Assembly: GCF_024808665.1 (NCBI RefSeq)
Contig: NZ_JANUBZ010000009.1
Coordinates: 62,001-126,000 of the forward strand
Length of the DNA: 64,000 bases
Direction of reading: 5' to 3'
From: Mucilaginibacter empetricola
Lineage (GTDB): Bacteria > Bacteroidota > Bacteroidia > Sphingobacteriales > Sphingobacteriaceae
In this document: piece by piece, positions 1-64,000 of the stretch
Numbering within the stretch: position 1 is the stretch's first letter
How the letters are laid out: the number at the start of each line of letters is the position of its first letter
The notes under the pieces: model-generated
What the model saw: only the letters and a program-made list of their open reading frames with translations
Database searches by the model: none
What the model was told of the DNA's origin: nothing
Program-made: the position numbers and the translations under genes

Positions 1-369
1 TTGATACGCTATAGTGTATACGCGCGAATTCCAGCCGTCTACTAAAGCATAGCTCTGGTTATTGATATTTCCCCTGAACGGGTCAGGAGACATATAGTAA
101 CCCGCATAGCAGTCTGAATTTAAATTTTGCATCAGCTGATAATCCCCGTTCACACCAAATATACCTTGCTGTATACCAGGGTAATACAAGCCGACATTAT
201 TGAAATCGGGTTCCAATTCAGCATTCGTTATTCCTGTGTTGTCAGTATTATAGGAGTCGAACTTTTTGGTACATCCATTCAATAGAATGAAGCACGCGCC
301 AACCAGGATACATTTACTTAAAGTATTAATCCCAATTAATTTATCTTTTAAAAAAGTTATATTTTTCAT
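1..369 (-). CDS. SusD/RagB-like outer-membrane lipoprotein, N-terminal part (runs off the window)
   Basis: The reading frame starts at an ATG at 369 on the minus strand and stays open to the window edge, giving about 123 residues. A basic N-terminus and hydrophobic stretch lead into a lipobox, FILLNGC, with the lipidated Cys near residue 31. The mature start (CTKKFDSYNTDN) and the later GLYYPGIQQG segment resemble SusD-family glycan-binding lipoproteins. It lies 28 bp downstream of a susC-like gene on the same strand, the standard SusC-SusD order. SusD proteins cap the SusC pore on the cell surface and bind the nutrient. The substrate cannot be inferred because the rest of the locus lies outside the window. 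The family call rests on context plus the N-terminus. Confidence 0.8.
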   Translation of the reverse strand, partial: MKNITFLKDKLIGINTLSKCILVGACFILLNGCTKKFDSYNTDNTGITNAELEPDFNNVGLYYPGIQQGIFGVNGDYQLMQNLNSDCYAGYYMSPDPFRGNINNQSYALVDGWNSRVYTIAYQ

Positions 370-397
370 CACTAATTATTTTAAGATTAACTATTTA

Positions 398-3300
398 TTA
401 AAATGAAACATTTAGTTGTGCTCCAATTCTACGGGTGGTAGGTTGATTAAATACATCTACACCAGAAAGGCCATTACCTGTTGACATAGTAACTTCAGGA
501 TCATAAGGTGCTTTTTTGTAGAAGTACAACAGGTTGTTTCCAATCACAGATAACCTAAGTGTTTTTATAAAACTATTTGTAATAGGGAAATTGTATCCCA
601 ATGAAGCCTGGCGTAAACGTACAACTGTTGCACTGTACATATAAGCTTCAGCAATTCCCGAACGGCCACCAATAGTTGAATACCATGTGTAAGCATCCAC
701 CTTTGTTACCGTTTTTCCGCTTGGGTCAACAGCGTTAACAGTTACGCCTCCTGCATCGCGCGCTTGCCCGGTAACAAGTGATGTGCCGTAGCTATCCATC
801 AGCATTTGGGTCATTGACATTACCTGGCCTCCAAACTTTCCGTCAACTAAGAACCCCAATGAGAATTTTTTATAGTTAAAGCTGTTGTTCCATCCCATTT
901 GGAATTTTGGGTTCGGGTTACCTAATTTAACAAAAGTGCCATTATTGATAGGTGCACCACTTGAGTTTACCATGATTTGACCTGCAGCGTTTCTTTCAAA
1001 CTTAACGCCGTAGGTGTCACCGTAGGAACCTCCTACAGCTAATGCAGACTCATAGGCATTAGGGCCGCTTCCAGTTAAGATAACAGGAAATGTAGGGGCG
1101 GCGGGATTAAGCTCAATAACCTTATTTTTATTGCTGGAGTAATTTAAGGATGTATTCCATCCGAAATCATTAGTTTTCAATATATCATAACCCAGGGTCA
1201 ACTCCACTCCCTCATTCTGGATATTTCCTGCATTCAAATAACCGGTGGTGTAGATACTGGAAGAAGAAGGTGTATATTGAATAAATTGGTTGTAACTGTT
1301 GGATTCATAATAAGTGAAACCAATGTTAAACCTGTTGTTAAATAATTTCAAGTCAGCACCTACTTCCTTTGATTTAGTATCTGTAGGCTTCAAATTATCG
1401 GGTACCTCTATTTGATTGAAGTTAACAGCACCGCCTCCTGCTAAATAATTGATCGGGGTGGTGAGATATGGAGGAATTGCTGTAGCAACCTCTGCATAGG
1501 AACCGCGTATTTTAGCATAACTAATAAAATCAGGAAGTTTAAACATATCGCTTACGATAAATGATAAACCAACTGATGGATAAGAGTAAGAAAAATCAGT
1601 GGTATAAGCCAGTGTAGATGCCCAGTCATTTCTTTCAGTAACGGTAAGATATGCCCAGCCTTTATAAGAGAAGTTTACACTGCCAAATATAGATTGAACC
1701 TGGTTATGGTTTGAAGGTAAAGTAGCTGCGTTGGTGCTGGTTGATGTTAATACATTTTGCTGGATAAATACGTTTGGAATGGCAAGACCTAAACCGGGAT
1801 TAAGTTTTGTTCCTATTGTATTATCGTTAGTTATACTTGCGCCTACCAAACCGTCTATCTTAAAGTTTGATTTCATAGGTACTTTAAAATTAGCCAGGAA
1901 ATCGCCGTAGGTTTGAGTAAGTGTTTGATCAGTGCGGGTATACTGCCCATTGGCCACGCTTAATACAGTGTTGGTACCTGCATACAAATCCTGTTCCCAT
2001 GTATCCGCTACACGGTCAACATTACCACGTACCTGGATATTAAGCCAATCGGCTACATCATATTTTACACTCGCATTGATTAATGCGCGGTTACGGGTTG
2101 AATAGTTTGGATTTTTGTAAAGTATCCACCATGGGTTTTGTTGAATATCTTCATTAGCCACCCAGTTTTGGGTTAGTAATCCGTTACGTGCCGGTTGTGG
2201 TACGCCGTAATTGTTTTTATATGGAGTGATATCAACACCTACCGGGAACAAATACAGACCTGGCAGGGTATTAAAATAAAATCCCTCACCCGGCGTATTA
2301 TTTATTTTTTGGTTGATGTAATTGGTATTTACATCAACTGTTAATTTATTATTCAGGAAATGTGCTGTTTCCCTGAAAGTGAAATTATTACGTTCCAGAT
2401 CATTGGTAGGCTGTACACCATTGGCGGTTGTGTTGGCATAAGAAAAATAGGTTTGAGCCAGTTCTGTTCCCGAAGAAAAATTAATCGCATTGGTTAAATT
2501 ATTTCCGTGTACAAAAAATTGACTCAAATTATCAGCCGTTGCAGGGGTTGATAGCTTCGCTCCCCAGCTTTGGTTTCCGTTTGGTGTTTCACCATATTCA
2601 TTCTGAAATTTAGGTTTGTAAGAAATACCATCATTGGTATAAGAAGAAGAAAAATTAATTTCTGCTTTTCCTGCTTTTCCTTTTTTGGTGGTTACTAATA
2701 TAACTCCATTTGCAGCCTGGCTACCATAAAGAGCGGCAGCAGCAGCACCTTCCAGTACTGTAATGCTTTCAATATCATCCGGATTTAAGTTAGAGATACC
2801 GTCACCGCCATCCGGTGATCCACCATAAGTGCCATTTGGCTGTGCGTTTGAGTTAGAAGTATTGGTGATTGGCACACCATCAATTACATACAATGGCTGG
2901 TTGCCTTGTAGTGTGTTTTTGCTACCACGCAGTATCACTTTAACTGAACCACCAACGCCCGATGAACTTGGCGAAATGTCAACTCCAGCAACTTTACCGT
3001 TTAACGAGTTCATTAAATTGTCGCTTTTAACTGCGTTAAGTTCACTGCCGCCAACAACTTGGTTTCCGTAAGTAAGTGATTTTTCGGATCTTTTAACACC
3101 CAAAGCCGTTACCACAACTTCGGTAAGCGACTTTGCATCAGTTGCAAGCACAATGTTTAATGCAGTAGCGCTGGTTACAGTAACTTCTGTTTCAGTAAAA
3201 CCTACATACGAAAACACCAAAACATCGCCAGCATTGGCCTGGATAGTAAAATTACCATTTGCATCCGATTGTGTTCCGTTTTTTGTTCCCTTTACAGAAA

Positions 3301-3493
3301 TGGTGACACCAACTAAAGGCACGCCACCGGCATCTTTCACAGTACCTTTAATGGTTGTTATTGCTTTTATGGCCTGAATGGAATAGCCTTTGCTTATGCT
3401 GCGGCTATTTATACCATTGTATACAATTGGGTTTGCATTTGCTCCCATTGCCATATATGGTATTATTAAAGTGAGTAGTAAAGATTTTTTCAT
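398..3493 (-). CDS. SusC/RagA-family TonB-linked outer-membrane transporter
   Basis: This 1031-residue protein is full length for the SusC family. It has a signal peptide (about 1-20) and a carboxypeptidase-regulatory-like beta domain (about 47-118, starting IKGTVKDAGGVPLVGV). A TonB-box-like EVVVTALG near 125 precedes a plug domain (about 130-265, with LYVIDGVPI), and a long barrel ends in a terminal aromatic residue (LNVSF). The family imports oligosaccharides or other large nutrients across the outer membrane using TonB energy, together with a SusD lipoprotein, which follows here at 369. The upstream region is a long AT-rich gap with no regulator gene beside it, so the inducer and substrate remain unknown. 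The start is followed by a good signal peptide and is preceded by an A-rich tract. Confidence 0.95.
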   Translation of the reverse strand: MKKSLLLTLIIPYMAMGANANPIVYNGINSRSISKGYSIQAIKAITTIKGTVKDAGGVPLVGVTISVKGTKNGTQSDANGNFTIQANAGDVLVFSYVGFTETEVTVTSATALNIVLATDAKSLTEVVVTALGVKRSEKSLTYGNQVVGGSELNAVKSDNLMNSLNGKVAGVDISPSSSGVGGSVKVILRGSKNTLQGNQPLYVIDGVPITNTSNSNAQPNGTYGGSPDGGDGISNLNPDDIESITVLEGAAAAALYGSQAANGVILVTTKKGKAGKAEINFSSSYTNDGISYKPKFQNEYGETPNGNQSWGAKLSTPATADNLSQFFVHGNNLTNAINFSSGTELAQTYFSYANTTANGVQPTNDLERNNFTFRETAHFLNNKLTVDVNTNYINQKINNTPGEGFYFNTLPGLYLFPVGVDITPYKNNYGVPQPARNGLLTQNWVANEDIQQNPWWILYKNPNYSTRNRALINASVKYDVADWLNIQVRGNVDRVADTWEQDLYAGTNTVLSVANGQYTRTDQTLTQTYGDFLANFKVPMKSNFKIDGLVGASITNDNTIGTKLNPGLGLAIPNVFIQQNVLTSTSTNAATLPSNHNQVQSIFGSVNFSYKGWAYLTVTERNDWASTLAYTTDFSYSYPSVGLSFIVSDMFKLPDFISYAKIRGSYAEVATAIPPYLTTPINYLAGGGAVNFNQIEVPDNLKPTDTKSKEVGADLKLFNNRFNIGFTYYESNSYNQFIQYTPSSSSIYTTGYLNAGNIQNEGVELTLGYDILKTNDFGWNTSLNYSSNKNKVIELNPAAPTFPVILTGSGPNAYESALAVGGSYGDTYGVKFERNAAGQIMVNSSGAPINNGTFVKLGNPNPKFQMGWNNSFNYKKFSLGFLVDGKFGGQVMSMTQMLMDSYGTSLVTGQARDAGGVTVNAVDPSGKTVTKVDAYTWYSTIGGRSGIAEAYMYSATVVRLRQASLGYNFPITNSFIKTLRLSVIGNNLLYFYKKAPYDPEVTMSTGNGLSGVDVFNQPTTRRIGAQLNVSF

Positions 3494-3789
3494 TTTTTGT
3501 TTTTGTTTAGTTTGTTAATTAAGTGTTTGCTGAAATTTTTATTTTGATTTATCCATACTCAATTGTTTTTATTGTTTGATATTCTATTTATTATTAATAA
3601 TATAAAACCTTATTTTAATAAGTAATTAAACATAACTCTCCCACCCCACCTTTTTTGGTGATTTCAATACCCGCATATTCCATTAATTCCCCTTTTTAAT
3701 CCTGTTTGAAGTTTAAATATTAAATCATTTTCTGGCAAAACATTACAGGATTCAGCTATATTGATATCAAATCAACACATATAAACAAT

Positions 3790-3818
3790 ATGGTCCCGAG
3801 GGGTTGACCATTTTTTTT
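3790..3818 (+). terminator. Small hairpin followed by a T-run (weak terminator candidate)
   Basis: ATGGTC and GACCAT form a 6-bp stem, with an internal CC/GG pairing around a CGAG loop. Eight T residues follow directly. It reads as a terminator on the plus strand, but no plus-strand gene precedes it. It could therefore end a leader or small RNA, or be chance in AT-rich DNA. Confidence 0.3.
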
Positions 3819-4221
3819 AAATTATCACTAAGTATGAATTTTTCAATATAAAATGGGTTTAATTGTAAATTTAATATCGTATTGTAGGGATTTTTGTTTA
3901 ATTAATTAAATTAATGAGCCATAAATAAACTCTGATTCTTTTTAAAAAATTTTAATAAGAATTCGCAGAGCCAAAAAAAATTATAAACTTAAACTCATTT
4001 ATAAATTCAATGTGTTGAAATAAGAAAGTATATTTTGCATTTATTAAGCAATTATGAATGTTTAATAAAACGGTTTAATTAAGCATTCACAGTTATCAGT
4101 AGTATCTATATAATTTATCTATAGATTAATAATAAGTGTATTTATTGTTATTTTTACATTATTATATGCCTAAGGTTGAAAAAAATAAAATAAAATTTAT
4201 CAATCCAGCTATATTTATTTA

Positions 4222-4235
4222 CGTAAACGTTTACG
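4222..4235. promoter_or_regulatory. LacI-family-like operator palindrome
   Basis: CGTAAACGTTTACG is a perfect 14-bp palindrome centred on CG. This is the typical form of LacI/GalR-family and catabolite-control operators (compare the family pattern with central ACGT). It stands out from the AT-rich surroundings. It lies about 730 bp upstream of the susC start, so it may control the Sus-like locus from a distance or an unseen transcript. No LacI-type gene is in the window. Confidence 0.45.
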
Positions 4236-4681
4236 GAAATAAAACACTTCTATTTTTGCACTTTTATTATTTCTCCTTATAGTATCTTAATTATTAGAAT
4301 TTCTTGCTAATTATTCGTAAATATTTAATAAGTATCCCGGGATATCTTTCAGCTAAATCTCAAACTATCTCACCACCAAATATTCCCTATCAGAGATAAC
4401 TTTAATAAAGTGTATTGTATTGATTTGCAATTAATTAATAATATATGGCATTGTCGCCATGAAATTGAGTTAGTTTTTTTAAAAGGAAAATGGAATGCAA
4501 TTTATAGGATATTGCATCAGTCATTTTTCAGCAGGAGATATTGCTTTGGCTGGCACGAATCTGCCGCATTATTGGCAATTTGATAACAGGGCTTAATTGA
4601 GAAAATTATTTATGCTGAAGGGGGCAGAAAAATTATCCTGTTAGTTGAAGTATCGATTTCTGGTATATCCAGAAAAAGCCA

Positions 4682-4725
4682 AGAGATAAAGTATTAGCTG
4701 CTACTGCAGCCGATACTTTATCTCT
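4682..4725 (-). terminator. Long hairpin terminator of the M1 peptidase gene
   Basis: AGAGATAAAGTAT (4682-4694) pairs perfectly with ATACTTTATCTCT (4713-4725). An inner GCTGC/GCAGC stem (4697-4701 with 4706-4710) extends it. The hairpin begins about 20 bp after the stop codon of the minus-strand M1 gene. On that strand it is followed by TTGGCTTTTTC, a short T-rich tail. Confidence 0.8.
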
Positions 4726-4744
4726 GATAGCTTATATTATAATT

Positions 4745-7348
4745 CTATTTAAAAATGTCATTTGATAAACCAGTGTTTACCGTTGTGCTCTTTATTTTAA
4801 ATTCAATTGGCTGCCCCACTACCGTAGTTTTTTCAGAAAACGGTATTTTAATTCCGGTTTGGATATCGCGATAATCGCTCCATTCCATTTGTGTGCTTCC
4901 GGTAACATCAGTAAATTGTTTTAATTTAAAACCGGTTTTTTGGTCGTAAAAGTAATTTACTTTCGTGCCGTCGGGATTAGTCACTTTAACCAGATAAGCA
5001 AGATTTCCATTAATAACTTTCAGCGAAGGGTCAAGCTCCAGCGTGTAACCAGTCTTATTGAAATCAAGTTCAGGGAAAAGCTTGTAACGAGCTCTAACTG
5101 CACCTTTTTCTTTAGCTACATCAACCTGTTTTCTCATCTGTACAACCTTTAAACTGTCACCATTAATGATAATATGGGTAACGTTTAAATTATTATAAGA
5201 TGGAACCGTAACATCCTGATAAAACTCATCAGGTGTTTTGTATTTGTTTTCTCTTATTACAGCCAAGCCTTGTACCGTACCTTCTGCCGAAACAGTAAGA
5301 TCTTTTACATCTTTTAATCTTTCTTCTCCGCCAACAGCATCAAGGTATTTTTTTACAATGCCAGCTGCAGTAATATCCTTAGGTATGCTTACCCCGCTAA
5401 ATGAATTATTTTCCGGATTAATATCTGGTAAAACATGATCAGGGTCAATAGTTGCATATTCGATTTTTGAAGTCGATTTGTAAGCAAATGTCCAGGTATC
5501 GCCACGTTGCCAAATTTCTGCAGGCAGATTAACGGTACTTGTTTTGCCGTTTTCCTCTTTAATGGCGATGGTAACCGGCATAGCCATTTGTTCCAAATTC
5601 TGAATCGTTATCAATGCTCCTTTTGAAGGATCACCGTCTTGGTAATCTATTGCTTTAACAGATTGGTCAAGTTTCCAGGTATTAAAAAACCACTCATTCC
5701 AAAACCAGCTCAAGTCTTCGCCGGCAGCGTTATCAATGGTATGGAAAAAGTCCCAAGGAGTTGGGTGTTTAAAGGCCCAGCGTTTTATATAAGTTTGAAA
5801 AGCATAATCGAAGCGTTTTTCGCCTAACACTTGCTCGCGCAATATGGTTAGACCCAAAGCCGGTTTTTCATATGCTGCATAACCCAGATAATCGGGCTGA
5901 ATAACGTCTGGCGTATTCATAATCGCGTCAGCATCTGGTGAAAACATATTACCCGCTCCCATGTGCTGATCCTGTGGCTCAAAATATTCACCTTTGTTAA
6001 ATACTTTGGTATCAACCTTATTAATAAAGGTATTAAAGCCCTCATCCATCCAGGCATATTTACGCTCGTTTGAGCCTACAATCATCGGGAACCAATTGTG
6101 GCCAAACTCGTGGTTGGTAACTTCCCACAAAGCGCCCGCTTGGTTATCTGATCCGCAAAATACAATACCTGGATACTCCATGCCTCCTACTATACCAGAC
6201 ACATTTGTTGCAACCGGGTAAGTATATTCAAACCATTCGGTAGAGTAAAGCTCAATACAAGCCTTTACATATTCTGTTGAGCGGCTCCAGGCATTCATTC
6301 CTTTGCTTTCAACAGGGTAAACCGACTGAGCCAGCGCTTTTTTACCGCTTGGCAGGTTTATTCTGGCAGCATCCCACATAAATGCTTTTGAGGCTGCCCA
6401 TGAAACGTCGCGGGAGTTTTTACAAAAGAAATGCCAGGTAAGCGTTGGTTTTTGCGGATGCAAATCGGCGTTATTTAATTCAGCCGAATCTTTAATCATC
6501 ACCGTTTTGTCGCTGCCTTTTGCTACTGCAAGGCGGCTCAGAATTTTTGGTGTTAACACCTCTGATGGGTTAAGTAATTCGCCCGAGCCAACAACAACCA
6601 AATTGGATGGTGCAGTTACGGTATAATCGAAATTGCCATATTCCAGGTAAAACTCTGATGCACCCATGTAAGGGATAACGTTCCATCCGGTTACATCATC
6701 ATATACTTCCATGCGCGGGTACCATTGTGCAATTTCATAAATCCAACCGTCTTTAAAAAGTTTACGGCCCATTCTGTCAGTACCGTATTCCGGAACGTCA
6801 AAAGCATAGTCAATTTTTATCAGCAATTTGTTACCGCCCGATCTTAACGTATCGTTCAGTTTTATTTGCATACGGGTGTCTGTGATCAAATAATCAACCT
6901 TTTCTTCTTTTCCGTTTTTGATTACATAAACACCTTTAATTTCATCGCCATTGGTGAAGGTTTTGTTATTGAAACGTCCGCCGGTTACCGGGCTGGTTGC
7001 TTCGCCTCTTGAATCTTCTTTATAAATATTCTGATCAACCTGCAACCATAAAAATGCAAGCGGATCGGGGCTATTATTGGTATAGGTAATTTGTGTGGTA
7101 CCGCTAACGCGATGTTTTGCCGTATCCAGCGTTACATTAAGTTTGTAATCGGCATGATTTTGCCAGTACTTTACGCCCGGTGCGCCCGAAGCTGAGCGAT
7201 ATTCATTTCCCTTGGCAGGATAAAACAATGGCGTAAAGACCTTGTGTTGGTCATATTTCGCCGCGGGCGTCTGGTCTGTATTTTGTGCATATACGCTATG
7301 CACAGCAATACATAATAATAAAGCCAGTAGACTTCTGTAGAATTTCAT
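4745..7348 (-). CDS. Secreted M1-family metallopeptidase with C-terminal LolA-like domain
   Basis: This is a zinc metallopeptidase of the gluzincin M1 family. The start at 7348 gives a clean signal peptide ending AVHSVYAQ. An in-frame ATG ten codons upstream (7378) would add a lysine-rich stretch and looks less likely. The catalytic motif HEFGH is at about 413-417 and the third zinc ligand Glu is in DEGF at about 436, the classical HExxH-x18-E spacing. A GGMEY segment before it stands in for the GxMEN exopeptidase motif. The last ~230 residues (from about [16 protein letters not shown]) resemble LolA-type outer-membrane-lipoprotein-sorting domains seen on some Bacteroidota peptidases. It is probably periplasmic or surface-associated and active in peptide degradation. 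The gene stands alone and ends in a strong terminator. Confidence 0.9.
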
Positions 7349-7535
7349 TTTTTTGATGATTTTGATTTTAAAAGGCAAGTTATATAAAATATTTACGTGT
7401 ATTTATATTAAAATAATATTGACTAATTACTTTAATTATACATATGACTGATGGTGCAACATTAATGTTACAGCTCTTTTTATAAACAAATTCTGGTGAA
7501 CTTTGTAAAACAGTTAATACGAATCAGATATAAAC

Positions 7536-7907
7536 ATGCAATTGTTTAAAACAGCTAAAATATATTTATGCTTTGCTGTATTGCTTTTGGTGGCAAAACC
7601 TTTTCTTGGTTTTAGCATGTTTAGTCGTATGCACCCCCCTGCTGAAGAAAATATATTTTTTAAGGTTTTTAATAAACGTAAGCAAGAGTACTCCGAAGAC
7701 AGTGTTAATGATTTTAATAGTGTCCTGAAAAAGCTCGCTGAGCCTGTTCAAGTGTTCTTCCTGCGTTTTTTATATTTTCTGAATATACTTTTCCCTGCTG
7801 TTTTTGCGGCCGGAATAGCTATAACTTCAGGTTTGTTAAACAAAATACGATCAGATCTCTCTGATGGTAAAGAAACCTGGCTGCTCAACAGCACGCTCCT
7901 TATTTGA
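7536..7907 (+). CDS. Small putative exported or membrane protein, unknown
   Basis: A 123-residue frame starts with a hydrophobic signal-like segment (KIYLCFAVLLLVAKPFLGF). It has a charged middle (KRKQEYSEDSVNDFN) and a second hydrophobic helix (about 73-100, FFLRFLYFLNILFPAVFAAG). I recognise no family. It lies 90 bp upstream of a TolC-RND-adaptor operon in the same direction, so it could be a small accessory or leader gene of that operon. The frame is modest in length and AT-rich, and it may not be coding. Confidence 0.4.
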   Translation: MQLFKTAKIYLCFAVLLLVAKPFLGFSMFSRMHPPAEENIFFKVFNKRKQEYSEDSVNDFNSVLKKLAEPVQVFFLRFLYFLNILFPAVFAAGIAITSGLLNKIRSDLSDGKETWLLNSTLLI

Positions 7908-7997
7908 TGATAGTTTATCAGCCATAAATATGTGGCTGATTGGTAAACAGCACCCGCTGTTTTATTAAACTATTTCATTCAATTAATTTTTTAGATC

Positions 7998-9380
7998 ATG
8001 TTAATTTTAAAAAGATGCCTGGGCGTCTTGCTATTGCTATTTGCGGCAATGGCCGGAGATGCACAGCAATCACCTATAACTTTAAAAACCTTATTAAATT
8101 CTGTAGACCACAAGGCGCCCACATTGCTAACGGATTCGGCTGCAATATTAATCCGCAAAGCCCAGGCTATGGAAACACGCAATAATTGGTTGCCCGACTT
8201 AACACTGAATTATCAGGCAGACATTGGCACCAGCAACAATACTACCGGCCCATATTTTGGCTTCGGTGTTATTCCATCCAGCTCTGGCGGTATTCATAAT
8301 ACAAATGTTACCACTGCCCTGTCTGATAATTTGGGTATTGCCGCTTTAAATTGGGAAGTATACAATTTTGGCAAATACGGCGCGCAAAATAAAGTAGCTA
8401 ATTCTGATATAACTGTTCAGCAAAATGAATATGCCCAATCAAAGTATGATCTCAGGGCCTATACCATTGGCAATTATCTTCAGTTACTGCGTTTGCAGGA
8501 TTTTATCAATATACAGCACCGTGATATTGAACGGACCGGGCAGATTTTGCGGTCTATAATGTCGCTTGCCAAAAGCGGCGTGCGGGCTGGCGTAGATACC
8601 AGCATTGCACAGGCTGAATTATCCAAAGCAAGATTGAATTATATCGAACTAAATAACCAGTTGAAACAGGTACAATTGCAGCTTTCGGCAGTAAGTGGTT
8701 TCCCTTATCAAACCATAGTGCCAGATAGTACAGTTGAAATGGCGCTGATTAATCAGCCATCTGTTTATCTGTTTCCGGCTGATACTACTAATCATCCGCT
8801 CATTAACTATTACCGTTCTGTTTACGAAAATAATTTGCAGCGGGAAAGCCTGGTTAAAAAACTTTATAACCCCAAAATATCATTCCTGGCCGCAGCCTGG
8901 GGTCGTGGATCGAGTGTCGATGCTACCGGGAATTATAACAGCCTCTCAACCGGACTTGATTTTCAACGAGGGAATTATTTAGTAGGCGTTGGTATCTCCT
9001 ATAATCTTTTTGATTTACGACGGATGCAATTAAAGGAACGTACGCAAAAGGCGAGTACCGATTACTCCTATAAAAAACTGCAGGAGCAACAACAATTATT
9101 GGCTGTCAGCGCCAGTCAGGCTGATATGGAAATGCAAACGGCAGTTGATCGTTTAAAAGAAATACCCCATCAGTTAAAAGCGGCAAATGATAGCTACCGG
9201 CAAAATCTGTCACTCTACAGAAACGGCTTATCAGACATTATTACCCTCGACGCCGCACTGAATATTCTTTACCGGGCAGAAACAGATTATATGCAGGCAA
9301 AATATGATTACGCTAGTGCATTGTTCCAGAAAGCAATTACCGAAAATCAGGTCAATGCTGTATTAACCTTATTAAAATAA
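7998..9380 (+). CDS. TolC-family outer-membrane efflux protein
   Basis: The 460-residue protein has a signal peptide (LKRCLGVLLLLFAAMAGDAQ) and two OEP-type repeats rich in coiled-coil helices. Examples are the segment from KARLNYIELNNQLKQVQLQL and the later LKEIPHQLKAANDSYRQNLSLYRNGL. TolC-family trimers form the outer-membrane duct of tripartite pumps. It is the first gene of an operon with an RND permease (6-bp gap) and a periplasmic adaptor, so it most likely serves that pump. In many such operons the adaptor comes first, but here the outer-membrane component leads. The length is usual for the family. Confidence 0.9.
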   Translation: MLILKRCLGVLLLLFAAMAGDAQQSPITLKTLLNSVDHKAPTLLTDSAAILIRKAQAMETRNNWLPDLTLNYQADIGTSNNTTGPYFGFGVIPSSSGGIHNTNVTTALSDNLGIAALNWEVYNFGKYGAQNKVANSDITVQQNEYAQSKYDLRAYTIGNYLQLLRLQDFINIQHRDIERTGQILRSIMSLAKSGVRAGVDTSIAQAELSKARLNYIELNNQLKQVQLQLSAVSGFPYQTIVPDSTVEMALINQPSVYLFPADTTNHPLINYYRSVYENNLQRESLVKKLYNPKISFLAAAWGRGSSVDATGNYNSLSTGLDFQRGNYLVGVGISYNLFDLRRMQLKERTQKASTDYSYKKLQEQQQLLAVSASQADMEMQTAVDRLKEIPHQLKAANDSYRQNLSLYRNGLSDIITLDAALNILYRAETDYMQAKYDYASALFQKAITENQVNAVLTLLK

Positions 9381-9386
9381 CCACCT

Positions 9387-12300
9387 ATGTCAATTATAAC
9401 AGCAGCACTCAAAAGGCCAATTACGGTAGTGGTAATTACTGTAAGCCTTTTAATATTTGCCGTGCTAAGTGCAATAAAAATACCCATAGATATTTTCCCT
9501 CAATTAAACCTCCCTACTATTTATGTAATTGAATCATACGGTGGCATGTCACCGCAACAAATGGAGGGCTTTTTTTCCACCCGTTTGCAAGATCAGTTCC
9601 TTTATGTAAACGGAATTAAAAATATCAGCAGCAAAAATATCCAGGGTTTAACCCTTATTAAGCTGTCTTTTTACGAAAACACCAATATGGCCGAAGCTTC
9701 GGCTGAGGTAGCTTTGCAGGTTAACAGGGCCCAGAGCTTTTTTCCGCCGGGTGCTCTGCCGCCCCAGGTAATAAGGTTTGATGCCTCGTCACTACCTGTC
9801 GGTGAATTGGTATTGGATAGCAAGACTGAAAGCCTGAAAGATATTTATGATTTGGCGGCAACACGCATCAGGCCCATGTTTGCAACTATACCGGGTTTAT
9901 CTGCACCCCCTCCATTTGGGTCTAATGCCAGGTCAATTATTTTAAGTATTGATCCGGATAAATTGCGAAGTTTTGATCTGACACCCGATGAGGTGGTTAC
10001 GGCTTTGTCTAATTACAATGTAATGTCGCCCTCTGGTAATTTGCGGCTGGGCGATGTAATGTACCTCACCACCATGAATTCGCTGATCAAAAACGTAAGC
10101 AATTTTGGCGATATTCCGGTAATAACAAAAAATGGTGTGCCTATTTATATTAAAGACATCGCCCGGGTAACTGATGCAGCCGATATTACGGTGGATTATG
10201 CCCTCATAAATGGTAAACGATCGGTATACATTCCAGTAGTAAAAACTGCCGATGCTTCCACGTGGACAGTGGTTCAGGATTTAAAGAGCAAACTGCCCGA
10301 AATGCAAAACCTTTTACCCGATGACGTAAAAATATCCTACGAGTTCGATCAATCCATATTTGTTGTAAACGCTGTAAAAAGTTTAATAACCGAAGGCGCA
10401 TTGGGTGCTTTACTCACCGCATTAATGGTATTGCTTTTTTTGGGCGATTGGCGCAGCTCTATTATTGTGGTAACCACCATACCTGTGTCTATATTAATTG
10501 GGGTGCTCTTGTTAAGCTTATTTGGACAAACTATCAATATTATGACGTTGAGCGGCTTATCGTTGGCCATAGGTATTTTGGTGGATGAATCAACAGTAAC
10601 TATTGAGAATATACACCAGCATTTGGAGATGGGTAAGCCAAAAAAACTGGCTATACTTGATGCCTGCCAGGAAATAGCTTTTCCTAAGCTATTGATATTG
10701 CTATGTATCCTTGCAGTGTTCGCCCCATCGTTTCTGATGAATGGCGTGCCTAAAGCGATGTTTTTACCCCTGTCGCTATCTATTGGGCTAACCATGATCG
10801 TTTCCTTCCTGTTATCGCAAACTATGGTTCCTATTTTTAGTAACTGGATTATGAAGGCCGACCATTATCATCCCTATCAGCATAACAAACAACATGCGCA
10901 TGCCGGGGAAGCACTTGATCATGAGGAAGAAATACAAGTGAATATGCATCGCGAGCAGGAAGAAGCCCATCCAGAAGAAAATAGCTTTTTTGAACGCGTA
11001 AAAACGAGCTTCACTGGTATTATTACCCGTTTAATGCACTATGAAAAAACAATTGTTCCCGTTTATCTGGGTGTGGTGATAACGCTTGCCGCAATAGGTT
11101 TTGTTTGTATTGGTAAGGATATGATGCCCAAATTGAACAATGGCCAGTTCCAGATCAGGATGAAGGAGCCGGAAGGCACCCGATTGGAGCGTACCGAGGA
11201 TAAATTTAAAGAGGTGCTTCAAATTATCGATAAAACAGTAAATCATCATGTCAAAATTACGTCGGGTTATATTGGCCTGGTGCCAAGCAGCTTCGGTAGC
11301 AGTAATCTGTACGTATTTAACACTGGCACGCATGAGGCCGTTTTACAGGTAAATCTGGATGAGGACTACAAGGTAAACATGGACGAACTGAAAGATGCGC
11401 TGCGTAAAAACATTGCGCATTCGCTTCCGGAAATGACCATTAGTTTTGAGCCGATAGACATGACTGAAAAGATCATGAGTCAGGGCGCTTCAACCCCTAT
11501 ACAGGTGCAGGTGGCCGGAAAAAATATGGAGCAAATAGAGGGCTATGGTAACCGGGTACTCGCAAAACTTAAAAAGATACCTTATCTGCGGGATGTAGAG
11601 ATTGATCAGCCATTAAAATTTCCAGTAATTTCCATCACGCTCGATCGCCTGAAAGTTGCGCAATTGGGTTTAAATGTAAAGGATATAGCCCGCTCGGTAA
11701 CCGCAAGTACCTCATCCAGCCGTTTTACGGAGAAAAACTTGTGGCTCGACGATAAAAACTCTTATACCTACCAGGTGCAGGCACAAATTCCGGAATACAT
11801 TATGAATTCCATGCACGAGATGGAAGAGATTCCGCTGGTTAAAGGCCAAAGCAGCCCAACACTTGCCGATGTTGCCCAATTTAAAGTAACCTATACTCCT
11901 GGCGAGTATGACCGTACCGGCCCGCGTCGCTTTATTACTGTTAGCGCCAATATTTACAAAAAAGACCTGGGTACAGCCACGGCAGATGTAAGGAAGGCAG
12001 TGAGCTCTTTGGGAGCACCACCAAAAGGGTTGGTGGCCGAAATAGGTGGCATGTCGAGCCTGTTAACAGAAACATTAAATAGTTTACAGAGCGGTTTGGC
12101 TTTTGCTATCCTGGTAATATTCCTGTTGCTGGCGGCCAACTATCAGTCATTTAAAGTGTCGTTAGTCGTATTGTCTACTATTCCAGCAGTGATTTTAGGG
12201 TCGATAACTGCGCTATTATTGACAGGATCGACGCTCAATCTGCAATCTTATATGGGTATGATTATGTCAACAGGGGTATCTGTGGCAAATGCTATTCTGA

Positions 12301-12641
12301 TTGTGACCAATGCGGAAAAACTGCGGCTTGAATACCATGATTCAACTAAAGCAGCCATTACCAGTGCAGCTATACGTTTGCGTCCCATTTTAATGACCAG
12401 CATGGCCATGATTGCCGGAATGATTCCCATGGCTTCGGGCCTTGGAGAGGCAGGCGAGCAAACTGCACCGCTAGGCCGGGCCGTAATTGGAGGCTTGTTT
12501 GCCTCTACCCTCGCTGCCTTGTTTATTTTGCCCCTGGTTTTTGCATGGGTTCAACAAAAAACAACCTATGACGATCCGTCACTTATGCCCGAAGAATTAA
12601 CAAAAACAACTCATTTAGAAATTCAACACCATGAAATATAA
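9387..12641 (+). CDS. RND-superfamily efflux permease with His-rich cytoplasmic loop
   Basis: At 1084 residues this is full length for the AcrB/MdtB-type RND inner-membrane pump. The N-terminal helix and IPIDIFPQLNLPTIYV motif, two large periplasmic segments and twelve expected helices are visible. The segment LSGLSLAIGILVDESTVTIENI around TM4 contains the conserved acidic residue, and GIMI-type motifs recur in the second half. Proton-driven RND pumps export drugs, lipids or metals. An insertion of about 45 residues near 491-535, in the cytoplasmic linker between the two halves, is rich in His and Glu (HYHPYQHNKQHAH...HEEE). That is unusual for drug pumps and hints at metal sensing. The substrate is not determined. 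Confidence 0.93.
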   Translation: MSIITAALKRPITVVVITVSLLIFAVLSAIKIPIDIFPQLNLPTIYVIESYGGMSPQQMEGFFSTRLQDQFLYVNGIKNISSKNIQGLTLIKLSFYENTNMAEASAEVALQVNRAQSFFPPGALPPQVIRFDASSLPVGELVLDSKTESLKDIYDLAATRIRPMFATIPGLSAPPPFGSNARSIILSIDPDKLRSFDLTPDEVVTALSNYNVMSPSGNLRLGDVMYLTTMNSLIKNVSNFGDIPVITKNGVPIYIKDIARVTDAADITVDYALINGKRSVYIPVVKTADASTWTVVQDLKSKLPEMQNLLPDDVKISYEFDQSIFVVNAVKSLITEGALGALLTALMVLLFLGDWRSSIIVVTTIPVSILIGVLLLSLFGQTINIMTLSGLSLAIGILVDESTVTIENIHQHLEMGKPKKLAILDACQEIAFPKLLILLCILAVFAPSFLMNGVPKAMFLPLSLSIGLTMIVSFLLSQTMVPIFSNWIMKADHYHPYQHNKQHAHAGEALDHEEEIQVNMHREQEEAHPEENSFFERVKTSFTGIITRLMHYEKTIVPVYLGVVITLAAIGFVCIGKDMMPKLNNGQFQIRMKEPEGTRLERTEDKFKEVLQIIDKTVNHHVKITSGYIGLVPSSFGSSNLYVFNTGTHEAVLQVNLDEDYKVNMDELKDALRKNIAHSLPEMTISFEPIDMTEKIMSQGASTPIQVQVAGKNMEQIEGYGNRVLAKLKKIPYLRDVEIDQPLKFPVISITLDRLKVAQLGLNVKDIARSVTASTSSSRFTEKNLWLDDKNSYTYQVQAQIPEYIMNSMHEMEEIPLVKGQSSPTLADVAQFKVTYTPGEYDRTGPRRFITVSANIYKKDLGTATADVRKAVSSLGAPPKGLVAEIGGMSSLLTETLNSLQSGLAFAILVIFLLLAANYQSFKVSLVVLSTIPAVILGSITALLLTGSTLNLQSYMGMIMSTGVSVANAILIVTNAEKLRLEYHDSTKAAITSAAIRLRPILMTSMAMIAGMIPMASGLGEAGEQTAPLGRAVIGGLFASTLAALFILPLVFAWVQQKTTYDDPSLMPEELTKTTHLEIQHHEI

Positions 12642-13710
12642 ATCATATTTGCTGATAGCGGTAATCGGCTTATTCGCCGCTTGCTCAGGCAATAATAAAC
12701 CTGTAGACCTAACAAACGCAGATGTTAAACAAAATAAATACCAGTTTGGCAATGTATCAGAAAAAGCACTATCAAGTTCGGCTCGTTTGCCGGGGCAATT
12801 GGTGCCGTTTAATGAAGTTAACCTTTTCCCAAAAGTAAATGGCTTTGTAAAACAGTTGTTCGCTGATCGCGGCTCCGTTGTAAAAAAAGGACAATTGTTA
12901 ATGATCCTCGAAGCGCCCGAAATGGAATCTGAGTTACAGGCTGCCAATTCAAAATATTTGCAGGCTCAGGAAAATGCCGGGGCAAGCAAGGAAAAATATG
13001 AACGTTTAAAAGAAGCCGCAAAAGAACCCGGTTCTGTGTCTCCGTTGGACCTGGACAATGCAAATGATAAAATGAAAGCCGACCAGGCCATGAGCCAGTC
13101 GGAATATTCCAATGTTCAATCGGTTAAAACAATGCTGGGATATCTGCGAATTTATGCTCCTTTTGATGGAATGATCGTTCAGCGAAATGTTTCGCCCGGC
13201 GCGCTGGTTGCACCAGGTAAAGAAACAGATCAGCCTATGCTTATCATACAGGACATTAATAAAATGCGGCTTACCGTATACATACCCGAAGATTATGTGG
13301 ATAAGGTGGACCTTAATCAGCCGGTTTCCTTCACTTTTAATGCAATGCCGGGGCAGGTACAAACGGCGCAAATAAGCCGTTCGGCTAATGCCTTGGGTAG
13401 TATGCGGCAGGAAGCTGTTGAAATTGATGTAGCTAACAAAAACGGAAGCCTGAAACCGGGTATGTACGCCGAGGTTAACATTCCGATGTTATCGGGTGCT
13501 AAATCTCTGTTGGTGCCCAATAACGCCATTGTTCGTTCAACAGAAAGAGAATACGTTGTGGCCATAAGAGCCGGCAAAGCTTGCCTGATAAACATAAAAG
13601 AAGGTTTGGTAAATAATGATTCAACCGAGGTATTTGGTGACCTTAAACCTAATGATAAAGTTGTTTTGCGAGCCTCTGATGAAATTAAACAGGGCGATGA
13701 TCTTCAGTGA
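12631..13710 (+). CDS. RND periplasmic adaptor subunit (membrane fusion lipoprotein)
   Basis: The 359-residue protein begins with a lipoprotein signal ending in LFAAC (Cys at 19). The HlyD/AcrA architecture follows: a lipoyl half (about 50-85, VNLFPKVNGFVKQLFADRGSVVKKGQ), an alpha-helical hairpin (about 88-165), the second lipoyl half (YAPFDGMIVQRNVSPGALV), then beta-barrel and membrane-proximal domains. It bridges the RND permease and TolC-like channel encoded immediately upstream. It overlaps the permease gene by 11 bp, which implies translational coupling. A hairpin terminator follows about 25 bp downstream, closing the three-gene efflux operon. Confidence 0.93.
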   Translation: MKYKSYLLIAVIGLFAACSGNNKPVDLTNADVKQNKYQFGNVSEKALSSSARLPGQLVPFNEVNLFPKVNGFVKQLFADRGSVVKKGQLLMILEAPEMESELQAANSKYLQAQENAGASKEKYERLKEAAKEPGSVSPLDLDNANDKMKADQAMSQSEYSNVQSVKTMLGYLRIYAPFDGMIVQRNVSPGALVAPGKETDQPMLIIQDINKMRLTVYIPEDYVDKVDLNQPVSFTFNAMPGQVQTAQISRSANALGSMRQEAVEIDVANKNGSLKPGMYAEVNIPMLSGAKSLLVPNNAIVRSTEREYVVAIRAGKACLINIKEGLVNNDSTEVFGDLKPNDKVVLRASDEIKQGDDLQ

Positions 13711-13735
13711 AATTGAGGTGTTTTATTGTTTTATG

Positions 13736-13768
13736 GCCGGCAGCTTCATATGTTGCCGGCTTTTTTAT
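13736..13768 (+). terminator. Intrinsic terminator of the efflux operon
   Basis: GCCGGCAGC pairs with GTTGCCGGC (one G-T wobble) around a short TTCATAT loop. TTTTTTATTTT follows directly. It starts 26 bp after the adaptor stop codon. Confidence 0.9.
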
Positions 13769-14015
13769 TTTAAGACATTTTCCTTTAAAAGAGCATAAAA
13801 CGTTAATTATATCGCCATATCGTTTCACATTAAAAAATGCACCGCGTATTGGTCGCAATTATCGATGAAATAAAAGCCGACCTATCTAAATTTGATATCA
13901 GAAAAACAGTCCGAAAATCCCTGCTGTACAAAATCTATCCGGCAATGGCCAATTGAAATACCGCTGCTTAATGACGACACAGCAAAAGCTTAATTGAATT
14001 TTGAACCAGGTATTT

Positions 14016-15023
14016 ATGCACAAAACGATGAAACAAATACTTTTATTAATGCTTATCATGCTGTCGGCAAGGTTTGTCAGTTTAGGCCAGGATACTACGG
14101 TATCGGTTGGGAAAAACGTGAGCGGCATGTCAAAAATTAATGAATTTAATAGTAATGAAACTTATGTTCAGCCTTATTTTGGGGTAGGTGATGATGAAGC
14201 AGGGTATTCCTTATTGTATCCCTCAGCCAATAGAGCACGAAAAGACCGGAAGGTGCCATGGTTTGTTGAGCGGTTTAAGATTTCCGGCGGTTTTTTTGAG
14301 TCAATAAACAATACGGATATTAAAGTAAGCAATACCTCAGGCAGTATTGGCACCAATATAAATTTTGAGCATGATCTTGGTTTTAAAAAAGATGCAGGAA
14401 CTGTTTTGGGAGACATCCAATGGCGTGCGACGAGCCGCTCCAGATTTGATTTGAGCTATGTTAATATAACCAGAAATTCAAACTATAGCCTGCAGCAAGA
14501 TATCGTTTTCGGAGATAATGATTATCCGATAAATACCCAGATTAATGCATTTTTTAATACAAGGATATACCGGTTCTCGTACGGATATGCCATACTTTCA
14601 AAACCCACCTACGAAGCGGGGTTATTAATAGGCGCGCACATAGTTGATGTGGGTGTAGGTTTGTCTGCTATAGGTAATTCTGCCCATTTGGACTTAAACA
14701 ACGATTTTGGTTTTACTGCACCACTCCCCGATTTTGGAGTTTGGGGTGGCGTAACTTTAAGCAGCCGCTTAGCTTTGACTGGCGAATTTGATTACTTATC
14801 ATTAACGATTAGCAGTATTAATGGCCAGATTATAGGGTTTAATGGCTTATTGACCTATAAAATAGTTAAAGGCCTCAATGTATCTGCAGGGTACACAGGG
14901 TTCAACTTTGAAGTGGGCGTTACCAAACCCAAATGGTATGGGCAGTTTAACTGGGGCTATAATGGCCCTACCGTTGCCGTAAGCTTTGCATTTGGCCGAA
15001 GGCCATGGGTGCATAAAGATTAA
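14016..15023 (+). CDS. Putative outer-membrane beta-barrel protein
   Basis: The start could be the ATG at 14016 or at 14028; both give a signal peptide (KQILLLMLIMLSARFVSLGQ). A TTG at 14001 is less likely. The ~330-residue mature protein consists of alternating hydrophobic/polar strands with many aromatic residues (ISGGFFESINNTDIKVSN, FSYGYAILSKPTYEAGLLIG, LALTGEFDYLSLTIS). This fits a small outer-membrane barrel. I cannot assign a characterised family. It ends in GRRPWVHKD rather than the terminal Phe typical of BAM substrates, although an Ala-Phe pair lies nine residues earlier. It stands alone after the efflux operon, with about 300 bp of featureless DNA between them apart from the terminator. 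Confidence 0.7.
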   Translation: MHKTMKQILLLMLIMLSARFVSLGQDTTVSVGKNVSGMSKINEFNSNETYVQPYFGVGDDEAGYSLLYPSANRARKDRKVPWFVERFKISGGFFESINNTDIKVSNTSGSIGTNINFEHDLGFKKDAGTVLGDIQWRATSRSRFDLSYVNITRNSNYSLQQDIVFGDNDYPINTQINAFFNTRIYRFSYGYAILSKPTYEAGLLIGAHIVDVGVGLSAIGNSAHLDLNNDFGFTAPLPDFGVWGGVTLSSRLALTGEFDYLSLTISSINGQIIGFNGLLTYKIVKGLNVSAGYTGFNFEVGVTKPKWYGQFNWGYNGPTVAVSFAFGRRPWVHKD

Positions 15024-15123
15024 AAATAAGCTGTATATTTATCACTCGGTTGCAAGAATTAATAAATCCTATGCTACAATTTACAGATACTTTTAATAAA
15101 TTTATCGATGGTAAATAGTGGAA

Positions 15124-15405
15124 ATGAAGAAATACATAGCGATTATTTTAATTGTGCTGTTTATATGCTGCAAGAAAGACGGCAATTATGCAGGAAAATC
15201 TTCTCCATTTTATGTAGGCGAATTAGTTAAACTTAACGGTTTTAATCCGCAGACATCATTTGTGCCATACAATTGCTGTAATTGCCCATGTAGAATAGAT
15301 TCGGTGTATACTGAAGGCACTGCAAAAGAATGGTACTATAATATAGTTGATTTAAATAATACCACACTTACTAATGTGGCAGGCTACCTTTTAAAAGGTT
15401 ATTGA
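15124..15405 (+). CDS. Small Cys-rich lipoprotein, copy 1
   Basis: A protein of about 93 residues starts at ATG 15124 (a GTG two codons upstream is the alternative). A hydrophobic N-terminus ends in LFICC, a plausible lipobox. The mature part contains the segment SPFYVGELVKLNGFNP, the cluster PYNCCNCPC and the segment EWYYNIVDLNNTTLTNV. A paralogue follows 100 bp downstream with all of these conserved. The four-cysteine CCxCPC cluster next to Tyr/Asn could bind metal or form disulfides. I know no characterised family with this pattern. The neighbours are envelope proteins (a barrel protein before, a Spy-like chaperone after), which suggests a cell-envelope role. Confidence 0.65.
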   Translation: MKKYIAIILIVLFICCKKDGNYAGKSSPFYVGELVKLNGFNPQTSFVPYNCCNCPCRIDSVYTEGTAKEWYYNIVDLNNTTLTNVAGYLLKGY

Positions 15406-15505
15406 AAATTACAATTATAATAACAACCCAACCAACCCCTATTTATAGCAAGTGATAAACTATTGATTTTTATTATAAATTATTGATAATAAATAATTTA
15501 ATAAA

Positions 15506-15784
15506 ATGAAAATAACTATCGTAGCAATTTTTTTAATTGCATTATTTGCGAGCTGTCAGAAAGACTATGCCGCAAAGCCCTCTCCTTTTTACATAGGAGA
15601 GATGACAAAACTCACCGGTTTTGATCCCCACAACTCATTTGTACCCTACAATTGCTGTAGTTGTCCATGTAAGGTAACAAATGAATATACCGAAACCGAT
15701 ATGAAGGATTGGTATTATGATATAGTTGACCAAAATGACACCACGCTGACGCATGTGACCAATACACAGTTGGTAAAATATTGA
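15506..15784 (+). CDS. Small Cys-rich lipoprotein, copy 2 (tandem paralogue)
   Basis: The 92-residue protein has a signal ending LFASC (lipobox, Cys 17), then QKDYAAKPSPFYIGEMTKL and SFVPYNCCSCPC, followed by DWYYDIVDQNDTTLTHV. By eye it is about half identical to the preceding gene, with the CCxCPC cluster and flanking SFVPYN fully conserved, so it is a tandem duplication. The two mature proteins diverge mainly at the N-terminus and the extreme C-terminus. Conservation of the Cys cluster while other positions drift suggests that the cluster is the functional site. The function is unknown. Confidence 0.75.
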   Translation: MKITIVAIFLIALFASCQKDYAAKPSPFYIGEMTKLTGFDPHNSFVPYNCCSCPCKVTNEYTETDMKDWYYDIVDQNDTTLTHVTNTQLVKY

Positions 15785-15831
15785 TAAAAAGCATTTTATC
15801 GGAAATAAAGGACCTATAAATCTCATTAATT

Positions 15832-16494
15832 ATGAAAAATCAAAAATTTAGGTTTGCAGCCTCCATAGCCGCAATTTTAATTTCAATTGCGTTTTTGTCG
15901 GTGCAACGGGTTTGGGCGCAGGACGTAACGGATAAGATTGCCCAAAAAATGACCGATAGCCTGGCGTACTTAAACTTAACAGATCAGCAAAAAACACAGG
16001 CAACGGGATTTAATAAAACGGCTGCCGCTTCATTTGTTCAATTAAAGGGAAAAATGAAACAAGATACCACCTTGAAAGGTAAAGCCCTGGCGCAGCAGGT
16101 TATGGGTATTATGAAAACAAGGAATACCGCCTTAAAAGGGATACTTACCCCCGATCAGCAAAAACTATATCAGCAACACCAGCTGCAGCAAATGGCCGAG
16201 CTAGAAACGAAAATGATGAGCACACAGCTTAATCTTACGGATCAGCAAGAGCCACAGGTTTATGCGGTAAACCTAAAATCGACCCAGGTAATGATGGGCG
16301 ATGCGGCTAAAGCAAAATCAAGTACCCGCAAACTGCAGAAATTGAAGGCCGCTAAAGCATTGAAATCCGACTCCGGCGAAAAAGACAAGGAGTTAAAGAA
16401 AATATTAACCAGCGACCAGTATGCCAAATACGAAAAGAATAAAGAACAAATGCAGGCTGCGATGAAAGAAAAAATGAAAGAGAAAAAAGGATAA
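15832..16494 (+). CDS. Spy/CpxP-like periplasmic LTxxQ-repeat protein
   Basis: The 220-residue protein has a signal peptide ending in RVWAQ. The mature part is helical, rich in Gln, Lys and Ala, with an internal duplication. Each half has LNLTDQQ followed later by ILTPDQQ or ILTSDQY, as in LTxxQ-motif proteins of the Spy/CpxP group. Those are periplasmic, ATP-independent chaperones or metal/envelope-stress proteins. The C-terminus is strongly basic (KEKMKEKKG). It follows the two Cys-rich lipoprotein genes (47-bp gap), so the three may respond together to envelope or metal stress. A terminator follows. The exact function is inferred only. Confidence 0.7.
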   Translation: MKNQKFRFAASIAAILISIAFLSVQRVWAQDVTDKIAQKMTDSLAYLNLTDQQKTQATGFNKTAAASFVQLKGKMKQDTTLKGKALAQQVMGIMKTRNTALKGILTPDQQKLYQQHQLQQMAELETKMMSTQLNLTDQQEPQVYAVNLKSTQVMMGDAAKAKSSTRKLQKLKAAKALKSDSGEKDKELKKILTSDQYAKYEKNKEQMQAAMKEKMKEKKG

Positions 16495-16530
16495 CGCACA
16501 GAAAACTTGTCTCTTTTACGCATACAATAA

Positions 16531-16563
16531 AACATGCGGGCATTAAAAAGCTCGCATGTTTTG
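16531..16563 (+). terminator. Intrinsic terminator after the Spy-like gene
   Basis: AACATGCG pairs with CGCATGTT, extended inward by GC/GC around an ATTAAAAA loop. The following sequence, TTGTGTTG, is only moderately T-rich. It starts about 36 bp after the stop codon. Confidence 0.7.
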
Positions 16564-16700
16564 TGTTGTTATGACAACTCCAGACATTTACCATAAATAA
16601 TATTAAAATATAACTAATTGTTTATCAATTATTTGAATATTGTTTTTCTTAAGTACTTAACATTTTGGTAATAATAATTTGCGATTTGGATTATTCATTA

Positions 16701-16708
16701 TATCTTTA
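16701..16708 (+). promoter_or_regulatory. Candidate Bacteroidota -7 box for the leader/porin/Pst-type operon
   Basis: TATCTTTA matches the TAnnTTTG -7 consensus except at the last base. It lies about 42 bp upstream of the leader-peptide ATG, which also has an AGGAG Shine-Dalgarno at 16733-16737. Confidence 0.45.
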
Positions 16709-16749
16709 CACTACTAAATTGATAGATTTAATAGGAGATTAAAAGAAAA

Positions 16750-16836
16750 ATGAAAACCTTTAACCACAATTTGCACTTAAATTCTGCATCAAACTGCTAC
16801 CCCATAAGCATGTATTGTTGTATGCGCTGCTGTTGA
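16750..16836 (+). CDS. Cys-rich leader peptide upstream of the porin/Pst-type operon
   Basis: A 28-codon ORF is preceded by AGGAG at 16733-16737 and ends in SMYCCMRCC, with a fifth Cys at residue 16. The word MYCCM is encoded by ATG TAT TGT TGT ATG. The leader of the sulfate-assimilation operon at 56080 uses the same codons apart from one synonymous Cys codon. Its 3' end lies 62 bp before the porin start. A short ORF of this kind, with clustered codons for one amino acid before a transport operon, is typical of ribosome-stalling leaders. Translation from the internal ATG at 16810 would give just MYCCMRCC. Cysteine sensing is inferred from composition and from the second copy. Confidence 0.7.
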   Translation: MKTFNHNLHLNSASNCYPISMYCCMRCC

Positions 16837-16846
16837 TCAATCAACA
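16831..16846 (+). promoter_or_regulatory. Hairpin overlapping the last Cys codon and stop of the leader
   Basis: TGTTGA-TCAA-TCAACA forms a 6-bp stem with a TCAA loop. It begins at the final Cys codon and includes the leader stop. A ribosome stalled on the Cys codons would block or unfold it. No T-run follows, so any control here would be translational, or would involve structures I cannot see by eye. Confidence 0.4.
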
Positions 16847-16898
16847 CTTCAAGACAAAAAATATATTATCCAAACTTTTCACGATTTAATAATAACAC

Positions 16899-18035
16899 AT
16901 GAAATTACCTTACGTAATCAGAACGGTACTCGTATTGAGTATACTTTTTAGCGCTTTAATAACCAAAGCGCAGCAAAATGATGATCTTTTAAATGTATTG
17001 ATTAAAAAAGGCGTACTCACTCAGCAGGAAGCTGACTCTGTTCGCGCAGATCAAGCACTTAAGGAGCAAAAGAAAAAAGACAAGGAAAAAGAAAACCAAC
17101 ATGGTATAACCATTGGTAGCCGCGCTTTACAGATTAGTGGTTTAATACAAACCGAATATGAAGGATTCCAGCAAACAGGTGTAAACAATACCTTTTTATT
17201 GCACCGCGCGCGTTTAGACGTTAAAGGCGATATTAACGATAACTGGAATTATGAAGTATACACCGAGTTTGCTGGTACCACCAAATTACTTGATGCATAT
17301 ACTACCTACAAAATTGCTGATTATTTGAAATTTACTGCCGGCCAGTTTAAAATACCTTTCTCTTTAGAGAGTCTTATTGCGGATAGCCAGCTTGACTTTA
17401 TTGATCGCTCACAGGTTGTTAATGCGCTTGCTGCCCGCTCGACAGATGTAATTGGCAATCAAAACGGTCGTGATATCGGCATCCAAATTAACGGAAGTTT
17501 TGCAAAGGTGGATGGCCGTTATTTATTTGATTACACTTTGGGTGTTTTCAACGGTGCCGGTTATGATGTAACTACTGATAACAATAGCCACAAAGACATT
17601 GCGGGCAGGTTTAGCGTGCACCCAATTAATAACTTAATTGTTTCGGCTGATTTTTATGATGGTCAGGGAAATTATGGTACCCCGGCAAAAAACTATTTGC
17701 GTAATCGTGGTGGCTTTGATGCCCGTTATGTAATTGGCGGCTTAGCATTGCAGGCAGAATATGATAAAGGTACAGACGGTATTATAAAAAGAGATGGCTG
17801 GTATGGCCAGGCTACTTACTTTGTATTGCCTAACAGATTGCAACTGGCGGCTAAGTATGATACCTACGATCCTAACGAGATATCAAAAAATGTTAAAACT
17901 AACGATTATACTGGTGGTGTTAACTTCTTCTTTAATAACTGGGCCAGGTTAGCTGTTGATTATGTAGATCGCCGTGAAGAAGTTACCCAGATTAAGAACA
18001 ACATTTTTGAAGCACAATTGCAGTTAACTTTCTAA
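16899..18035 (+). CDS. OprP/OprO-like anion-type outer-membrane porin
   Basis: The 378-residue protein has a signal peptide (VLVLSILFSALITKAQ) and a short N-terminal coiled segment typical of this family (LLNVLIKKGVLTQQEADSVR). A run of barrel strands follows (GLIQTEYEGFQQTGVNNTFL, RLDVKGDINDNWNYEVYTEF, FTAGQFKIPFSLESL) and ends in the C-terminal Phe of LQLTF. OprP/OprO porins pass phosphate and other anions through a basic constriction. It sits 11 bp before a PstS-like gene, so it probably forms the outer-membrane entry for the ABC importer. The Cys-rich leader ORF upstream suggests that the imported anion could be a sulfur oxyanion rather than phosphate. Confidence 0.88.
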   Translation: MKLPYVIRTVLVLSILFSALITKAQQNDDLLNVLIKKGVLTQQEADSVRADQALKEQKKKDKEKENQHGITIGSRALQISGLIQTEYEGFQQTGVNNTFLLHRARLDVKGDINDNWNYEVYTEFAGTTKLLDAYTTYKIADYLKFTAGQFKIPFSLESLIADSQLDFIDRSQVVNALAARSTDVIGNQNGRDIGIQINGSFAKVDGRYLFDYTLGVFNGAGYDVTTDNNSHKDIAGRFSVHPINNLIVSADFYDGQGNYGTPAKNYLRNRGGFDARYVIGGLALQAEYDKGTDGIIKRDGWYGQATYFVLPNRLQLAAKYDTYDPNEISKNVKTNDYTGGVNFFFNNWARLAVDYVDRREEVTQIKNNIFEAQLQLTF

Positions 18036-18046
18036 TTACAGTACCT

Positions 18047-19024
18047 ATGAAAAATATATTAAAACAAAAAACACTTATAGCAGCTATTGCTGCTATAAGT
18101 GTTTTAATAATAGCATCATCATTTATAAAAAGAAGTCCGGTTAAACCTCCGGTTGATGATTTGCAAGGCACCATCAATATTTCAGGAGCATTTGCCTTAT
18201 ATCCTATTACCGTAAAATGGGCAAGTGAGTTTAAAAAACTGCATCCCAAAGTTGTTTTTAATATCTCGGCCGGTGGCGCTGGTAAAGGTATTACTGACGC
18301 GTTATCAGGTTTGGTTGATATTGGTTTGGCTTCGCGTGATATTGATCCGGCTGAAATTAAAAAAGGGGCTTATACCATATATGTAACAAAAGATGCTGTA
18401 GTGCCAACCTTTAATACCGGAAATCCGGATGCAGCTCAATTGCTGGCAAAGGGTGTTAAAAGAGAACAGTTTCTGGACATATTTGTTAATGGAACTATTA
18501 AAAACTGGAATCAGCTTGGCGGCAAAGTTGCTGCTCCTCTTCATATTTACACCCGTTCAGATGCTGCCGGCGCGGGCGAAACATGGGCCAAATTTTTGGG
18601 TAAAAAGCAAGAAGATTTGTTGGGCGTAGGTGTTTATGGCGATCCGGGGCTGGCCCAGGCAGTAAAAAAAGATCCGGTTGGCATAGGCTACAATAACCTG
18701 GCTTATTTATATGATCTTACAACCCGTAAACAAGTTGCAGGCGTACACGCTTTGCCAATTGATGTAAATGGTAACGGTAAAATTGACGCTAACGAAAACT
18801 TTTATAGTACCATTGATGATTTAACAGCCGCCATTGCCGATGGCAGATACCCTTCGCCCCCAGCCCGTAATCTTGGATTCTTGTTTAAAGGCAAGCCAAA
18901 GAAAAAGGAACTGGTTGAATTTGTGAAATATGTACTGGCTGACGGGCAAAAGTTTGTTGAAGAAAATGGCTATATCGCCCTATCAAAAGCAAAAATTCAG
19001 GAGGAATTGAAGAAGGTAGATTAA
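18047..19024 (+). CDS. PstS-like oxyanion-binding protein of an ABC importer
   Basis: The 325-residue periplasmic-binding protein of the PBP_like_2/PstS type has an N-terminal hydrophobic signal (LIAAIAAISVLIIASSF). It keeps the early ligand motif SGAFALYPITVKWASEF, then GGAGKGITDALSGLVDIGLASRD. At the position where PstS proteins usually carry SGT, it reads RSDAAGAGETWAKFL. It therefore belongs to a PstS subgroup with a modified anion pocket. The substrate could be phosphate, sulfate or another oxyanion. The Cys-rich leader of the operon and the absence of phoU argue for sulfur but do not prove it. The 5' coding region contains a perfect 16-bp hairpin. Confidence 0.8.
   Translation: MKNILKQKTLIAAIAAISVLIIASSFIKRSPVKPPVDDLQGTINISGAFALYPITVKWASEFKKLHPKVVFNISAGGAGKGITDALSGLVDIGLASRDIDPAEIKKGAYTIYVTKDAVVPTFNTGNPDAAQLLAKGVKREQFLDIFVNGTIKNWNQLGGKVAAPLHIYTRSDAAGAGETWAKFLGKKQEDLLGVGVYGDPGLAQAVKKDPVGIGYNNLAYLYDLTTRKQVAGVHALPIDVNGNGKIDANENFYSTIDDLTAAIADGRYPSPPARNLGFLFKGKPKKKELVEFVKYVLADGQKFVEENGYIALSKAKIQEELKKVD
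18068..18105 (+). promoter_or_regulatory. Perfect 16-bp hairpin inside the pstS-like signal-peptide codons
   Basis: AAAACACTTATAGCAG (18068-18083) is exactly complementary to CTGCTATAAGTGTTTT (18090-18105), with a 6-nt loop. It begins 21 nt into the gene, within the codons for the signal-peptide core. The right arm ends in TTTT, followed by AATAATAG. It could stabilise upstream porin mRNA, attenuate the transporter genes relative to the porin, or block ribosomes. The stem is far longer than expected by chance. Confidence 0.6.
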
Positions 19025-19107
19025 GTTCATAGTTCATGGTTGATAGTTAATGGTGGCTGCTAAATAGTTTCCTGGTACTACGCGTCATGAACTATCAACT
19101 ATGAACT
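19024..19107. repeat. Imperfect inverted repeat of simple 'AGTTCATAGTT' words between pstS-like and pstC-like genes
   Basis: The left arm (from 19024, AGTTCATAGTTCATGGTTG...) and right arm (19087-19107, ATGAACTATCAACTATGAAC plus T) are complementary over about 20 bp, with a 7-nt insertion and one mismatch in the left arm. The arms consist of near-tandem word repeats, giving an RNA hairpin within the operon. Similar word-like inverted repeats occur elsewhere in the window. Confidence 0.7.
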
Positions 19108-19114
19108 AAAAAAA

Positions 19115-20008
19115 ATGCAACTACGAATATTAAAAGATAAGATATTATCCAAACTGATGCTGGTGCTTACACTGGCATCAGTTTCTTTATTACTGATCAT
19201 AGGAATAGGTTTATACCTTCATTCTGCACCGATAATTGAAAAGTCATCATGGGGCACGCTAGTAACTTCGAGCGTTTGGAAACCTTTAAGAGGCTTGTTT
19301 GGGTTCTTTCCCTTTATAATGGGGACTTTATGGGTGACAGGAATAGCAATTATCATTGCCTTGCCCCTTTGCCTGCTTACTGCTTTGTTTATTACAGAAT
19401 ATGCCCAGGGTGGATTAAAAAGAATATTGGTACCCTTTGTAAACTTGCTTTCGGGTATCCCGCCGGTAATATTTGGTGTATGGGGTGTGCTTTTCATTAT
19501 TCCGTTAATACAAAATCATATAGCTCCGCACTTTGTTGAATTTTCTACAGGTTACAGCGTACTGGCAGGTGGAATAGTACTCGCTGTGATGATATTTCCA
19601 CTAATAGTAAGTATTGTTAGCGAGGTATTAAACACCATCCCGCAGGAGTTAAAAGATGCTTCGTTGTCATTGGGAGCCAATAAATGGGAAACCATCAAAA
19701 AAGTAATACTACGCAAGGCATTGCCCGGAATAATTGCCGCCGTAGTGCTGGCTGTTTCCCGCGCTTTTGGCGAAACAATTGCTGTTTTAATGGTTTGCGG
19801 TAATAATGCCGTGGTACCTCATTCTGTTTTTGATGCGGGTTATCCCTTGCCGGCCCTTATTGCCAATAACTATGGCGAAATGTTGTCAATTCCCCTTTAT
19901 GATTCAGCCCTGATGTTTGCAGCTTTGTTGTTGTTTATCATTATCCTGTTGTTTAACATTATTTCTAGGGTGATTTTATCCCGTTTGGAAAGGAAACTAG
20001 CCTCATGA
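19115..20008 (+). CDS. pstC: PstC-like ABC importer permease
   Basis: The 297-residue membrane protein has about six helices and the binding-protein-dependent permease EAA-type loop (LNTIPQELKDASLSLGANKWETIKKVILRKALPG). This is the PstC family, which forms the transmembrane channel with PstA. It lacks the very long N-terminal region of some PstC proteins. It is followed by pstA with a 4-bp ATGA overlap, indicating coupling. The name reflects homology. The substrate may not be phosphate, because the operon has a Cys-rich leader and no phoU. Confidence 0.88.
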   Translation: MQLRILKDKILSKLMLVLTLASVSLLLIIGIGLYLHSAPIIEKSSWGTLVTSSVWKPLRGLFGFFPFIMGTLWVTGIAIIIALPLCLLTALFITEYAQGGLKRILVPFVNLLSGIPPVIFGVWGVLFIIPLIQNHIAPHFVEFSTGYSVLAGGIVLAVMIFPLIVSIVSEVLNTIPQELKDASLSLGANKWETIKKVILRKALPGIIAAVVLAVSRAFGETIAVLMVCGNNAVVPHSVFDAGYPLPALIANNYGEMLSIPLYDSALMFAALLLFIIILLFNIISRVILSRLERKLAS

Positions 20009-20850
20009 AACTAAGAAAAACAGAAGAAGTCTTCTTTAAAATATTAATGATATTGGCTGCAGTAATAGTATGCGGTAGTTTTTTTCTGATTGTAGGGACA
20101 ATTTTTGCAAAAGGCATACCCTATATGAGTCTGGATATGCTAACAAAAACGCCCGGTGGCGGTTTCTATATAGGCAAAGAAGGCGGCATATTAAATGCCA
20201 TAATCGGATCATTGTATGTAGCGGGCGGTGCTACCATTTTAGGGCTTTTTATAAGTGTGCCGGTAGCTATATTTATCAATATATACATCAATGGCAAAAA
20301 GTTTCTTTCAGATTCACTGCGGGTTGCTTTTGATGTTTTATTTGGTATTCCATCAATTGTTTACGGGGCATTTGGATTCCTCATAATGGTTTATTTCGGG
20401 TTTAGGGCTTCCTTACTCGGAGGAATAATAGCTGTAACGTTACTGGTGATACCGATTTTGGTGCGCACACTGGATGAGGTGATAAGAACGGTTCCCCGCG
20501 AATTGGGCGATGCCGCATTGTCACTTGGTGCAACCCGCTGGGAAATGGCCAAAGTAGTCCTCAGACAAATAAAACCCGGAATATTTACTGCTATTTTGCT
20601 TTCATTTGGCCGTGCCATCGGCGATGTGGCGTCTGTGCTTTTTACCGCCGGCTTTAGCGATAATATTCCCACATCATTACACGAGCCCGCCGCCACATTG
20701 CCCTTGGCTATATTTTTTCAGCTAAGCAGCCCAGTGGAGGAAGTACAGGGCCGTGGCTATGCTTCGGCACTCATTTTAACCATTATTGTATTAATTATCA
20801 CTGTATTATCTGAAATACTGATAAAGAAATTTTCAAAACACAAAAGTTAA
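20005..20850 (+). CDS. pstA: PstA-like ABC importer permease
   Basis: The 281-residue protein has six predicted helices and the conserved permease loop (LDEVIRTVPRELGDAALSLGATRWEMAKVVLRQIKPG). It is the second channel subunit, partnering the PstC-like protein encoded upstream (4-bp overlap) and sharing a one-base overlap with the ATPase gene downstream. Length and motif order are normal for PstA. It acts in the inner membrane. Substrate uncertainty is the same as for the whole operon. Confidence 0.88.
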   Translation: MKLRKTEEVFFKILMILAAVIVCGSFFLIVGTIFAKGIPYMSLDMLTKTPGGGFYIGKEGGILNAIIGSLYVAGGATILGLFISVPVAIFINIYINGKKFLSDSLRVAFDVLFGIPSIVYGAFGFLIMVYFGFRASLLGGIIAVTLLVIPILVRTLDEVIRTVPRELGDAALSLGATRWEMAKVVLRQIKPGIFTAILLSFGRAIGDVASVLFTAGFSDNIPTSLHEPAATLPLAIFFQLSSPVEEVQGRGYASALILTIIVLIITVLSEILIKKFSKHKS

Positions 20851-21611
20851 TGACTCAAACTCCACATATCAGTGTTCAGCATTTAAATGTGCACATCGGT
20901 AATCAGCATATTTTAAACGATATTAATATTAACATTCCTGATAAGAAAGTTACTTCTATCATTGGCCCCTCCGGCTGTGGGAAAACTACGTTGCTTAAAT
21001 CATTTAACCGCCTGCTTGATAACACCCCCGGTGTGAAAATCACCGGTAAAGTGTTAGTTGATGGCGAAGATATTTATGATCCGAAGGCTGAAGTAACGCA
21101 TATACGCAAAAAAATGGGCCTGCTATCGCAACGCCCTTACCCCTTGCCTATGTCTATTTACGATAACATAGCCTATGGGCCACGTATACATGGCATCAAA
21201 AAAAAGCAGGTACTTGATCAACTGGTAGAAGAACAATTAAAGGCGACTGGTTTATGGAACGAGGTAAAAGACCGTTTAAATGCTTCTGCCAGCCGTTTAT
21301 CTATCGGGCAGCAGCAACGTTTGTGCCTGGCGCGTGGTTTGGCTGTAAATCCGGAGATTATTTTGGGCGATGAATCAACATCGGCACTTGATCCGGTTTC
21401 TACTTCTATTATTGAAGATTTGTTTATCAGCCTAAAGGAAAAGTATTCTATCGTGTTGGTGACACATATTTTGAGGCAGGCACGCCGTGTGTCCGATTAC
21501 ATCATCTTTGTATACGGCGGTAAAGTCATAGAATTTGGGCCAACCGAAGAGGTTTTGCTTAACCCTAAAGAAGAGCTGACCAGAGAGTATGTTAAGGGGT
21601 ATATTAGTTAA
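20850..21611 (+). CDS. pstB: PstB-like ABC importer ATPase
   Basis: The 253-residue ATP-binding subunit has Walker A GPSGCGKTT (about 38-46), signature LSIGQQQRLCLARG (about 150), Walker B with switch IILGDESTSALD, and the H-loop in VLVTHILRQARR. In Pst systems it energises uptake of phosphate. The gene ends the five-gene leader-porin-pstSCAB-like cluster. No PhoU or PhoBR genes follow, although many phosphate operons have phoU here. The next gene, proB, is unrelated. Confidence 0.9.
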   Translation: MTQTPHISVQHLNVHIGNQHILNDININIPDKKVTSIIGPSGCGKTTLLKSFNRLLDNTPGVKITGKVLVDGEDIYDPKAEVTHIRKKMGLLSQRPYPLPMSIYDNIAYGPRIHGIKKKQVLDQLVEEQLKATGLWNEVKDRLNASASRLSIGQQQRLCLARGLAVNPEIILGDESTSALDPVSTSIIEDLFISLKEKYSIVLVTHILRQARRVSDYIIFVYGGKVIEFGPTEEVLLNPKEELTREYVKGYIS

Positions 21612-21798
21612 AAATATCTATTTTTATGCGGTTTTAATCTAAAAGTATCGATAATTGCCTGTTTTGATATAATTTTTGGTAATTGCTGTGCTTTTAAAGC
21701 TATTAAATGTTTATTGGCGCGATGAAATGTTAAATTATGTATTTAATTAATATAAAATCATATTAAAATACTGTAAATTGCGCTATTTATTAATATAA

Positions 21799-22878
21799 AT
21801 GGCATATAAATATAACCGGATTATAGTTAAAATAGGCTCAAACGTTTTTACCCAAAAAGACGGTTTGCCCGATTTAAAACGCATCGGTAATTTGGTTGGA
21901 CAGATTGCCGAAATAAAAAAACGGGGTATTGAAGTTATCCTGGTATCCTCTGGCGCCGTGGCGTCAGGGCGAAGTTTAATCACAGTTTCCGAGAAATTTG
22001 ATCCGATAGCAGCCAGGCAGTTATTGGCATCCATAGGCCAGGTAAAGTTGATCAATACTTACTCCCATCTTTTTGAACAGTTTAATTTCCTTTGCTCGCA
22101 GGTATTGGTTACCAAGGAGGACTTTAGAGACAGGCTTCATTACCTCAATATGAAAAACTGTCTGGAGATACTGTTACAGCACCAGGTAATCCCCGTTGTA
22201 AATGAAAATGACGTGGTTTCGGTAACAGAATTGATGTTTACTGATAACGACGAATTGGCGGGGCTCATAGCATCAATGTTGAACGCCCAGGCTTTGATTG
22301 TATTAACCAATGTAGATGGAATTTATAACGGTAACCCCAACTCACCGGATGCTACGATTATTGAAGAGGTTTCAGGTGCCACAATTGATTTCTCGACCTT
22401 TGTAAGTACCGGCAAATCGCAATTTGGCCGCGGCGGAATGATTACCAAATCAACAATGTCGCAAAAAATAGCTCAATTAGGCATAGCAGTCCATATAGCC
22501 AACGGCACAAAAGACAATATTTTAATTGATGTGTTGGAAAACAAAGTAGCCCACACTCATTTCAATCCAACCAAAACAGCATCGGGCAAAAAGAAATGGA
22601 TAGCTCATTCAGGTAACTTTGCTACCGGGGCAGTACAAATAAACGAAGGCGCAAAACAGGCACTTATATCCAACAAAGCATCCAGCCTACTTCCGGTTGG
22701 TGTGGTTACTATCCTGTCAGAGTTTAAGAAAGGCGATATCATTAAACTGGTTGATGAAAAAGACAAACATATTGGTTTGGGAATTGCCGAATACGGTTCA
22801 GACAAAGCGAACGAGATGATTGGGCGCAAAAATCAAAAACCATTAGTGCATTATGATTATCTTTATTTGGAATGTTAA
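21799..22878 (+). CDS. proB: Glutamate 5-kinase
   Basis: The 359-residue enzyme catalyses the first step of proline synthesis, phosphorylating glutamate to gamma-glutamyl phosphate. The amino-acid-kinase core starts with [11 protein letters not shown] and has [33 protein letters not shown] and [11 protein letters not shown]-terminal PUA domain (from about [17 protein letters not shown]) is present as in E. coli ProB. It overlaps proA by 7 bp in one operon. No regulatory element was recognised in the ~190 bp AT-rich upstream region. Confidence 0.95.
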
Positions 22879-24119
22879 ATAATTATAACAAATATTTTGA
22901 GGAGGCTATTCTGGCGAGTAGAAAGAACCTCAGCCCTATAGTAATTAACCAGGTGCTGAAGGAGCTGGCCTACTCGGCTATTGTTTTGACCGATTACCTA
23001 CTGCAGGAGAATAAAAAGGATCTGGACCGGATGGATCCGGCTGATCCTAAATATGATCGTCTTAAATTAACACCTGCGCGGATTGAGGAAATTGCAAGGG
23101 ATATGAACAACATCGCTAAATTAGATAGCCCTTTAGGTAAAGTGTTGTCAAAAAAAACAATGCCCAATGGATTGCAGATATCCAAGGTCAGGGTTCCTTT
23201 GGGAGTTGTCGGGGTTATTTACGAGGCCAGGCCCAACGTTACGTTCGATGTTTTTTCCCTGTGTTTTAAAACAGGCAATGTTTGCATATTAAAGGGAGGA
23301 AGTGATGCCGAGTTTTCCAACAAAGCTATTATCTCCATTATACACGAGGCTTTGGCAAAATATGACATTGATTTAAGCTTTGCCACTTTGCTGCCTCCTG
23401 AACGTGAAGCTACCGATGCGCTGTTGGGTGCAATAGGTTATGTGGATGTACTTATTCCAAGGGGTAGCCAGGGTTTAATCAATCATGTGCGCTTAAATAG
23501 CAAAATACCGGTAATTGAAACAGGTGCAGGCATTGTGCATACCTATTTTGATGAATTTGCTAACCTGGAAAAAGGCCGCGACATAGTGTTTAACGCCAAA
23601 ACGCGGCGTGTAAGCGTATGCAATGCATTGGATTGTTTAATTGTTAACCGTAAAAGATTAGGCGATTTAGCTGCATTAGTTAAGCCGCTGGCAGATAAAG
23701 AGACTGAATTGTTTGCTGATAGCGAATCTTTTGATGTGTTGATTGGTCATTATCCTTCTAAATTATTAAACCGGGCGGAGCCCGAGCATTTTGGGACAGA
23801 ATTTTTGGCTATGAAACTGGCAGTTAAGGTAGTGACTGATCTGGATGAAGCGTTAAATCATATAGCAAATTATAGCTCAAAGCATAGCGAAGCCATTATA
23901 TCTGAAAATGCAGGGGCTATTGAAACCTTTTTAAACCAGGTAGACGCTGCTGCGGTATATGTTAATGCTTCTACTGCTTTTACAGACGGTGCTCAGTTTG
24001 GCCTTGGCGCCGAAATTGGGATCAGCACCCAAAAATTACACGCCCGTGGGCCAATGGGATTAGATGAGTTGACTAGCTACAAGTGGCTCATAAAGGGGAA
24101 TGGACAAATAAGACCATAA
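22872..24119 (+). CDS. proA: Gamma-glutamyl phosphate reductase
   Basis: The 415-residue NADPH-dependent enzyme makes glutamate-5-semialdehyde, the second proline-synthesis step. Family motifs are visible: [20 protein letters not shown] near 115, [35 protein letters not shown] (catalytic Cys) and [28 protein letters not shown]. It overlaps proB by 7 bp. A strong terminator follows 22 bp after the stop, ending the proBA operon. Confidence 0.96.
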
Positions 24120-24141
24120 AACTTGAAACCCTTATAAATAA

Positions 24142-24173
24142 TAAAAGAGCCCGCTTATGAGCGGGCTCTTTTA
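24142..24173 (+). terminator. Strong hairpin terminator after proBA
   Basis: TAAAAGAGCCCGC pairs perfectly with GCGGGCTCTTTTA around a short TTATGA loop. It is symmetric (A-run before, T-run after), so it can also serve the convergent small minus-strand gene at 24194-24286. Confidence 0.95.
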
Positions 24174-24193
24174 TTTCCTAATTAAATGTTAAA

Positions 24194-24286
24194 TTACTTT
24201 ATAAAATAGTTCATAACAGCAACAAAACAAATAACAACTAAAATTACACCTTGTAATTTTTGCTCTAAAGTTAACTGGGTTTGCAT
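24194..24286 (-). CDS. 30-residue single-pass membrane microprotein
   Basis: A short ORF begins at ATG 24286 and encodes an N-terminal MQTQLTLEQKLQ. A hydrophobic helix follows (GVILVVICFVAVMNYF), and the protein ends with IK. The layout, with a polar helical N-terminus then one transmembrane helix and a basic end, is that of a genuine microprotein. The shared bidirectional terminator lies just past its stop. No family is recognised. Confidence 0.55.
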   Translation of the reverse strand: MQTQLTLEQKLQGVILVVICFVAVMNYFIK

Positions 24287-24795
24287 CTACTGTATCAATT
24301 AAGGTATTACAAATCTAAATTGTAAAATGAATGTTACATAATTTATTTTTATTTTTACGAAAATTTTAATAAAAGGATTTGATTGTTTTGTAAATGTCAA
24401 ATCAGCATTTATTACATAAAAAAATCGCAACAAAATAACTCAAAATTTAATTTTTTATTATTTGTAAAATCAACAAAAATGTACCTTAATTTAGTTTAAA
24501 GCTATTTTTTCTTCTTATTTCGTGTCGCTTTTACACATCTGGTAAAACTAAGTTCCTTTTTTGAAAAGACATCCTTAAGAACATACTTTTAGCATCAGGA
24601 AAAAATACTCACCCTTTACCCATTAAAGTTTTTTATATTAAAATTGTTGATAATTTAACCTACGGTTTAAATTAAATTCTTGTTCGTGTTTTTCCATTCT
24701 ATATAAATGGTTGAATTTTAACTGATTGCATCTTTAAATGTGTACATTTTACCTTGTTCTGACTTGTAAGTAATTAACATCAAATTCAAAAAAGG
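24287..24795. other. AT-rich intergenic region upstream of mnmA
   Basis: About 510 bp without a supported gene. It should carry the promoter of the minus-strand microprotein gene and the upstream part of the mnmA promoter. I see only AT-rich sequence and T-runs, with no long inverted repeat and no ORF worth calling. Confidence 0.5.
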
Positions 24796-24803
24796 TATCT
24801 TTG
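24796..24803 (+). promoter_or_regulatory. -7 box of mnmA (suggests leaderless mRNA)
   Basis: TATCTTTG fits TAnnTTTG exactly. The ATG of mnmA is only 7 nt downstream (24811). Transcription starting the usual few bases after the box would begin at or next to the ATG, so the mRNA is probably leaderless. Confidence 0.6.
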
Positions 24804-24810
24804 CAAAATT

Positions 24811-25899
24811 ATGAGTAAGCATGGCAGGATATTAGTGGCAATGAGCGGTGGTGTTGATAGTTCGGTAGCAGCAGTGATGCTGCATGAGCAGGGCTATGAA
24901 GTTATAGGACTTACCATGAAAACCTGGGACTACGCCTCTTCGGGTGGAAGCTCCAAAGAAACGGGTTGCTGTAGTCTGGATAGCATAAATGATGCGCGTG
25001 CATTGGCCGTAGGTTATGGCTTCCCTCACTATATATTGGATATACGAAGCGAATTTGGCGATTTTGTGATTGATAATTTTGTTGACGAATACTTGGCCGG
25101 CCGCACTCCTAACCCATGCGTTTTATGTAATACCCACATTAAATGGGAAGCCTTATTAAAAAGAGCCGATAAATTAGATTGTGAGTTTATTGCTACCGGG
25201 CACTATGCCAATATCCGTTTGCAGGATAACGGCAGATATGTGATTTCGAAGGGAAGGGACGAAAATAAGGATCAATCTTACGTGCTTTGGGGAGTATCTC
25301 AAAAAAACCTGGCGCGAACCCGGTTCCCTTTGGGCAGTTTCTCAAAACCCGAGATACGGCAAATGGCTTTAGATATGGGACAGTTGGAGCTCGCCGCTAA
25401 AAGCGAAAGCTATGAAATATGCTTCGTACCCGATAACGACTACAGAGCCTTTCTAAGAAACAAAGTAGGCGATCTGGAGCAACGTGTTGCCGGTGGTAAT
25501 TTTGTGCTCACAGACGGCACTATAGTAGGTAAGCATCAGGGATATCCGTTTTATACCATAGGTCAGCGCAAGGGATTGGGTATTGCACTAGGGCAGCCCA
25601 TGTTTGTTACCAGTATTCAACCCGATACCAATACAGTGGTGTTGGGAACGGCAGATGAACTGGAGCGCAAGCAAGCCTGGGTTAAAAACCTTAACCTGGT
25701 AAAATACGAAACCATTACCGAACCTATTGAAGCGGTAACTAAAATACGTTACAAAGATGCCGGCACCCAAAGCAGCATAGTACAAATGGGTCAACATATG
25801 AAGGTTGATTTCCATCATAACGTATCGGGTATAGCCCCGGGGCAATCAGCAGTGTTTTATGAGGGCAATGATTTGCTCGGTGGCGGTTTTTTGATGTAA
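24811..25899 (+). CDS. mnmA: tRNA-specific 2-thiouridylase
   Basis: The 362-residue enzyme installs the 2-thio group on U34 of Lys, Glu and Gln tRNAs, using ATP and a persulfide sulfur donor. The PP-loop SGGVDSS is at about 13-19. The two catalytic cysteines are in NPCVLCN (Cys103) and SYEICFVPD (Cys204). GQRKGLGIALGQP starts the central domain, and a C-terminal beta barrel completes the normal architecture. The gene is monocistronic, with a -7 box directly before the start. Confidence 0.96.
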   Translation: MSKHGRILVAMSGGVDSSVAAVMLHEQGYEVIGLTMKTWDYASSGGSSKETGCCSLDSINDARALAVGYGFPHYILDIRSEFGDFVIDNFVDEYLAGRTPNPCVLCNTHIKWEALLKRADKLDCEFIATGHYANIRLQDNGRYVISKGRDENKDQSYVLWGVSQKNLARTRFPLGSFSKPEIRQMALDMGQLELAAKSESYEICFVPDNDYRAFLRNKVGDLEQRVAGGNFVLTDGTIVGKHQGYPFYTIGQRKGLGIALGQPMFVTSIQPDTNTVVLGTADELERKQAWVKNLNLVKYETITEPIEAVTKIRYKDAGTQSSIVQMGQHMKVDFHHNVSGIAPGQSAVFYEGNDLLGGGFLM

Positions 25900-26043
25900 C
25901 AGCAGCGCTGCATTGTGCAATTTAATCAATTGCAAAGTCCTAACATTTCGACTCATCAGTCGTATAACATTATATCTTTTCCCAAAAACAAATTGGCGTT
26001 TCGCTTTCTTTATGTTTTATTTGCAAAAATAATAATTGCTTAA

Positions 26044-28440
26044 ATGGCTAAAAATTTACTAATTGTTGAATCTCCGGCGAAAGCCAAAACCATTGAAGGA
26101 TACCTTGGCAAAGACTTTATTGTAAAGTCGAGCTACGGGCATATCCGCGATTTGGTAAAGTCTGACGATGCCATTGACATTGCTCATGATTTTAAACAGA
26201 AGTATGAGGTGCCTGCTGATAAAAAGCAGATAGTTAGTGAATTAAAGAAATTAGCTAAAGAAGCCGAAATGGTTTGGCTGGCATCGGACGAGGACCGCGA
26301 GGGAGAAGCCATATCATGGCATTTGTATGATACCCTTGATTTGAAAGAGGCCACAACAAAGCGTATTGTTTTTCATGAAATCACTAAACCGGCCATTTTG
26401 CGCGCTATTGAAACCCCACGAAAAATTGACTATAATTTGGTGAATGCCCAACAAGCGCGCCGGGTTTTAGACAGATTAGTGGGTTTTGAACTGTCACCCG
26501 TGTTATGGAAAAAAGTGAAACCCTCGCTTTCGGCCGGTCGTGTACAGTCAGTGGCAGTTAGGTTAATAGTTGATCGTGAGCGCGAGGTAAATAAATTTAA
26601 ATCAGAAGCCGCGTTTAAAATAGTAGCCATATTTGGTAAAGGCAGAGACGCTTTCAAAGCCGAATTATCTGAACGTTATAGCAAACAGGAAGACGCTGAA
26701 AAGTTTTTACAGGACTGTATCAAAGCCGATTTTGATGTAAAATCATTGGACACACGCCCTGCAAAACGCTCACCTGCTGCGCCATTTACTACATCAACCC
26801 TGCAACAGGAAGCAAGCAGGAAACTAGGATATTCGGTATCACGTACCATGCAAGTTGCTCAGAAGCTGTACGAATCGGGACATATCACCTATATGCGTAC
26901 TGACTCAGTAAACCTTTCTGATCATGCTTTAAATGCCGCTGAACAGGAAATAGTGTCGGCTTATGGCGATAAATATCATCAGCATAGAAAATACAAAACC
27001 AAAAACGCCAGCGCACAAGAGGCACACGAGGCAATAAGACCAACCTATTTCGACAAGCACAGTATACAGGGCGATTCGAGCGAAGCACGTTTGTATGAAC
27101 TGATCTGGAAACGGGCAATTGCATCTCAAATGAGTGAAGCACAATTTGAGAAAACTACTGCAAAAATCAGTATATCAAGCCGTAAAGAAGAGTTAACGGC
27201 TAACGGTGAAGTAATGAAATTCGATGGGTTTTTAAAGGTTTACCTGGAATCTGACGATGATGAGGATGATAACCTGCAGGATGGAGAAAATGCAATGCTT
27301 CCTCCATTAACCAGGGGACAGCGTTTGGCGTTACAGGAAATGTCGGCAACAGAACGCTTTTCACGTCCGCCAGCGAGGTATACAGAGGCGAGCCTGGTTA
27401 AAAAACTGGAAGAATTAGGAATAGGGCGACCATCTACCTATGCTCCTACTATTTCAACCATTCAAAACCGCGGTTATGTGGTTAAAGAAGAGCGTGAAGG
27501 CAAAGTCAGAGCTTTTCGGGTGTTGACGCTTAAAGCCGAAAACATCACTAAAGAAGAAAAAACCGAAAATACAGGTGCCGAAAAAGGAAAACTATTTCCT
27601 ACTGATATTGGCGCGGTAGTAAACGACTTTTTGGTACAGCATTTTAATGGCATTGTAGATTTTAATTTTACGGCAAACGTTGAAAAACAATTTGACGAAA
27701 TTGCCCAGGGATTAAAAGAATGGACAGACATGATCAGGAGTTTTTATACCCCTTTTCATAAGGAAGTGGAAAGTACCATACAAACTGCCGATAAAGCCAC
27801 TGGCGAAAGGGAATTAGGCGTACATCCGGAAAATGGCAAAAAGGTATCTGTTAGAATTGGCCGTTACGGCCCATTTGTTCAGGTAGGCGAAAGTGCTACT
27901 GACGAAAACAAAGAAGAAAAGCCGCTGTATGCCAGTTTAAGAACCGGCCAAAGCATCGAAACAATCAGTTTAGAAGATGCTTTGGAGCTGTTTAAGCTGC
28001 CTAAAGTTGTTGGCGAATATGAGGGCAAGGTAATGAAAGTTGCCATAGGTCGCTTTGGTCCTTATATCAGTCATAACAGTGCTTTTGTTTCTTTGCCAAA
28101 AGAAATTGATCCTCATGATGTAACTGAGGAGAAAGCAATTGAGCTGATTAACGAGAAGCGTAAAAAAGATGCTGAGAAGCTAATAAAAGCCTTTGCCGAA
28201 GATCCCGATGTAAAAGTTTTAAACGGGCGTTGGGGAGCTTATATTGAGTTTGGCAAACTAAACGTTAAAATACCAAAGGACAAGGATCCTTTGAGTTTAA
28301 CTTATGAAGAGTGTAAAGCATTAGCAGATGCTGCACCTAAAGATGCTAAAAAAGGACGATTCGGAAAAACAGCCGCAGCTGCAAAACCAGCCGCCAAGAA
28401 GGCTCCTGCTAAGAAAAAGGCACCAGCGAAGAAGAAATAA
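26044..28440 (+). CDS. topA: DNA topoisomerase I (type IA)
   Basis: The 798-residue enzyme relaxes negative supercoils. The TOPRIM domain (about 1-125) starts LLIVESPAKAKTIEGYLG and contains the metal-binding DEDREGEAISWH. The active-site Tyr is in HITYMRTDS at about residue 283. Late domains are topoisomerase C-terminal repeats (RIGRYGPFVQ, AIGRFGPYIS, RWGAYIEFG) lacking zinc-finger cysteines, as in other Bacteroidota. The last ~25 residues form an Ala/Lys/Pro tail (AKKAPAKKK) that probably contacts DNA or RNA polymerase. It starts with ATG in an A-rich context. Confidence 0.97.
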   Translation: MAKNLLIVESPAKAKTIEGYLGKDFIVKSSYGHIRDLVKSDDAIDIAHDFKQKYEVPADKKQIVSELKKLAKEAEMVWLASDEDREGEAISWHLYDTLDLKEATTKRIVFHEITKPAILRAIETPRKIDYNLVNAQQARRVLDRLVGFELSPVLWKKVKPSLSAGRVQSVAVRLIVDREREVNKFKSEAAFKIVAIFGKGRDAFKAELSERYSKQEDAEKFLQDCIKADFDVKSLDTRPAKRSPAAPFTTSTLQQEASRKLGYSVSRTMQVAQKLYESGHITYMRTDSVNLSDHALNAAEQEIVSAYGDKYHQHRKYKTKNASAQEAHEAIRPTYFDKHSIQGDSSEARLYELIWKRAIASQMSEAQFEKTTAKISISSRKEELTANGEVMKFDGFLKVYLESDDDEDDNLQDGENAMLPPLTRGQRLALQEMSATERFSRPPARYTEASLVKKLEELGIGRPSTYAPTISTIQNRGYVVKEEREGKVRAFRVLTLKAENITKEEKTENTGAEKGKLFPTDIGAVVNDFLVQHFNGIVDFNFTANVEKQFDEIAQGLKEWTDMIRSFYTPFHKEVESTIQTADKATGERELGVHPENGKKVSVRIGRYGPFVQVGESATDENKEEKPLYASLRTGQSIETISLEDALELFKLPKVVGEYEGKVMKVAIGRFGPYISHNSAFVSLPKEIDPHDVTEEKAIELINEKRKKDAEKLIKAFAEDPDVKVLNGRWGAYIEFGKLNVKIPKDKDPLSLTYEECKALADAAPKDAKKGRFGKTAAAAKPAAKKAPAKKKAPAKKK

Positions 28441-28450
28441 TTTTAAAGCC

Positions 28451-28480
28451 GGGTATTGATTAATTGATTAGTTAATACCC
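28451..28480 (+). repeat. Imperfect hairpin between topA and the next gene
   Basis: GGGTATT pairs with AATACCC, and the pairing continues imperfectly towards a TTGA loop through TTAA-like words. There is no T-run after it. It is probably a weak transcription barrier or mRNA-end structure. Confidence 0.4.
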
Positions 28481-28495
28481 GTCATTTCTAATGAT

Positions 28496-28900
28496 ATGAT
28501 AAAGGATTTGCCAGAAAATAAGGTAAAAGACATTGCTATCGCGGTAGCGCTGGAGAAGGAAAGTGCTGAGAGCAAAATTTGGTACGTTTATTTAATTAAT
28601 CTTAAAAACGAACCTATCGAAAATGTACTGATTACTTCAAAAGGTTATGGCGAAAAAAACGGCGAACAGGTAAAAACATCAACCCTGCGGCATATGTTTC
28701 CTGTTGTTGAGCAAGGATCATTTAAGCTGATTGAACCTATTGACGAACAAACTTTTGGTCTTAATAACGAATATTGGCTGAGCTATTATATCGGTAAAGA
28801 GATCTACGATAAAAAGTTCATCTTTCTGCCAGAAAGCATTGTGGAGCTTAATTTTATCAAGCTTCCTGTAATAAATAAGGTTGGGGTAATGATAGGTTAA
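28496..28900 (+). CDS. Conserved hypothetical protein (134 aa)
   Basis: The soluble protein has no signal peptide. It begins MIKDLPENKVKDIAIAVALE and contains WYVYLINLKNEPIENVLITSKGYG. It looks like a small beta-rich domain conserved in Bacteroidota, though I cannot name a function. Database entries of similar type have sometimes been labelled as phenylalanyl-tRNA synthetase subunit, which the sequence does not support: there are no class II synthetase motifs. It lies 55 bp after topA in the same direction and convergent with the glycosyltransferase gene. A GGCAC/GTGCC hairpin (28937-28955) sits between the convergent genes. Confidence 0.7.
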   Translation: MIKDLPENKVKDIAIAVALEKESAESKIWYVYLINLKNEPIENVLITSKGYGEKNGEQVKTSTLRHMFPVVEQGSFKLIEPIDEQTFGLNNEYWLSYYIGKEIYDKKFIFLPESIVELNFIKLPVINKVGVMIG

Positions 28901-28958
28901 ACCGCCTGTTTTTAAAATTCTTTTATACTCAGGCAAGGCACCACTCACAAGTGCCTGC

Positions 28959-29681
28959 TTACATCCTGAATAAACCGTATTTTAAAATGCAATAGATGGC
29001 ACGAACGCCGTCCTTCCACCCTATTTTTTTGCCATCTTCATAAGTACGGCCGTAATAGGATATGCCTACCTCATAAATGCGGATTTTAGGCACACGGGCA
29101 ATTTTTTGGGTTACCTCGGGCTCAAAACCAAAACGTTGCTCCTGTAATTTAATAGATTGGATTAACTGCGTATTAAAAAGCTTATAACATGTTTCCATAT
29201 CCGTAAGGTTAAGGTTACTGAACATGTTTGATGCAAAAGTTAACCAGCGATTGCCAATAGTATGCCAGAAGAAAAGAATACGGTGAGGGTTATTACCCAT
29301 AAACCTGGAGCCATATACCACATCAGCAAACCCGTTAACTATGGGTTTTAGCAAATCGTTATATTCTTCTGGGTCATATTCCAAATCGGCATCCTGTATA
29401 ATTAAATACTCGCCAGTTGCTTTTGAAATGCCGGTATGCAGCGCAGCGCCCTTGCCTTTGTTAACCTCGTGTTTAAAATAGTTAATATTTAACTCCGGGT
29501 TATTTTGTTTATAAGCGGCAATAGCTTCCTCCGTATGGTCGGTTGAGTAGTCGTTTACAATAATAATTTCCTTTTGAATATTATCAACCAGGTTAACTGC
29601 TTTAATTTTGTTTAATATCAGGTGAATGGTATTGCCCTCGTTATAGGCAGGAATAACAATTGATAATTTCTCTATTTTCAT
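28959..29681 (-). CDS. Family 2 glycosyltransferase (polyprenyl-phosphate type)
   Basis: I chose the start at ATG 29681 ([19 protein letters not shown]). The longer frame from 29741 adds 20 residues before the GT-A fold. The protein has about 240 residues, with the GT2 Rossmann start [11 protein letters not shown], the D-x-D-like [14 protein letters not shown] near 95, and [10 protein letters not shown]. It resembles dolichyl/undecaprenyl-phosphate mannosyl- or glucosyltransferases, which load a sugar from UDP or GDP onto a lipid carrier. There is no C-terminal membrane domain. The acceptor is unknown. It is divergent from the exonuclease gene at 29859. Confidence 0.85.
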
Positions 29682-29858
29682 TACGTTGAGTACAATCGAC
29701 TTTAAAAATGATGGCTCTTTATAAAAAGCCAAAAGTAACAATATTACTGACTTTTTTTCACAGGCTTTTGCATATTGCCGATTTACTTACCCATGACAAG
29801 GTATGGAAAACGGAAGCTAAAAAATGGCTATATTGCCTCATCAAATAACAGGAAATTA

Positions 29859-30566
29859 ATGCTTGAACAATATGACCTTCATAACCTGTTGGTTATTGAT
29901 ATTGAAACCGTTCCGCAATACAGCAGCTTTGACGAAGTGCCCGAAAACTTTAAAAAGCTATGGGACTTAAAAACTCAATATCAGCGTAAAGAGGAAACAG
30001 CCGAAGCGTTTTATGAACGCGCGGGCATTTGGGCCGAATTTGGGAAAATCATCTGCATATCAGCCGGAATTTTTACAAGTGCAAAAGAAACCGGACTACG
30101 GGTAAAATCATTTGCAGCGCATGACGAAAAGGAAGTGCTCGAAAAGTTCGCTGCATTATTAAATAGCCAGCCGCCCAGCCTAATTTTATGTGCACATAAC
30201 GGTAAGGAGTTTGATTTTCCTTATATCTGCCGGCGAATGCTGGTAAATGGCGTAAAAATACCGGCTCAATTGGAGCTTTCGGGTAAAAAGCCATGGGAAA
30301 TAAATCACCTGGATACCATGGAGCTTTGGAAATTTGGTGACTATAAAAACTACACTTCGCTAAATTTGCTAACAGCCATATTTAATATCCCTACCCCTAA
30401 AGACGACATCGACGGCAGTATGGTTGGGCATGTTTACTGGGTTGACAATCAACTCGACAGGATCAGCACTTATTGCCAGAAAGATGTGGTTGCTACCGCC
30501 CAATTGTTAAGACGTTACCGCGGTGAAGAATTGATCGCTGATGATTGCATAACCATAGTTGAGTAA
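29859..30566 (+). CDS. Predicted 3'-5' exonuclease (PolB-like, DEDD)
   Basis: The ATG at 29859, preceded by AGGAAATTA, gives a 235-residue protein beginning [19 protein letters not shown]. Upstream in-frame starts add a basic, non-conserved extension. The DEDD exonuclease motifs are Exo I VIDIETVP, Exo [19 protein letters not shown] and Exo [15 protein letters not shown]. This matches the PF10108-type predicted polymerase-B-like exonucleases, with a likely DNA repair or proofreading role in the cytoplasm. Its stop codon overlaps the ATG of the next ABC ATPase gene by one base. Confidence 0.82.
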
Positions 30567-32269
30567 TGCTTGAAGTAAAAGACCTAAATATCAGATTTAA
30601 AACGCAAAATGGTTTTTTTGAAGCAGTAAAAAGTACTTCATTTATACTTAATAAAGGCGAAACAATCGGTATTGTAGGCGAATCAGGATCCGGAAAATCG
30701 GTTACTTCATTGGGCCTAATGCGCTTGCTGGATGATAAGCAAACTATTATTAATGGTACGGTTTTATTGAATGGAACCTGCCTGTGCAAGGCAACAGAGC
30801 CCGAAATGCAGCAGATAAGAGGAAATCAAATGGCAATGATATTTCAGGAGCCTATGACTTCGCTCAACCCGGTATTAACCTGCGGTTTTCAGATCACTGA
30901 AGCTATTCAGCTGCATTTGGGCAGTAATAAAGCCGAAGCCAGGAAGAAAACCATCGAGCTGTTTAAAGAGGTTCAATTGCCGCGCCCCGAAGAAATTTTT
31001 GATAGTTACCCCCACCAAATATCCGGTGGCCAAAAACAAAGGGTGATGATTGCGATGGCTCTTTGCTGTAACCCCGAAATATTAATTGCCGATGAACCCA
31101 CCACTGCGCTTGACGTAACTGTTCAGAAAACAATAATAGAGTTGTTGTTGAAGTTAAAAGCCGAACGCAATATGAGCCTGATATTTATCTCGCATGATTT
31201 GGGCGTGATAAGTGAAATTGCAGATCGTGTATTGGTAATGTTTAAAGGCGAGGTTGTTGAAGAAGCATTTGTTAAAACACTGTTTGAAAACCCCAGGCAT
31301 CCGTATACCAAGGGTTTGCTTGCTTGTCGTCCGTCTCCGGCTTATCATTTAAAAAAACTACCTGTTATTGCCGACTTCCTGAGTTCAAAAACAAAGCCGG
31401 CAGAAAACATTGAAGCGATAAGAGAGCGCTTTACCTGGCAACCAGCAGAAATAAAGGAACGTAAAGCAGTTTTATATTCTAAAGAACCAATACTTAAAAT
31501 AAGCAATTTAAATACTTGGTTTAAAGGTAATAAAAGCCTTTTTAAAATTAGAAATGAAACAGTTAAAGCTGTTAGCGATGTCAGTTTTGACGTTTACCCC
31601 GGCGAGACCCTCGGATTGGTCGGCGAATCGGGCTGTGGGAAAACCACGCTTGGCCGGAGTATATTACGATTAATTGAACCTACTTCGGGTGGTATTAATT
31701 TCGAAAACACAGACCTGCGGTCATTAAAAAAAAATGATCTAAGAGCGATCAGGCGCGATATCCAAATCATTTTTCAAGATCCCTATTCATCTTTAAATCC
31801 GCGTTTAACAGTTGGTGCATCATTGATGGAGCCTTTGCAGGTACATCAGTTTTATGAAAACGACACCAAACGGAAAAGACGGGTAGTTGAATTACTAGAA
31901 CGTGTGAGCCTCTCAGCAGAACATTTTAACCGTTACCCGCACGAATTTTCGGGCGGACAAAGACAGCGGATCGTTATCGCACGGGCTTTAGCCCTGCAAC
32001 CTAAATTCATTATCTGTGATGAATCAGTTTCTGCTTTAGACGTTTCTGTACAGGCACAAGTGCTCAACCTGATCAGGGAACTACAACAGGAATTTAATTT
32101 AACTTATATCTTCATCTCGCATGATCTGGCGGTTATTAAACACATATCAGACCGAATGATGGTGATGAACAAAGGCAAAATAGTTGAAATGGGCGATCCA
32201 GATGAGATCTATTATCACCCAAAAGAAGCGTACACCAGAAAACTGATTGCGTCGATACCGGGAGTGTAA
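30566..32269 (+). CDS. Fused peptide-type ABC transporter ATPase (DppD-DppF-like)
   Basis: The 567-residue protein carries two complete ATP-binding domains in tandem. The first has Walker [10 protein letters not shown], signature [15 protein letters not shown] and Walker [15 protein letters not shown]. The second has [24 protein letters not shown] and [14 protein letters not shown]. Each is followed by the oligopeptide-transporter C-terminal segment ([26 protein letters not shown]). This is the YejF/GsiA-like arrangement that powers peptide or nickel import with permeases encoded elsewhere, since none are adjacent. The gene overlaps the exonuclease gene by one base, which is coupling without an obvious functional link. 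Confidence 0.92.
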
Positions 32270-32274
32270 GTTTC

Positions 32275-32343
32275 TAATTCGGAAGTCGGAATGCCGAGTG
32301 CGGAATGTATTAAATGCGCAAGGCGGAGTGCCGAATGTGAAAT
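32275..32343. repeat. Degenerate 'GGAATGCCGAGTGCGGAATG' repeats, minus orientation
   Basis: The stretch contains AATTCGGAAGTCGGAATG, then GTGCGGAATG and GCGGAGTGCCGAATG. These are reverse complements of the words in the tandem repeat at 32850-32987. The two blocks thus flank the four-helix-bundle gene in inverted orientation. Confidence 0.75.
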
Positions 32344-32406
32344 TTTTAAGGCCAAGTCAGGAAGTTTAAATGTGGGATGTTTTGAATTTAAAAGTAATTG
32401 ATATAT

Positions 32407-32775
32407 CTATTTTTTCTTTGAGCTATTTTGTTTGGCAGTTTTGCCGGAGCTTGTTAAAATTGCAGTTAATTCGTTGGCTTCCTTATGCAGTAATTGAGTA
32501 AAGTCATCGTTAAGAGTACCAGACTCCATTATTAATTCTAACCAAAGCGTTGTTTCATCTGCTTCTTCCTCAACCACAGTGATTTTAGAAATAAAATCAG
32601 CTATAGAACGAGCTTTACACGCAGACCGGTAATTTGCGGCTACAGATGTACCAGACCTCAGAATCTGATTCCCTAAAACTCTACCTATCCTATCTTCCGG
32701 TAATGATTTAACTAATTTAATGATATTTAAAGCAAAAGTTTTTGATCGTAATTTAAGGTCATTTACAGGCTGCAT
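32407..32775 (-). CDS. Four-helix-bundle protein (23S rRNA intervening-sequence type, S23)
   Basis: The 122-residue protein starts LKLRSKTFALNIIKLVKSLP and has the diagnostic GNQILRSGTSVAANYRSACKARS and KITVVEEEADETTLWLELIMES. These mark the S23/four-helix-bundle family, first found in intervening sequences of 23S rRNA and related to Avd accessory proteins of retroelements. The end is lysine-rich (KQNSSKKK). There is no rRNA gene or reverse transcriptase nearby. It is transcribed opposite to its neighbours and sits between related repeats in inverted orientation (32275-32343 and 32850-32987), which suggests that gene and repeats moved together. Confidence 0.9.
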   Translation of the reverse strand: MQPVNDLKLRSKTFALNIIKLVKSLPEDRIGRVLGNQILRSGTSVAANYRSACKARSIADFISKITVVEEEADETTLWLELIMESGTLNDDFTQLLHKEANELTAILTSSGKTAKQNSSKKK

Positions 32776-32849
32776 GCAATAATAATTATGTGAAAGGGTT
32801 AGTGAATTGAATACCCTAAGTTAACGGATTTTAACTCCTCAGTCAAAAA

Positions 32850-32987
32850 CATTCCGACTTTCGTAATAAAAAACCTTCCGCATTCGACACTCCGACTTCC
32901 GAATTCAAAAACCTTCCGCATTCGACATTCCGACTTCTGAATTCAAAAACATTCCGCATTCAACATTCCGAACTCCGAATTTAAAAA
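32850..32987. repeat. Tandem 38-bp repeat, 3.6 units, upstream of rnr
   Basis: Three full 38-bp units start at 32874, 32912 and 32950. Each has the form (C/A)TTCCGCATTCgACa.TCCGA..tCcGAAT.. and ends in AAAAA. A 24-bp unit at 32850-32873 fits a unit with 14 bp deleted. The units differ at a few positions. The array ends just before the rnr -7 box. Confidence 0.9.
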
Positions 32988-32992
32988 CATCG

Positions 32993-33000
32993 TATCTTTG
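32993..33000 (+). promoter_or_regulatory. -7 box of rnr
   Basis: TATCTTTG matches TAnnTTTG exactly, 14 nt before the rnr ATG. The 38-bp tandem repeat occupies the place of the -33 region and upstream DNA. Confidence 0.6.
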
Positions 33001-33014
33001 TACAAATAATTCAC

Positions 33015-35150
33015 ATGTCTAAAAAGAAAAACAGTTCATCAATAAATCAGGTCCTTACCCAAATGGTACTTGATATATTTGAACAGAATGGCAATACGCC
33101 GTTAAACTACAAACAAGTATCTGCTAAACTCAATATTCGCGACCCTGAAGCAAGGGAAGTAATATTCGATATATTAAAAGAAGAAGCCAAAAAGAACGCA
33201 ATTAAAGAACTGTCTCCAGGCAAATTCCAACTCCTTGAATTAAAGACCTTTATTGAAGGCCGGGTTGACCTCACTAATGATGGCTCAGCGTTCATAGTTA
33301 CGGATGACGAGTTTGAGAGTGACATCTTCATAGCACCACGTAAATTACGTAATGCGCTAAACGGCGACCGTGTTAAAGTTTACGTTTATGCTAAAAGCAA
33401 AGGCAAAAACAAAGAAGGCGAAGTAATAGAGATATTACAGCGCGCCAAAATGGAGTTTACCGGTATAGTAAAACTTTCGGAACGTTTTGCCTTCTTTATA
33501 CCGGACGACCGCAAGATGATGCACGATATTTTTATACCCATCAGCGAGTTAAACGGCGCTAAAAACGGGATAAAGGCAGTTGCCGAAATAACAGACTGGC
33601 CCGTTGATGCAAAAAACCCTATCGGTCGTATTAAGCATATTTTAGGTAAACAGGGTGAGAATGATACCGAAATGAACGCCATTCTCGCAGAATTTGGCTT
33701 TCCTCTATCTTTCCCGGCTGAAGTTGAGCATGAAGCCGAAGAAATATCGGACATCATAACCAAAGAAGAGATAGCCCGCAGACGCGATTTTAGAGACGTT
33801 ATAACCTTTACTATTGATCCGTTTGATGCGAAGGATTTTGACGATGCACTATCGTTTAAAAGGCTCGAAAATGGCAATTATGAGGTAGGAGTGCATATTG
33901 CCGACGTGTCGCATTATATTCAACCCGAATCTGCGCTGGATAAGGAAGCAGAAGACCGTGGTACTTCGGTTTATTTGGTTGACAGAGTAATACCTATGCT
34001 TCCCGAGCGATTATCAAATGGACTATGTTCGCTTAGGCCCAAAGAAGATAAACTTTGCTTTGCTGCTGTATTTGAAATGGACGAAGATGCCAATGTGATT
34101 AATGAATGGTTCGGTAAAACCGTTATCCATTCAGACAGGCGCTTTACTTATGAAGAAGTACAGGAAGTGATTGAAAGCAAGGCTGGCGATTTCCAAAAGG
34201 AGATTGAAAAACTAAATGCTTTAGCTTATAAATTACGCGAACGCAAATTCAAAAATGGCGCCATCAGCTTTGAGACTACCGAAGTCAAGTTTAAGCTGGA
34301 TGAAAGTGGCAAGCCTGTTGGTGTTTATGTTAAAGAACGCAAAGATGCTCATAAACTGATTGAAGATTTTATGCTATTGGCCAACCGCAAGGTGGCTGAA
34401 CACGTAAGCCGCATGGGAAAAGGCAAACATAAGTACACTTTTGTTTATCGGGTACATGATTCGCCAAAACCGGAGTCGTTAGCCAATTTTGCCCAGTTTG
34501 CTGCGCGGTTTGGATATAAAATCAATACAAAATCGGATAAGGAAACTGCAAAATCCCTCAATTATTTAATGGAGGATGTGGAGGGCAAAAAAGAACAAAA
34601 TGTTTTAACGCAGCTGGCTATCCGCTCAATGGCTAAGGCGATTTATACCACCAAAGGCACCAGTCACTATGGTTTGGCCTTTGATCATTATACACACTTT
34701 ACTTCCCCTATCCGCCGTTATCCCGATGTAATGGTTCATAGGCTATTATTCCATTATCTAAATGGCGGTCAGTCGGCCAATGCCGAGCATTATGAAAAGC
34801 TTTGTCAACATAGCTCACAAATGGAAAAAAAGGCAGCTGATGCAGAACGTGCCTCGGTTAAATACAAGCAAGCTGAGTATTTAAAAGACCAGGTTGGAGG
34901 TGTTTATGCTGGTGTAATATCCGGCGTTACCGAGTGGGGTATGTATGTGGAAATTATCGAGAACAAATGTGAAGGCATGATCCGTCTTCGCGATATATCA
35001 GACGACTTTTATACTTTAGACGAAAAAAACTACGCCATTATAGGTCAACGCAAAAAGAAGGTCTATCAATTGGGCGATGAGGTTAAAATAAAGGTAAAAA
35101 ATGTTGATCTGACAAAAAAACAGATTGATTTTTCGTTAGTACAGGATTAA
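33015..35150 (+). CDS. rnr: Ribonuclease R
   Basis: The 711-residue 3'-5' exoribonuclease of the RNB family degrades structured RNA and takes part in RNA quality control. Domain order is an N-terminal winged-helix/OB cold-shock region (about 1-220), the RNB catalytic domain with the metal-binding TIDPFDAKDFDDALS, DVSHYIQPESALDKEA and RGTSVYLVDRVIPMLPERLSNGLCSL, HFTSPIRRYPDVMVHR, and a C-terminal S1 domain (about 640-710, GVYAGVISGVTEWGMYVEI). All RNB signature residues are visible. It is monocistronic with its own promoter next to the tandem repeat. Confidence 0.97.
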   Translation: MSKKKNSSSINQVLTQMVLDIFEQNGNTPLNYKQVSAKLNIRDPEAREVIFDILKEEAKKNAIKELSPGKFQLLELKTFIEGRVDLTNDGSAFIVTDDEFESDIFIAPRKLRNALNGDRVKVYVYAKSKGKNKEGEVIEILQRAKMEFTGIVKLSERFAFFIPDDRKMMHDIFIPISELNGAKNGIKAVAEITDWPVDAKNPIGRIKHILGKQGENDTEMNAILAEFGFPLSFPAEVEHEAEEISDIITKEEIARRRDFRDVITFTIDPFDAKDFDDALSFKRLENGNYEVGVHIADVSHYIQPESALDKEAEDRGTSVYLVDRVIPMLPERLSNGLCSLRPKEDKLCFAAVFEMDEDANVINEWFGKTVIHSDRRFTYEEVQEVIESKAGDFQKEIEKLNALAYKLRERKFKNGAISFETTEVKFKLDESGKPVGVYVKERKDAHKLIEDFMLLANRKVAEHVSRMGKGKHKYTFVYRVHDSPKPESLANFAQFAARFGYKINTKSDKETAKSLNYLMEDVEGKKEQNVLTQLAIRSMAKAIYTTKGTSHYGLAFDHYTHFTSPIRRYPDVMVHRLLFHYLNGGQSANAEHYEKLCQHSSQMEKKAADAERASVKYKQAEYLKDQVGGVYAGVISGVTEWGMYVEIIENKCEGMIRLRDISDDFYTLDEKNYAIIGQRKKKVYQLGDEVKIKVKNVDLTKKQIDFSLVQD

Positions 35151-35170
35151 TTAGGCAAATTAGTTAAGTA

Positions 35171-35247
35171 GTTGATTAGGTTGATTGAGTGAATGGTTGT
35201 TATAATTCAAAACTACTCACCTAATCAACTCAATCAACCCAATCAAC
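35171..35247. repeat. Inverted repeat of GTTGATT words between rnr and the prenyl synthase gene
   Basis: GTTGATTAGGTTGATTGAGT (35171-35190) is complementary at 19 of 20 positions to 35228-35247. Each arm is itself a near-tandem of TTGATT words. It starts 20 bp after the rnr stop and ends 6 bp before the next ATG, so it would form a hairpin in any read-through transcript. Confidence 0.85.
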
Positions 35248-35253
35248 CAATAA

Positions 35254-36228
35254 ATGAAGAAACTTGAGGATTTACAAGCAATAATAAGCAACGCTGTTGA
35301 CAATCTGGCATTTCCGGAATATCCGGCTGAGCTTTACGAACCTATAAATTATATCCTTTCATTGGGCGGCAAAAGAATGCGCCCTGCTTTGCTGCTGATG
35401 GCTTGTGATCTTTTCGGTGGCGATATAGAGGCTGCCCTGCCTCCTGCCCTGGCTATTGAGGTTTTCCATAACTTCACACTGATGCATGATGATATTATGG
35501 ACAATGCACCCTTGCGCCGCGGCCAGGTAACGGTGCATGAGCGTTGGAATAACAACGTTGGCATCCTCTCTGGCGATGTTATGTTGGTACAGGGGTACAA
35601 GTTGATGATGCAGGTAGAAGATCGCTTACTGCGCCCTATTCTGGATATTTTTAATACCACAGCTGTGGGCGTGTGCGAGGGGCAGCAACTGGATATGGAT
35701 TTTGAACAGCGTGATAACGTTGGCATTGACGAATACCTGGAGATGATCCGTCTGAAAACGGCCGTGGTATTAGGCGGCGCATTAAAAATCGGCGCTTTAA
35801 TTGGCGGGGCCGATACAAAAGATGCTGATTTGTTGAGCAGCTTCGGGGAACACCTGGGTATAGCTTTTCAGCTACAGGACGATATATTGGATGTATATGG
35901 CGACCCTGAAAAGTTTGGTAAACAGGTTGGCGGCGATATCATATCTAACAAAAAAACTTATCTGCTCATAAAGGCGCTTGAACTTGCCGGTAATCAGCAT
36001 AAAACAGCATTAAATAATTGGATTGGTTTGAAGCAATTTGATAACGCCGAAAAGGTTGCTGCCGTAACTGCTATTTATAACTCGTTAAACATTCGTCAAA
36101 GCGCAGAAGAAGCTATGCAGCTGCATACAGAAAAGGCTTTTGAAGCCTTAGATGCCATTAACCTACCTGCTGCCCAAAAGCAATACCTGCACGACTTTGC
36201 GGATGGTTTATTGGTTAGAGAGAATTAA
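35254..36228 (+). CDS. Polyprenyl diphosphate synthase (long chain)
   Basis: The 324-residue trans-isoprenyl diphosphate synthase extends allylic diphosphates with IPP to make the side chain of menaquinone or a similar lipid. The first Asp-rich motif is HDDIMDNAPLRRG (about 88-100), preceded by LSLGGKRMRPALLL. The second is FQLQDDILDVYGD (about 205), followed by KQVGGDIISNKKTYL. No bulky aromatic residue precedes the first motif in the position that limits short-chain enzymes, so a long product is likely. The exact chain length cannot be read from the sequence. Confidence 0.92.
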   Translation: MKKLEDLQAIISNAVDNLAFPEYPAELYEPINYILSLGGKRMRPALLLMACDLFGGDIEAALPPALAIEVFHNFTLMHDDIMDNAPLRRGQVTVHERWNNNVGILSGDVMLVQGYKLMMQVEDRLLRPILDIFNTTAVGVCEGQQLDMDFEQRDNVGIDEYLEMIRLKTAVVLGGALKIGALIGGADTKDADLLSSFGEHLGIAFQLQDDILDVYGDPEKFGKQVGGDIISNKKTYLLIKALELAGNQHKTALNNWIGLKQFDNAEKVAAVTAIYNSLNIRQSAEEAMQLHTEKAFEALDAINLPAAQKQYLHDFADGLLVREN

Positions 36229-36240
36229 TAAAACCCATTT

Positions 36241-36711
36241 ATGAGAAAACTATTACTTGTTTTTTTTGCTTTATTTCTTTTGTTTGCTCATTCAAACATC
36301 TTCTCTTTAAATTATCTTCCTCATTCTATTGATAATCAATCATTAGTAGCTCCTCATTTTCCAGGAGGTGAAGATGCCTTTCGTCGTTATTTAGGTGAAA
36401 ATTTGATATGGCCTAAAAATAATGGCGAGGATTCCGAAGGTACAGAGATAATAAGTTTTTTTGTAGAGAAGGATGGCCAATTAACCAATTTTAAAGTTGA
36501 AAAGAGTCTTGGATCCGGTTTTGACAAAGAGGCTTTAAGAGTAATGGCTAAATCGCCTAATGGATACCGGCAAAAAGAGATGGAAAACCTATCAGGTCAA
36601 AATATTCAGTGCCTTTTCAATATTCAATTACTGAGTAACAATCTTATTGCCATTGCATTTACTTATCCATTTTTTTTAAATTACAGTACTCAAATAATTA
36701 AGTATCAGTGA
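36241..36711 (+). CDS. TonB C-terminal-domain-like exported protein
   Basis: The 156-residue protein has a signal peptide (LLLVFFALFLLFAHSNIFS) and one TonB C-terminal-like domain with FPGGEDAFRRYLGENLIWP, GTEIISFFVEKDGQLTNFKV and GFDKEALRVMAKSP. There is no N-terminal membrane/proline-rich TonB arm, so it probably does not transmit energy itself but shares the fold, as many small Bacteroidota proteins do. About 20 extra hydrophobic residues follow the domain, absent from the similar protein encoded at 38320. It overlaps the following aminopeptidase gene by 4 bp (GTGA). Confidence 0.72.
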   Translation: MRKLLLVFFALFLLFAHSNIFSLNYLPHSIDNQSLVAPHFPGGEDAFRRYLGENLIWPKNNGEDSEGTEIISFFVEKDGQLTNFKVEKSLGSGFDKEALRVMAKSPNGYRQKEMENLSGQNIQCLFNIQLLSNNLIAIAFTYPFFLNYSTQIIKYQ

Positions 36712-38300
36712 AAAAATTTTTACTTCTGCTTTCGATATTCATCGCCGGCAAACTTCACGCTCAACAAACCTATACATCCGGGGGCAAACTAAAGCCCGAA
36801 CAGGCCATAATGGACATCAGGCATTATACTATTGCTCTTAATGTTGATTTTGCGCAAAGGTCGATTGATGGATTTACAACGATTGATGTGATTATGTCGG
36901 AACCAACGCATGTTTTGTTGTTTGATTTGCTGGATTCGTTAAACGTAAAGCAGGTATTGGTAAATAACAAAAAGCAAAGCTTCGAATATAAAAACAACCT
37001 CATCAGGATTAATCTTAAGGATGAGTTGCCTGCCGGGAAAGCAAGCGTAAAAATCATTTATGGTGGCAAACCCCATGTGGCTGTTCATCCGCCATGGGAC
37101 GATGGCTTTATCTGGACAAGAGATTCAACCGGTCACCAGTGGATGGCTATTACCGCCGAAGGCACCGGTGGAAAGCTTTATTTCCCGTGCAAAGATCACC
37201 CTTCTGATGAACCAAACGAAGGTGTGGATATGTTTATAACCGTTCCTAAGGACCTAGTTGTTGCCGGACCTGGTTTACTACAGAAAGTTATCAAACATGG
37301 CGATAAAGCCACTTTCCATTGGAAAACCAATTATACCATTAACAATTACAGCATTTTGTTTAATGTGGGCGATTATGCCATTGTAACACGCCAGTACACC
37401 ACTGTTGACGGGCACACCGTGCCTTTGCAGTTTTATGTATTGAAAGAACATGAAAGTAAAGCGGCCCACCACCTGGATATTTTTGAGAAGACTATACATG
37501 AACAAGAGAAGTATTTTGGAGAATATCCCTGGGCGAAAGAAAAGATAGCCATTTGTGAAACACCACATTTAGGTATGGAACACCAAACCATGAATGCCTA
37601 CGGCAATAAATTTCATTATAGAAAAGTTGGCGGCGAAGATTATGATGACTTGATGCACCATGAATTTGGCCATGAATGGTGGGGAAACAAAGTAACTGCC
37701 AAAGATTGGGCCGATTATTGGGTTCATGAAGGGATTTGCACCTATGGCGATGCTTTGTACATCCGTGAGTTTGAAGGCGAAGCGGCTTACAATAAATTTT
37801 TCCAGAACGCAGCTTATCACTTTGGTAATAAAATACCCATTATAGTGGGTAAAGATATTGATGAAGAAGCAGCCTACAACGGTGATATTTATGGTAAGGG
37901 CGCATTCTTTATGCATACCATTCGCTATATAATGGGCGATAGCCTGTTTTTTCCAGCATTAAAGAAATTTGTTACCTCACCTAAATATACTTATGATAAT
38001 TTGGTGAATACCGATGATGTACAGCAGTTTTTTAGTCAGGAATCAGGCAGGGATTTAAAGCCTCTGTTTGACCTTTACCTACGCAGTATTGATAAGCTGG
38101 ATATCCATGTTAAACAACTATCGGATAATCATTACCTGATACAATTACAAAATATAAGCATGGCGCTACCAATAGAGGTTACTACTAACGAAGGCACCAA
38201 AAGGCTGATAATTGATCAAAAGGGTTTGCTGGTAACCAGTACTACCCTGCCGCAAATTGATGTGGATACTTTTTATATTAAAAAAATCACAATAGAATAA
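36708..38300 (+). CDS. Secreted M1-family aminopeptidase
   Basis: The start is GTG at 36708, overlapping the previous stop by 4 bp and giving a signal peptide KKFLLLLSIFIAGKLHAQ. The 530-residue protein has the exopeptidase motif LGMEHQTMNAYG, zinc site HEFGH (318-322) and the third ligand Glu341 in WVHEGICTYGD, the M1 spacing. It is compact, lacking the long C-terminal helical domain of PepN. It probably removes N-terminal residues from peptides in the periplasm. It sits between two genes for TonB-C-like exported proteins, an arrangement that suggests a small functional cluster. Confidence 0.92.
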   Translation: MKKFLLLLSIFIAGKLHAQQTYTSGGKLKPEQAIMDIRHYTIALNVDFAQRSIDGFTTIDVIMSEPTHVLLFDLLDSLNVKQVLVNNKKQSFEYKNNLIRINLKDELPAGKASVKIIYGGKPHVAVHPPWDDGFIWTRDSTGHQWMAITAEGTGGKLYFPCKDHPSDEPNEGVDMFITVPKDLVVAGPGLLQKVIKHGDKATFHWKTNYTINNYSILFNVGDYAIVTRQYTTVDGHTVPLQFYVLKEHESKAAHHLDIFEKTIHEQEKYFGEYPWAKEKIAICETPHLGMEHQTMNAYGNKFHYRKVGGEDYDDLMHHEFGHEWWGNKVTAKDWADYWVHEGICTYGDALYIREFEGEAAYNKFFQNAAYHFGNKIPIIVGKDIDEEAAYNGDIYGKGAFFMHTIRYIMGDSLFFPALKKFVTSPKYTYDNLVNTDDVQQFFSQESGRDLKPLFDLYLRSIDKLDIHVKQLSDNHYLIQLQNISMALPIEVTTNEGTKRLIIDQKGLLVTSTTLPQIDVDTFYIKKITIE

Positions 38301-38319
38301 ATATTCGACTTAAACCTTT

Positions 38320-38727
38320 ATGAAAAAAATCGTTTTGACGGCGTTTGCCGTCACTTTTTTATTGACCGTAAAAGCTCAATCTGTTGCTGTAACAGCGAAA
38401 GATACCGGTAAAATCTACACTTCTGTTGAACGGGCCCCCGTGTTTCCCGGAGGCATTCAACAGTTCTATAACTACCTGGGAAGTAATACTCACTACCCTG
38501 AAGATGCTCGTGCCAAAAACCAACAAGGACGTGTTATTGTAACAATGACAATTGAAAGAGACGGAAGCCTTACCGGTGTAAGAGTAGTTAGAGGTGTATC
38601 GGCATCATTAGATCAGGAGGCTTTAAGAGTGATAAGTGCCTCACCTAAATGGAGCCCTGGCATTCTAAATGGACAGGCGGTTCGTTGTCAATATACAGTT
38701 CCGATCGCCTTTACGCTGAGTAAATAA
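38320..38727 (+). CDS. TonB C-terminal-domain protein, second copy
   Basis: The 135-residue exported protein has a signal peptide (LTAFAVTFLLTVKAQ). A TonB C-terminal domain with VFPGGIQQFYNYLGSNTHYPEDARAK follows, along with GRVIVTMTIERDGSLTGVRV and SLDQEALRVISASPKWSPG. It ends in the typical TVPIAFTLSK. It is similar to the protein encoded at 36241, from which it is separated by the aminopeptidase gene. It lacks a membrane anchor beyond the signal peptide. The role is unknown; it may be an interaction or scaffold domain in the periplasm. A bidirectional terminator follows. Confidence 0.78.
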   Translation: MKKIVLTAFAVTFLLTVKAQSVAVTAKDTGKIYTSVERAPVFPGGIQQFYNYLGSNTHYPEDARAKNQQGRVIVTMTIERDGSLTGVRVVRGVSASLDQEALRVISASPKWSPGILNGQAVRCQYTVPIAFTLSK

Positions 38728-38787
38728 TGTTTGATTAAACCAGCATGCATCATTGACAGCATTGCAAATGCAAAAATTAAACTACAA

Positions 38788-38822
38788 AAAAAGCCCGGTT
38801 CTATTATAGAATCGGGCTTTTT
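38788..38822. terminator. Bidirectional terminator between the TonB-C gene and rpmA
   Basis: AAAAAGCCCG and CGGGCTTTTT flank an inner TTCTA/TAGAA stem with a G-T step and a 3-nt loop. The flanking A and T runs make it functional for both convergent transcripts. Confidence 0.95.
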
Positions 38823-38841
38823 AATATGATTAAAAGACTGA

Positions 38842-39291
38842 TTACTCAGCTGCTTTTTCTTCTTCTGCGTCAGCAGCTTTCTTTTTAGGAGCTGCAGCTT
38901 TTTTTGCTTTTGGAGCTTCTTCAACTGCAGTTTCAGTTTCTGTTGCAACTTCAGCAACAGGTGTTTTTGCTGCCACTGCTTTTTTCTCAGCTTTTACAGC
39001 TGGTGCAGGTGCTGCTACTTCAACAACAGTTTCAACTTCAAAAGGAAGTACTGATACGTACGAACGGTTATCGGCTTTCTTTTTGAAAGTTACAATACCT
39101 TCAGCTAAAGCAAATAAGGTATGATCTTTACCGATACCTACGTTAAGGCCCGGATTGTGTTTGGTACCACGCTGACGAACGATGATGTTACCTGCAATAG
39201 CTGGCTGACCACCGAAAATTTTGATACCTAAACGTTTGCTATGTGACTCGCGGCCGTTTCTGGAACTACCGGCCCCTTTTTTGTGTGCCAT
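38842..39291 (-). CDS. rpmA: 50S ribosomal protein L27 with long acidic/basic C-terminal tail
   Basis: Residues 1 to about 83 are a normal L27: [47 protein letters not shown]. The N-terminus reaches the peptidyl-transferase centre. The protein continues to 149 residues with a low-complexity tail of Ala, Lys, Glu and Val ([10 protein letters not shown]... [18 protein letters not shown]). L27 is usually near 85 residues. The frame runs straight into the tail without a stop, so the extension is real rather than an annotation artefact. The gene follows rplU in the usual L21-L27 order. The tail's function is unknown. Confidence 0.95.
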
Positions 39292-39341
39292 TTCTTAATA
39301 TCTTTTTATGTGATGATAGAACATCACCGATTAAACTTTAA

Positions 39342-39650
39342 TTATAATGTAATACCAGTTATCTCTATCTTGGTAAATTGCTGACGGTGACCGTTTTTCT
39401 TTTTGTAACCTTTTCTTCTTTTCTTTTTGAAGATAATTACTTTATCACCTTTTAAATGAGACACTATCTTAGCAGATACTTTAGCACTTTTTAAATCAGA
39501 ACCTAATTTAAATTTACCTTCATTTTCTGCCAATAATACGTTGTCAAATTCAATACTAGCGCCCTCATCGCCTTGTAATCTGTGTACAAAGATCTGCTGG
39601 TCTTTTGCAACTTTGAATTGCTGTCCGGCTATACTTACTATTGCGTACAT
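39342..39650 (-). CDS. rplU: 50S ribosomal protein L21
   Basis: The 102-residue protein starts MYAIVSIAGQQFKVAKDQ and ends in the conserved RRKGYKKKNGHRQQFTKIEI, both standard for L21, a 23S rRNA-binding protein of the large subunit. It is co-transcribed with rpmA (50-bp gap) from a clear Bacteroidota promoter at 39684-39715 on the minus strand. Confidence 0.97.
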   Translation of the reverse strand: MYAIVSIAGQQFKVAKDQQIFVHRLQGDEGASIEFDNVLLAENEGKFKLGSDLKSAKVSAKIVSHLKGDKVIIFKKKRRKGYKKKNGHRQQFTKIEITGITL

Positions 39651-39683
39651 TGTTTATAAATTATTGTTTTAAAATTCGAGGTG

Positions 39684-39715
39684 CAAATATAGGGAATGAT
39701 ATTCCAATAAACAAC
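39684..39715 (-). promoter_or_regulatory. Promoter of rplU-rpmA
   Basis: On the minus strand, GTTG (39715-39712) is followed after 20 nt by TATATTTG (39691-39684). This matches the Bacteroidota -33 TTG / -7 TAnnTTTG arrangement. The rplU ATG is 33 nt downstream of the box. Confidence 0.8.
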
Positions 39716-39722
39716 ACCTCTT

Positions 39723-40232
39723 TTACTTTTTCTTTCTATCCTCAGCATCGGCCAAAACGTGCATAATTTCCTTTACCAGGTCTACGTTAGCATCTTTTAA
39801 ACGGTCATCGCCCTTAAAAGATTCGTCAAACAATACCTTTTTACTTTTGCGCTCGTAGTTAAATTCAATATAATAATGCAGCGGTTTACGGCCATGGAAG
39901 TCCGTAGTATCGCTATTCAACTCTTTTGTGGGAAAGTCCCAAAATCCCAGATCGGCCGCTTTACGGTGCAGATACAGCAGGTCATCCTTGGTTAATAATA
40001 AAGTGCTTTTTACCAGAGAGTCTTTTTTGTTAACGTAGTCGTATTCGCCGGTTAATGAGTTGTAAGTATTCACTAAACTATCACCATAGCCATATTTAAA
40101 CACAAATGATTTAAATTCAGTAAACTTATAAGGTGCGTTTTTTAGCATCCGGCTATAATAATACACACAATACAGCAGGAACGGAACGATTATAGTTAAG
40201 AGTAGAAATACTTTTTTAGCTTTATCAGACAT
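39723..40232 (-). CDS. Membrane-anchored hypothetical protein (169 aa)
   Basis: The protein has one N-terminal transmembrane helix (VFLLLTIIVPFLLYCVYYYS). A soluble, probably periplasmic domain follows, rich in Lys, Asp and Tyr (YKFTEFKSFVFKYGYGDSLV, LTKDDLLYLHRKAADLGFW, HYYIEFNYERKSKKVLF). No known motif is recognised. It resembles small Bacteroidota proteins of unknown function and ends in a lysine run. It lies between the dicarboxylate symporter gene and rplU, in its own transcription unit. Confidence 0.7.
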   Translation of the reverse strand: MSDKAKKVFLLLTIIVPFLLYCVYYYSRMLKNAPYKFTEFKSFVFKYGYGDSLVNTYNSLTGEYDYVNKKDSLVKSTLLLTKDDLLYLHRKAADLGFWDFPTKELNSDTTDFHGRKPLHYYIEFNYERKSKKVLFDESFKGDDRLKDANVDLVKEIMHVLADAEDRKKK

Positions 40233-40313
40233 GACTTCAGTTAATTAAGATTATTTGAATTAGCGGTCAATTATTTATTTGGCGCAAAAATCGAATTAAA
40301 ATTCAATAATTGC

Positions 40314-41678
40314 CTAATTAAGTTCTTTTTCCCATTTGCTTACCACCGCGGTAGCCATGGCATTGCCTAAAACGTTGGTTGCAGAGCGGCCCATATCCAA
40401 TATGGGGTCAATACCGATAAGGAGTGCAAAACCGGCTTCAGGGATATTAAATTGAGGTAATACGCTTGCAATTATTACCAATGCGGCCCGGGGAACTCCG
40501 GCTACTCCTTTGCTCGTAAGCATTAATATGAGCAGCATGGTTAGTTGCTGCCCTAAACTAAGATGAACATTGTAAGCCTGGGCCAAAAACAAAGAACCAA
40601 AGGTCATATACATCATGGCGCCATCCAGGTTAAATGAATAACCCAGGGGCAACACAAAGCTTACTATTTTATTGCTGCAGCCAAATTGCTCCAGTTCCAT
40701 CAATACTTTTGGATAGGCGGCCTCGCTGGTTGAGGTACTAAAGGCCACCAACATGGAGTCTTTTATTTGATTTACCAACGAAAATGCCTTTTTGTTCAAC
40801 ACAAAATATCCTGCCAAAACGATAACCAGCCACAAAATGACCAGCGACAAATAAAATTCGCCAATAAAGATCACGTAGGTGGATATAATGCCTAACCCCT
40901 GTTTAGCTACAATGGCCGTAATTGCCCCAAAAACGGCCAGAGGAGCGGCTTTCATCACATAGCCGGTTATTTTTAGGATAATGTGCGATAGTGCATCCAT
41001 CATTTTGATTACCATCGCCCCTTTTTCGCCAATAGCGGCGGTGGCAATACCGAAAAACAGGGCAAATACCACAATTTGTAATATTTGGTTATCTGCCAAT
41101 GCCTCGAAAATGCTTTTTGGGAAAATGTGTTCAACAAAATCTTTTAAAGAAAAACTAACTTTTTTTATGTTGACATCAGAGGCATACGATAAATTAAGGT
41201 GAATGGCTTTGCCTGGTTCAAAAAGGTTTACCATCAGCATGCCCAGCAACAGTGACGCTAACGTGGCGCACATAAACCAGAGCAGGGTCTTGCTTCCTAT
41301 CCTGCCTACGGCTTTAATATCACCTACCTTGGCTACACCTACCACTAATGTGGTAAATACCAGCGGAGCAATAATCATTTTTATAAGCCGCAGAAAAATG
41401 TCACTGAGAATGGTAAAGCCCTGGAGTTTGCTTTCCCGCTGCTCGTCATTTTGTTTGATAATTGCAGATTGAACAGCTTTTTGCGTGTCGAGCTGTGCGA
41501 TATTGGCAGCGGTATTGCTTTTTGAGGCTAAATGGATATCAATTTTGCTGATTGCAGTTTGAGCCGCGGTTATTTTTGCGTTATTGGAGTCAATAACAAA
41601 AATATTGTATAAATAACCGGCAATTACACCTAAAACAAGTGCTATAAAAATAAATAAAGTGAGTTTGCTTTTTTGCAT
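40314..41678 (-). CDS. Dicarboxylate/amino-acid:cation symporter (DAACS family)
   Basis: The 454-residue permease of the GltP/DctA fold transports C4-dicarboxylates or glutamate/aspartate with sodium or protons. Conserved features are the serine-rich re-entrant loop AFSTSTSEAAYPKVL, the NMDGT-like motif as FNLDGAMMYMTFGSLF, LTSKGVAGVPRAALVI and the last-helix GIDPILDMGRSATNVLGN. An insertion of about 60 residues after the first helix (NAKITAAQTAISKIDIHLAS) is helical, Gln-rich and extracytoplasmic; it is longer than in E. coli GltP. A -7 box TACTTTTG lies 20 nt upstream of the start. Confidence 0.93.
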   Translation of the reverse strand: MQKSKLTLFIFIALVLGVIAGYLYNIFVIDSNNAKITAAQTAISKIDIHLASKSNTAANIAQLDTQKAVQSAIIKQNDEQRESKLQGFTILSDIFLRLIKMIIAPLVFTTLVVGVAKVGDIKAVGRIGSKTLLWFMCATLASLLLGMLMVNLFEPGKAIHLNLSYASDVNIKKVSFSLKDFVEHIFPKSIFEALADNQILQIVVFALFFGIATAAIGEKGAMVIKMMDALSHIILKITGYVMKAAPLAVFGAITAIVAKQGLGIISTYVIFIGEFYLSLVILWLVIVLAGYFVLNKKAFSLVNQIKDSMLVAFSTSTSEAAYPKVLMELEQFGCSNKIVSFVLPLGYSFNLDGAMMYMTFGSLFLAQAYNVHLSLGQQLTMLLILMLTSKGVAGVPRAALVIIASVLPQFNIPEAGFALLIGIDPILDMGRSATNVLGNAMATAVVSKWEKELN

Positions 41679-41697
41679 GATCCCTTGATAAAGGGTG

Positions 41698-41705
41698 CAA
41701 AAGTA
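41698..41705 (-). promoter_or_regulatory. -7 box of the dicarboxylate symporter gene
   Basis: On the minus strand TACTTTTG (41705-41698) matches TAnnTTTG exactly, with the ATG at 41678. The inverted repeat at 41719-41804 occupies the region just upstream. Confidence 0.6.
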
Positions 41706-41718
41706 ATAATTTAGATTT

Positions 41719-41804
41719 AGAGGTTGGTGGTTCGTGATTAGAGGTTAGAGATCGGTGATTAGAGATTAGTTGAACTAACCTCCAATCTCTAACCTCCAGC
41801 CTCT
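41719..41804. repeat. Long imperfect inverted repeat of AGAGGTTGG words
   Basis: The first 30 bases of the left arm match the reverse complement of the right end at about 25 positions. The centre contains the perfect palindrome TTAGTTGAACTAA. The arms are built of AGAGGTT/AGAGATT words. It lies between dps and the symporter gene, both on the minus strand, so its RNA form would be a long hairpin at the 3' end of the dps transcript. Confidence 0.8.
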
Positions 41805-41814
41805 ATTTACTGAT

Positions 41815-42288
41815 CTATTTCAGATGTGCACGCAGCATCCAGGCCATTTTTTCGTGAGTTTCCATCAGACCGGTGATATAGTCGCTCGTACCTAAATCTT
41901 TGTATTTATTGGCGAAAGGGTCAATGCTACCTCTTAAAAATTCAATAATGCTTTCGTGATCGGCCAATAATTCTTTAATGTAAGCCAAACTATTGTTTTT
42001 ATCACCGATTTTTTCAGTTAGGTGAGTAAGGTCTAAAAAGCTTTTTAAAGTAGCTGGTGCATAATGATCCAGTTTACGGATCCTTTCAGCTACCTCGTCC
42101 ATTATCTCATCCAAATCATCATATTGGCTTTCAAAAAAAACGTGCATTGAATGAAAGTCAGGGCCTTCAACGTTCCAATGTGCGTTACGGGTTTTAGTGT
42201 ACAATACGTACTCGTCGGCCAATAATTTTGATAGTTCAACAGATACGGCTTTTCTGTTTTCATCGGTAATTCCAATAATGTTTCCCAT
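41815..42288 (-). CDS. dps: Dps-family ferritin-like DNA-protection protein
   Basis: I chose ATG 42288 (MGNIIGIT); an ATG at 42306 adds six basic/polar residues (MYKKTT). The ~157-residue protein has the Dps signature: NAHWNVEGPDFHSMHVFFESQYDDLDEIMDEVAERIRKL provides the inter-subunit ferroxidase His, Asp and Glu. Dodecameric Dps stores iron, consumes hydrogen peroxide and shields DNA in stress or stationary phase. Both the N- and C-terminal tails are short, with few lysines, so direct DNA binding may be weak. Downstream lies a long inverted repeat. Confidence 0.93.
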   Translation of the reverse strand: MGNIIGITDENRKAVSVELSKLLADEYVLYTKTRNAHWNVEGPDFHSMHVFFESQYDDLDEIMDEVAERIRKLDHYAPATLKSFLDLTHLTEKIGDKNNSLAYIKELLADHESIIEFLRGSIDPFANKYKDLGTSDYITGLMETHEKMAWMLRAHLK

Positions 42289-42431
42289 GGTTGTTTTTTT
42301 ATACAAATTTGGAAAATAATATTAATTAAAGGACATTAAATTGGTTTTATTACTTTCAATTTATAGAATTTCACGTAACAGATCATTTCTAATAAATATT
42401 TGAGATTTTACCAGTTTCCAGATTCAAAAAG

Positions 42432-42752
42432 CTACACTTTTTCAACCACTGCAGCGGTTCCGTAAGCCAATACTTCGGTTACGCCCTGCATTACCTCATT
42501 GGCATCATAACGCATATTTATTACAGCATTAGCGCCGTGTTCCTGTGCATGCTGCATCATTAACTGGTATGCTTCTTCGCGTGCTGTTTCGCAAAGCTCG
42601 GTATAAATAGTATTACGACCGCCAAAAACGGTTTGCAGGCCACCCATAACATTGCCTCCAATGCCTCTCGATCTAACGGTAATACCTCTGATAATACCCA
42701 AATGCTGGGTAATCTTATATCCTTCTAAATGTGTGCTTGTTGTTACTAACAT
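42432..42752 (-). CDS. YbjQ family protein (UPF0145)
   Basis: The 106-residue protein has the family pattern: VTTSTHLEGYKITQHLGIIRG, VRSRGIGGNVMGGLQTVFGG, AREEAYQLMMQHAQEHGANAVINMRYD and VLAYGTAAVVEKV. The fold is pentameric and sometimes called a heavy-metal-binding domain, but no metal ligands are obvious here and the biochemical role is not established. It has no signal peptide and stands alone between dps and the 58-codon gene on the other strand. Confidence 0.88.
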   Translation of the reverse strand: MLVTTSTHLEGYKITQHLGIIRGITVRSRGIGGNVMGGLQTVFGGRNTIYTELCETAREEAYQLMMQHAQEHGANAVINMRYDANEVMQGVTEVLAYGTAAVVEKV

Positions 42753-42957
42753 AATGGTATTTGTTTTTGTATTGATGTGTTTTTATTGAGATACAAATTT
42801 ATTGAAATTGTTACGACATAATGCGTGCAAGCAGGCTAACAATAAGCTAAAAAAGCATATTTCAATTATAACCAAAGTGGAATATTTATTACTAAAATTA
42901 TTATGGTAAACAGTTTGAAATAAGTTATTTATTAGTTAACTTAGTGTAACCAATTGA

Positions 42958-42984
42958 TAAATTTGAAAAGCATATTAGGAGGGG
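42958..42984 (+). promoter_or_regulatory. Promoter -7 box and unusually strong Shine-Dalgarno for the 58-codon gene
   Basis: TAAATTTG (42958-42965) fits TAnnTTTG. AGGAGGGG (42977-42984) lies 6 nt before the ATG at 42991. Strong Shine-Dalgarno sequences are rare in this window, so this supports a highly translated small gene. Confidence 0.75.
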
Positions 42985-42990
42985 AAAGTC

Positions 42991-43167
42991 ATGAAAAAAG
43001 TTACTAAAAGTATTCAGCCCGATAAGGCTGAACTTAATGCCGAACCGCAAATGCATCACTCAAAAAAACCTTATCAAAATTACAAGCATTATGATGCTAC
43101 GCACGGAAGAGTTAACAAAAACCATTTCGGCATCAATCACGAACCCGGCACTTTTAATTGGTGCTAG
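42991..43167 (+). CDS. Small polar protein, 58 aa, unknown
   Basis: A complete ORF with ATG at 42991 and TAG at 43165-43167, too short for a 60-codon cut-off. The start is backed by a TAnnTTTG box and a near-perfect AGGAGGGG ribosome site. The protein is Lys/His/Asn-rich without hydrophobic segments. It starts MKKVTKSIQPDKAELNAEP, contains KKPYQNYKHYDATHGR and ends in EPGTFNWC, with its only Cys as the last residue. I recognise no family. Expression is likely high. A perfect 12-bp inverted repeat follows 14 bp downstream and probably terminates it. Confidence 0.75.
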   Translation: MKKVTKSIQPDKAELNAEPQMHHSKKPYQNYKHYDATHGRVNKNHFGINHEPGTFNWC

Positions 43168-43181
43168 TTATTTGAGTGAGA

Positions 43182-43224
43182 TAGTTGATTAAGCTGAAAT
43201 TATTTAATCCAACTTAATCAACTA
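43182..43224. repeat. Perfect 12-bp inverted repeat between convergent genes
   Basis: TAGTTGATTAAG (43182-43193) and CTTAATCAACTA (43213-43224) are exactly complementary, with a 19-nt loop. The repeat lies between the 58-codon gene and the convergent isochorismatase-like gene. There is no strong T-run. It shares the AGTTGATTA word with the repeat at 35171-35247. Confidence 0.85.
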
Positions 43225-43238
43225 AAAATAGTTTTTAA

Positions 43239-43793
43239 TTAACTCCAATCGTTTACGCTAAGCACTTCGGCCTGGCGCACAAATACCTTTGTGGTGAGCA
43301 CACGATGTGTTTCTTCATCCGGGTCGCCACAGCAATCAGCTAAAACCGTAAGCTGGTAATCTTTATCTGCCGCTTCACGCAAGGTTGATAGTACCACGCC
43401 GCTGGTTGCAATTCCGGTTAATACCAGTTGTTGGACTCCAAGTCCCCTTAAAACCACTTCGAGATCGCTGCCTGTGAAAGCACTTACGCGGCGTTTAATA
43501 ACCAGGATATCACCATCCAGTTTATTTACTGAGGAATCAACAGCCATAAATTCTTCCATATTAATGCCGGCAAGCCCATCTTTTCTTGAAGAGAAGCTTT
43601 TGTTATTCACACTTATTTCGGGCGCACCCTGCCTGAAACCAACCACCACAAAAATTACGGGTATGTTCTTTTTACGGGCAACGGTTATTGCCTGGTTAAC
43701 CTTTTCTGTTAAGGGTGCAAACTGCGGATAGCCGCCTAATATTCCGGTTTGCATGTCCATTACTAAAAGGGCTTTGTTTTGAGCGTTTTCCAT
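43239..43793 (-). CDS. Isochorismatase-like hydrolase lacking the catalytic Cys
   Basis: The 184-residue alpha/beta hydrolase has the family's catalytic Asp in ALLVMDMQTG (about residue 13) and the Lys in VIKRRVSAFTGSDLE. Where cysteine hydrolases read G-x-x-T-x-x-C-V, this protein has GIATSGVVLST, with Val in place of the nucleophilic Cys. Cysteine-dependent nicotinamidase-type chemistry is therefore unlikely. Isochorismatase-type members also lack the Cys, but neighbouring genes give no siderophore context other than an MFS exporter of the EntS type 26 bp upstream. The substrate is unknown. Confidence 0.85.
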   Translation of the reverse strand: MENAQNKALLVMDMQTGILGGYPQFAPLTEKVNQAITVARKKNIPVIFVVVGFRQGAPEISVNNKSFSSRKDGLAGINMEEFMAVDSSVNKLDGDILVIKRRVSAFTGSDLEVVLRGLGVQQLVLTGIATSGVVLSTLREAADKDYQLTVLADCCGDPDEETHRVLTTKVFVRQAEVLSVNDWS

Positions 43794-43818
43794 TGTATAT
43801 TATTTATGTAGATGATTT

Positions 43819-45081
43819 TTAATTGTTTAATATTTCTTCTTCTAATGGCACTTCTTCTTTTCCTGTTTTTGTATCTCCATTTAAGAATTTAAAAAAGATA
43901 GCCGCGATAATAAGTGACGTTATCCCCTGAAAAAACATGGTGCCCGGTGCGCCAATTTGCTGTGATATGGCCCCTATGAGCAGGCTTCCCAAAGGCAGCA
44001 TACCGAAATAAGCCATTGCAACAAAGCTCATTACCCTGCCCCTCATATTTTTATCGGAGTTTACCTGTATTAGCGTTATACAAATGGTAGTTTGGGCCAT
44101 CATGGCAAAACCACCTATTGTGGCAAACAGCATCGCGACCGGAAAGGAGCTAATGCGCGAGAATAGCATCAAACTAAAACCGAAAATGAAAGTGTTGATT
44201 AGCAGCACGCGTTTAAGGGATATAGATGGTTTAACCGATGCAAGAAACATTGCCCCGGCAACGGCTCCCAGGCCAATAAAGCTATTGATATAGCCAAACG
44301 TAGCTGCATTACCTTTAAATATTACCTTGGCAAATACAGGCAGCAAAGTGTTATATGGCAATACCAGCAAGCTTAATACAGAAAGCATTAATATGACCAT
44401 ACCGATAGCGCTGGTATTTTTAAGATAAATAAAGCCCTCTTTAAGATCTGAATTGATTTTCTTTTTAACCGGGGATGGTACATATGGCTTCAGTTTCATT
44501 AATAAAAGAGAAACCAATACCGCTACAAAACTCAATGCGTTTAACAGAAAACAAATACCCGCCCCAAATTTTAGCAATACAATACCCGATAAAGCCGGCC
44601 CAACCAAACGGGCTATGTTATTCATGGACGAATTGAAAGCCAAGGCATTGGGCAGATCGGCCGGATTATTTACCAGTTCGTGCACCAGCGGTTGCCTTAC
44701 CGGGACATCAAAAGCGTTGATAATTCCTAATACCACGCTGAGCGAAAGTATTTGCCATATGGCAAAATGATGCGAAAGTACCAATATGGCCAGTAAAACT
44801 GCCTGTATAAGGGATGCTATTTGGGTAATGAGCAATACGTTATAGCGGTTATATCTGTCGGAAACAATACCGCCCAGCAACGAGAAAAGAAACGACGGGA
44901 ATTGAGAAGCAAATACCGTAACGCCCAGCATCAATGAGGAATGGGTTATAGAATAAACCATCCAGCTAACGCCGGTACGCTGCATCCAGGTGCCAATTAA
45001 GGATACGCCCTGACCGCTAAAATATAACGCATAATTGCGGTTACGGAATGCCCTGAAGGTACTTGGTTTGTCTTTCGCCAT
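43819..45081 (-). CDS. MFS exporter (EntS/MFS_3-like)
   Basis: ATG 45081 (MAKDKPSTFRAFRNRNYALY) is preferred. A GTG at 45096 would overlap the preceding stop by one base. The ~420-residue protein has twelve predicted helices, with the first-helix motif YALYFSGQGVSLIGTWMQRTGVSW and GGIVSDRYNRYNVLLITQ, the MFS loop 2-3 signature. This group includes enterobactin exporter EntS and macrolide pumps. Its end is acidic (GKEEVPLEEEILNN). It may form an operon with the small membrane protein upstream (15-bp gap) and the isochorismatase-like gene downstream. Confidence 0.88.
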   Translation of the reverse strand: MAKDKPSTFRAFRNRNYALYFSGQGVSLIGTWMQRTGVSWMVYSITHSSLMLGVTVFASQFPSFLFSLLGGIVSDRYNRYNVLLITQIASLIQAVLLAILVLSHHFAIWQILSLSVVLGIINAFDVPVRQPLVHELVNNPADLPNALAFNSSMNNIARLVGPALSGIVLLKFGAGICFLLNALSFVAVLVSLLLMKLKPYVPSPVKKKINSDLKEGFIYLKNTSAIGMVILMLSVLSLLVLPYNTLLPVFAKVIFKGNAATFGYINSFIGLGAVAGAMFLASVKPSISLKRVLLINTFIFGFSLMLFSRISSFPVAMLFATIGGFAMMAQTTICITLIQVNSDKNMRGRVMSFVAMAYFGMLPLGSLLIGAISQQIGAPGTMFFQGITSLIIAAIFFKFLNGDTKTGKEEVPLEEEILNN

Positions 45082-45095
45082 TTTAAAATCTGGCA

Positions 45096-45404
45096 CTATT
45101 CTTTATGTTTTTCCTGGAAACGGATGCTCAACATAATGCCGCAGACAGCAACACCAGCAAAAAATACAATTAACGCCGAAAGATTACCCGTACCAATTTG
45201 GCCCGATTTAAATAATAAATATCCAATTACGATGTTGAATAATGACCAAACCATGTTTACCAGTGGCGATGAAAGGCCTTTGCCCGGTGGTTTGGCAAAA
45301 GGGGTTGGAAACTTATCGCCACAGATACCTTTTACAAAGTGAGGGACTACATTAGCGAGAAAAAAGCCGGCAAAAAAAGCGGCCAGATATTGATACCATT
45401 CCAT
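45096..45404 (-). CDS. Small integral membrane protein (102 aa), unknown
   Basis: The protein has about three hydrophobic segments: YLAAFFAGFFLANVVPHFVKG, LVNMVWSLFNIVIGYLLF and LSALIVFFAGVAVCGIMLSI. A polar loop containing FPTPFAKPPGKGLSSP joins the first two, and the protein ends in a charged RFQEKHKE. I recognise no named family, though the type is common. It is directly upstream of the MFS exporter gene on the same strand, so the two are probably co-transcribed. Confidence 0.75.
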   Translation of the reverse strand: MEWYQYLAAFFAGFFLANVVPHFVKGICGDKFPTPFAKPPGKGLSSPLVNMVWSLFNIVIGYLLFKSGQIGTGNLSALIVFFAGVAVCGIMLSIRFQEKHKE

Positions 45405-45491
45405 ATTTTATTGTTTTAATAATTTAATGGTACAAAGATGAGGCAAAGACAGGAAACACACCTGTGACCAAAATCACAATCGTATGGAGGA

Positions 45492-46064
45492 CTAATTATT
45501 TTTTGCGCGGACGCGGCTCAGGGTCTCGCGGGTTACACCGAGATATGAAGCCAGTTGCGATAATGACACCCGCTGTAGTAGCTGAGGGCTGTTTTTTTCG
45601 ATATGTCGGTAACGTTCTGCAGGTGTATGAAGTTTAATAAGGGCGCTATGTTCCTGTGCGGTTAGTAATTGCGTAATAGCCAGGCGACGGATAAAGCGGC
45701 TAACCTGCGGGTAAGCATCATATTGTTCGGCAATCTCGCGCAGATTAAATATCCAGATTATGCTATCCTCCCCTGCTTCAATGATCGTTTCCGATGGTTT
45801 CCTGTCTCTGTAGCTCTTTAAGTTTGCCGTAAAATCGCCTTCAAACGTAAAGTTCATGTTGATGGCAACACTATCCCTATCGTAATAAGTTCGCAAATAA
45901 CCGGTTTCAACCAGGTAAAATGCGCTGCAAACTTCCCCTTCTTTTAATAATTGTTCGCCTTTTTTTAACTGCATCATCTTGGCGCAGCTCATCAGCAAAG
46001 CCAGTTCGTCGTCGGTTAAGGCAATAACAGGTTCGATGTATGAATAAAGCGTTTTATGATCCAT
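45492..46064 (-). CDS. Crp/Fnr-family transcriptional regulator
   Basis: The 190-residue protein has a cyclic-nucleotide-binding-like beta barrel (about 20-120: LKKGEQLLKEGEVCSAFYLVETGYLRTYY). A C-terminal winged helix follows, with the recognition helix in LSQLASYLGVTRETLSRVRAK. There are no FNR-type iron-sulfur cysteines, and the cAMP-contact residues of Crp are not obvious. This resembles the many small Bacteroidota Crp-like regulators of unknown ligand. It lies 88 bp upstream of the small membrane protein/MFS genes in the same direction and may regulate them. Confidence 0.88.
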   Translation of the reverse strand: MDHKTLYSYIEPVIALTDDELALLMSCAKMMQLKKGEQLLKEGEVCSAFYLVETGYLRTYYDRDSVAINMNFTFEGDFTANLKSYRDRKPSETIIEAGEDSIIWIFNLREIAEQYDAYPQVSRFIRRLAITQLLTAQEHSALIKLHTPAERYRHIEKNSPQLLQRVSLSQLASYLGVTRETLSRVRAKNN

Positions 46065-46233
46065 CAGCTTAAATAGCGCTTCGGCAAATATCTTTATTTT
46101 GATGGGATTTTTAGTGCCTACTTATAAATGATAAATGATCAGGGCAATCGCTTTTAAAACAGGAGGCTCCGCTGGAGCCGTTAAAATATAATCTTATATG
46201 CAATAGATATTTGGCAGTTGTAATAAAAATAAA

Positions 46234-46265
46234 GTAACTATATATCAGTTGGGACAAAGGATTAA
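46234..46265 (+). repeat. Left 32-bp inverted repeat of the cassette
   Basis: This arm starts GTAACTATATATCAGTTGGG and ends in ACAAAGGATTAA. It is identical to the reverse complement of 47330-47361. It overlaps the last codons and stop of the gene ending at 46262. Confidence 0.95.
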
Positions 46266-46714
46266 TTATATTTTTTAATTAAAGGATCTATAACATAAAT
46301 CCATAAAGCAATGATTGCTCCTATAATACTCCAAATAGCAGCCCACTCCATGAGCGATATTTTTTTAATTCGTGTAATGATAAGATGTTTTTGTGTTTCG
46401 GCAATTTTGTTTTGTCTATCAGTACTTAAAAAGTCAAGATTTTTTTCTCGACTATTATCTTCCGATATTTCATCTATGTCAGGCACTGATTCAAAAAAAT
46501 AGGTGGGATTATTATGTAGTACATCTATTGCTTCATCGGAATCAAAATCACCGACAAATATTCGATTAATTGCACCATTGGGTTTATAAATCTTTACCGC
46601 ACCTTTTAAATAGACTATTTCCCAAACCTTTGGTGCATACAGTCCATTTCTAAAATCGCCGAAATGTGCATTTATAATTTCGCCTGAAAGTCTATTTCTT
46701 AATTTTAAGGGCAT
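46262..46714 (-). CDS. Tail-anchored hypothetical protein (150 aa) in the cassette
   Basis: The soluble N-terminal part starts MPLKLRNRLSGEIINAHFGD and contains VWEIVYLKGAVKIYKPNGAI and an acidic stretch (VPDIDEISEDNSREKNLDFL). It ends with one transmembrane helix (LMEWAAIWSIIGAIIALWIYVI) and a short basic tail. No family is recognised. The ATG directly follows the T-run of a minus-strand terminator, so either the gene starts from read-through or it has its own promoter within the upstream spacer. It is the second gene of the repeat-bounded cassette. Confidence 0.6.
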   Translation of the reverse strand: MPLKLRNRLSGEIINAHFGDFRNGLYAPKVWEIVYLKGAVKIYKPNGAINRIFVGDFDSDEAIDVLHNNPTYFFESVPDIDEISEDNSREKNLDFLSTDRQNKIAETQKHLIITRIKKISLMEWAAIWSIIGAIIALWIYVIDPLIKKYN

Positions 46715-46739
46715 AAAAAAGAGGCTTAGTTTAGCCTCT
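46715..46739 (-). terminator. Hairpin and T-run directly abutting a start codon
   Basis: On the minus strand AGAGGC-TAAACTAA-GCCTCT is followed by TTTTTT and then immediately by the ATG of the 150-residue gene (46714). It would terminate the transcript of the upstream cassette gene and place the downstream ATG exactly at the RNA end. Confidence 0.75.
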
Positions 46740-46809
46740 CAATATAGGAATATTTATCCGCCGCCAGAAGTACCTGCACCACCTTCTGATTTTGGCGGCT
46801 CTTAATCAA

Positions 46810-47274
46810 TTAGTAATCGGATTTGATAACATAACCATCTTTATTATCTATATAGTGTTCTAAGGCGTTAAATAACCGTTCGATGTTTTGAGATTTATAT
46901 GGGTCATCTAAATCGATTATAACGGTGAATGTTTGTTTGTCTTCGTCTAATTGAGGGTATTTAAACTCGAGTGCATTACTCCTTTTTTCTAATGTTAGTT
47001 TATCTATTTTCAGGCTTGAATATCTCGTTAAGGACGACAGATCAAATTCCCACCCAAAAACATTAAAGACTATAACACCATCCCCTTGAATAAAAGACAG
47101 CATCGTAAACTTCCCTGAACCTATTATTAGGTCAATAGAATTATCAGTCCTTTTTTCAGAAAAAACATATCCAACTGTTTCTACTTTGTTAAAATCTTTA
47201 ATATAATCCTCTATTAGATCAAAAGTCTTTTTTTGATATGTCAATGCTGATATATAGCTTTTTGCGTTCTTCAT
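46810..47274 (-). CDS. Hypothetical protein (154 aa) in the cassette
   Basis: I chose ATG 47274 (MKNAKSYISALTYQKKTFDL). The longer frame from 47442 would read through the 32-bp repeat and is unlikely to be coding. The soluble alpha/beta protein contains VETVGYVFSEKRTDNSIDLIIG, VIVFNVFGWEFDLSSL and the acidic TFTVIIDLDDPYKSQN. No known motif is seen. It is the first gene of the cassette. The 95 bp before the next gene contain only a Gly/Ser-rich frame without a start codon and a terminator. Confidence 0.6.
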   Translation of the reverse strand: MKNAKSYISALTYQKKTFDLIEDYIKDFNKVETVGYVFSEKRTDNSIDLIIGSGKFTMLSFIQGDGVIVFNVFGWEFDLSSLTRYSSLKIDKLTLEKRSNALEFKYPQLDEDKQTFTVIIDLDDPYKSQNIERLFNALEHYIDNKDGYVIKSDY

Positions 47275-47329
47275 TGGGTTCAGTTTAAGTTTAAACCATA
47301 AATTTAATGATTTAAATGGGTTACGAACC

Positions 47330-47361
47330 TTAATCCTTTGTCCCAACTGATATATAGTTAC
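47330..47361 (-). repeat. Right 32-bp inverted repeat of the cassette
   Basis: Exact reverse complement of 46234-46265. It lies 55 bp upstream of the chosen start of the first cassette gene and 10 bp from the terminator of the ferritin-like gene. Confidence 0.95.
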
Positions 47362-47370
47362 CCCAAATAA

Positions 47371-47404
47371 AAAACCGCCTCCTAATTGTTTAAGAGACGG
47401 TTTT
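47371..47404 (-). terminator. Terminator of the ferritin-like gene pair
   Basis: On the minus strand AAAACCGTCTC pairs with GAGGCGGTTTT (one internal mismatch), with a loop of about 12 nt and a TTTTTTATTT tail. It starts about 30 bp after the stop codon of the gene at 47435. Confidence 0.85.
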
Positions 47405-47434
47405 GGGTAGATGTAAATAAAACTAAACTTTACA

Positions 47435-48292
47435 CTATGCAAAAAATGGTGTTACAATGTTTACAACGGTAGTCATATCCAAAGGCTCATCAAAAGCTTC
47501 GCAGGCAACATTGTATGGAGTTGTACTGCCATAGGCAGAAGCCAATGTAGTAACATCAACTCCACCCTGCATTACGTTGTTTTCGGCCGGGTATCCCGAT
47601 GCGCCAGCTCCGTAATTTGCGTTGATAGCGGCTATGCCTGTATCATTTGATACCGATGCACTACCGGTAATCCATGGCGTAATAGTTGCGCCATAAGATG
47701 CACGAAGCGAACGGATAGCCGATGCGTGACGCGCCTCAACAGCGTGGATGGACAATGCAGCGGTTAATACCACCTGGTTACCGATTAAATTAACTGCCTG
47801 GCCTTTGTAAGCACGCACGCCGGTATCTTCAAAAGCGTTTGCTACCGCCAAAAAGGTAGTATAGTTGGTTAATACGTTAGGGAAAGTACCCTTAGCAGTT
47901 AAATCAAAACTCGGCGAGGCAATTGCAGCCGAACCCAGTACCGATTTTAAAAATGCTACGTGTTCGTTTTCATCTGCCTGTACCTGGTTAAAGTACAAAG
48001 TAGCATCGGCAGCAGGTATTAAACCTGATGATGCGGCTCCCTGATTGTAAAAATACGATTCAAGATACTCTAATGTTAAAGCGAAATTTAATACATCATT
48101 TACCGCAGTTGGGGTTGATGATGCGCCATAGGCCTTTTTGAAAATGGTTGCTACAGCAAAGGGTAATGCTGCAATGGCAACTTTTGAACCAAAACTGGTT
48201 ATATTTTTGATCGCATCACGACGGGGACTTATCCGCTCGTTGAATTCAGGATCAACTTTTTCTATTTCTTCTATTACTTTAAATAAGTTCAT
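47435..48292 (-). CDS. Ferritin-like domain protein with Tat-like N-terminus (copy 1)
   Basis: The 285-residue protein has a twin-Arg region SPRRDAIKNITSFGSKVAIAALPFAVA near residues 22-48, preceding a DUF-type ferritin-like bundle. This bundle contains VNDVLNFALTLEYLESYFYNQ, ADENEHVAFLKSVLG, AFEDTGVRAYKGQA and LSIHAVEARHASAIRSLR. These Glu/His pairs match the diiron-ligand pattern of desiccation-related PCC13-62-like proteins. It is probably exported folded. The following gene upstream (48306) encodes a shorter homologue, 13 bp away. Likely a stress or metal-storage role, which is inferred. Confidence 0.8.
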   Translation of the reverse strand: MNLFKVIEEIEKVDPEFNERISPRRDAIKNITSFGSKVAIAALPFAVATIFKKAYGASSTPTAVNDVLNFALTLEYLESYFYNQGAASSGLIPAADATLYFNQVQADENEHVAFLKSVLGSAAIASPSFDLTAKGTFPNVLTNYTTFLAVANAFEDTGVRAYKGQAVNLIGNQVVLTAALSIHAVEARHASAIRSLRASYGATITPWITGSASVSNDTGIAAINANYGAGASGYPAENNVMQGGVDVTTLASAYGSTTPYNVACEAFDEPLDMTTVVNIVTPFFA

Positions 48293-48305
48293 AATGATGC
48301 TGATT

Positions 48306-49001
48306 TTAAGATGCTTTGTAATTATAACTTGCCGCGCTCACTTTTGTCTTTAAATAGGTATTAGCGATTGGTAATACCTGGGCTATGGTTAATGAATTAT
48401 TTAAACCATTTGAATCAATTACATCGCTGGCTACGAAGCTGCCCGGGGTAATCAAGTCGCGGATAAGTGCTGCGTGGCGCGCTTCTACTGATACAATTTT
48501 ACCTGCAAGTGTAAGATAAGTTGGGTTTTGTATCAGGTATCCGGCACCATCGTATGCCATTACGCCGGTATCTTCAAATGCCTTAGCTTGCGCCAATACA
48601 CTTGTACGGCTGGTAAAGTCTATCGAACTAAAATCGACAGTTAAGGATTGAATTGCACTTGCACCCAGAGCCGCTTTAAAGAAGTTGCGATGCAAAATCT
48701 CATGATCCCTGATAGAAGTTAAGGCAGTTAGTTCTGCAGGGCTCATGCCAGTGTAGGGAGTAGCAATTACCTGAATGTAAAACGCGGCCTCTAATTGCTC
48801 CAAAGCATAGGCAAAGTTTAATATGCCTGTGTCTCCCGCACCCACATCAATTCCGGCGGATGGTGTAACTGCATGGTCTTTATGACAGGATGCTGTTGCA
48901 GCTAACAGCCCTACTGAGGCTGCTCCAATTCCCGCATAACGCAAAAATGACCTTCGGGCCATGTCCGGGCCTACGGTGTTGTTTTCTGTTTCTGTTTTCA
49001 T
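48306..49001 (-). CDS. Ferritin-like Tat lipoprotein (copy 2)
   Basis: The 231-residue protein has a clear Tat signal with lipobox: ARRSFLRYAGIGAASVG followed by LLAATASC (Cys about 39), so it is probably exported folded and lipidated. The bundle has ILNFAYALEQLEAAFYIQV, IRDHEILHRNFFKAALG, AKAFEDTGVMAYDG and IVSVEARHAALIRDL, parallel to the next gene's motifs. The E-x-x-x...E-x-x-H pairs are those of a diiron ferritin-like site. It starts the two-gene operon; about 525 bp of upstream DNA has no gene. Confidence 0.85.
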   Translation of the reverse strand: MKTETENNTVGPDMARRSFLRYAGIGAASVGLLAATASCHKDHAVTPSAGIDVGAGDTGILNFAYALEQLEAAFYIQVIATPYTGMSPAELTALTSIRDHEILHRNFFKAALGASAIQSLTVDFSSIDFTSRTSVLAQAKAFEDTGVMAYDGAGYLIQNPTYLTLAGKIVSVEARHAALIRDLITPGSFVASDVIDSNGLNNSLTIAQVLPIANTYLKTKVSAASYNYKAS

Positions 49002-49526
49002 AAATGGATAGATTAGTTTATCTAGTGGTGGTTACTTATCAGAGATACGTTTGCCATTATGCTTCGGTTTTTAAACTATTAATTTAAAAGCATTCTCCAA
49101 AGTTGTGGTGATATTCCTATTAGGAAAGTTTACTAATAAAAAACGGTAATGCGGTTTTGGGTATAGATGGTTTTGTATAAATGATGTGGAAATTGGTTGT
49201 CAAAAGATGGGGGGTAAATAATTTATAGCTGTTATTTTATTATTCATCCCCTACCGCAGAATTAAGTGGCTAGTGCTGATATCCACCTTTTATTAACATA
49301 ATAAAGTTTATTGAGAATTAAAGCGGGATTTAAAACGATATTTCTTCGAAATGTGGAGTGATGAGCCGCGATTGCTATTTTGGTATAACATAATGGGACT
49401 CCAAAGAGCATCATTAATTAACTGCCAATAATGGGCGCTTTTAAAAAAAGTTGGATAACTTAAACAACAAAACCATCACTTGACCATTAATAAACGATTG
49501 ATTAATTTAGGTATTCAATATGTTTT
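49002..49526. other. Intergenic region between divergent genes
   Basis: About 525 bp without a supportable gene between the ferritin-like operon (minus) and a small membrane protein gene (plus). I saw no long inverted repeat, no T-run hairpin and no clear TAnnTTTG box in the right position for either gene. A perfect-consensus TACGTTTG near 49046 on the plus strand leads into no gene. Confidence 0.5.
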
Positions 49527-49721
49527 ATGGATAATAATGCACGCAAAGCTATATGGGTACTTTTCTTAAGCCTGGTATCGGCCATTGGATTATTGTTTGA
49601 TGATAATGTAAACCGCAATATCTTTTTTAAAATTATTGTTATTGCCGGGGTTTCGATCCTTTCTTTGTTTTTCTTAATTATAATATATTTTTTGATTAGT
49701 GATTACAGTCGTAAAAAGTAA
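49527..49721 (+). CDS. Small two-helix membrane protein (64 aa)
   Basis: The N-terminus MDNNARKAIWVLFLSLVSAIGLLF and the segment IFFKIIVIAGVSILSLFFLIIIYFLIS form two transmembrane helices joined by a short polar loop (DDNVNRN). The protein ends in DYSRKK, giving a positive cytoplasmic tail. No family is recognised. The composition is that of a real membrane microprotein rather than a random frame. It is isolated, between a long intergenic region and a convergent gene. Confidence 0.55.
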   Translation: MDNNARKAIWVLFLSLVSAIGLLFDDNVNRNIFFKIIVIAGVSILSLFFLIIIYFLISDYSRKK

Positions 49722-49801
49722 GTGACGATGAATATGATTTACATCGCCCTTATTTACTTTTTGATATTGGAAGAGATTGATCTTTATTGTAATAGCCGGA
49801 C

Positions 49802-50473
49802 TTAACCCGCAATTTTAAACTCCTGCCGGCATAAACGCATACTGCTTAACCCATAAATTACGAAACAGGATAACAGCAGGATATAAACCACGGGGTGAAA
49901 AACGGGATTAAAAAAATGGAAAATCCTTCCTATCTGGCAAATGCTGTTAAGTAGAATGCCTATGGTTATTAAAAGCGTAGACATTTTTTGCATTGAAAGC
50001 TTTACAATTGAACTCTTTCCCTTATCAGTTTTAATTATTAATATTTTGGATTGATAAAAAAAATAAATAGCGGGCATAAACGCTGCTACTATTAACCCAA
50101 TTATTAGTGCAAAAAATGTTATTTTATTTTGAGGTAGATAAAATCCGGTTATAACAAACAGCGTGATTAGCAAGACGGCCTGCCAGTTTAAATAATGTTT
50201 GATATTGGCCCAATGGAGCTTGGTTATTTTTTTGTAATAGGTCAAGGGGTACTCCTTTATTATTTTTTCAAAAGTCCGGTAATCCTTAAAATGTGTTTCT
50301 ATAAGCTCGTCAAAAACAAAAGCAATATTACGCTGATCGCCGTTTTCGCGGGCAACTTCAATAGCGGTAATAATGTGATCTTTAATCTCATCATAAGGCT
50401 CCTGGTATATACTTTTAATATCGTTTTTTAAACGATCATTAATATAATCTAAATCGATAGTGGTTTGCGTCAT
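49802..50473 (-). CDS. HAAS-like membrane protein of a PadR cluster (second gene)
   Basis: The 223-residue protein has an N-terminal helical domain (DYINDRLKNDIKSIYQEPYDEIKDHIITAIEVAREN) of the kind found beside PadR regulators, often named HAAS or DUF1700-like; note the YDEIKDHI motif. About four transmembrane helices follow (LLITLFVITGFYL, FFALIIGLIVAAFMPAIYFF, LLITIGILLNSICQI, VVYILLLSCFVIYGL). It is a homologue of the protein encoded immediately upstream (12-bp gap). Such proteins are thought to act with the PadR repressor in membrane or envelope signalling, which is not established. Confidence 0.72.
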   Translation of the reverse strand: MTQTTIDLDYINDRLKNDIKSIYQEPYDEIKDHIITAIEVARENGDQRNIAFVFDELIETHFKDYRTFEKIIKEYPLTYYKKITKLHWANIKHYLNWQAVLLITLFVITGFYLPQNKITFFALIIGLIVAAFMPAIYFFYQSKILIIKTDKGKSSIVKLSMQKMSTLLITIGILLNSICQIGRIFHFFNPVFHPVVYILLLSCFVIYGLSSMRLCRQEFKIAG

Positions 50474-50485
50474 TTTTATATTGCG

Positions 50486-51199
50486 TCAAAATTTATCAGC
50501 AGTTAATATTATGGCCTTGGTTGTTGCTAAATCATTTCTATATAACCTCGCTAATGATAAATTATACAACGCGTAAAACAGTAAAAATAATGTTATAAAT
50601 GCGGGATAGTATATCATCGGCAACCACAGATGGGGTAACATAAGTGGCAAGCAAGGTATTGTCACTATTACATTAATGGCACTCCCAGTTAATGAAGGTT
50701 TAATTTTAGGCCGATTAAATTTATGCCGGTTAAAAACGCGCCCTGCTTTAATATCTTCTTTTTGCACAAAAGCGTACATTTTTACACTCCTTGCAAAAGT
50801 GTATATCATTGGTAAAACCATCATGGTCAAACCAATTGCCCGTAAATTCCATAGGCTTAATTGAACATGTAGGGTAAAATAATACGTCATTCCACAGCCC
50901 ACAACCGTATACAACAGTTTGGGAAATTTGAAATAGCCGATAAAATAAATTAAAAAAAGCCCGATGGTATCCTTAACTGCCATCTTTTTAGAAGCCTTTT
51001 CCAGTTTCATTAAATTATCATAGCCACCAAAATCATCTGTGATAATATCATAAACAGATTGCTCAAAGGATATGATCGTGGTTTTATGGCTTAAAGCGGT
51101 AACGATATGATCGTAAAGCTCATCATAGGTTTCGCGGTACTTTAATATTTTACTTAAGTATTGCTTCAAAAGCTGATCTTCCTGTTCGGTTAATTTCAT
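50486..51199 (-). CDS. HAAS-like membrane protein of a PadR cluster (first gene)
   Basis: The 237-residue protein has an N-terminal helical domain with LKQYLSKILKYRETYDELYDHIVTALSHK, including the YDELYDHI motif matching its neighbour. A C-terminal membrane part of about five helices follows (FLIYFIGYFKF, LRAIGLTMMVLPMIYTFA, AINVIVTIPCLPLMLP, YYPAFITLFLLFYALY). It overlaps the PadR gene by 4 bp (ATGA), so the three genes are one operon. The role is inferred only from the PadR association. Confidence 0.75.
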   Translation of the reverse strand: MKLTEQEDQLLKQYLSKILKYRETYDELYDHIVTALSHKTTIISFEQSVYDIITDDFGGYDNLMKLEKASKKMAVKDTIGLFLIYFIGYFKFPKLLYTVVGCGMTYYFTLHVQLSLWNLRAIGLTMMVLPMIYTFARSVKMYAFVQKEDIKAGRVFNRHKFNRPKIKPSLTGSAINVIVTIPCLPLMLPHLWLPMIYYPAFITLFLLFYALYNLSLARLYRNDLATTKAIILTADKF

Positions 51200-51534
51200 T
51201 TTACAGCCGGTTTAAGGTTTAATAAACTCTGCAGCTGATCAATAAAGGCTTGCGCTTCTTTTAATTTGCTGGTTACTTCTTTTCCGCCATACTCGGTGAG
51301 CCGGTAATACTTCCGGGCCCGGCCATCCACTATTTCAACTGTTGTTTCTAAAAGGCCATCAGCTTCTAATTTATGCAACGCAGGATATAATGCCCCTTCT
51401 GTAAGCATAATTCCGCCTTCAGATACTTCTTTAACCTTCTGTGTTATCTCATAACCATACATCCGGTCTTTATTTTCCAGTAACTTTAAAATAATAGTTT
51501 GCAGCGTACCTTTTAATAATGGGTTGGTATTCAT
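51196..51534 (-). CDS. PadR-family transcriptional regulator
   Basis: The 112-residue winged-helix protein matches the PadR family: LLKGTLQTIILKLLENKDRMYGYEITQKV, LTEGALYPALHKLEADGLLE and the wing RARKYYRLTEYGGKEV, then a dimerisation helix. PadR proteins repress adjacent genes and release on ligand binding or stress. It is the first gene of a three-gene operon with two HAAS-like membrane proteins (4-bp overlap) and probably autoregulates it. The immediate upstream DNA is AT-rich, with a short ATATAAA palindromic stretch near 51550. Confidence 0.93.
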   Translation of the reverse strand: MNTNPLLKGTLQTIILKLLENKDRMYGYEITQKVKEVSEGGIMLTEGALYPALHKLEADGLLETTVEIVDGRARKYYRLTEYGGKEVTSKLKEAQAFIDQLQSLLNLKPAVK

Positions 51535-51676
51535 ATAATCAAATATATGTTTTATTTATATATATAAGAAAATTATGTATGTAATTATTGAGAATTTAAA
51601 CAGCGAGAGCGTACTTAGTGAGCTAGGCCATACTAAGCAATAATACCTCATAAATATAAAAAGGAAGTCTCATCCC

Positions 51677-52750
51677 CTATTCTTTCGTCGAATTCAAATA
51701 CTTGTTTACCATTCCCAGGCTGATATTAAGTTTCGCGCTGATTTGCCTTTGACTAAGGTCCTGTGCGGCCAACTCGAGAATCTGTTTGAGTAACATTTCT
51801 TTGTTATGCATCCCGGCGTGGTACAGATGGGTATGTTCCTGACCGAAAGCAACAAACTCGTACTTTAAAAAATTAATGGGTTTAGTGATACGGAACAGGC
51901 AAATATTATCATGTCCGTAAACTTCTTGTGTGGCACGCTGCTTTATCTGCTTAATGTAGCGGAGACCTTTTTGGCGATGGCTTTCGCCAATAGCAAATGC
52001 ACTATCGCAAAAATTAATAAGCATTTTGCTTCCCTGCAAATCGTTGCGGGTAATGGGCTTGGATGGATTGCGCTTTGGCGTATGTGCCAGCACCAGTATA
52101 GATAATTTGTATTTAGTTTTAAGTGCCTTGAGGTGCTGCATTAGCGAAAATGCTTCGGATGCGTATTCTGTGCCGCTGCGCAAACAAGTAATGTTATCAA
52201 TGATAAGCACATCGGCCCCGGTTTGTTTAACGGCATATTCAATGGCGCTGTTCATGTATTCGTTATGGTTTTTAAATTCGGGCGGAATGGCGGCAGCGGG
52301 ATTATAGCCTGCCCGGTAAAAGCTTTTATTAAAGTTGTAGGCGATATCATTATGCGTATACCTTGCTCTAAACTGCGATCCTGATAGCTCAAAATCGATA
52401 TAAACCACATTGCACTGCGGTGCTTCAAATCCAAAGGGTGCTATTTGTTCCCTCCCGGCCAAACTGTTACCAATTTGTACTGCAAGTATAGATTTACCCA
52501 TGTTGGTATCAGCAAACATAATGCAAAGTTCGTCCTGATACCAAAGTTCGCCGAAAAGCATAGCGGCCGTAGGTGTGTTTTTCTCTAACTCCATCCAATG
52601 GTTGGCAGAGTGTATCTGGAAAAGGTATTTACCGGGATCGGATCCTGGTATTTCTTCATGCTTACTGGCTTTTTGGACACGGGTATTATAATCCTTCACA
52701 TCAGTGCGGATCATATCAATTAGAAATGGACGTTCGGAAGTGTGGTTCAT
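51677..52750 (-). CDS. RecA-fold (RepA-like/AAA_25) ATPase with C-terminal HTH
   Basis: The 357-residue protein has a Walker A-type loop FADTNMGKSILAVQIG (about 95), Walker B VLIIDNITCL, and SILVLAHTPKRNPSKPITRNDLQGSKMLINFCDS, typical of hexameric RepA/KaiC-like ATPases from plasmids and phages. The last ~35 residues form a helix-turn-helix of resolvase/response-regulator type (LSQRQISAKLNISLGMVNKYL). The family often travels with mobile elements, but no integrase or primase gene is adjacent. Five GTTCA-containing iterons lie 155 bp upstream of its start. A replication or regulatory role is inferred only. Confidence 0.75.
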   Translation of the reverse strand: MNHTSERPFLIDMIRTDVKDYNTRVQKASKHEEIPGSDPGKYLFQIHSANHWMELEKNTPTAAMLFGELWYQDELCIMFADTNMGKSILAVQIGNSLAGREQIAPFGFEAPQCNVVYIDFELSGSQFRARYTHNDIAYNFNKSFYRAGYNPAAAIPPEFKNHNEYMNSAIEYAVKQTGADVLIIDNITCLRSGTEYASEAFSLMQHLKALKTKYKLSILVLAHTPKRNPSKPITRNDLQGSKMLINFCDSAFAIGESHRQKGLRYIKQIKQRATQEVYGHDNICLFRITKPINFLKYEFVAFGQEHTHLYHAGMHNKEMLLKQILELAAQDLSQRQISAKLNISLGMVNKYLNSTKE

Positions 52751-52904
52751 ATTTTGGTCATTGTTTTATTAGTCATTGTGTCATTGGGGAAGGCCGAAAA
52801 ACTTTCGAAGTTTAATAACGGTACGGCTTTTTGGGTGATAAAAAGGAAGCTCTTACAAATCTAATAGCCCTGAAAGATAAAAGTGGTGACACTATTTTGT
52901 CAGT

Positions 52905-52944
52905 GTTCACGGTGTTCACAGCGTTCACGCCGTTCATGCGTTCA
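52905..52944. repeat. Five phased GTTCA iterons upstream of the RepA-like gene
   Basis: GTTCA occurs at 52905, 52914, 52923, 52932 and 52940, spaced 9, 9, 9 and 8 bp, with GTTCACgg/GTTCACgc-type units. An inverted TTGAAC follows at about 52948. Three GTCATTG words also lie nearer the gene (52757-52786). The phasing resembles iterons but is short enough to be simple-sequence drift. Confidence 0.7.
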
Positions 52945-53063
52945 TTGTTGAACGGTGGGCGCCGCGTATATCCCTAAAAAAAGTTGACACATTTGGTGAA
53001 TAATCCTACAGTTAGTTTACATTGGGATCATTGTATCGGTTACCGGTTCTTCAATCTTTTGTA

Positions 53064-53071
53064 TATTTTTG
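53064..53071 (+). promoter_or_regulatory. -7 box of the MOSC gene
   Basis: TATTTTTG fits TAnnTTTG and ends 5 nt before the chosen ATG (53077). As for mnmA, this suggests a leaderless or nearly leaderless mRNA. Confidence 0.5.
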
Positions 53072-53076
53072 TTTTT

Positions 53077-53973
53077 ATGGCGAATGCGTTACCGATACTG
53101 AAAGTAAGCGAATTGTTCATCTATCCTATTAAATCGTTGCCGGGTATATCGGTACAACAAGCCACAGTTACACCCAAGGGTTTTGAGCACGACCGCCGCT
53201 GGATGCTGGTTGACGAGAACAACATGTTTATGTCGCAGCGCGAAATCCCTCAGATGACACAGTTAACGGTGGCTATTGAAAATAACGGCTTGCGGGTAAC
53301 ACACCGAATTACAGGAGAATCGATACTTGTTCCATTCAATTATCCCAAAAACAATCCCACGGCTCAGGTTACTATTTGGGATGATGTATGTACTGCGCAA
53401 TTTATAAGTGATAAAATAGATGCATGGTTCAGCAAGATGATTGGTATAAATTGCCGTTTGGTTTACATGCCTGATGATACTATGCGCGTAGTAGATCAGC
53501 GTTATGCTCCGGAAGATTCAGTAACCTCATTTTCGGATGCTTATCCGTTTTTAATTATCGGGCAGGCTTCGCTGGATGAATTGAATAGTCGGCTTACCGG
53601 GCCTTTGCCAATGAATAGATTTAGACCCAATATAGTTTTTACAGGTGGAGAGCCATTTGAAGAGGATTTGATGGGGCATTTTATCATTGGCAATATTAAT
53701 TTTCAGGGTGTAAAGCTATGTGCCCGTTGCATAATGACAACCATTGACCAGGTGACGGGCAGTAAGGCCAAAGAGCCGTTAAAAACACTGGCTTCCTATC
53801 GTTTTAAAAATAATAAGATAATGTTTGGCCAAAACCTTGCCCATCATGGTAACGGTATTGTTACTGTAGGAGACAAATTAACCGTATTGAGCAAAAATGT
53901 TGACGAACGCTTTATAGTAAATATGCCTCCCCAACGGAAATCATCGGCTGATATTGGCAAAAAAATGGTATAA
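53077..53973 (+). CDS. MOSC-domain protein (YcbX/mARC-like)
   Basis: The start at 53077 (MANALPILKVSELFIYPIKSLPG) is supported by the promoter box. The longer frame from 52984 begins with TTG and a non-conserved segment. The ~298-residue protein has the MOSC N-terminal beta barrel (about 9-125, GFEHDRRWMLVDENNMFMSQRE). The MOSC domain follows, with FRPNIVFTGGEPFEED and the conserved LCARCIMTTIDQVTG holding the molybdenum-ligating Cys. It resembles YcbX-type and mitochondrial mARC proteins, which reduce N-hydroxylated bases with molybdopterin. It lacks the C-terminal ferredoxin domain of E. coli YcbX. Confidence 0.9.
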   Translation: MANALPILKVSELFIYPIKSLPGISVQQATVTPKGFEHDRRWMLVDENNMFMSQREIPQMTQLTVAIENNGLRVTHRITGESILVPFNYPKNNPTAQVTIWDDVCTAQFISDKIDAWFSKMIGINCRLVYMPDDTMRVVDQRYAPEDSVTSFSDAYPFLIIGQASLDELNSRLTGPLPMNRFRPNIVFTGGEPFEEDLMGHFIIGNINFQGVKLCARCIMTTIDQVTGSKAKEPLKTLASYRFKNNKIMFGQNLAHHGNGIVTVGDKLTVLSKNVDERFIVNMPPQRKSSADIGKKMV

Positions 53974-54082
53974 TTGTAAATAAAGCTACTGCATTTTCAT
54001 ACACCAGCGGCTGTATTGAGGTGATAAATTAAATACACTAAGCTCCTTAACCAATTGATATAATTTTACAGATTTCTTTATG

Positions 54083-54090
54083 TAATTTTG
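54083..54090 (+). promoter_or_regulatory. -7 box of the Rrf2 gene
   Basis: TAATTTTG matches TAnnTTTG. It lies 18 nt before the ATG at 54109. Confidence 0.5.
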
Positions 54091-54108
54091 TAATTGTATT
54101 TTTAAACA

Positions 54109-54543
54109 ATGCTATCAAAAAAAACCAAGTACGCTATTAAGGCTCTCGTAGTCCTGGGCAAAAATGCGGATCAACCACCAATGCAAATTTCTAAGATTGC
54201 GGAGGAAGAGCGGATTCCAAAAAAGTTTCTTGAACAGATATTGTTAGACTTGCGCAATGCGGGCTTTCTTTACAGTAAAAAAGGAGCTGGTGGTGGCTAT
54301 AGTCTGAATAAAGACCCCAAAGAGATATTTTTAGTAAGTATTATGCGTATCACCGATGGCCCTATAGCCATGGTACCCTGCGCTAGTCTTAACTTTTACC
54401 ACAAATGCGAAGAGTGCCGCCAGGAAACTACCTGTGGTATCCGTGATGTATTTGTTGAGGTGAGAGATGCTACTCTTAAAATCCTTTCGGAAACCAGCAT
54501 CGCCGATATTATTGCCAGAGAAAATACGCTGATCAACGTTTAA
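54109..54543 (+). CDS. Rrf2-family transcriptional regulator with four-Cys cluster
   Basis: The 144-residue protein has the Rrf2 winged helix: KTKYAIKALVVLGKNADQPPMQISKIAEEERIPKKFLEQILLDLRNAG, then GGGYSLNKDP. The C-terminal half holds Cys91, Cys100, Cys103 and Cys109 (C-x8-C-x2-C-x5-C), a plausible iron-sulfur site as in IscR/NsrR-type members. Rrf2 members also include CymR, the cysteine-metabolism regulator. It lies 1.6 kb upstream of the sulfate-assimilation operon, separated by one gene on the other strand, so regulation of sulfur assimilation is a reasonable guess but unproven. Confidence 0.88.
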   Translation: MLSKKTKYAIKALVVLGKNADQPPMQISKIAEEERIPKKFLEQILLDLRNAGFLYSKKGAGGGYSLNKDPKEIFLVSIMRITDGPIAMVPCASLNFYHKCEECRQETTCGIRDVFVEVRDATLKILSETSIADIIARENTLINV

Positions 54544-54569
54544 ACGCTGATCAGCATATTCTCTGCTAG

Positions 54570-55829
54570 CTATTTAAGCGCCTGTTGCGCTAATTTTGTC
54601 GTACCGTCAATCTTTTCTGTATAAGGCAGATTCAGAATAGTAGTTATCAGCGGATAGATATCAACATTTTTAAATGGACTAACCTGTGTATGCTGCTTAA
54701 ATGCAGGTCCCCAGGCGTAAAATGTTGCCATCATTTCTTTAACTACTATTGGGTCGAAACCATGTGTACCCACATTAAGTTTACGACCATTCAAATTAAA
54801 TACATTTGGCCAGTTAGGTATCAATATAATATCACCAATGCGATTATACCTGTCATCAGCTTTGCTGTAATTATACTTTTCGGGCATTTCGGTACTCAGG
54901 AAAACCTGATAATCTTTTGCCTCTTTTTTAAGCTGATCATAAGTGTCTTTTATAAACTTCGGATCTTTTGCAAAAAGCTGAACCATTACGCCATCACCCG
55001 ACACTATAAATTTTGAAGTGTCAACTGCATCCGGTTTACCTATCGGATGTTCTCTGTCAATTTTTGTCATTCCGTGGTCAGATACGAAAACATAGTTTAC
55101 ATCCAACCCCGTGGTTTTTACAGCTTTGGTCAATTCATAAACGGCAGAATCAACAAAATGTACTTCTTTCTCTGTTTCAGGTGCATCCGGTCCGTATTGA
55201 TGGCCGGCGTGATCTACCTGTGGCAAATAAAAAGTAATCAAATGCGGGCGGCTTTCTTCTGGAAGTTTCAACCAATCAACTACCGTTTGTATACGATTAT
55301 GGATATTTATCTTTTCGTTATAAACATAATAATAGGTAGGCCTGGTGTTTTTTATGGGTGCTTCAGATGCCACCCAATAAAAACTTGCCGTAAGCATATG
55401 CTGCTGTTCTGCCAATACCCAAAGTGGTGTACCTCCATACCAGGTAGGGTCTGCCACCTTAGCTTTGTTACCAGATGAATAAAACTCCTTGCGGTTTCTG
55501 TCATAAAAATAATTATCAACCAAACCATGATGCGACGGATATAAACCGGTAACTAGAGTATAATGATTGGGGAATGTAACCGATGGAAACGACGGCACCA
55601 TATAGGGCGACTGTACGCCTTCATTGGCTAATTGCTGGAGATGTGTTGCTTTATATTTTTCGGCATAATCATACCTGAAACCATCGGCAGAAATAAGTAT
55701 TACATATGGTTTCTTTTGTTGCTCAGCACTGTTTTTTCTTCCCTCAACTATTTTTTGTGTAGTGTCATTTTGAGCAAAGGCACCTAACGCAAAAAAGCAG
55801 GAAACTAAGAATACGGTGTATTTTTTCAT
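54570..55829 (-). CDS. Secreted nucleotide pyrophosphatase/phosphodiesterase (alkaline-phosphatase superfamily)
   Basis: The start at ATG 55829 (signal peptide KKYTVFLVSCFFALGAFAQ) is preferred; alternatives lie 2 and 9 codons upstream. The ~419-residue NPP-type enzyme has the metal/nucleophile region ILISADGFRYDY, then MVPSFPSVTFPNHYTLVTGLYPSHHG with the catalytic Thr. Other ligands are in LITFYLPQVDHAGHQYGP, VFVSDHGM and VGTHGFDP. It hydrolyses phosphodiester or pyrophosphate bonds of nucleotides or lipids outside the cytoplasm. It is divergent from the sulfate-assimilation operon and convergent with the Rrf2 gene. Confidence 0.92.
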   Translation of the reverse strand: MKKYTVFLVSCFFALGAFAQNDTTQKIVEGRKNSAEQQKKPYVILISADGFRYDYAEKYKATHLQQLANEGVQSPYMVPSFPSVTFPNHYTLVTGLYPSHHGLVDNYFYDRNRKEFYSSGNKAKVADPTWYGGTPLWVLAEQQHMLTASFYWVASEAPIKNTRPTYYYVYNEKINIHNRIQTVVDWLKLPEESRPHLITFYLPQVDHAGHQYGPDAPETEKEVHFVDSAVYELTKAVKTTGLDVNYVFVSDHGMTKIDREHPIGKPDAVDTSKFIVSGDGVMVQLFAKDPKFIKDTYDQLKKEAKDYQVFLSTEMPEKYNYSKADDRYNRIGDIILIPNWPNVFNLNGRKLNVGTHGFDPIVVKEMMATFYAWGPAFKQHTQVSPFKNVDIYPLITTILNLPYTEKIDGTTKLAQQALK

Positions 55830-56026
55830 ATCCATCAAAAATAGATTATTTAACATTATTTAAAAGTTAGCTGAAGTTAAATTTATTATCCGGCAATCGG
55901 CATTAAAACAAATAAATCGGTGTAAATTAGGGATAGCCAAGCAAACATAAAACTTGCTTTAAATGTAATAGAAGCGTAAAAGTTGTTTTTTATGAAATAA
56001 TTACTACTACTTCCGTATAGTATGTA

Positions 56027-56034
56027 TATATTTG
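56027..56034 (+). promoter_or_regulatory. -7 box of the sulfate-assimilation operon
   Basis: TATATTTG matches TAnnTTTG exactly. Transcription would start near 56040, leaving about 40 nt before the leader peptide ATG (56080) and about 150 nt before the sulfite reductase gene. Confidence 0.6.
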
Positions 56035-56079
56035 TCATATAATATGAGAGCGACCTATTTCAGAAGTAAAAAAACGACG

Positions 56080-56109
56080 ATGTATTGCTGTATGTATAGT
56101 AATGTATAA
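56080..56109 (+). CDS. Cys leader peptide MYCCMYSNV of the sulfur operon
   Basis: A nine-codon ORF with two adjacent Cys codons lies between a TAnnTTTG promoter box and an intrinsic terminator. Its stop codon overlaps the first strand of the antiterminator. The MYCCM word recurs in the leader at 16810, with one synonymous difference in its codons. Ribosome stalling at the Cys codons under cysteine shortage would leave the antiterminator strand free. Prompt translation to the stop would cover it and allow termination. Confidence 0.8.
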   Translation: MYCCMYSNV

Positions 56110-56167
56110 GAGGCTCTACAGTGTTTAAAATAACAGGCCTCTTTAGCTTAGGCAAAGAGGCTTTTTT
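56108..56167 (+). promoter_or_regulatory. Transcription attenuator: antiterminator and terminator hairpins
   Basis: The terminator is GCCTCTTT (56137-56144) pairing with AAAGAGGC (56154-56161), followed by TTTTTT (56162-56167). The antiterminator is AAGAGGC (56108-56114) pairing with GCCTCTT (56137-56143). The two share the same strand, so only one can form. The upstream strand sits on the leader stop codon. The terminator lies before the first gene of the operon, with only a divergent gene upstream, so it cannot be ending another transcript. Confidence 0.85.
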
Positions 56168-56191
56168 ATATCATAAAATTAAATTAACGTT

Positions 56192-58285
56192 ATGCAGAGC
56201 TTCAGAACAGAACTGGAGAACCCAATAGTAGAAAAAGACATTATCGACCTTGAAAAAAAGATCAGGGCTTTTCGTGAAGGAAAGATCCATGATGAAAAAT
56301 TCAGGAGTCTGCGTCTTGCCCGGGGAGTTTACGGTCAGCGCCAGCCGGGTGTGCAAATGGTGCGCATAAAACTACCATTTGGCAAAGTAACATTTAAGCA
56401 ATTACTAAGGATTGCAGATATTTCAGACAAATACGGAAGCAGTAATTTGCATTTAACCACCCGTCAGGATATTCAAATTCATTACGTAAGCTTGGATCGG
56501 ACGCCACAATTATGGGCAGAGTTGGAACAGGATGATATTACCCTGCGCGAAGCCTGTGGTAACACCGTAAGAAATGTTACCTCCTCTCCCGCTGCAGGTA
56601 TTGATCCTGCCGAACCATTTGATGTTTCGCCATATGCGCAGGCTGTATTTGAATACTTTTTGCGTAACCCAATTTGCCAGGAAATGGGCCGTAAATTTAA
56701 GATTTCTTTTTCATCAAGCGATGCCGATACGGCCTTTTCGTATATACATGATATCGGCGCTATTCCTAAAATAAATAGCGATGGCGGGCGTGGCTTCAAA
56801 ATAATGTTAGGTGGTGGTTTAGGTGCGCAGCCTCTGTTAGCAAGTATTGTTGAGGATTTCTTACCCGAAGATCAGCTGATCCCATACATTGAAGCTATTA
56901 TCCGTGTATTTGATCGCCATGGCGAGCGCAATAACCGGAACAAGGCCCGTTTAAAATACCTGATTCAAAAAATTGGACTGGAAGAAGTTTTATCACTGGC
57001 TAAAGCTGAAAGACTGGCTTTAAAAGTGAAGACCTTTAAAGTAAACAGAGATACAGTACCCGCTCCGGCTATACCAGAACTTATTGCAAATGTGGACGTG
57101 GCTATTGTTAATCCATTCCGTTATGAGCAATGGTTGGCAACCAATGTATTTGAGCAAAAACAGCAAGGATTTTATGGCGTATATGTTAAAGTTCCGGTTG
57201 GTGATATTCATTCTGACGTAGCACGCAAACTGGTGGAAGCAATAAGGCCATATGTTGCAGATGAGATCAGAATTACTCAAAATCAGGGATTGTTATTAAA
57301 ATATGTACGCAAAGAAGCATTACCAGCTTTATATGCCGGTTTAACTGCTTTGGATTTATCTGCTCCCGGCTTTGACAGTATGGCTGACGTTACCACCTGC
57401 CCCGGTACAGATACTTGTAACTTAGGAATCTCTAATAGCATGACCTTATCAAAGGTGCTGGAAGATTTGATTTATAATGAATACGAAGATTTAATTTATA
57501 ACCGCGAAATAAAGATAAAAATCAGTGGCTGTATGAACTCCTGCGGTCAGCATGGTTTGGCGCATATTGGTTTTCATGGAAGTTCGTTAAAAGCCGGAAC
57601 AAAGGTGTTGCCGTCGGTTCAGGTTCTTTTGGGGGGAGGTACTGTAGGTGATGGCGTTGGTCGTGCGGCTGAAAAAGTAATAAAAGTACCCGCTAAACGC
57701 GCTACCCATGTTTTAAGAGCGGTTTTGGATGATTATAAAATCACTGCCATTCAGGATGAAACTTTCCATGCCTATTATGATCGCCAGGGGAAAGATTATT
57801 TCTACCAATTATTGAAGCCTTTGGCCGATTTAACTACTTTAACCGAAGAAGAATTTGTAGACTGGGGACATCAGGAAACTTTTGCCACCGCAATTGGTGT
57901 CGGCGAATGTGCCGGTGTAGTAATTGACCTGGTAGCAACTTTATTATTTGAGGCCGATGAGAAATTTGGGTGGTCAAAAGAAGCGTTTGCCGATGGCAGA
58001 TGGGCCGATGCTATTTATCATGCTTACAATACATTTATAAGTTCGGCCAAAGCCTTATTGCTGGATAAAAATGTAAACAGTAGCACGCAAACAGGCATCA
58101 TCCGTGAATTTGACGTTCAATATGTAAGCACAGGAGAAATTAAACTGGGCGGTAGCTTTAGTGACCTGATATTACAAATCAACAAAAACGAACCATCAGA
58201 AAGCTTTGCGATAGCTTATATTAAAGAAGCCAATGATTTTTTAACAAAAGTAAAAGCCAAAAGAGAGGAATTGGTGCAATCATGA
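56192..58285 (+). CDS. Assimilatory sulfite reductase (siroheme, nitrite/sulfite reductase family)
   Basis: The 697-residue enzyme reduces sulfite to sulfide. Duplicated ferredoxin-like and catalytic domains are visible (LPFGKVTFKQLLRIADISDKYG, HLTTRQDIQIHYV, NVTSSPAAGIDP). The siroheme/4Fe-4S cysteines are TTCPGTDTCNLG (Cys403, Cys409) and ISGCMNSCGQHG (Cys447, Cys451), the C-x5-C...C-x3-C pattern. The last ~130 residues (from about LTEEEFVDWGHQE) form a helical HEPN-like extension not needed for the known reaction. It is the first structural gene of the operon. Nitrite reduction is an alternative, but the CysHDN genes downstream favour sulfite. Confidence 0.92.
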   Translation: MQSFRTELENPIVEKDIIDLEKKIRAFREGKIHDEKFRSLRLARGVYGQRQPGVQMVRIKLPFGKVTFKQLLRIADISDKYGSSNLHLTTRQDIQIHYVSLDRTPQLWAELEQDDITLREACGNTVRNVTSSPAAGIDPAEPFDVSPYAQAVFEYFLRNPICQEMGRKFKISFSSSDADTAFSYIHDIGAIPKINSDGGRGFKIMLGGGLGAQPLLASIVEDFLPEDQLIPYIEAIIRVFDRHGERNNRNKARLKYLIQKIGLEEVLSLAKAERLALKVKTFKVNRDTVPAPAIPELIANVDVAIVNPFRYEQWLATNVFEQKQQGFYGVYVKVPVGDIHSDVARKLVEAIRPYVADEIRITQNQGLLLKYVRKEALPALYAGLTALDLSAPGFDSMADVTTCPGTDTCNLGISNSMTLSKVLEDLIYNEYEDLIYNREIKIKISGCMNSCGQHGLAHIGFHGSSLKAGTKVLPSVQVLLGGGTVGDGVGRAAEKVIKVPAKRATHVLRAVLDDYKITAIQDETFHAYYDRQGKDYFYQLLKPLADLTTLTEEEFVDWGHQETFATAIGVGECAGVVIDLVATLLFEADEKFGWSKEAFADGRWADAIYHAYNTFISSAKALLLDKNVNSSTQTGIIREFDVQYVSTGEIKLGGSFSDLILQINKNEPSESFAIAYIKEANDFLTKVKAKREELVQS

Positions 58286-59073
58286 TAATTACTTCAACTA
58301 AAAAAACGATAAAAGAACCCCGCATTACTTTGGTAGGTGCAGGACCCGGTGACCCCGATCTGATTACTTTAAAAGCCGTTAAAGCTTTAAATACTGCGGA
58401 TGTCGTGTTATATGACGCATTGGTAAATGAAGAACTATTACAGCATGCTCCTGAAAATGCAACCAAGGTTTACGTCGGAAAACGTTCTGGTGATCATACT
58501 TATTCGCAGGATGCGGTTAATAAATTGATGGTTGATTATGCTATCAATTATGGCCACGTAGTACGTTTAAAAGGTGGCGATCCGTTTGTATTTGGCCGAG
58601 GCTTTGAAGAATTAGATTTTGCAGCATCTTATAGTATCCCTGCACAGGTTATTCCGGGTATTTCCAGCTCAATTGGTGTACCGGGGATGCAAAATATTCC
58701 GGTAACCCATCGCGGTTTAAGTGAGAGCTTTTGGGTAGTAACAGGTACTACGGCCAATGGCAGCGTGTCAAATGATATTTATGAAGCAGCCCGTACAAAG
58801 GCTACAATTGTAGTATTAATGGGGATTCATAAACTGGCTGAGATTGCCGAAATTTTTAAAAAAGAAGGTAAGAATAAATTGCCGGTAGCCGTAATTCAAA
58901 GCGGAACTACTGATAATGAAAAAGTTGCTATTGGCATGGTAGATACGATTGTTGAAGTAGTAGCAGAAAAGAAGATCACCTCACCGGCGCTGATAGTTTT
59001 TGGCGAAGTGGTATCTTTACATCCACAATTTCAACCTATCAAAGAGTTTTATGACATTATTGCCGAAGGATAG
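58282..59073 (+). CDS. cobA: Uroporphyrinogen-III C-methyltransferase (SUMT)
   Basis: The 263-residue SAM-dependent enzyme makes precorrin-2, the siroheme precursor needed by the sulfite reductase. Motifs are ITLVGAGPGDPDLITLKAVKAL, VVLYDALVNEELL, VVRLKGGDPFVFGRGFEELDF, VIPGISSSIGVPGMQNIPVTHRG and the late ALIVFGEVV. It overlaps the sulfite reductase gene by 4 bp. The next gene (siroheme synthase-permease fusion) overlaps its end by 23 bp. It supplies cofactor locally, so cofactor and apoenzyme are made together. Confidence 0.94.
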   Translation: MIITSTKKTIKEPRITLVGAGPGDPDLITLKAVKALNTADVVLYDALVNEELLQHAPENATKVYVGKRSGDHTYSQDAVNKLMVDYAINYGHVVRLKGGDPFVFGRGFEELDFAASYSIPAQVIPGISSSIGVPGMQNIPVTHRGLSESFWVVTGTTANGSVSNDIYEAARTKATIVVLMGIHKLAEIAEIFKKEGKNKLPVAVIQSGTTDNEKVAIGMVDTIVEVVAEKKITSPALIVFGEVVSLHPQFQPIKEFYDIIAEG

Positions 59074-60559
59074 CGGATTAAAGAGCATTCAAAACGAAAA
59101 ATCAGAAGGCAATCCTTTGTTTCCTGTTTTTTTGAAACTGAATGAATTGCATACAGTACTGGTTGGTGCAGGCCATGTAGGTTTAGAAAAACTGACGGCT
59201 ATTTTAAACAACAGTGCTGAGGCAACCGTAACCGTTATTGCTTTGACTATTTTGCCCGAAGTTCATTTATTGGCGGCAGAATACAAAGGCGTAAAAATTA
59301 TTCAGAAAACATTTACTGATGCTGATTTAAACACGGCTGACGTGGTAATTGCTGCAACCAACGATAATGAGTTAAATAAATTTATACGCCAGGCAGCGCA
59401 CGACAGGAAATTACTGATTAATGTTGCCGACAAGCCCGAACTTTGCGATTTTTATCTGGGCTCAATAGTTCAAAAAGGTGATCTGAAAATAGCAATATCA
59501 ACTAATGGTAAATCACCCACTATTGCCAAGCGTTTAAAAGAGGTTTTGAATGAAAGTTTGCCGACTGAATTAGATATAACGTTGCAGCAAATGAGTGCGC
59601 TGCGCAACTCTTTAAATGGCGATTTTACTTATAAAGTTAAAAAATTGAACGAAGTAACTTCAGTATTGGTTGAACCAAAACAACCATCAAAAAAGAACAT
59701 CACCCCGTACATCTGGGGTGCAGCAATATTGATCGTAGCTATTGCTGTTGCCGCGCTTTGGATTCAAGAACCGGGCTTTAAACTTTATGCTCAAAATATT
59801 AACCCGCTGTTTTATTACTTTTTGGGTGCAGGCTTTGTATTTGCCTTAATAGATGGCGCAATCGGCATGTCATATGGTGTTACTTCAACTACATTTTCTC
59901 TTTCAATGGGCATCCCTCCTGCTTCGGCAAGTATGGGTGTACACCTGTCTGAAATTATGAGTAATGGTATTGCCGGTTGGATGCATTACCGAATGGGTAA
60001 TATCAACTGGAAATTGTTTTGGTTATTAGTGGTACCAGGCATTATAGGTGCTATGACGGGAGCCTATTTGCTATCCTCGCTTGAGCATTATAGTCAGTAT
60101 ACCAAGCCTTTTGTATCACTATACACTTTAATATTAGGCTTGGTAATCTTGTCAAAGGCGTTTAAAAAAAGAGTCTTAAAATCATCCCAAAAAATAAAAA
60201 GAATACAGCTTTTAGGTTTGGGTGGCGGCTTTATTGACGCTGTTGGCGGCGGCGGCTGGGGTTCTATTGTATTGTCAACCTTAATAGCTGGCGGCAGGCA
60301 CCCGCGTTTTTCGTTAGGAACGGTAAAACTATCGCGGTTTTTTATAGCAATAACCAGCAGTTTTGTATTTTTTACCATCCTTAATTCCCATCATTGGGAA
60401 GCTGTTGCCGGGCTGGTAATAGGTAGCGCTATTGCATCGCCAATAGCTGCAAAAATATCAAATAAGATATCGGCCAAAGCCATTATGATAGCCGTTGCGG
60501 TAATTGTAATTCTAATCAGCGTAAAAAGCATCGTTGCATTTTTAACAAAGATTGTTTAA
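59051..60559 (+). CDS. Fusion of siroheme synthase (CysG N-type) and TauE/SafE (TSUP) permease
   Basis: The start is ATG 59051, inside the end of cobA; the longer frame begins at TTG. Residues about 25-215 are a precorrin-2 dehydrogenase/ferrochelatase-like domain (HTVLVGAGHVGLEKLTAIL, VVIAATNDNELNKFIRQAA, INVADKPELCDFYLGS, IAISTNGKSPTIAKRLKEVL). After a helix near 225-245, a TSUP permease domain follows (about 265-502), with two repeats marked by LIDGAIGMSYGVTSTTFSLSMG and GGFIDAVGGGGWGSIVLSTL. TSUP proteins move sulfite, sulfate or organosulfonates. The single chain thus joins a cytosolic cofactor enzyme to a sulfur-anion transporter, probably for import here. Confidence 0.85.
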   Translation: MTLLPKDSGLKSIQNEKSEGNPLFPVFLKLNELHTVLVGAGHVGLEKLTAILNNSAEATVTVIALTILPEVHLLAAEYKGVKIIQKTFTDADLNTADVVIAATNDNELNKFIRQAAHDRKLLINVADKPELCDFYLGSIVQKGDLKIAISTNGKSPTIAKRLKEVLNESLPTELDITLQQMSALRNSLNGDFTYKVKKLNEVTSVLVEPKQPSKKNITPYIWGAAILIVAIAVAALWIQEPGFKLYAQNINPLFYYFLGAGFVFALIDGAIGMSYGVTSTTFSLSMGIPPASASMGVHLSEIMSNGIAGWMHYRMGNINWKLFWLLVVPGIIGAMTGAYLLSSLEHYSQYTKPFVSLYTLILGLVILSKAFKKRVLKSSQKIKRIQLLGLGGGFIDAVGGGGWGSIVLSTLIAGGRHPRFSLGTVKLSRFFIAITSSFVFFTILNSHHWEAVAGLVIGSAIASPIAAKISNKISAKAIMIAVAVIVILISVKSIVAFLTKIV

Positions 60560-60560
60560 G

Positions 60561-61271
60561 ATGAGTGAATTAGCAGAACATATAAAAAAAGAAACCTCTG
60601 GTCTTAATCCTGTTGAGGCGTTAACGCTTTTGGCTGATATTTTCCCGGATGAAGTTGTTTTTTCAACCAGTTTTGGATGGGAAGATCAGGTGATTACGCA
60701 TATGATATTCACTAATAATTTGCCAATAAAAATTTTCACTTTAGAAACAGGCCGGTTATTCCCTGAAACCTATTATGTATGGAACCGTACCATGGAAATA
60801 TACGGTAAACCCATACACGCTTATTACCCACAGCACGAACTTTTGGAGCAGATGGTAAATTCCAAAGGCCCCAGCAGTTTTTATGAATCTGTAGAAAATA
60901 GAAAAGAGTGTTGCGGAATTCGTAAAATTGAACCTTTAAAGCGCGCTTTAGCAGGCAATAAATGCTGGATAACCGGGATCCGTGCGGAGCAATCAGCCAA
61001 TCGGCAGCATATGGAAAATGTGGAATGGGATGAGCAAAATCAGTTGGTAAAATACCATCCTATTTACAATTGGACTTTAGACGAAGTAAAAGAATACATA
61101 AAAAAATATAACATACCTTATAACACGCTTCACGACAAAGGTTTTCCGAGTATAGGTTGTGCGCCTTGTACAAGAGCCGTACAGCCGGGCGAAGATTTCA
61201 GAGCCGGCAGATGGTGGTGGGAAGATCAGTCGAAAAAAGAGTGCGGGTTGCATGAGGTAAAAGCAAGTTAA
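60561..61271 (+). CDS. cysH: APS reductase (thioredoxin-dependent, 4Fe-4S type)
   Basis: I chose ATG 60561 (MSELAEHIKKETSG), giving about 236 residues. The PAPS-reductase fold is clear: FSTSFGWEDQVITHMIF near 35, ETGRLFPETYYVW, and the catalytic ECGLH at Cys228. A CC pair (Cys117, Cys118 in KECCGIRK) and C-x2-C (Cys200, Cys203 in GCAPCTR) make the 4Fe-4S cluster of APS-specific reductases, so it should reduce APS directly. This fits with no cysC (APS kinase) in the operon. It starts one base after the stop of the previous gene. Confidence 0.92.
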   Translation: MSELAEHIKKETSGLNPVEALTLLADIFPDEVVFSTSFGWEDQVITHMIFTNNLPIKIFTLETGRLFPETYYVWNRTMEIYGKPIHAYYPQHELLEQMVNSKGPSSFYESVENRKECCGIRKIEPLKRALAGNKCWITGIRAEQSANRQHMENVEWDEQNQLVKYHPIYNWTLDEVKEYIKKYNIPYNTLHDKGFPSIGCAPCTRAVQPGEDFRAGRWWWEDQSKKECGLHEVKAS

Positions 61272-61288
61272 TACTATAATTATAACAA

Positions 61289-62194
61289 ATGAGTAAGCAT
61301 CAGCTGGATTATTTAGATGAGTTGGAGGCGGAAGCCATTTATATCCTGCGCGAAGTAGCCGGTCAGTTTGAAAAACCTGCCTTGTTGTTTTCGGGCGGAA
61401 AAGATTCTATCACGTTGGTACGTTTGGCTGAAAAAGCTTTCAGACCGGGAAAATTTCCTTTTCCGCTGGTACATATCGATACCGGCCATAATTTTATTGA
61501 AACCATTGAGTACCGCGATAACATGATTAAGCGTATCGGTGAAAAGCTGATTGTTGGACATGTACAAGATTCAATTGATGAAGGCAAGGTAGTTGAGCAA
61601 AAAGGCAAAAATGCCAGTCGTAATGCTTTGCAAACGGTTACCTTATTAGATACTATAGCCAAACATCAGTTTGATGCCTGCATTGGTGGCGCCCGTCGTG
61701 ATGAGGAAAAAGCAAGGGCAAAAGAACGAATATTTTCTGTGCGCGATGAGTTTGGACAATGGGATCCGAAACGCCAGCGGCCAGAACTATGGAATATTTT
61801 TAACGGCAAAATTCACAAAGGCGAAAATGTAAGGGTATTTCCTATCAGTAACTGGACGGAGCTGGACGTTTGGAACTATATCCGCAGGGAAAAAATTGAT
61901 CTGCCGTCTATTTACTTCGCTCATGAGCGTGACTGCATTACCCGTAACGGACAGTTAATGGCAGCTTCACCCTTTTTAAACATGGATGAGGACGATATCA
62001 TCACCAAACAAAATGTGCGCTTCCGTACCGTTGGTGATATGACCTGCACTGCTGCCGTAGAATCATATGCTTACCATATTGATGATATTATTGATGAAAT
62101 AAGCGCATCAAAAATAAGTGAGCGTGGCGCCCGCATGGACGATAAAGTATCTGAAGCTGCCATGGAGGACCGCAAAAAAGGCGGCTATTTTTAA
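61289..62194 (+). CDS. cysD: Sulfate adenylyltransferase subunit 2
   Basis: The 301-residue PP-loop enzyme makes APS from ATP and sulfate with CysN. Motifs are LLFSGGKDSITLVRLAEKAF, LVHIDTGHNFIETIEYRD, ACIGGARRDEEKARAKERIFSVRDEFGQWDPKRQRPELW, VFPISNWTELDVWNYI and YFAHERDC. Length and order match E. coli CysD. Between it and cysN lies a ~110-bp gap with a remarkable inverted repeat, so translation of cysN is not directly coupled. Confidence 0.96.
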   Translation: MSKHQLDYLDELEAEAIYILREVAGQFEKPALLFSGGKDSITLVRLAEKAFRPGKFPFPLVHIDTGHNFIETIEYRDNMIKRIGEKLIVGHVQDSIDEGKVVEQKGKNASRNALQTVTLLDTIAKHQFDACIGGARRDEEKARAKERIFSVRDEFGQWDPKRQRPELWNIFNGKIHKGENVRVFPISNWTELDVWNYIRREKIDLPSIYFAHERDCITRNGQLMAASPFLNMDEDDIITKQNVRFRTVGDMTCTAAVESYAYHIDDIIDEISASKISERGARMDDKVSEAAMEDRKKGGYF

Positions 62195-62201
62195 CAACAT
62201 T

Positions 62202-62272
62202 TTGTTGGTGACAACACCAACAAAGGCAAAAAGGTTGTAAGACTACGCCATTGTTGGTGTTGTCACCAACAA
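62202..62272. repeat. Self-complementary 22-bp inverted repeat pair between cysD and cysN
   Basis: The left arm 62202-62223 (TTGTTGGTG, ACAA, CACCAACAA) is an exact reverse complement of the right arm 62251-62272 (TTGTTGGTG, TTGT, CACCAACAA). Each arm is itself a 9-bp hairpin with a 4-base loop, so two alternative folds exist: two small hairpins, or one 22-bp cruciform stem. The spacer contains GTAAGACTACGCC. This looks like a REP/MITE-type dispersed element. The right arm is followed by degenerate CCGAAAT words. Confidence 0.9.
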
Positions 62273-62307
62273 TCCGAAATCGAAAATCCGAATTCCGAAA
62301 TAACAAA

Positions 62308-63558
62308 ATGGATATATTAAAATTTATTACTGCAGGTAGTGTTGATGATGGTAAAAGTACGCTAATCGGAAGGTTGCTGTATGACAGCGAATCTATATTG
62401 GCCGATCAGCTGGAGGCCCTGCATCGTTCAAACCGCAAAAATGATGACGGCAGTATTGACCTTGCCATATTAACCGACGGCTTGAAAGCCGAACGCGAAC
62501 AAGGTATTACTATTGATGTCGCCTATAAATACTTTCAAACCGAAAAACGCAAATTTATTATTGCGGATACACCCGGCCACATCCAGTATACCCGTAACAT
62601 GGTAACCGGTGCCTCAAATGCTAACCTGGCTATTATCTTGATTGATGCGCGTAAGGGCGTTATAGAGCAAACTACCCGACACTCATTCTTGATATCGTTA
62701 TTAGGCTTACCTCAGGTGGTGGTTTGTATTAACAAAATGGATATGGTTGACTATAGCGAAGAAGTTTACAACAAAATTGTAGCCGATTATAAAGTACTTG
62801 CTGAAAAGGTTGGCCTTGAAAATGTTACTTATATCCCAGTAAGTGCTTTAAAAGGCGATAATATTGTTTATCCATCGGTAAATATTGGCTGGTACAAAGG
62901 CGAAAGTTTGCTGCATCTGTTAGAAACTATCGAGATTAAAATTGACGACAGTAAAGCTCACGCACGTTTTCCGGTACAATGGGTGGTACGTCCGCAAACG
63001 GAAGAACTGCATGATTATAGAGGTTATGCAGGCCGTGTTTCGAGCGGATCATTTAAGGTTGATGATAAAGTGACTGTACTCCCATCGGGCTTTAATTCAA
63101 CCATCGAAAAAATTGAATTACTTGATGAAGAACCTGAAGAGGCATTTGCCGGTATGTCGGTAACTATCCATTTAAAGGATGAGATTGATATTAGCCGGGG
63201 AGACATATTGGTTAATACCCATTATCAGCCGGAAGTGTCACAACAAATAGAAGCTGATCTTTGCTGGATGGATACACGGGTGTTGGATACTACGCACACT
63301 TATTTTATACAACACAATAGCAAAGTAACTCGTTGCCGCATACAGGAAGTGTTATATAAAGTGAATATCAACACACTGGAAAAAGAATACAACGAAGATT
63401 TTAAACTGAACGACATAGGCCGTATCGTTATTAAAACGGCAGAGCCTCTGGCATTTGATTTATATCAGAATAATAAGGCAAATGGCGGCGCAATAATTAT
63501 TGATAGCCGTACTAATGTTACTGTAGGCGCGTTAATGCTTAGAGCGACGGTTGAATAA
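62308..63558 (+). CDS. cysN: Sulfate adenylyltransferase subunit 1 (GTPase)
   Basis: The start at ATG 62308 (MDILKFITAGSVDDGKSTLIG) is chosen; the longer frame begins with TTG inside the repeat. The ~416-residue EF-Tu-like GTPase couples GTP hydrolysis to APS synthesis with CysD. G motifs are GSVDDGKST, DTPGHIQYTRNM, CINKMDMVDY and VSALKGDN. EF-Tu-like domains 2 and 3 follow. No CysC (APS kinase) domain is fused at the C-terminus, consistent with the APS-type CysH. It is the last gene of the operon, before a terminator. Confidence 0.96.
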   Translation: MDILKFITAGSVDDGKSTLIGRLLYDSESILADQLEALHRSNRKNDDGSIDLAILTDGLKAEREQGITIDVAYKYFQTEKRKFIIADTPGHIQYTRNMVTGASNANLAIILIDARKGVIEQTTRHSFLISLLGLPQVVVCINKMDMVDYSEEVYNKIVADYKVLAEKVGLENVTYIPVSALKGDNIVYPSVNIGWYKGESLLHLLETIEIKIDDSKAHARFPVQWVVRPQTEELHDYRGYAGRVSSGSFKVDDKVTVLPSGFNSTIEKIELLDEEPEEAFAGMSVTIHLKDEIDISRGDILVNTHYQPEVSQQIEADLCWMDTRVLDTTHTYFIQHNSKVTRCRIQEVLYKVNINTLEKEYNEDFKLNDIGRIVIKTAEPLAFDLYQNNKANGGAIIIDSRTNVTVGALMLRATVE

Positions 63559-63601
63559 ACGTTGTTCTGTTTCACGTTTTATAGTGTTTTAATTTTTTTA
63601 G

Positions 63602-63631
63602 AAAGCGGGTAAGAATTTCTTCCCGCTTTTT
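63602..63631. terminator. Terminator between cysN and convergent msrA
   Basis: AAAGCGGG pairs with CCCGCTTT, with AAGAA/TTCTT extending the stem inward, followed by TTTTTAA. A-runs on the other side make it usable by msrA as well. Confidence 0.9.
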
Positions 63632-63647
63632 AATTTGGAATCAATTT

Positions 63648-64000
63648 TTACTTCTGAAATTCCGGCTTCAACTCTGCTTTCTCAGCTTTTCTGAATTTCA
63701 GGACTTTTGGTACCGACACACTTTCAATATAAGGGCTATCGCCATTAAGCCTGTAATATCCCTGATGGTATTTCTCTGCGGGATAAAATGCTTTAAAAGG
63801 AACTACTTGTGTAACTATTGGGTCAGGATAATGCTTTTCAGCATTGATCTTTTTAATGATATCCAATAAAGCCTTTTTTTCTTCTGGCGTACGATAAAAA
63901 GCAATAGAGCGATAGTCAGTTCCTTCGTCAGGTCCCTGGCGGTTGAGCTCTGTTGGGTCATGTGCAAAAAAGAAGGCATTTGCCAATGTCGCATAACTAA
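63648..64000 (-). CDS. msrA: Peptide-methionine (S)-S-oxide reductase, C-terminal part (runs off the window)
   Basis: The frame is open to the window edge on the minus strand, so the start and the catalytic GCFW region are missing. The visible 117 residues include ANAFFFAHDPTELNRQGPDEGTDYRSIAFY, which is the MsrA substrate-pocket segment. KHYPDPIVTQVVPFKAFYPAEKYHQGYYRLNG follows. It reduces methionine sulfoxide using thioredoxin. The C-terminal tail (KFRKAEKAELKPEFQK) lacks resolving cysteines, suggesting that any resolving Cys lies elsewhere. It is convergent with the sulfur operon. Confidence 0.93.
   Translation of the reverse strand, partial: SYATLANAFFFAHDPTELNRQGPDEGTDYRSIAFYRTPEEKKALLDIIKKINAEKHYPDPIVTQVVPFKAFYPAEKYHQGYYRLNGDSPYIESVSVPKVLKFRKAEKAELKPEFQK

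Follow-up and report, generated by a model that had tools for sequence, protein, structure and literature searches.

In the window, the 64,000-nt stretch of the 5.8 Mb genome of Mucilaginibacter empetricola analysed here, the sulfate-assimilation genes are preceded by what is very probably a leader-peptide transcription attenuator, one that would make sulfate assimilation depend on how much charged cysteine tRNA, and perhaps methionine tRNA, is available. RNA polymerase would start a few nucleotides ahead of the AUG of the leader, which a ribosome would load onto and translate. When Cys-tRNA is scarce, this ribosome would stall on UGC UGU with its front edge just short of position 56108, and the strand left free at that position would pair with the 5' arm of an intrinsic terminator, giving read-through into the sulfite reductase, siroheme, cysH and cysDN genes and thus, presumably, an operon-wide effect. 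When Cys-tRNA is plentiful, the ribosome would advance and cover the strand, the terminator would form and transcription would stop near 56165. Cysteine attenuation ahead of these genes had been proposed in a first-pass annotation of the same DNA, and the proposal is supported here by an anatomy that recurs in relatives and by strands that match each other within loci.

Organization of the leader

The leader lies behind a -7 promoter element of the TAnnTTTG type, TATATTTG (56027-56034, + strand; the element as defined in passages of PMC7366714 and PMC6847099), the same stretch in which a promoter box had been recognized earlier. Nine nucleotides past this box, an ATG at 56044 opens a frame that continues uninterrupted for 21 codons up to a TAA (56044-56109, + strand; peptide MRATYFRSKKTTMYCCMYSNV), and whose tail (56080-56109, + strand) reads ATG TAT TGC TGT ATG TAT AGT AAT GTA TAA. 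The two Cys codons in it, TGC TGT (56086-56091, + strand), are the proposed stall site. The antiterminator strand AAGAGGCT (56108-56115, + strand) starts 17 nt beyond the end of the second Cys codon, and its alternative partner is the terminator 5' arm GGCCTCTTT (56136-56144, + strand). The terminator 3' arm AAAGAGGC (56154-56161, + strand) and a run of six T (56162-56167, + strand) complete the element, and transcription would be expected to stop near that run.

Two mutually exclusive helices can thus be drawn. The terminator stem joins GCCTCTTT (56137-56144) to AAAGAGGC directly ahead of the six T, and the alternative pairing joins AAGAGGCT to GGCCTCTT; within the latter, AAGAGGC (56108-56114) can pair with GCCTCTT, and its first base is the second base of the leader stop codon, just as the first-pass annotation had it. 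Folded in isolation, the terminator reaches -16.1 kcal/mol (z -4.10; none of 200 shuffles does as well), and for an RNA ending before the 3' arm (56104-56150), which takes up the alternative pairing, the value is -13.1 kcal/mol (z -2.32; 5 of 200 shuffles do as well). Both the 8-bp stem with its six T and the 7-bp pairing that excludes it, which that annotation had described, are therefore recovered, the second also in the set-wide tests given below. In a simple scan for terminators on the + strand, with a loop limit of 8, the window terminator is absent from the list.

Start and reading frame

In the first-pass annotation, the leader was a nine-codon ORF, MYCCMYSNV, starting at 56080. Its frame and its Cys codons are present, but it is probably the tail of the 21-codon ORF, and as a unit it was rejected in favour of the better supported in-frame ATG upstream. 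The true start is likely to be 56044, with 56080 as an internal Met codon, because of what is found in the family set, in which 195 different sequences from upstream of the first gene remain when identical ones are counted once; its loci come from best-scoring or evenly drawn genomes rather than from a full census. In this set, 73 regions fit a pattern made of a TAnnTTTG box, an ATG at most 20 nt from the box and TGYTGY 18-66 nt further on, and in 69 of these 73 the first near-box ATG and TGYTGY share a frame. That frame is open in 68 of the 69 in-frame cases, and the other two frames contain stops in 67 and 45 of them.

A loose rule retains 113 of the 195 regions, likely false leaders included (e.g., L020, L133, L135, L213, L229, L249), and 59 of these 113 have their start codon exactly 4 nt past the box. 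According to passages of PMC6847099, transcription in Flavobacterium johnsoniae often begins 4-5 nt past the -7 element, and a Shine-Dalgarno sequence is not expected in Bacteroidota. Carried over from that other genus, this spacing implies that many such leaders should be leaderless, and that the RNA of the window would start about 4-5 nt before its AUG.

No constraint at the protein level was detected in the N-terminal part of the leaders, where, across 23 sister pairs, 21 codon changes are synonymous and 110 non-synonymous, as in shifted frames, which led to the rejection of protein-level conservation for this part. What is kept in the leaders, judging from these sequences, is the open frame together with the Cys codons.

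Matched pairing at a steady distance from the Cys codons

The pairing between antiterminator and terminator was scored by comparing each 7-mer past the last Cys codon with the terminator 5' arm plus loop. Out of the 113 family leaders, 83 contain CC or CxC and 80 of these have a terminator that folds; 27 leaders from other families bring the set to 107, of which 75 (52 from the family and 23 from other families) were kept after removing redundancy. Two cases were treated by hand: an overlapping frame of L171 was removed, and the first CC served as the anchor for one leader of L157. At +12 to +19 nt past the last Cys codon, the mean score in the family (n=52) is 8.06, while dinucleotide shuffles average 5.07 (sd 0.26) and between-locus arm swaps 6.71 (sd 0.21); in the other families (n=23) it is 9.42, with averages of 4.66 (sd 0.42) for shuffles and 7.27 (sd 0.35) for swaps. 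In each of these four tests, which do not correct for shared ancestry, 0 of 200 controls reach the real score. Since real pairing exceeds the swaps, the strands fit each other better within a locus than across loci, which is the mark of matched change. This swap test was chosen over formal pair counting because the strands barely vary within close groups (alignments A1 and A2). Taken locus by locus the signal is weak, with a mean duplex-energy z of -1.06 and 15% of 80 loci at p<0.05. Matched strands in other loci include GCGGTTG with CAGCCGC (L022), TGACTG with CAGTCG (L130), AGACTG with CGGTCT (L092) and CTGAAAGGCTA with TAGCCTTTCAG (L274). A comparison of the upstream regions of relatives, which the first-pass annotation had put forward as its check, thus comes out in its favour, in that the Cys ORF recurs and the pairing beats all between-locus swaps.

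The position of the pairing follows the Cys codons. Measured from the last Cys codon, the median start of the best helix is 17 nt in the family (sd 6.5) and 14 nt in the other families (sd 5.2), whereas its position relative to the stop codon has an sd of 11.7 and 13.7, respectively, a looser spacing due to stops that fall 0-48 nt past the last Cys codon. The stop codon was accordingly rejected as the positional anchor. In many relatives the antiterminator strand even lies inside the ORF. The earlier suggestion that a ribosome finishing the ORF would mask the strand is in this way modified: the strand is anchored on the last Cys codon and not on the stop, and finishing at the stop would be just one case of passing the Cys codons. 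While it decodes a Cys codon, a ribosome should shield about 10 nt of the RNA ahead, so the strand would start just past a stalled ribosome and be masked by one moving on. The position of the ribosome on the Cys codons would then be the sensor, and the fixed spacing is the best sign of it. Folding of the untranslated whole leader of the window puts the antiterminator strand partly in pairing with the coding part. Such pairing is found slightly more often than in shuffles, of which 2 of 100 and 0 of 100 reach the same level, and a protector hairpin is possible but only weakly indicated.

The signal

Methionine codons accumulate beside the Cys codons. In the family, Met accounts for 50 of the 218 non-Cys residues located in the Cys block or at most two residues from it, versus 39 of 738 elsewhere, and in other families for 47 of 115 versus 37 of 506. 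This enrichment implies that the leader may read methionine too, that is, both sulfur amino acids. It also speaks for the same ribosome switch answering to another signal, be it Met-tRNA on an equal footing, oxidative or metal stress that affects the Cys residues of the nascent peptide, or a general slowing of translation, and a copper-responsive ORF with Cys codons from another phylum counts in the same direction. Nonetheless, it is from the Cys codons that the antiterminator strand keeps its fixed distance, and the genes under control make sulfide for cysteine, which makes a different signal unlikely, although it deserves some weight.

Genes around the leader and possible control at the promoter

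The first gene behind the leader (56192-58285, + strand) encodes a nitrite/sulfite-reductase-family protein (Pfam PF01077 and PF03460) for which no NCBIfam equivalog was found at its cut-off, and which is taken as an assimilatory sulfite reductase because of its neighbours. These encode, all on the + strand, a uroporphyrinogen-III C-methyltransferase (58282-59073), a siroheme-synthase N-terminal domain fused in one frame to a TauE/SafE permease (59069-60559, start approximate), a CysH-type (phospho)adenylylsulfate reductase (60564-61271, start approximate) and the sulfate adenylyltransferase subunits CysD (61289-62194) and CysN (62308-63558, start approximate). The genes from 56192 to 63558 probably form one operon, whose products carry out sulfate assimilation and make sulfide for cysteine.

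Upstream of the leader lies a gene for an Rrf2-family regulator (54109-54543), whose best NCBIfam equivalog is CymR, of cysteine metabolism, with a score far under the cut-off; by eye, an Rrf2-like C-terminus is found directly ahead of the operon in some relatives. Also by eye, the promoter stretch at 56004-56034, CTACTACTTCCGTATAGTATG...TATATTTG, resembles that of relatives, loci without a leader included, and might contain an operator for a regulator. This regulator gene and the likeness of the promoters even where there is no leader could mean that control is exerted mainly at the promoter, by the upstream-encoded Rrf2-type regulator, the leader being minor or a decayed remnant. However, the two helices still fit each other across families, which those of a remnant would not, and such a reading is improbable. 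Promoter and leader controls may, on the other hand, act together.

Search for known RNA families and for further copies

A terminator with a competing helix is common to systems in which an RNA alone or a protein is the sensor (a riboswitch, a T-box or an RNA-binding protein), and the ORF would be incidental if the leader were one of them. Against this, Rfam yields no match that reaches its gathering score, either in the window or in 19 related loci, the ORF frame and its Cys codons recur in relatives, and across the sets no conserved sequence was seen besides the two helices, all of which leaves a sensor of this kind very improbable. With relaxed thresholds, 5 Rfam matches were obtained for 55950-56250, the best with an E of 0.11 and all of them far under their gathering scores.

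A covariance model of the leader, R1, was built from 11 relatives. In the genome of the window it recovers this locus with an E of 6e-10, along with 12 more matches with E from 0.09 to 3; among the 10 of these 13 matches that were inspected, the only one besides the leader (both strands) that lies near a short Cys-containing frame is L302, with the frame on the other strand. Within the genus, R1 finds a match with an E of at most 0.01 in 52 of 61 genomes, and the strongest ones are located, by coordinates, directly before the sulfite reductase gene. Four of the genus matches away from sulfite reductase were inspected, and these look by eye like plain terminators behind genes.

Distribution in the family, the class and the phylum

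When a uniform rule is applied to the family set (an ATG ORF of 10-34 codons starting at most 20 nt from the TAnnTTTG box), 100 of the 195 upstream regions have a near-box ORF, none being found in the other 95, and 96 of these 100 are followed by a terminator. Cys is encoded in 93 of the 96 leaders with a terminator, in 70 as CC or CxC and in 23 otherwise, and is absent from three (L031, L134, L214). A hand-made rule gives a leader in 102 of the 195 regions, a count by genus to which L019, L079 and L254 were added by hand; it corresponds to 38 of 45 same-genus loci, 14 of 24 Mucilaginibacter records, 23 of 35 from Pedobacter and 2 of 2 from Parapedobacter, and to 0 of 16 loci in genus g13. Several of the same-genus loci (L006, L014, L030) share an identical upstream region with Mucilaginibacter records. 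Some loci may be in decay: L031 has a leader without Cys codons that retains its terminator, and elsewhere the near-box ATG has apparently become ATA, with the Cys codons kept (L079) or broken (L075).

Outside the family, 32 genomes of the class sample gave a protein match, and the upstream DNA of 31 of them was examined, G380 (a weak match to another protein) being left out. One or two CC leaders precede a terminator in 18 of these 31 loci, spanning ten families (f9, f12, f15, f22, f28, f33, f36, f39, f40 and f41), and no leader was found in the other 13; within this sample L269 comprises 504 nt only, the protein match of L274 is partial and has two stops, and the leader of L262 is about 1 kb before the gene. 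Half of the loci with a leader (9 of 18: L152, L153, L157, L159, L256, L264, L265, L268 and L273) carry two Cys leaders in series, each with its own terminator, before the same gene, an arrangement that perhaps gives a steeper response. Among 20 further loci of the phylum, scanned over about 1.5 kb, there are three candidates, L292 in f57 plus L294 and L295 outside the class, the last two with partial protein matches of 40% and 37% identity and L294 with poor pairing. The remaining 17 of the 20 are without a leader in that scan, among them all 12 loci of family f49. The regions and loci lacking a leader, in the family, the class and the phylum alike, weigh against the attenuator, as do the three family leaders that have a terminator but no Cys.

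The background of the detector used here (a CC ORF followed by a terminator) amounts to one other site, at 39770, in the 128 kb of both strands of the window, and to a single site, on the reverse strand, in the roughly 133 kb scanned in other loci. As a control, ORFs with other doublets were counted before terminators in the 195 family regions: CC is found in 74 regions, LL in 52 and NN in 32, the frequency of LL being a point against the proposal. The site at 39770-39809, a short TTG frame LFCCCYELFYKVI ahead of the hairpin AAGAGCCCGCT/AGCGGGCTCTT, is probably due to chance. That the detector picks these two additional sites might suggest that a short two-Cys ORF merely happens to precede a terminator at the leader as well, but given the recurrence, the frame test and the shuffle and swap controls the odds of such a coincidence are negligible.

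Relation to known systems

Classical attenuators (trp, his, leu and others, from Proteobacteria) combine end-product codons, a terminator and an excluding antiterminator, with the position of the ribosome deciding between the two structures, and in them a protector hairpin stops transcription when the leader is untranslated. The same elements are found here: a leader ORF with codons for the end product, an intrinsic terminator (behind 96 of 100 family ORFs), a pairing that excludes it and, as proposed, a deciding ribosome. Unlike in the classical cases, three strands suffice in the main model, the protector hairpin being only weakly indicated, and the ORF would start almost at the 5' end of the RNA. 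Attenuators for other amino acids have been predicted in Bacteroidetes. Mycobacterial Cys ORFs are often leaderless, and the polycysteine leaderless ones were reportedly the subject of an experimental study by Canestrari in 2020.

The closest relatives in function appear in Actinobacteria, for which passages of Seliverstov 2005 (PMC1262725) describe candidate Cys leaders, that is, short ORFs before cysteine genes, with no conserved terminator hairpins. Like them, as far as those passages go, the leader described here is a short ORF that precedes cysteine genes and has consecutive Cys codons close to its stop, and both would work alike at the sensor. In contrast to what is described there, it has an intrinsic terminator and a matched antiterminator, and was therefore not filed with them; it also differs in belonging to another phylum, in preceding the sulfite-reductase gene, in the Met codons mixed in and in being sometimes in tandem. 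In passages of Shell 2015 (PMC4633059), a study of leaderless transcripts, cysteine-rich mycobacterial ORFs are presented as what would be the first cysteine-directed attenuation in bacteria. Bacteroid-trp (RF01692), a Bacteroidetes cis-regulatory candidate in the relevant passages of PMC2864571, concerns another amino acid and has no gathering-score match in the window or the 19 loci. The histidine leaders of bacilli, in which passages of Naville and Gautheret 2010 (PMC2965389) report a leader peptide with a terminator outside Proteobacteria, with no earlier leader peptide system known to those authors beyond Proteobacteria and Actinobacteria, resemble the present leader in that combination, and differ in being from Firmicutes and specific for histidine. 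For Bacteroides, passages of PMC7366714 mention short ORFs in long 5' UTRs that are reminiscent of leader peptides.

The attenuator is hence of a known kind, and set against Rfam and a few papers, cysteine attenuation by means of a terminator seems to be new for Bacteroidota. What appears new is the variant: terminator-based, near-leaderless, with Met codons beside those for Cys, often in tandem and present in several Bacteroidota families.

Implications

On balance, the leader is probably the representative of a widespread and perhaps ancient Bacteroidota attenuator, with near-leaderless leaders of mixed Cys and Met codons, an antiterminator set free when the ribosome stalls on Cys, and units often doubled in series. 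With it, Bacteroidota would have an attenuator that senses cysteine, found in no fewer than 11 families of one class in the sample and sometimes doubled. If the proposed mechanism is true, ribosomes load on a bare 5' end without a Shine-Dalgarno sequence in these bacteria, and the ribosome trails RNA polymerase closely enough to decide on termination within about 130 nt. The leader thereby makes testable how closely ribosomes trail RNA polymerase in a phylum that initiates without Shine-Dalgarno sequences, and the steady distance at which the antiterminator strand follows the Cys codons resembles the footprint of a ribosome recorded in many genomes.
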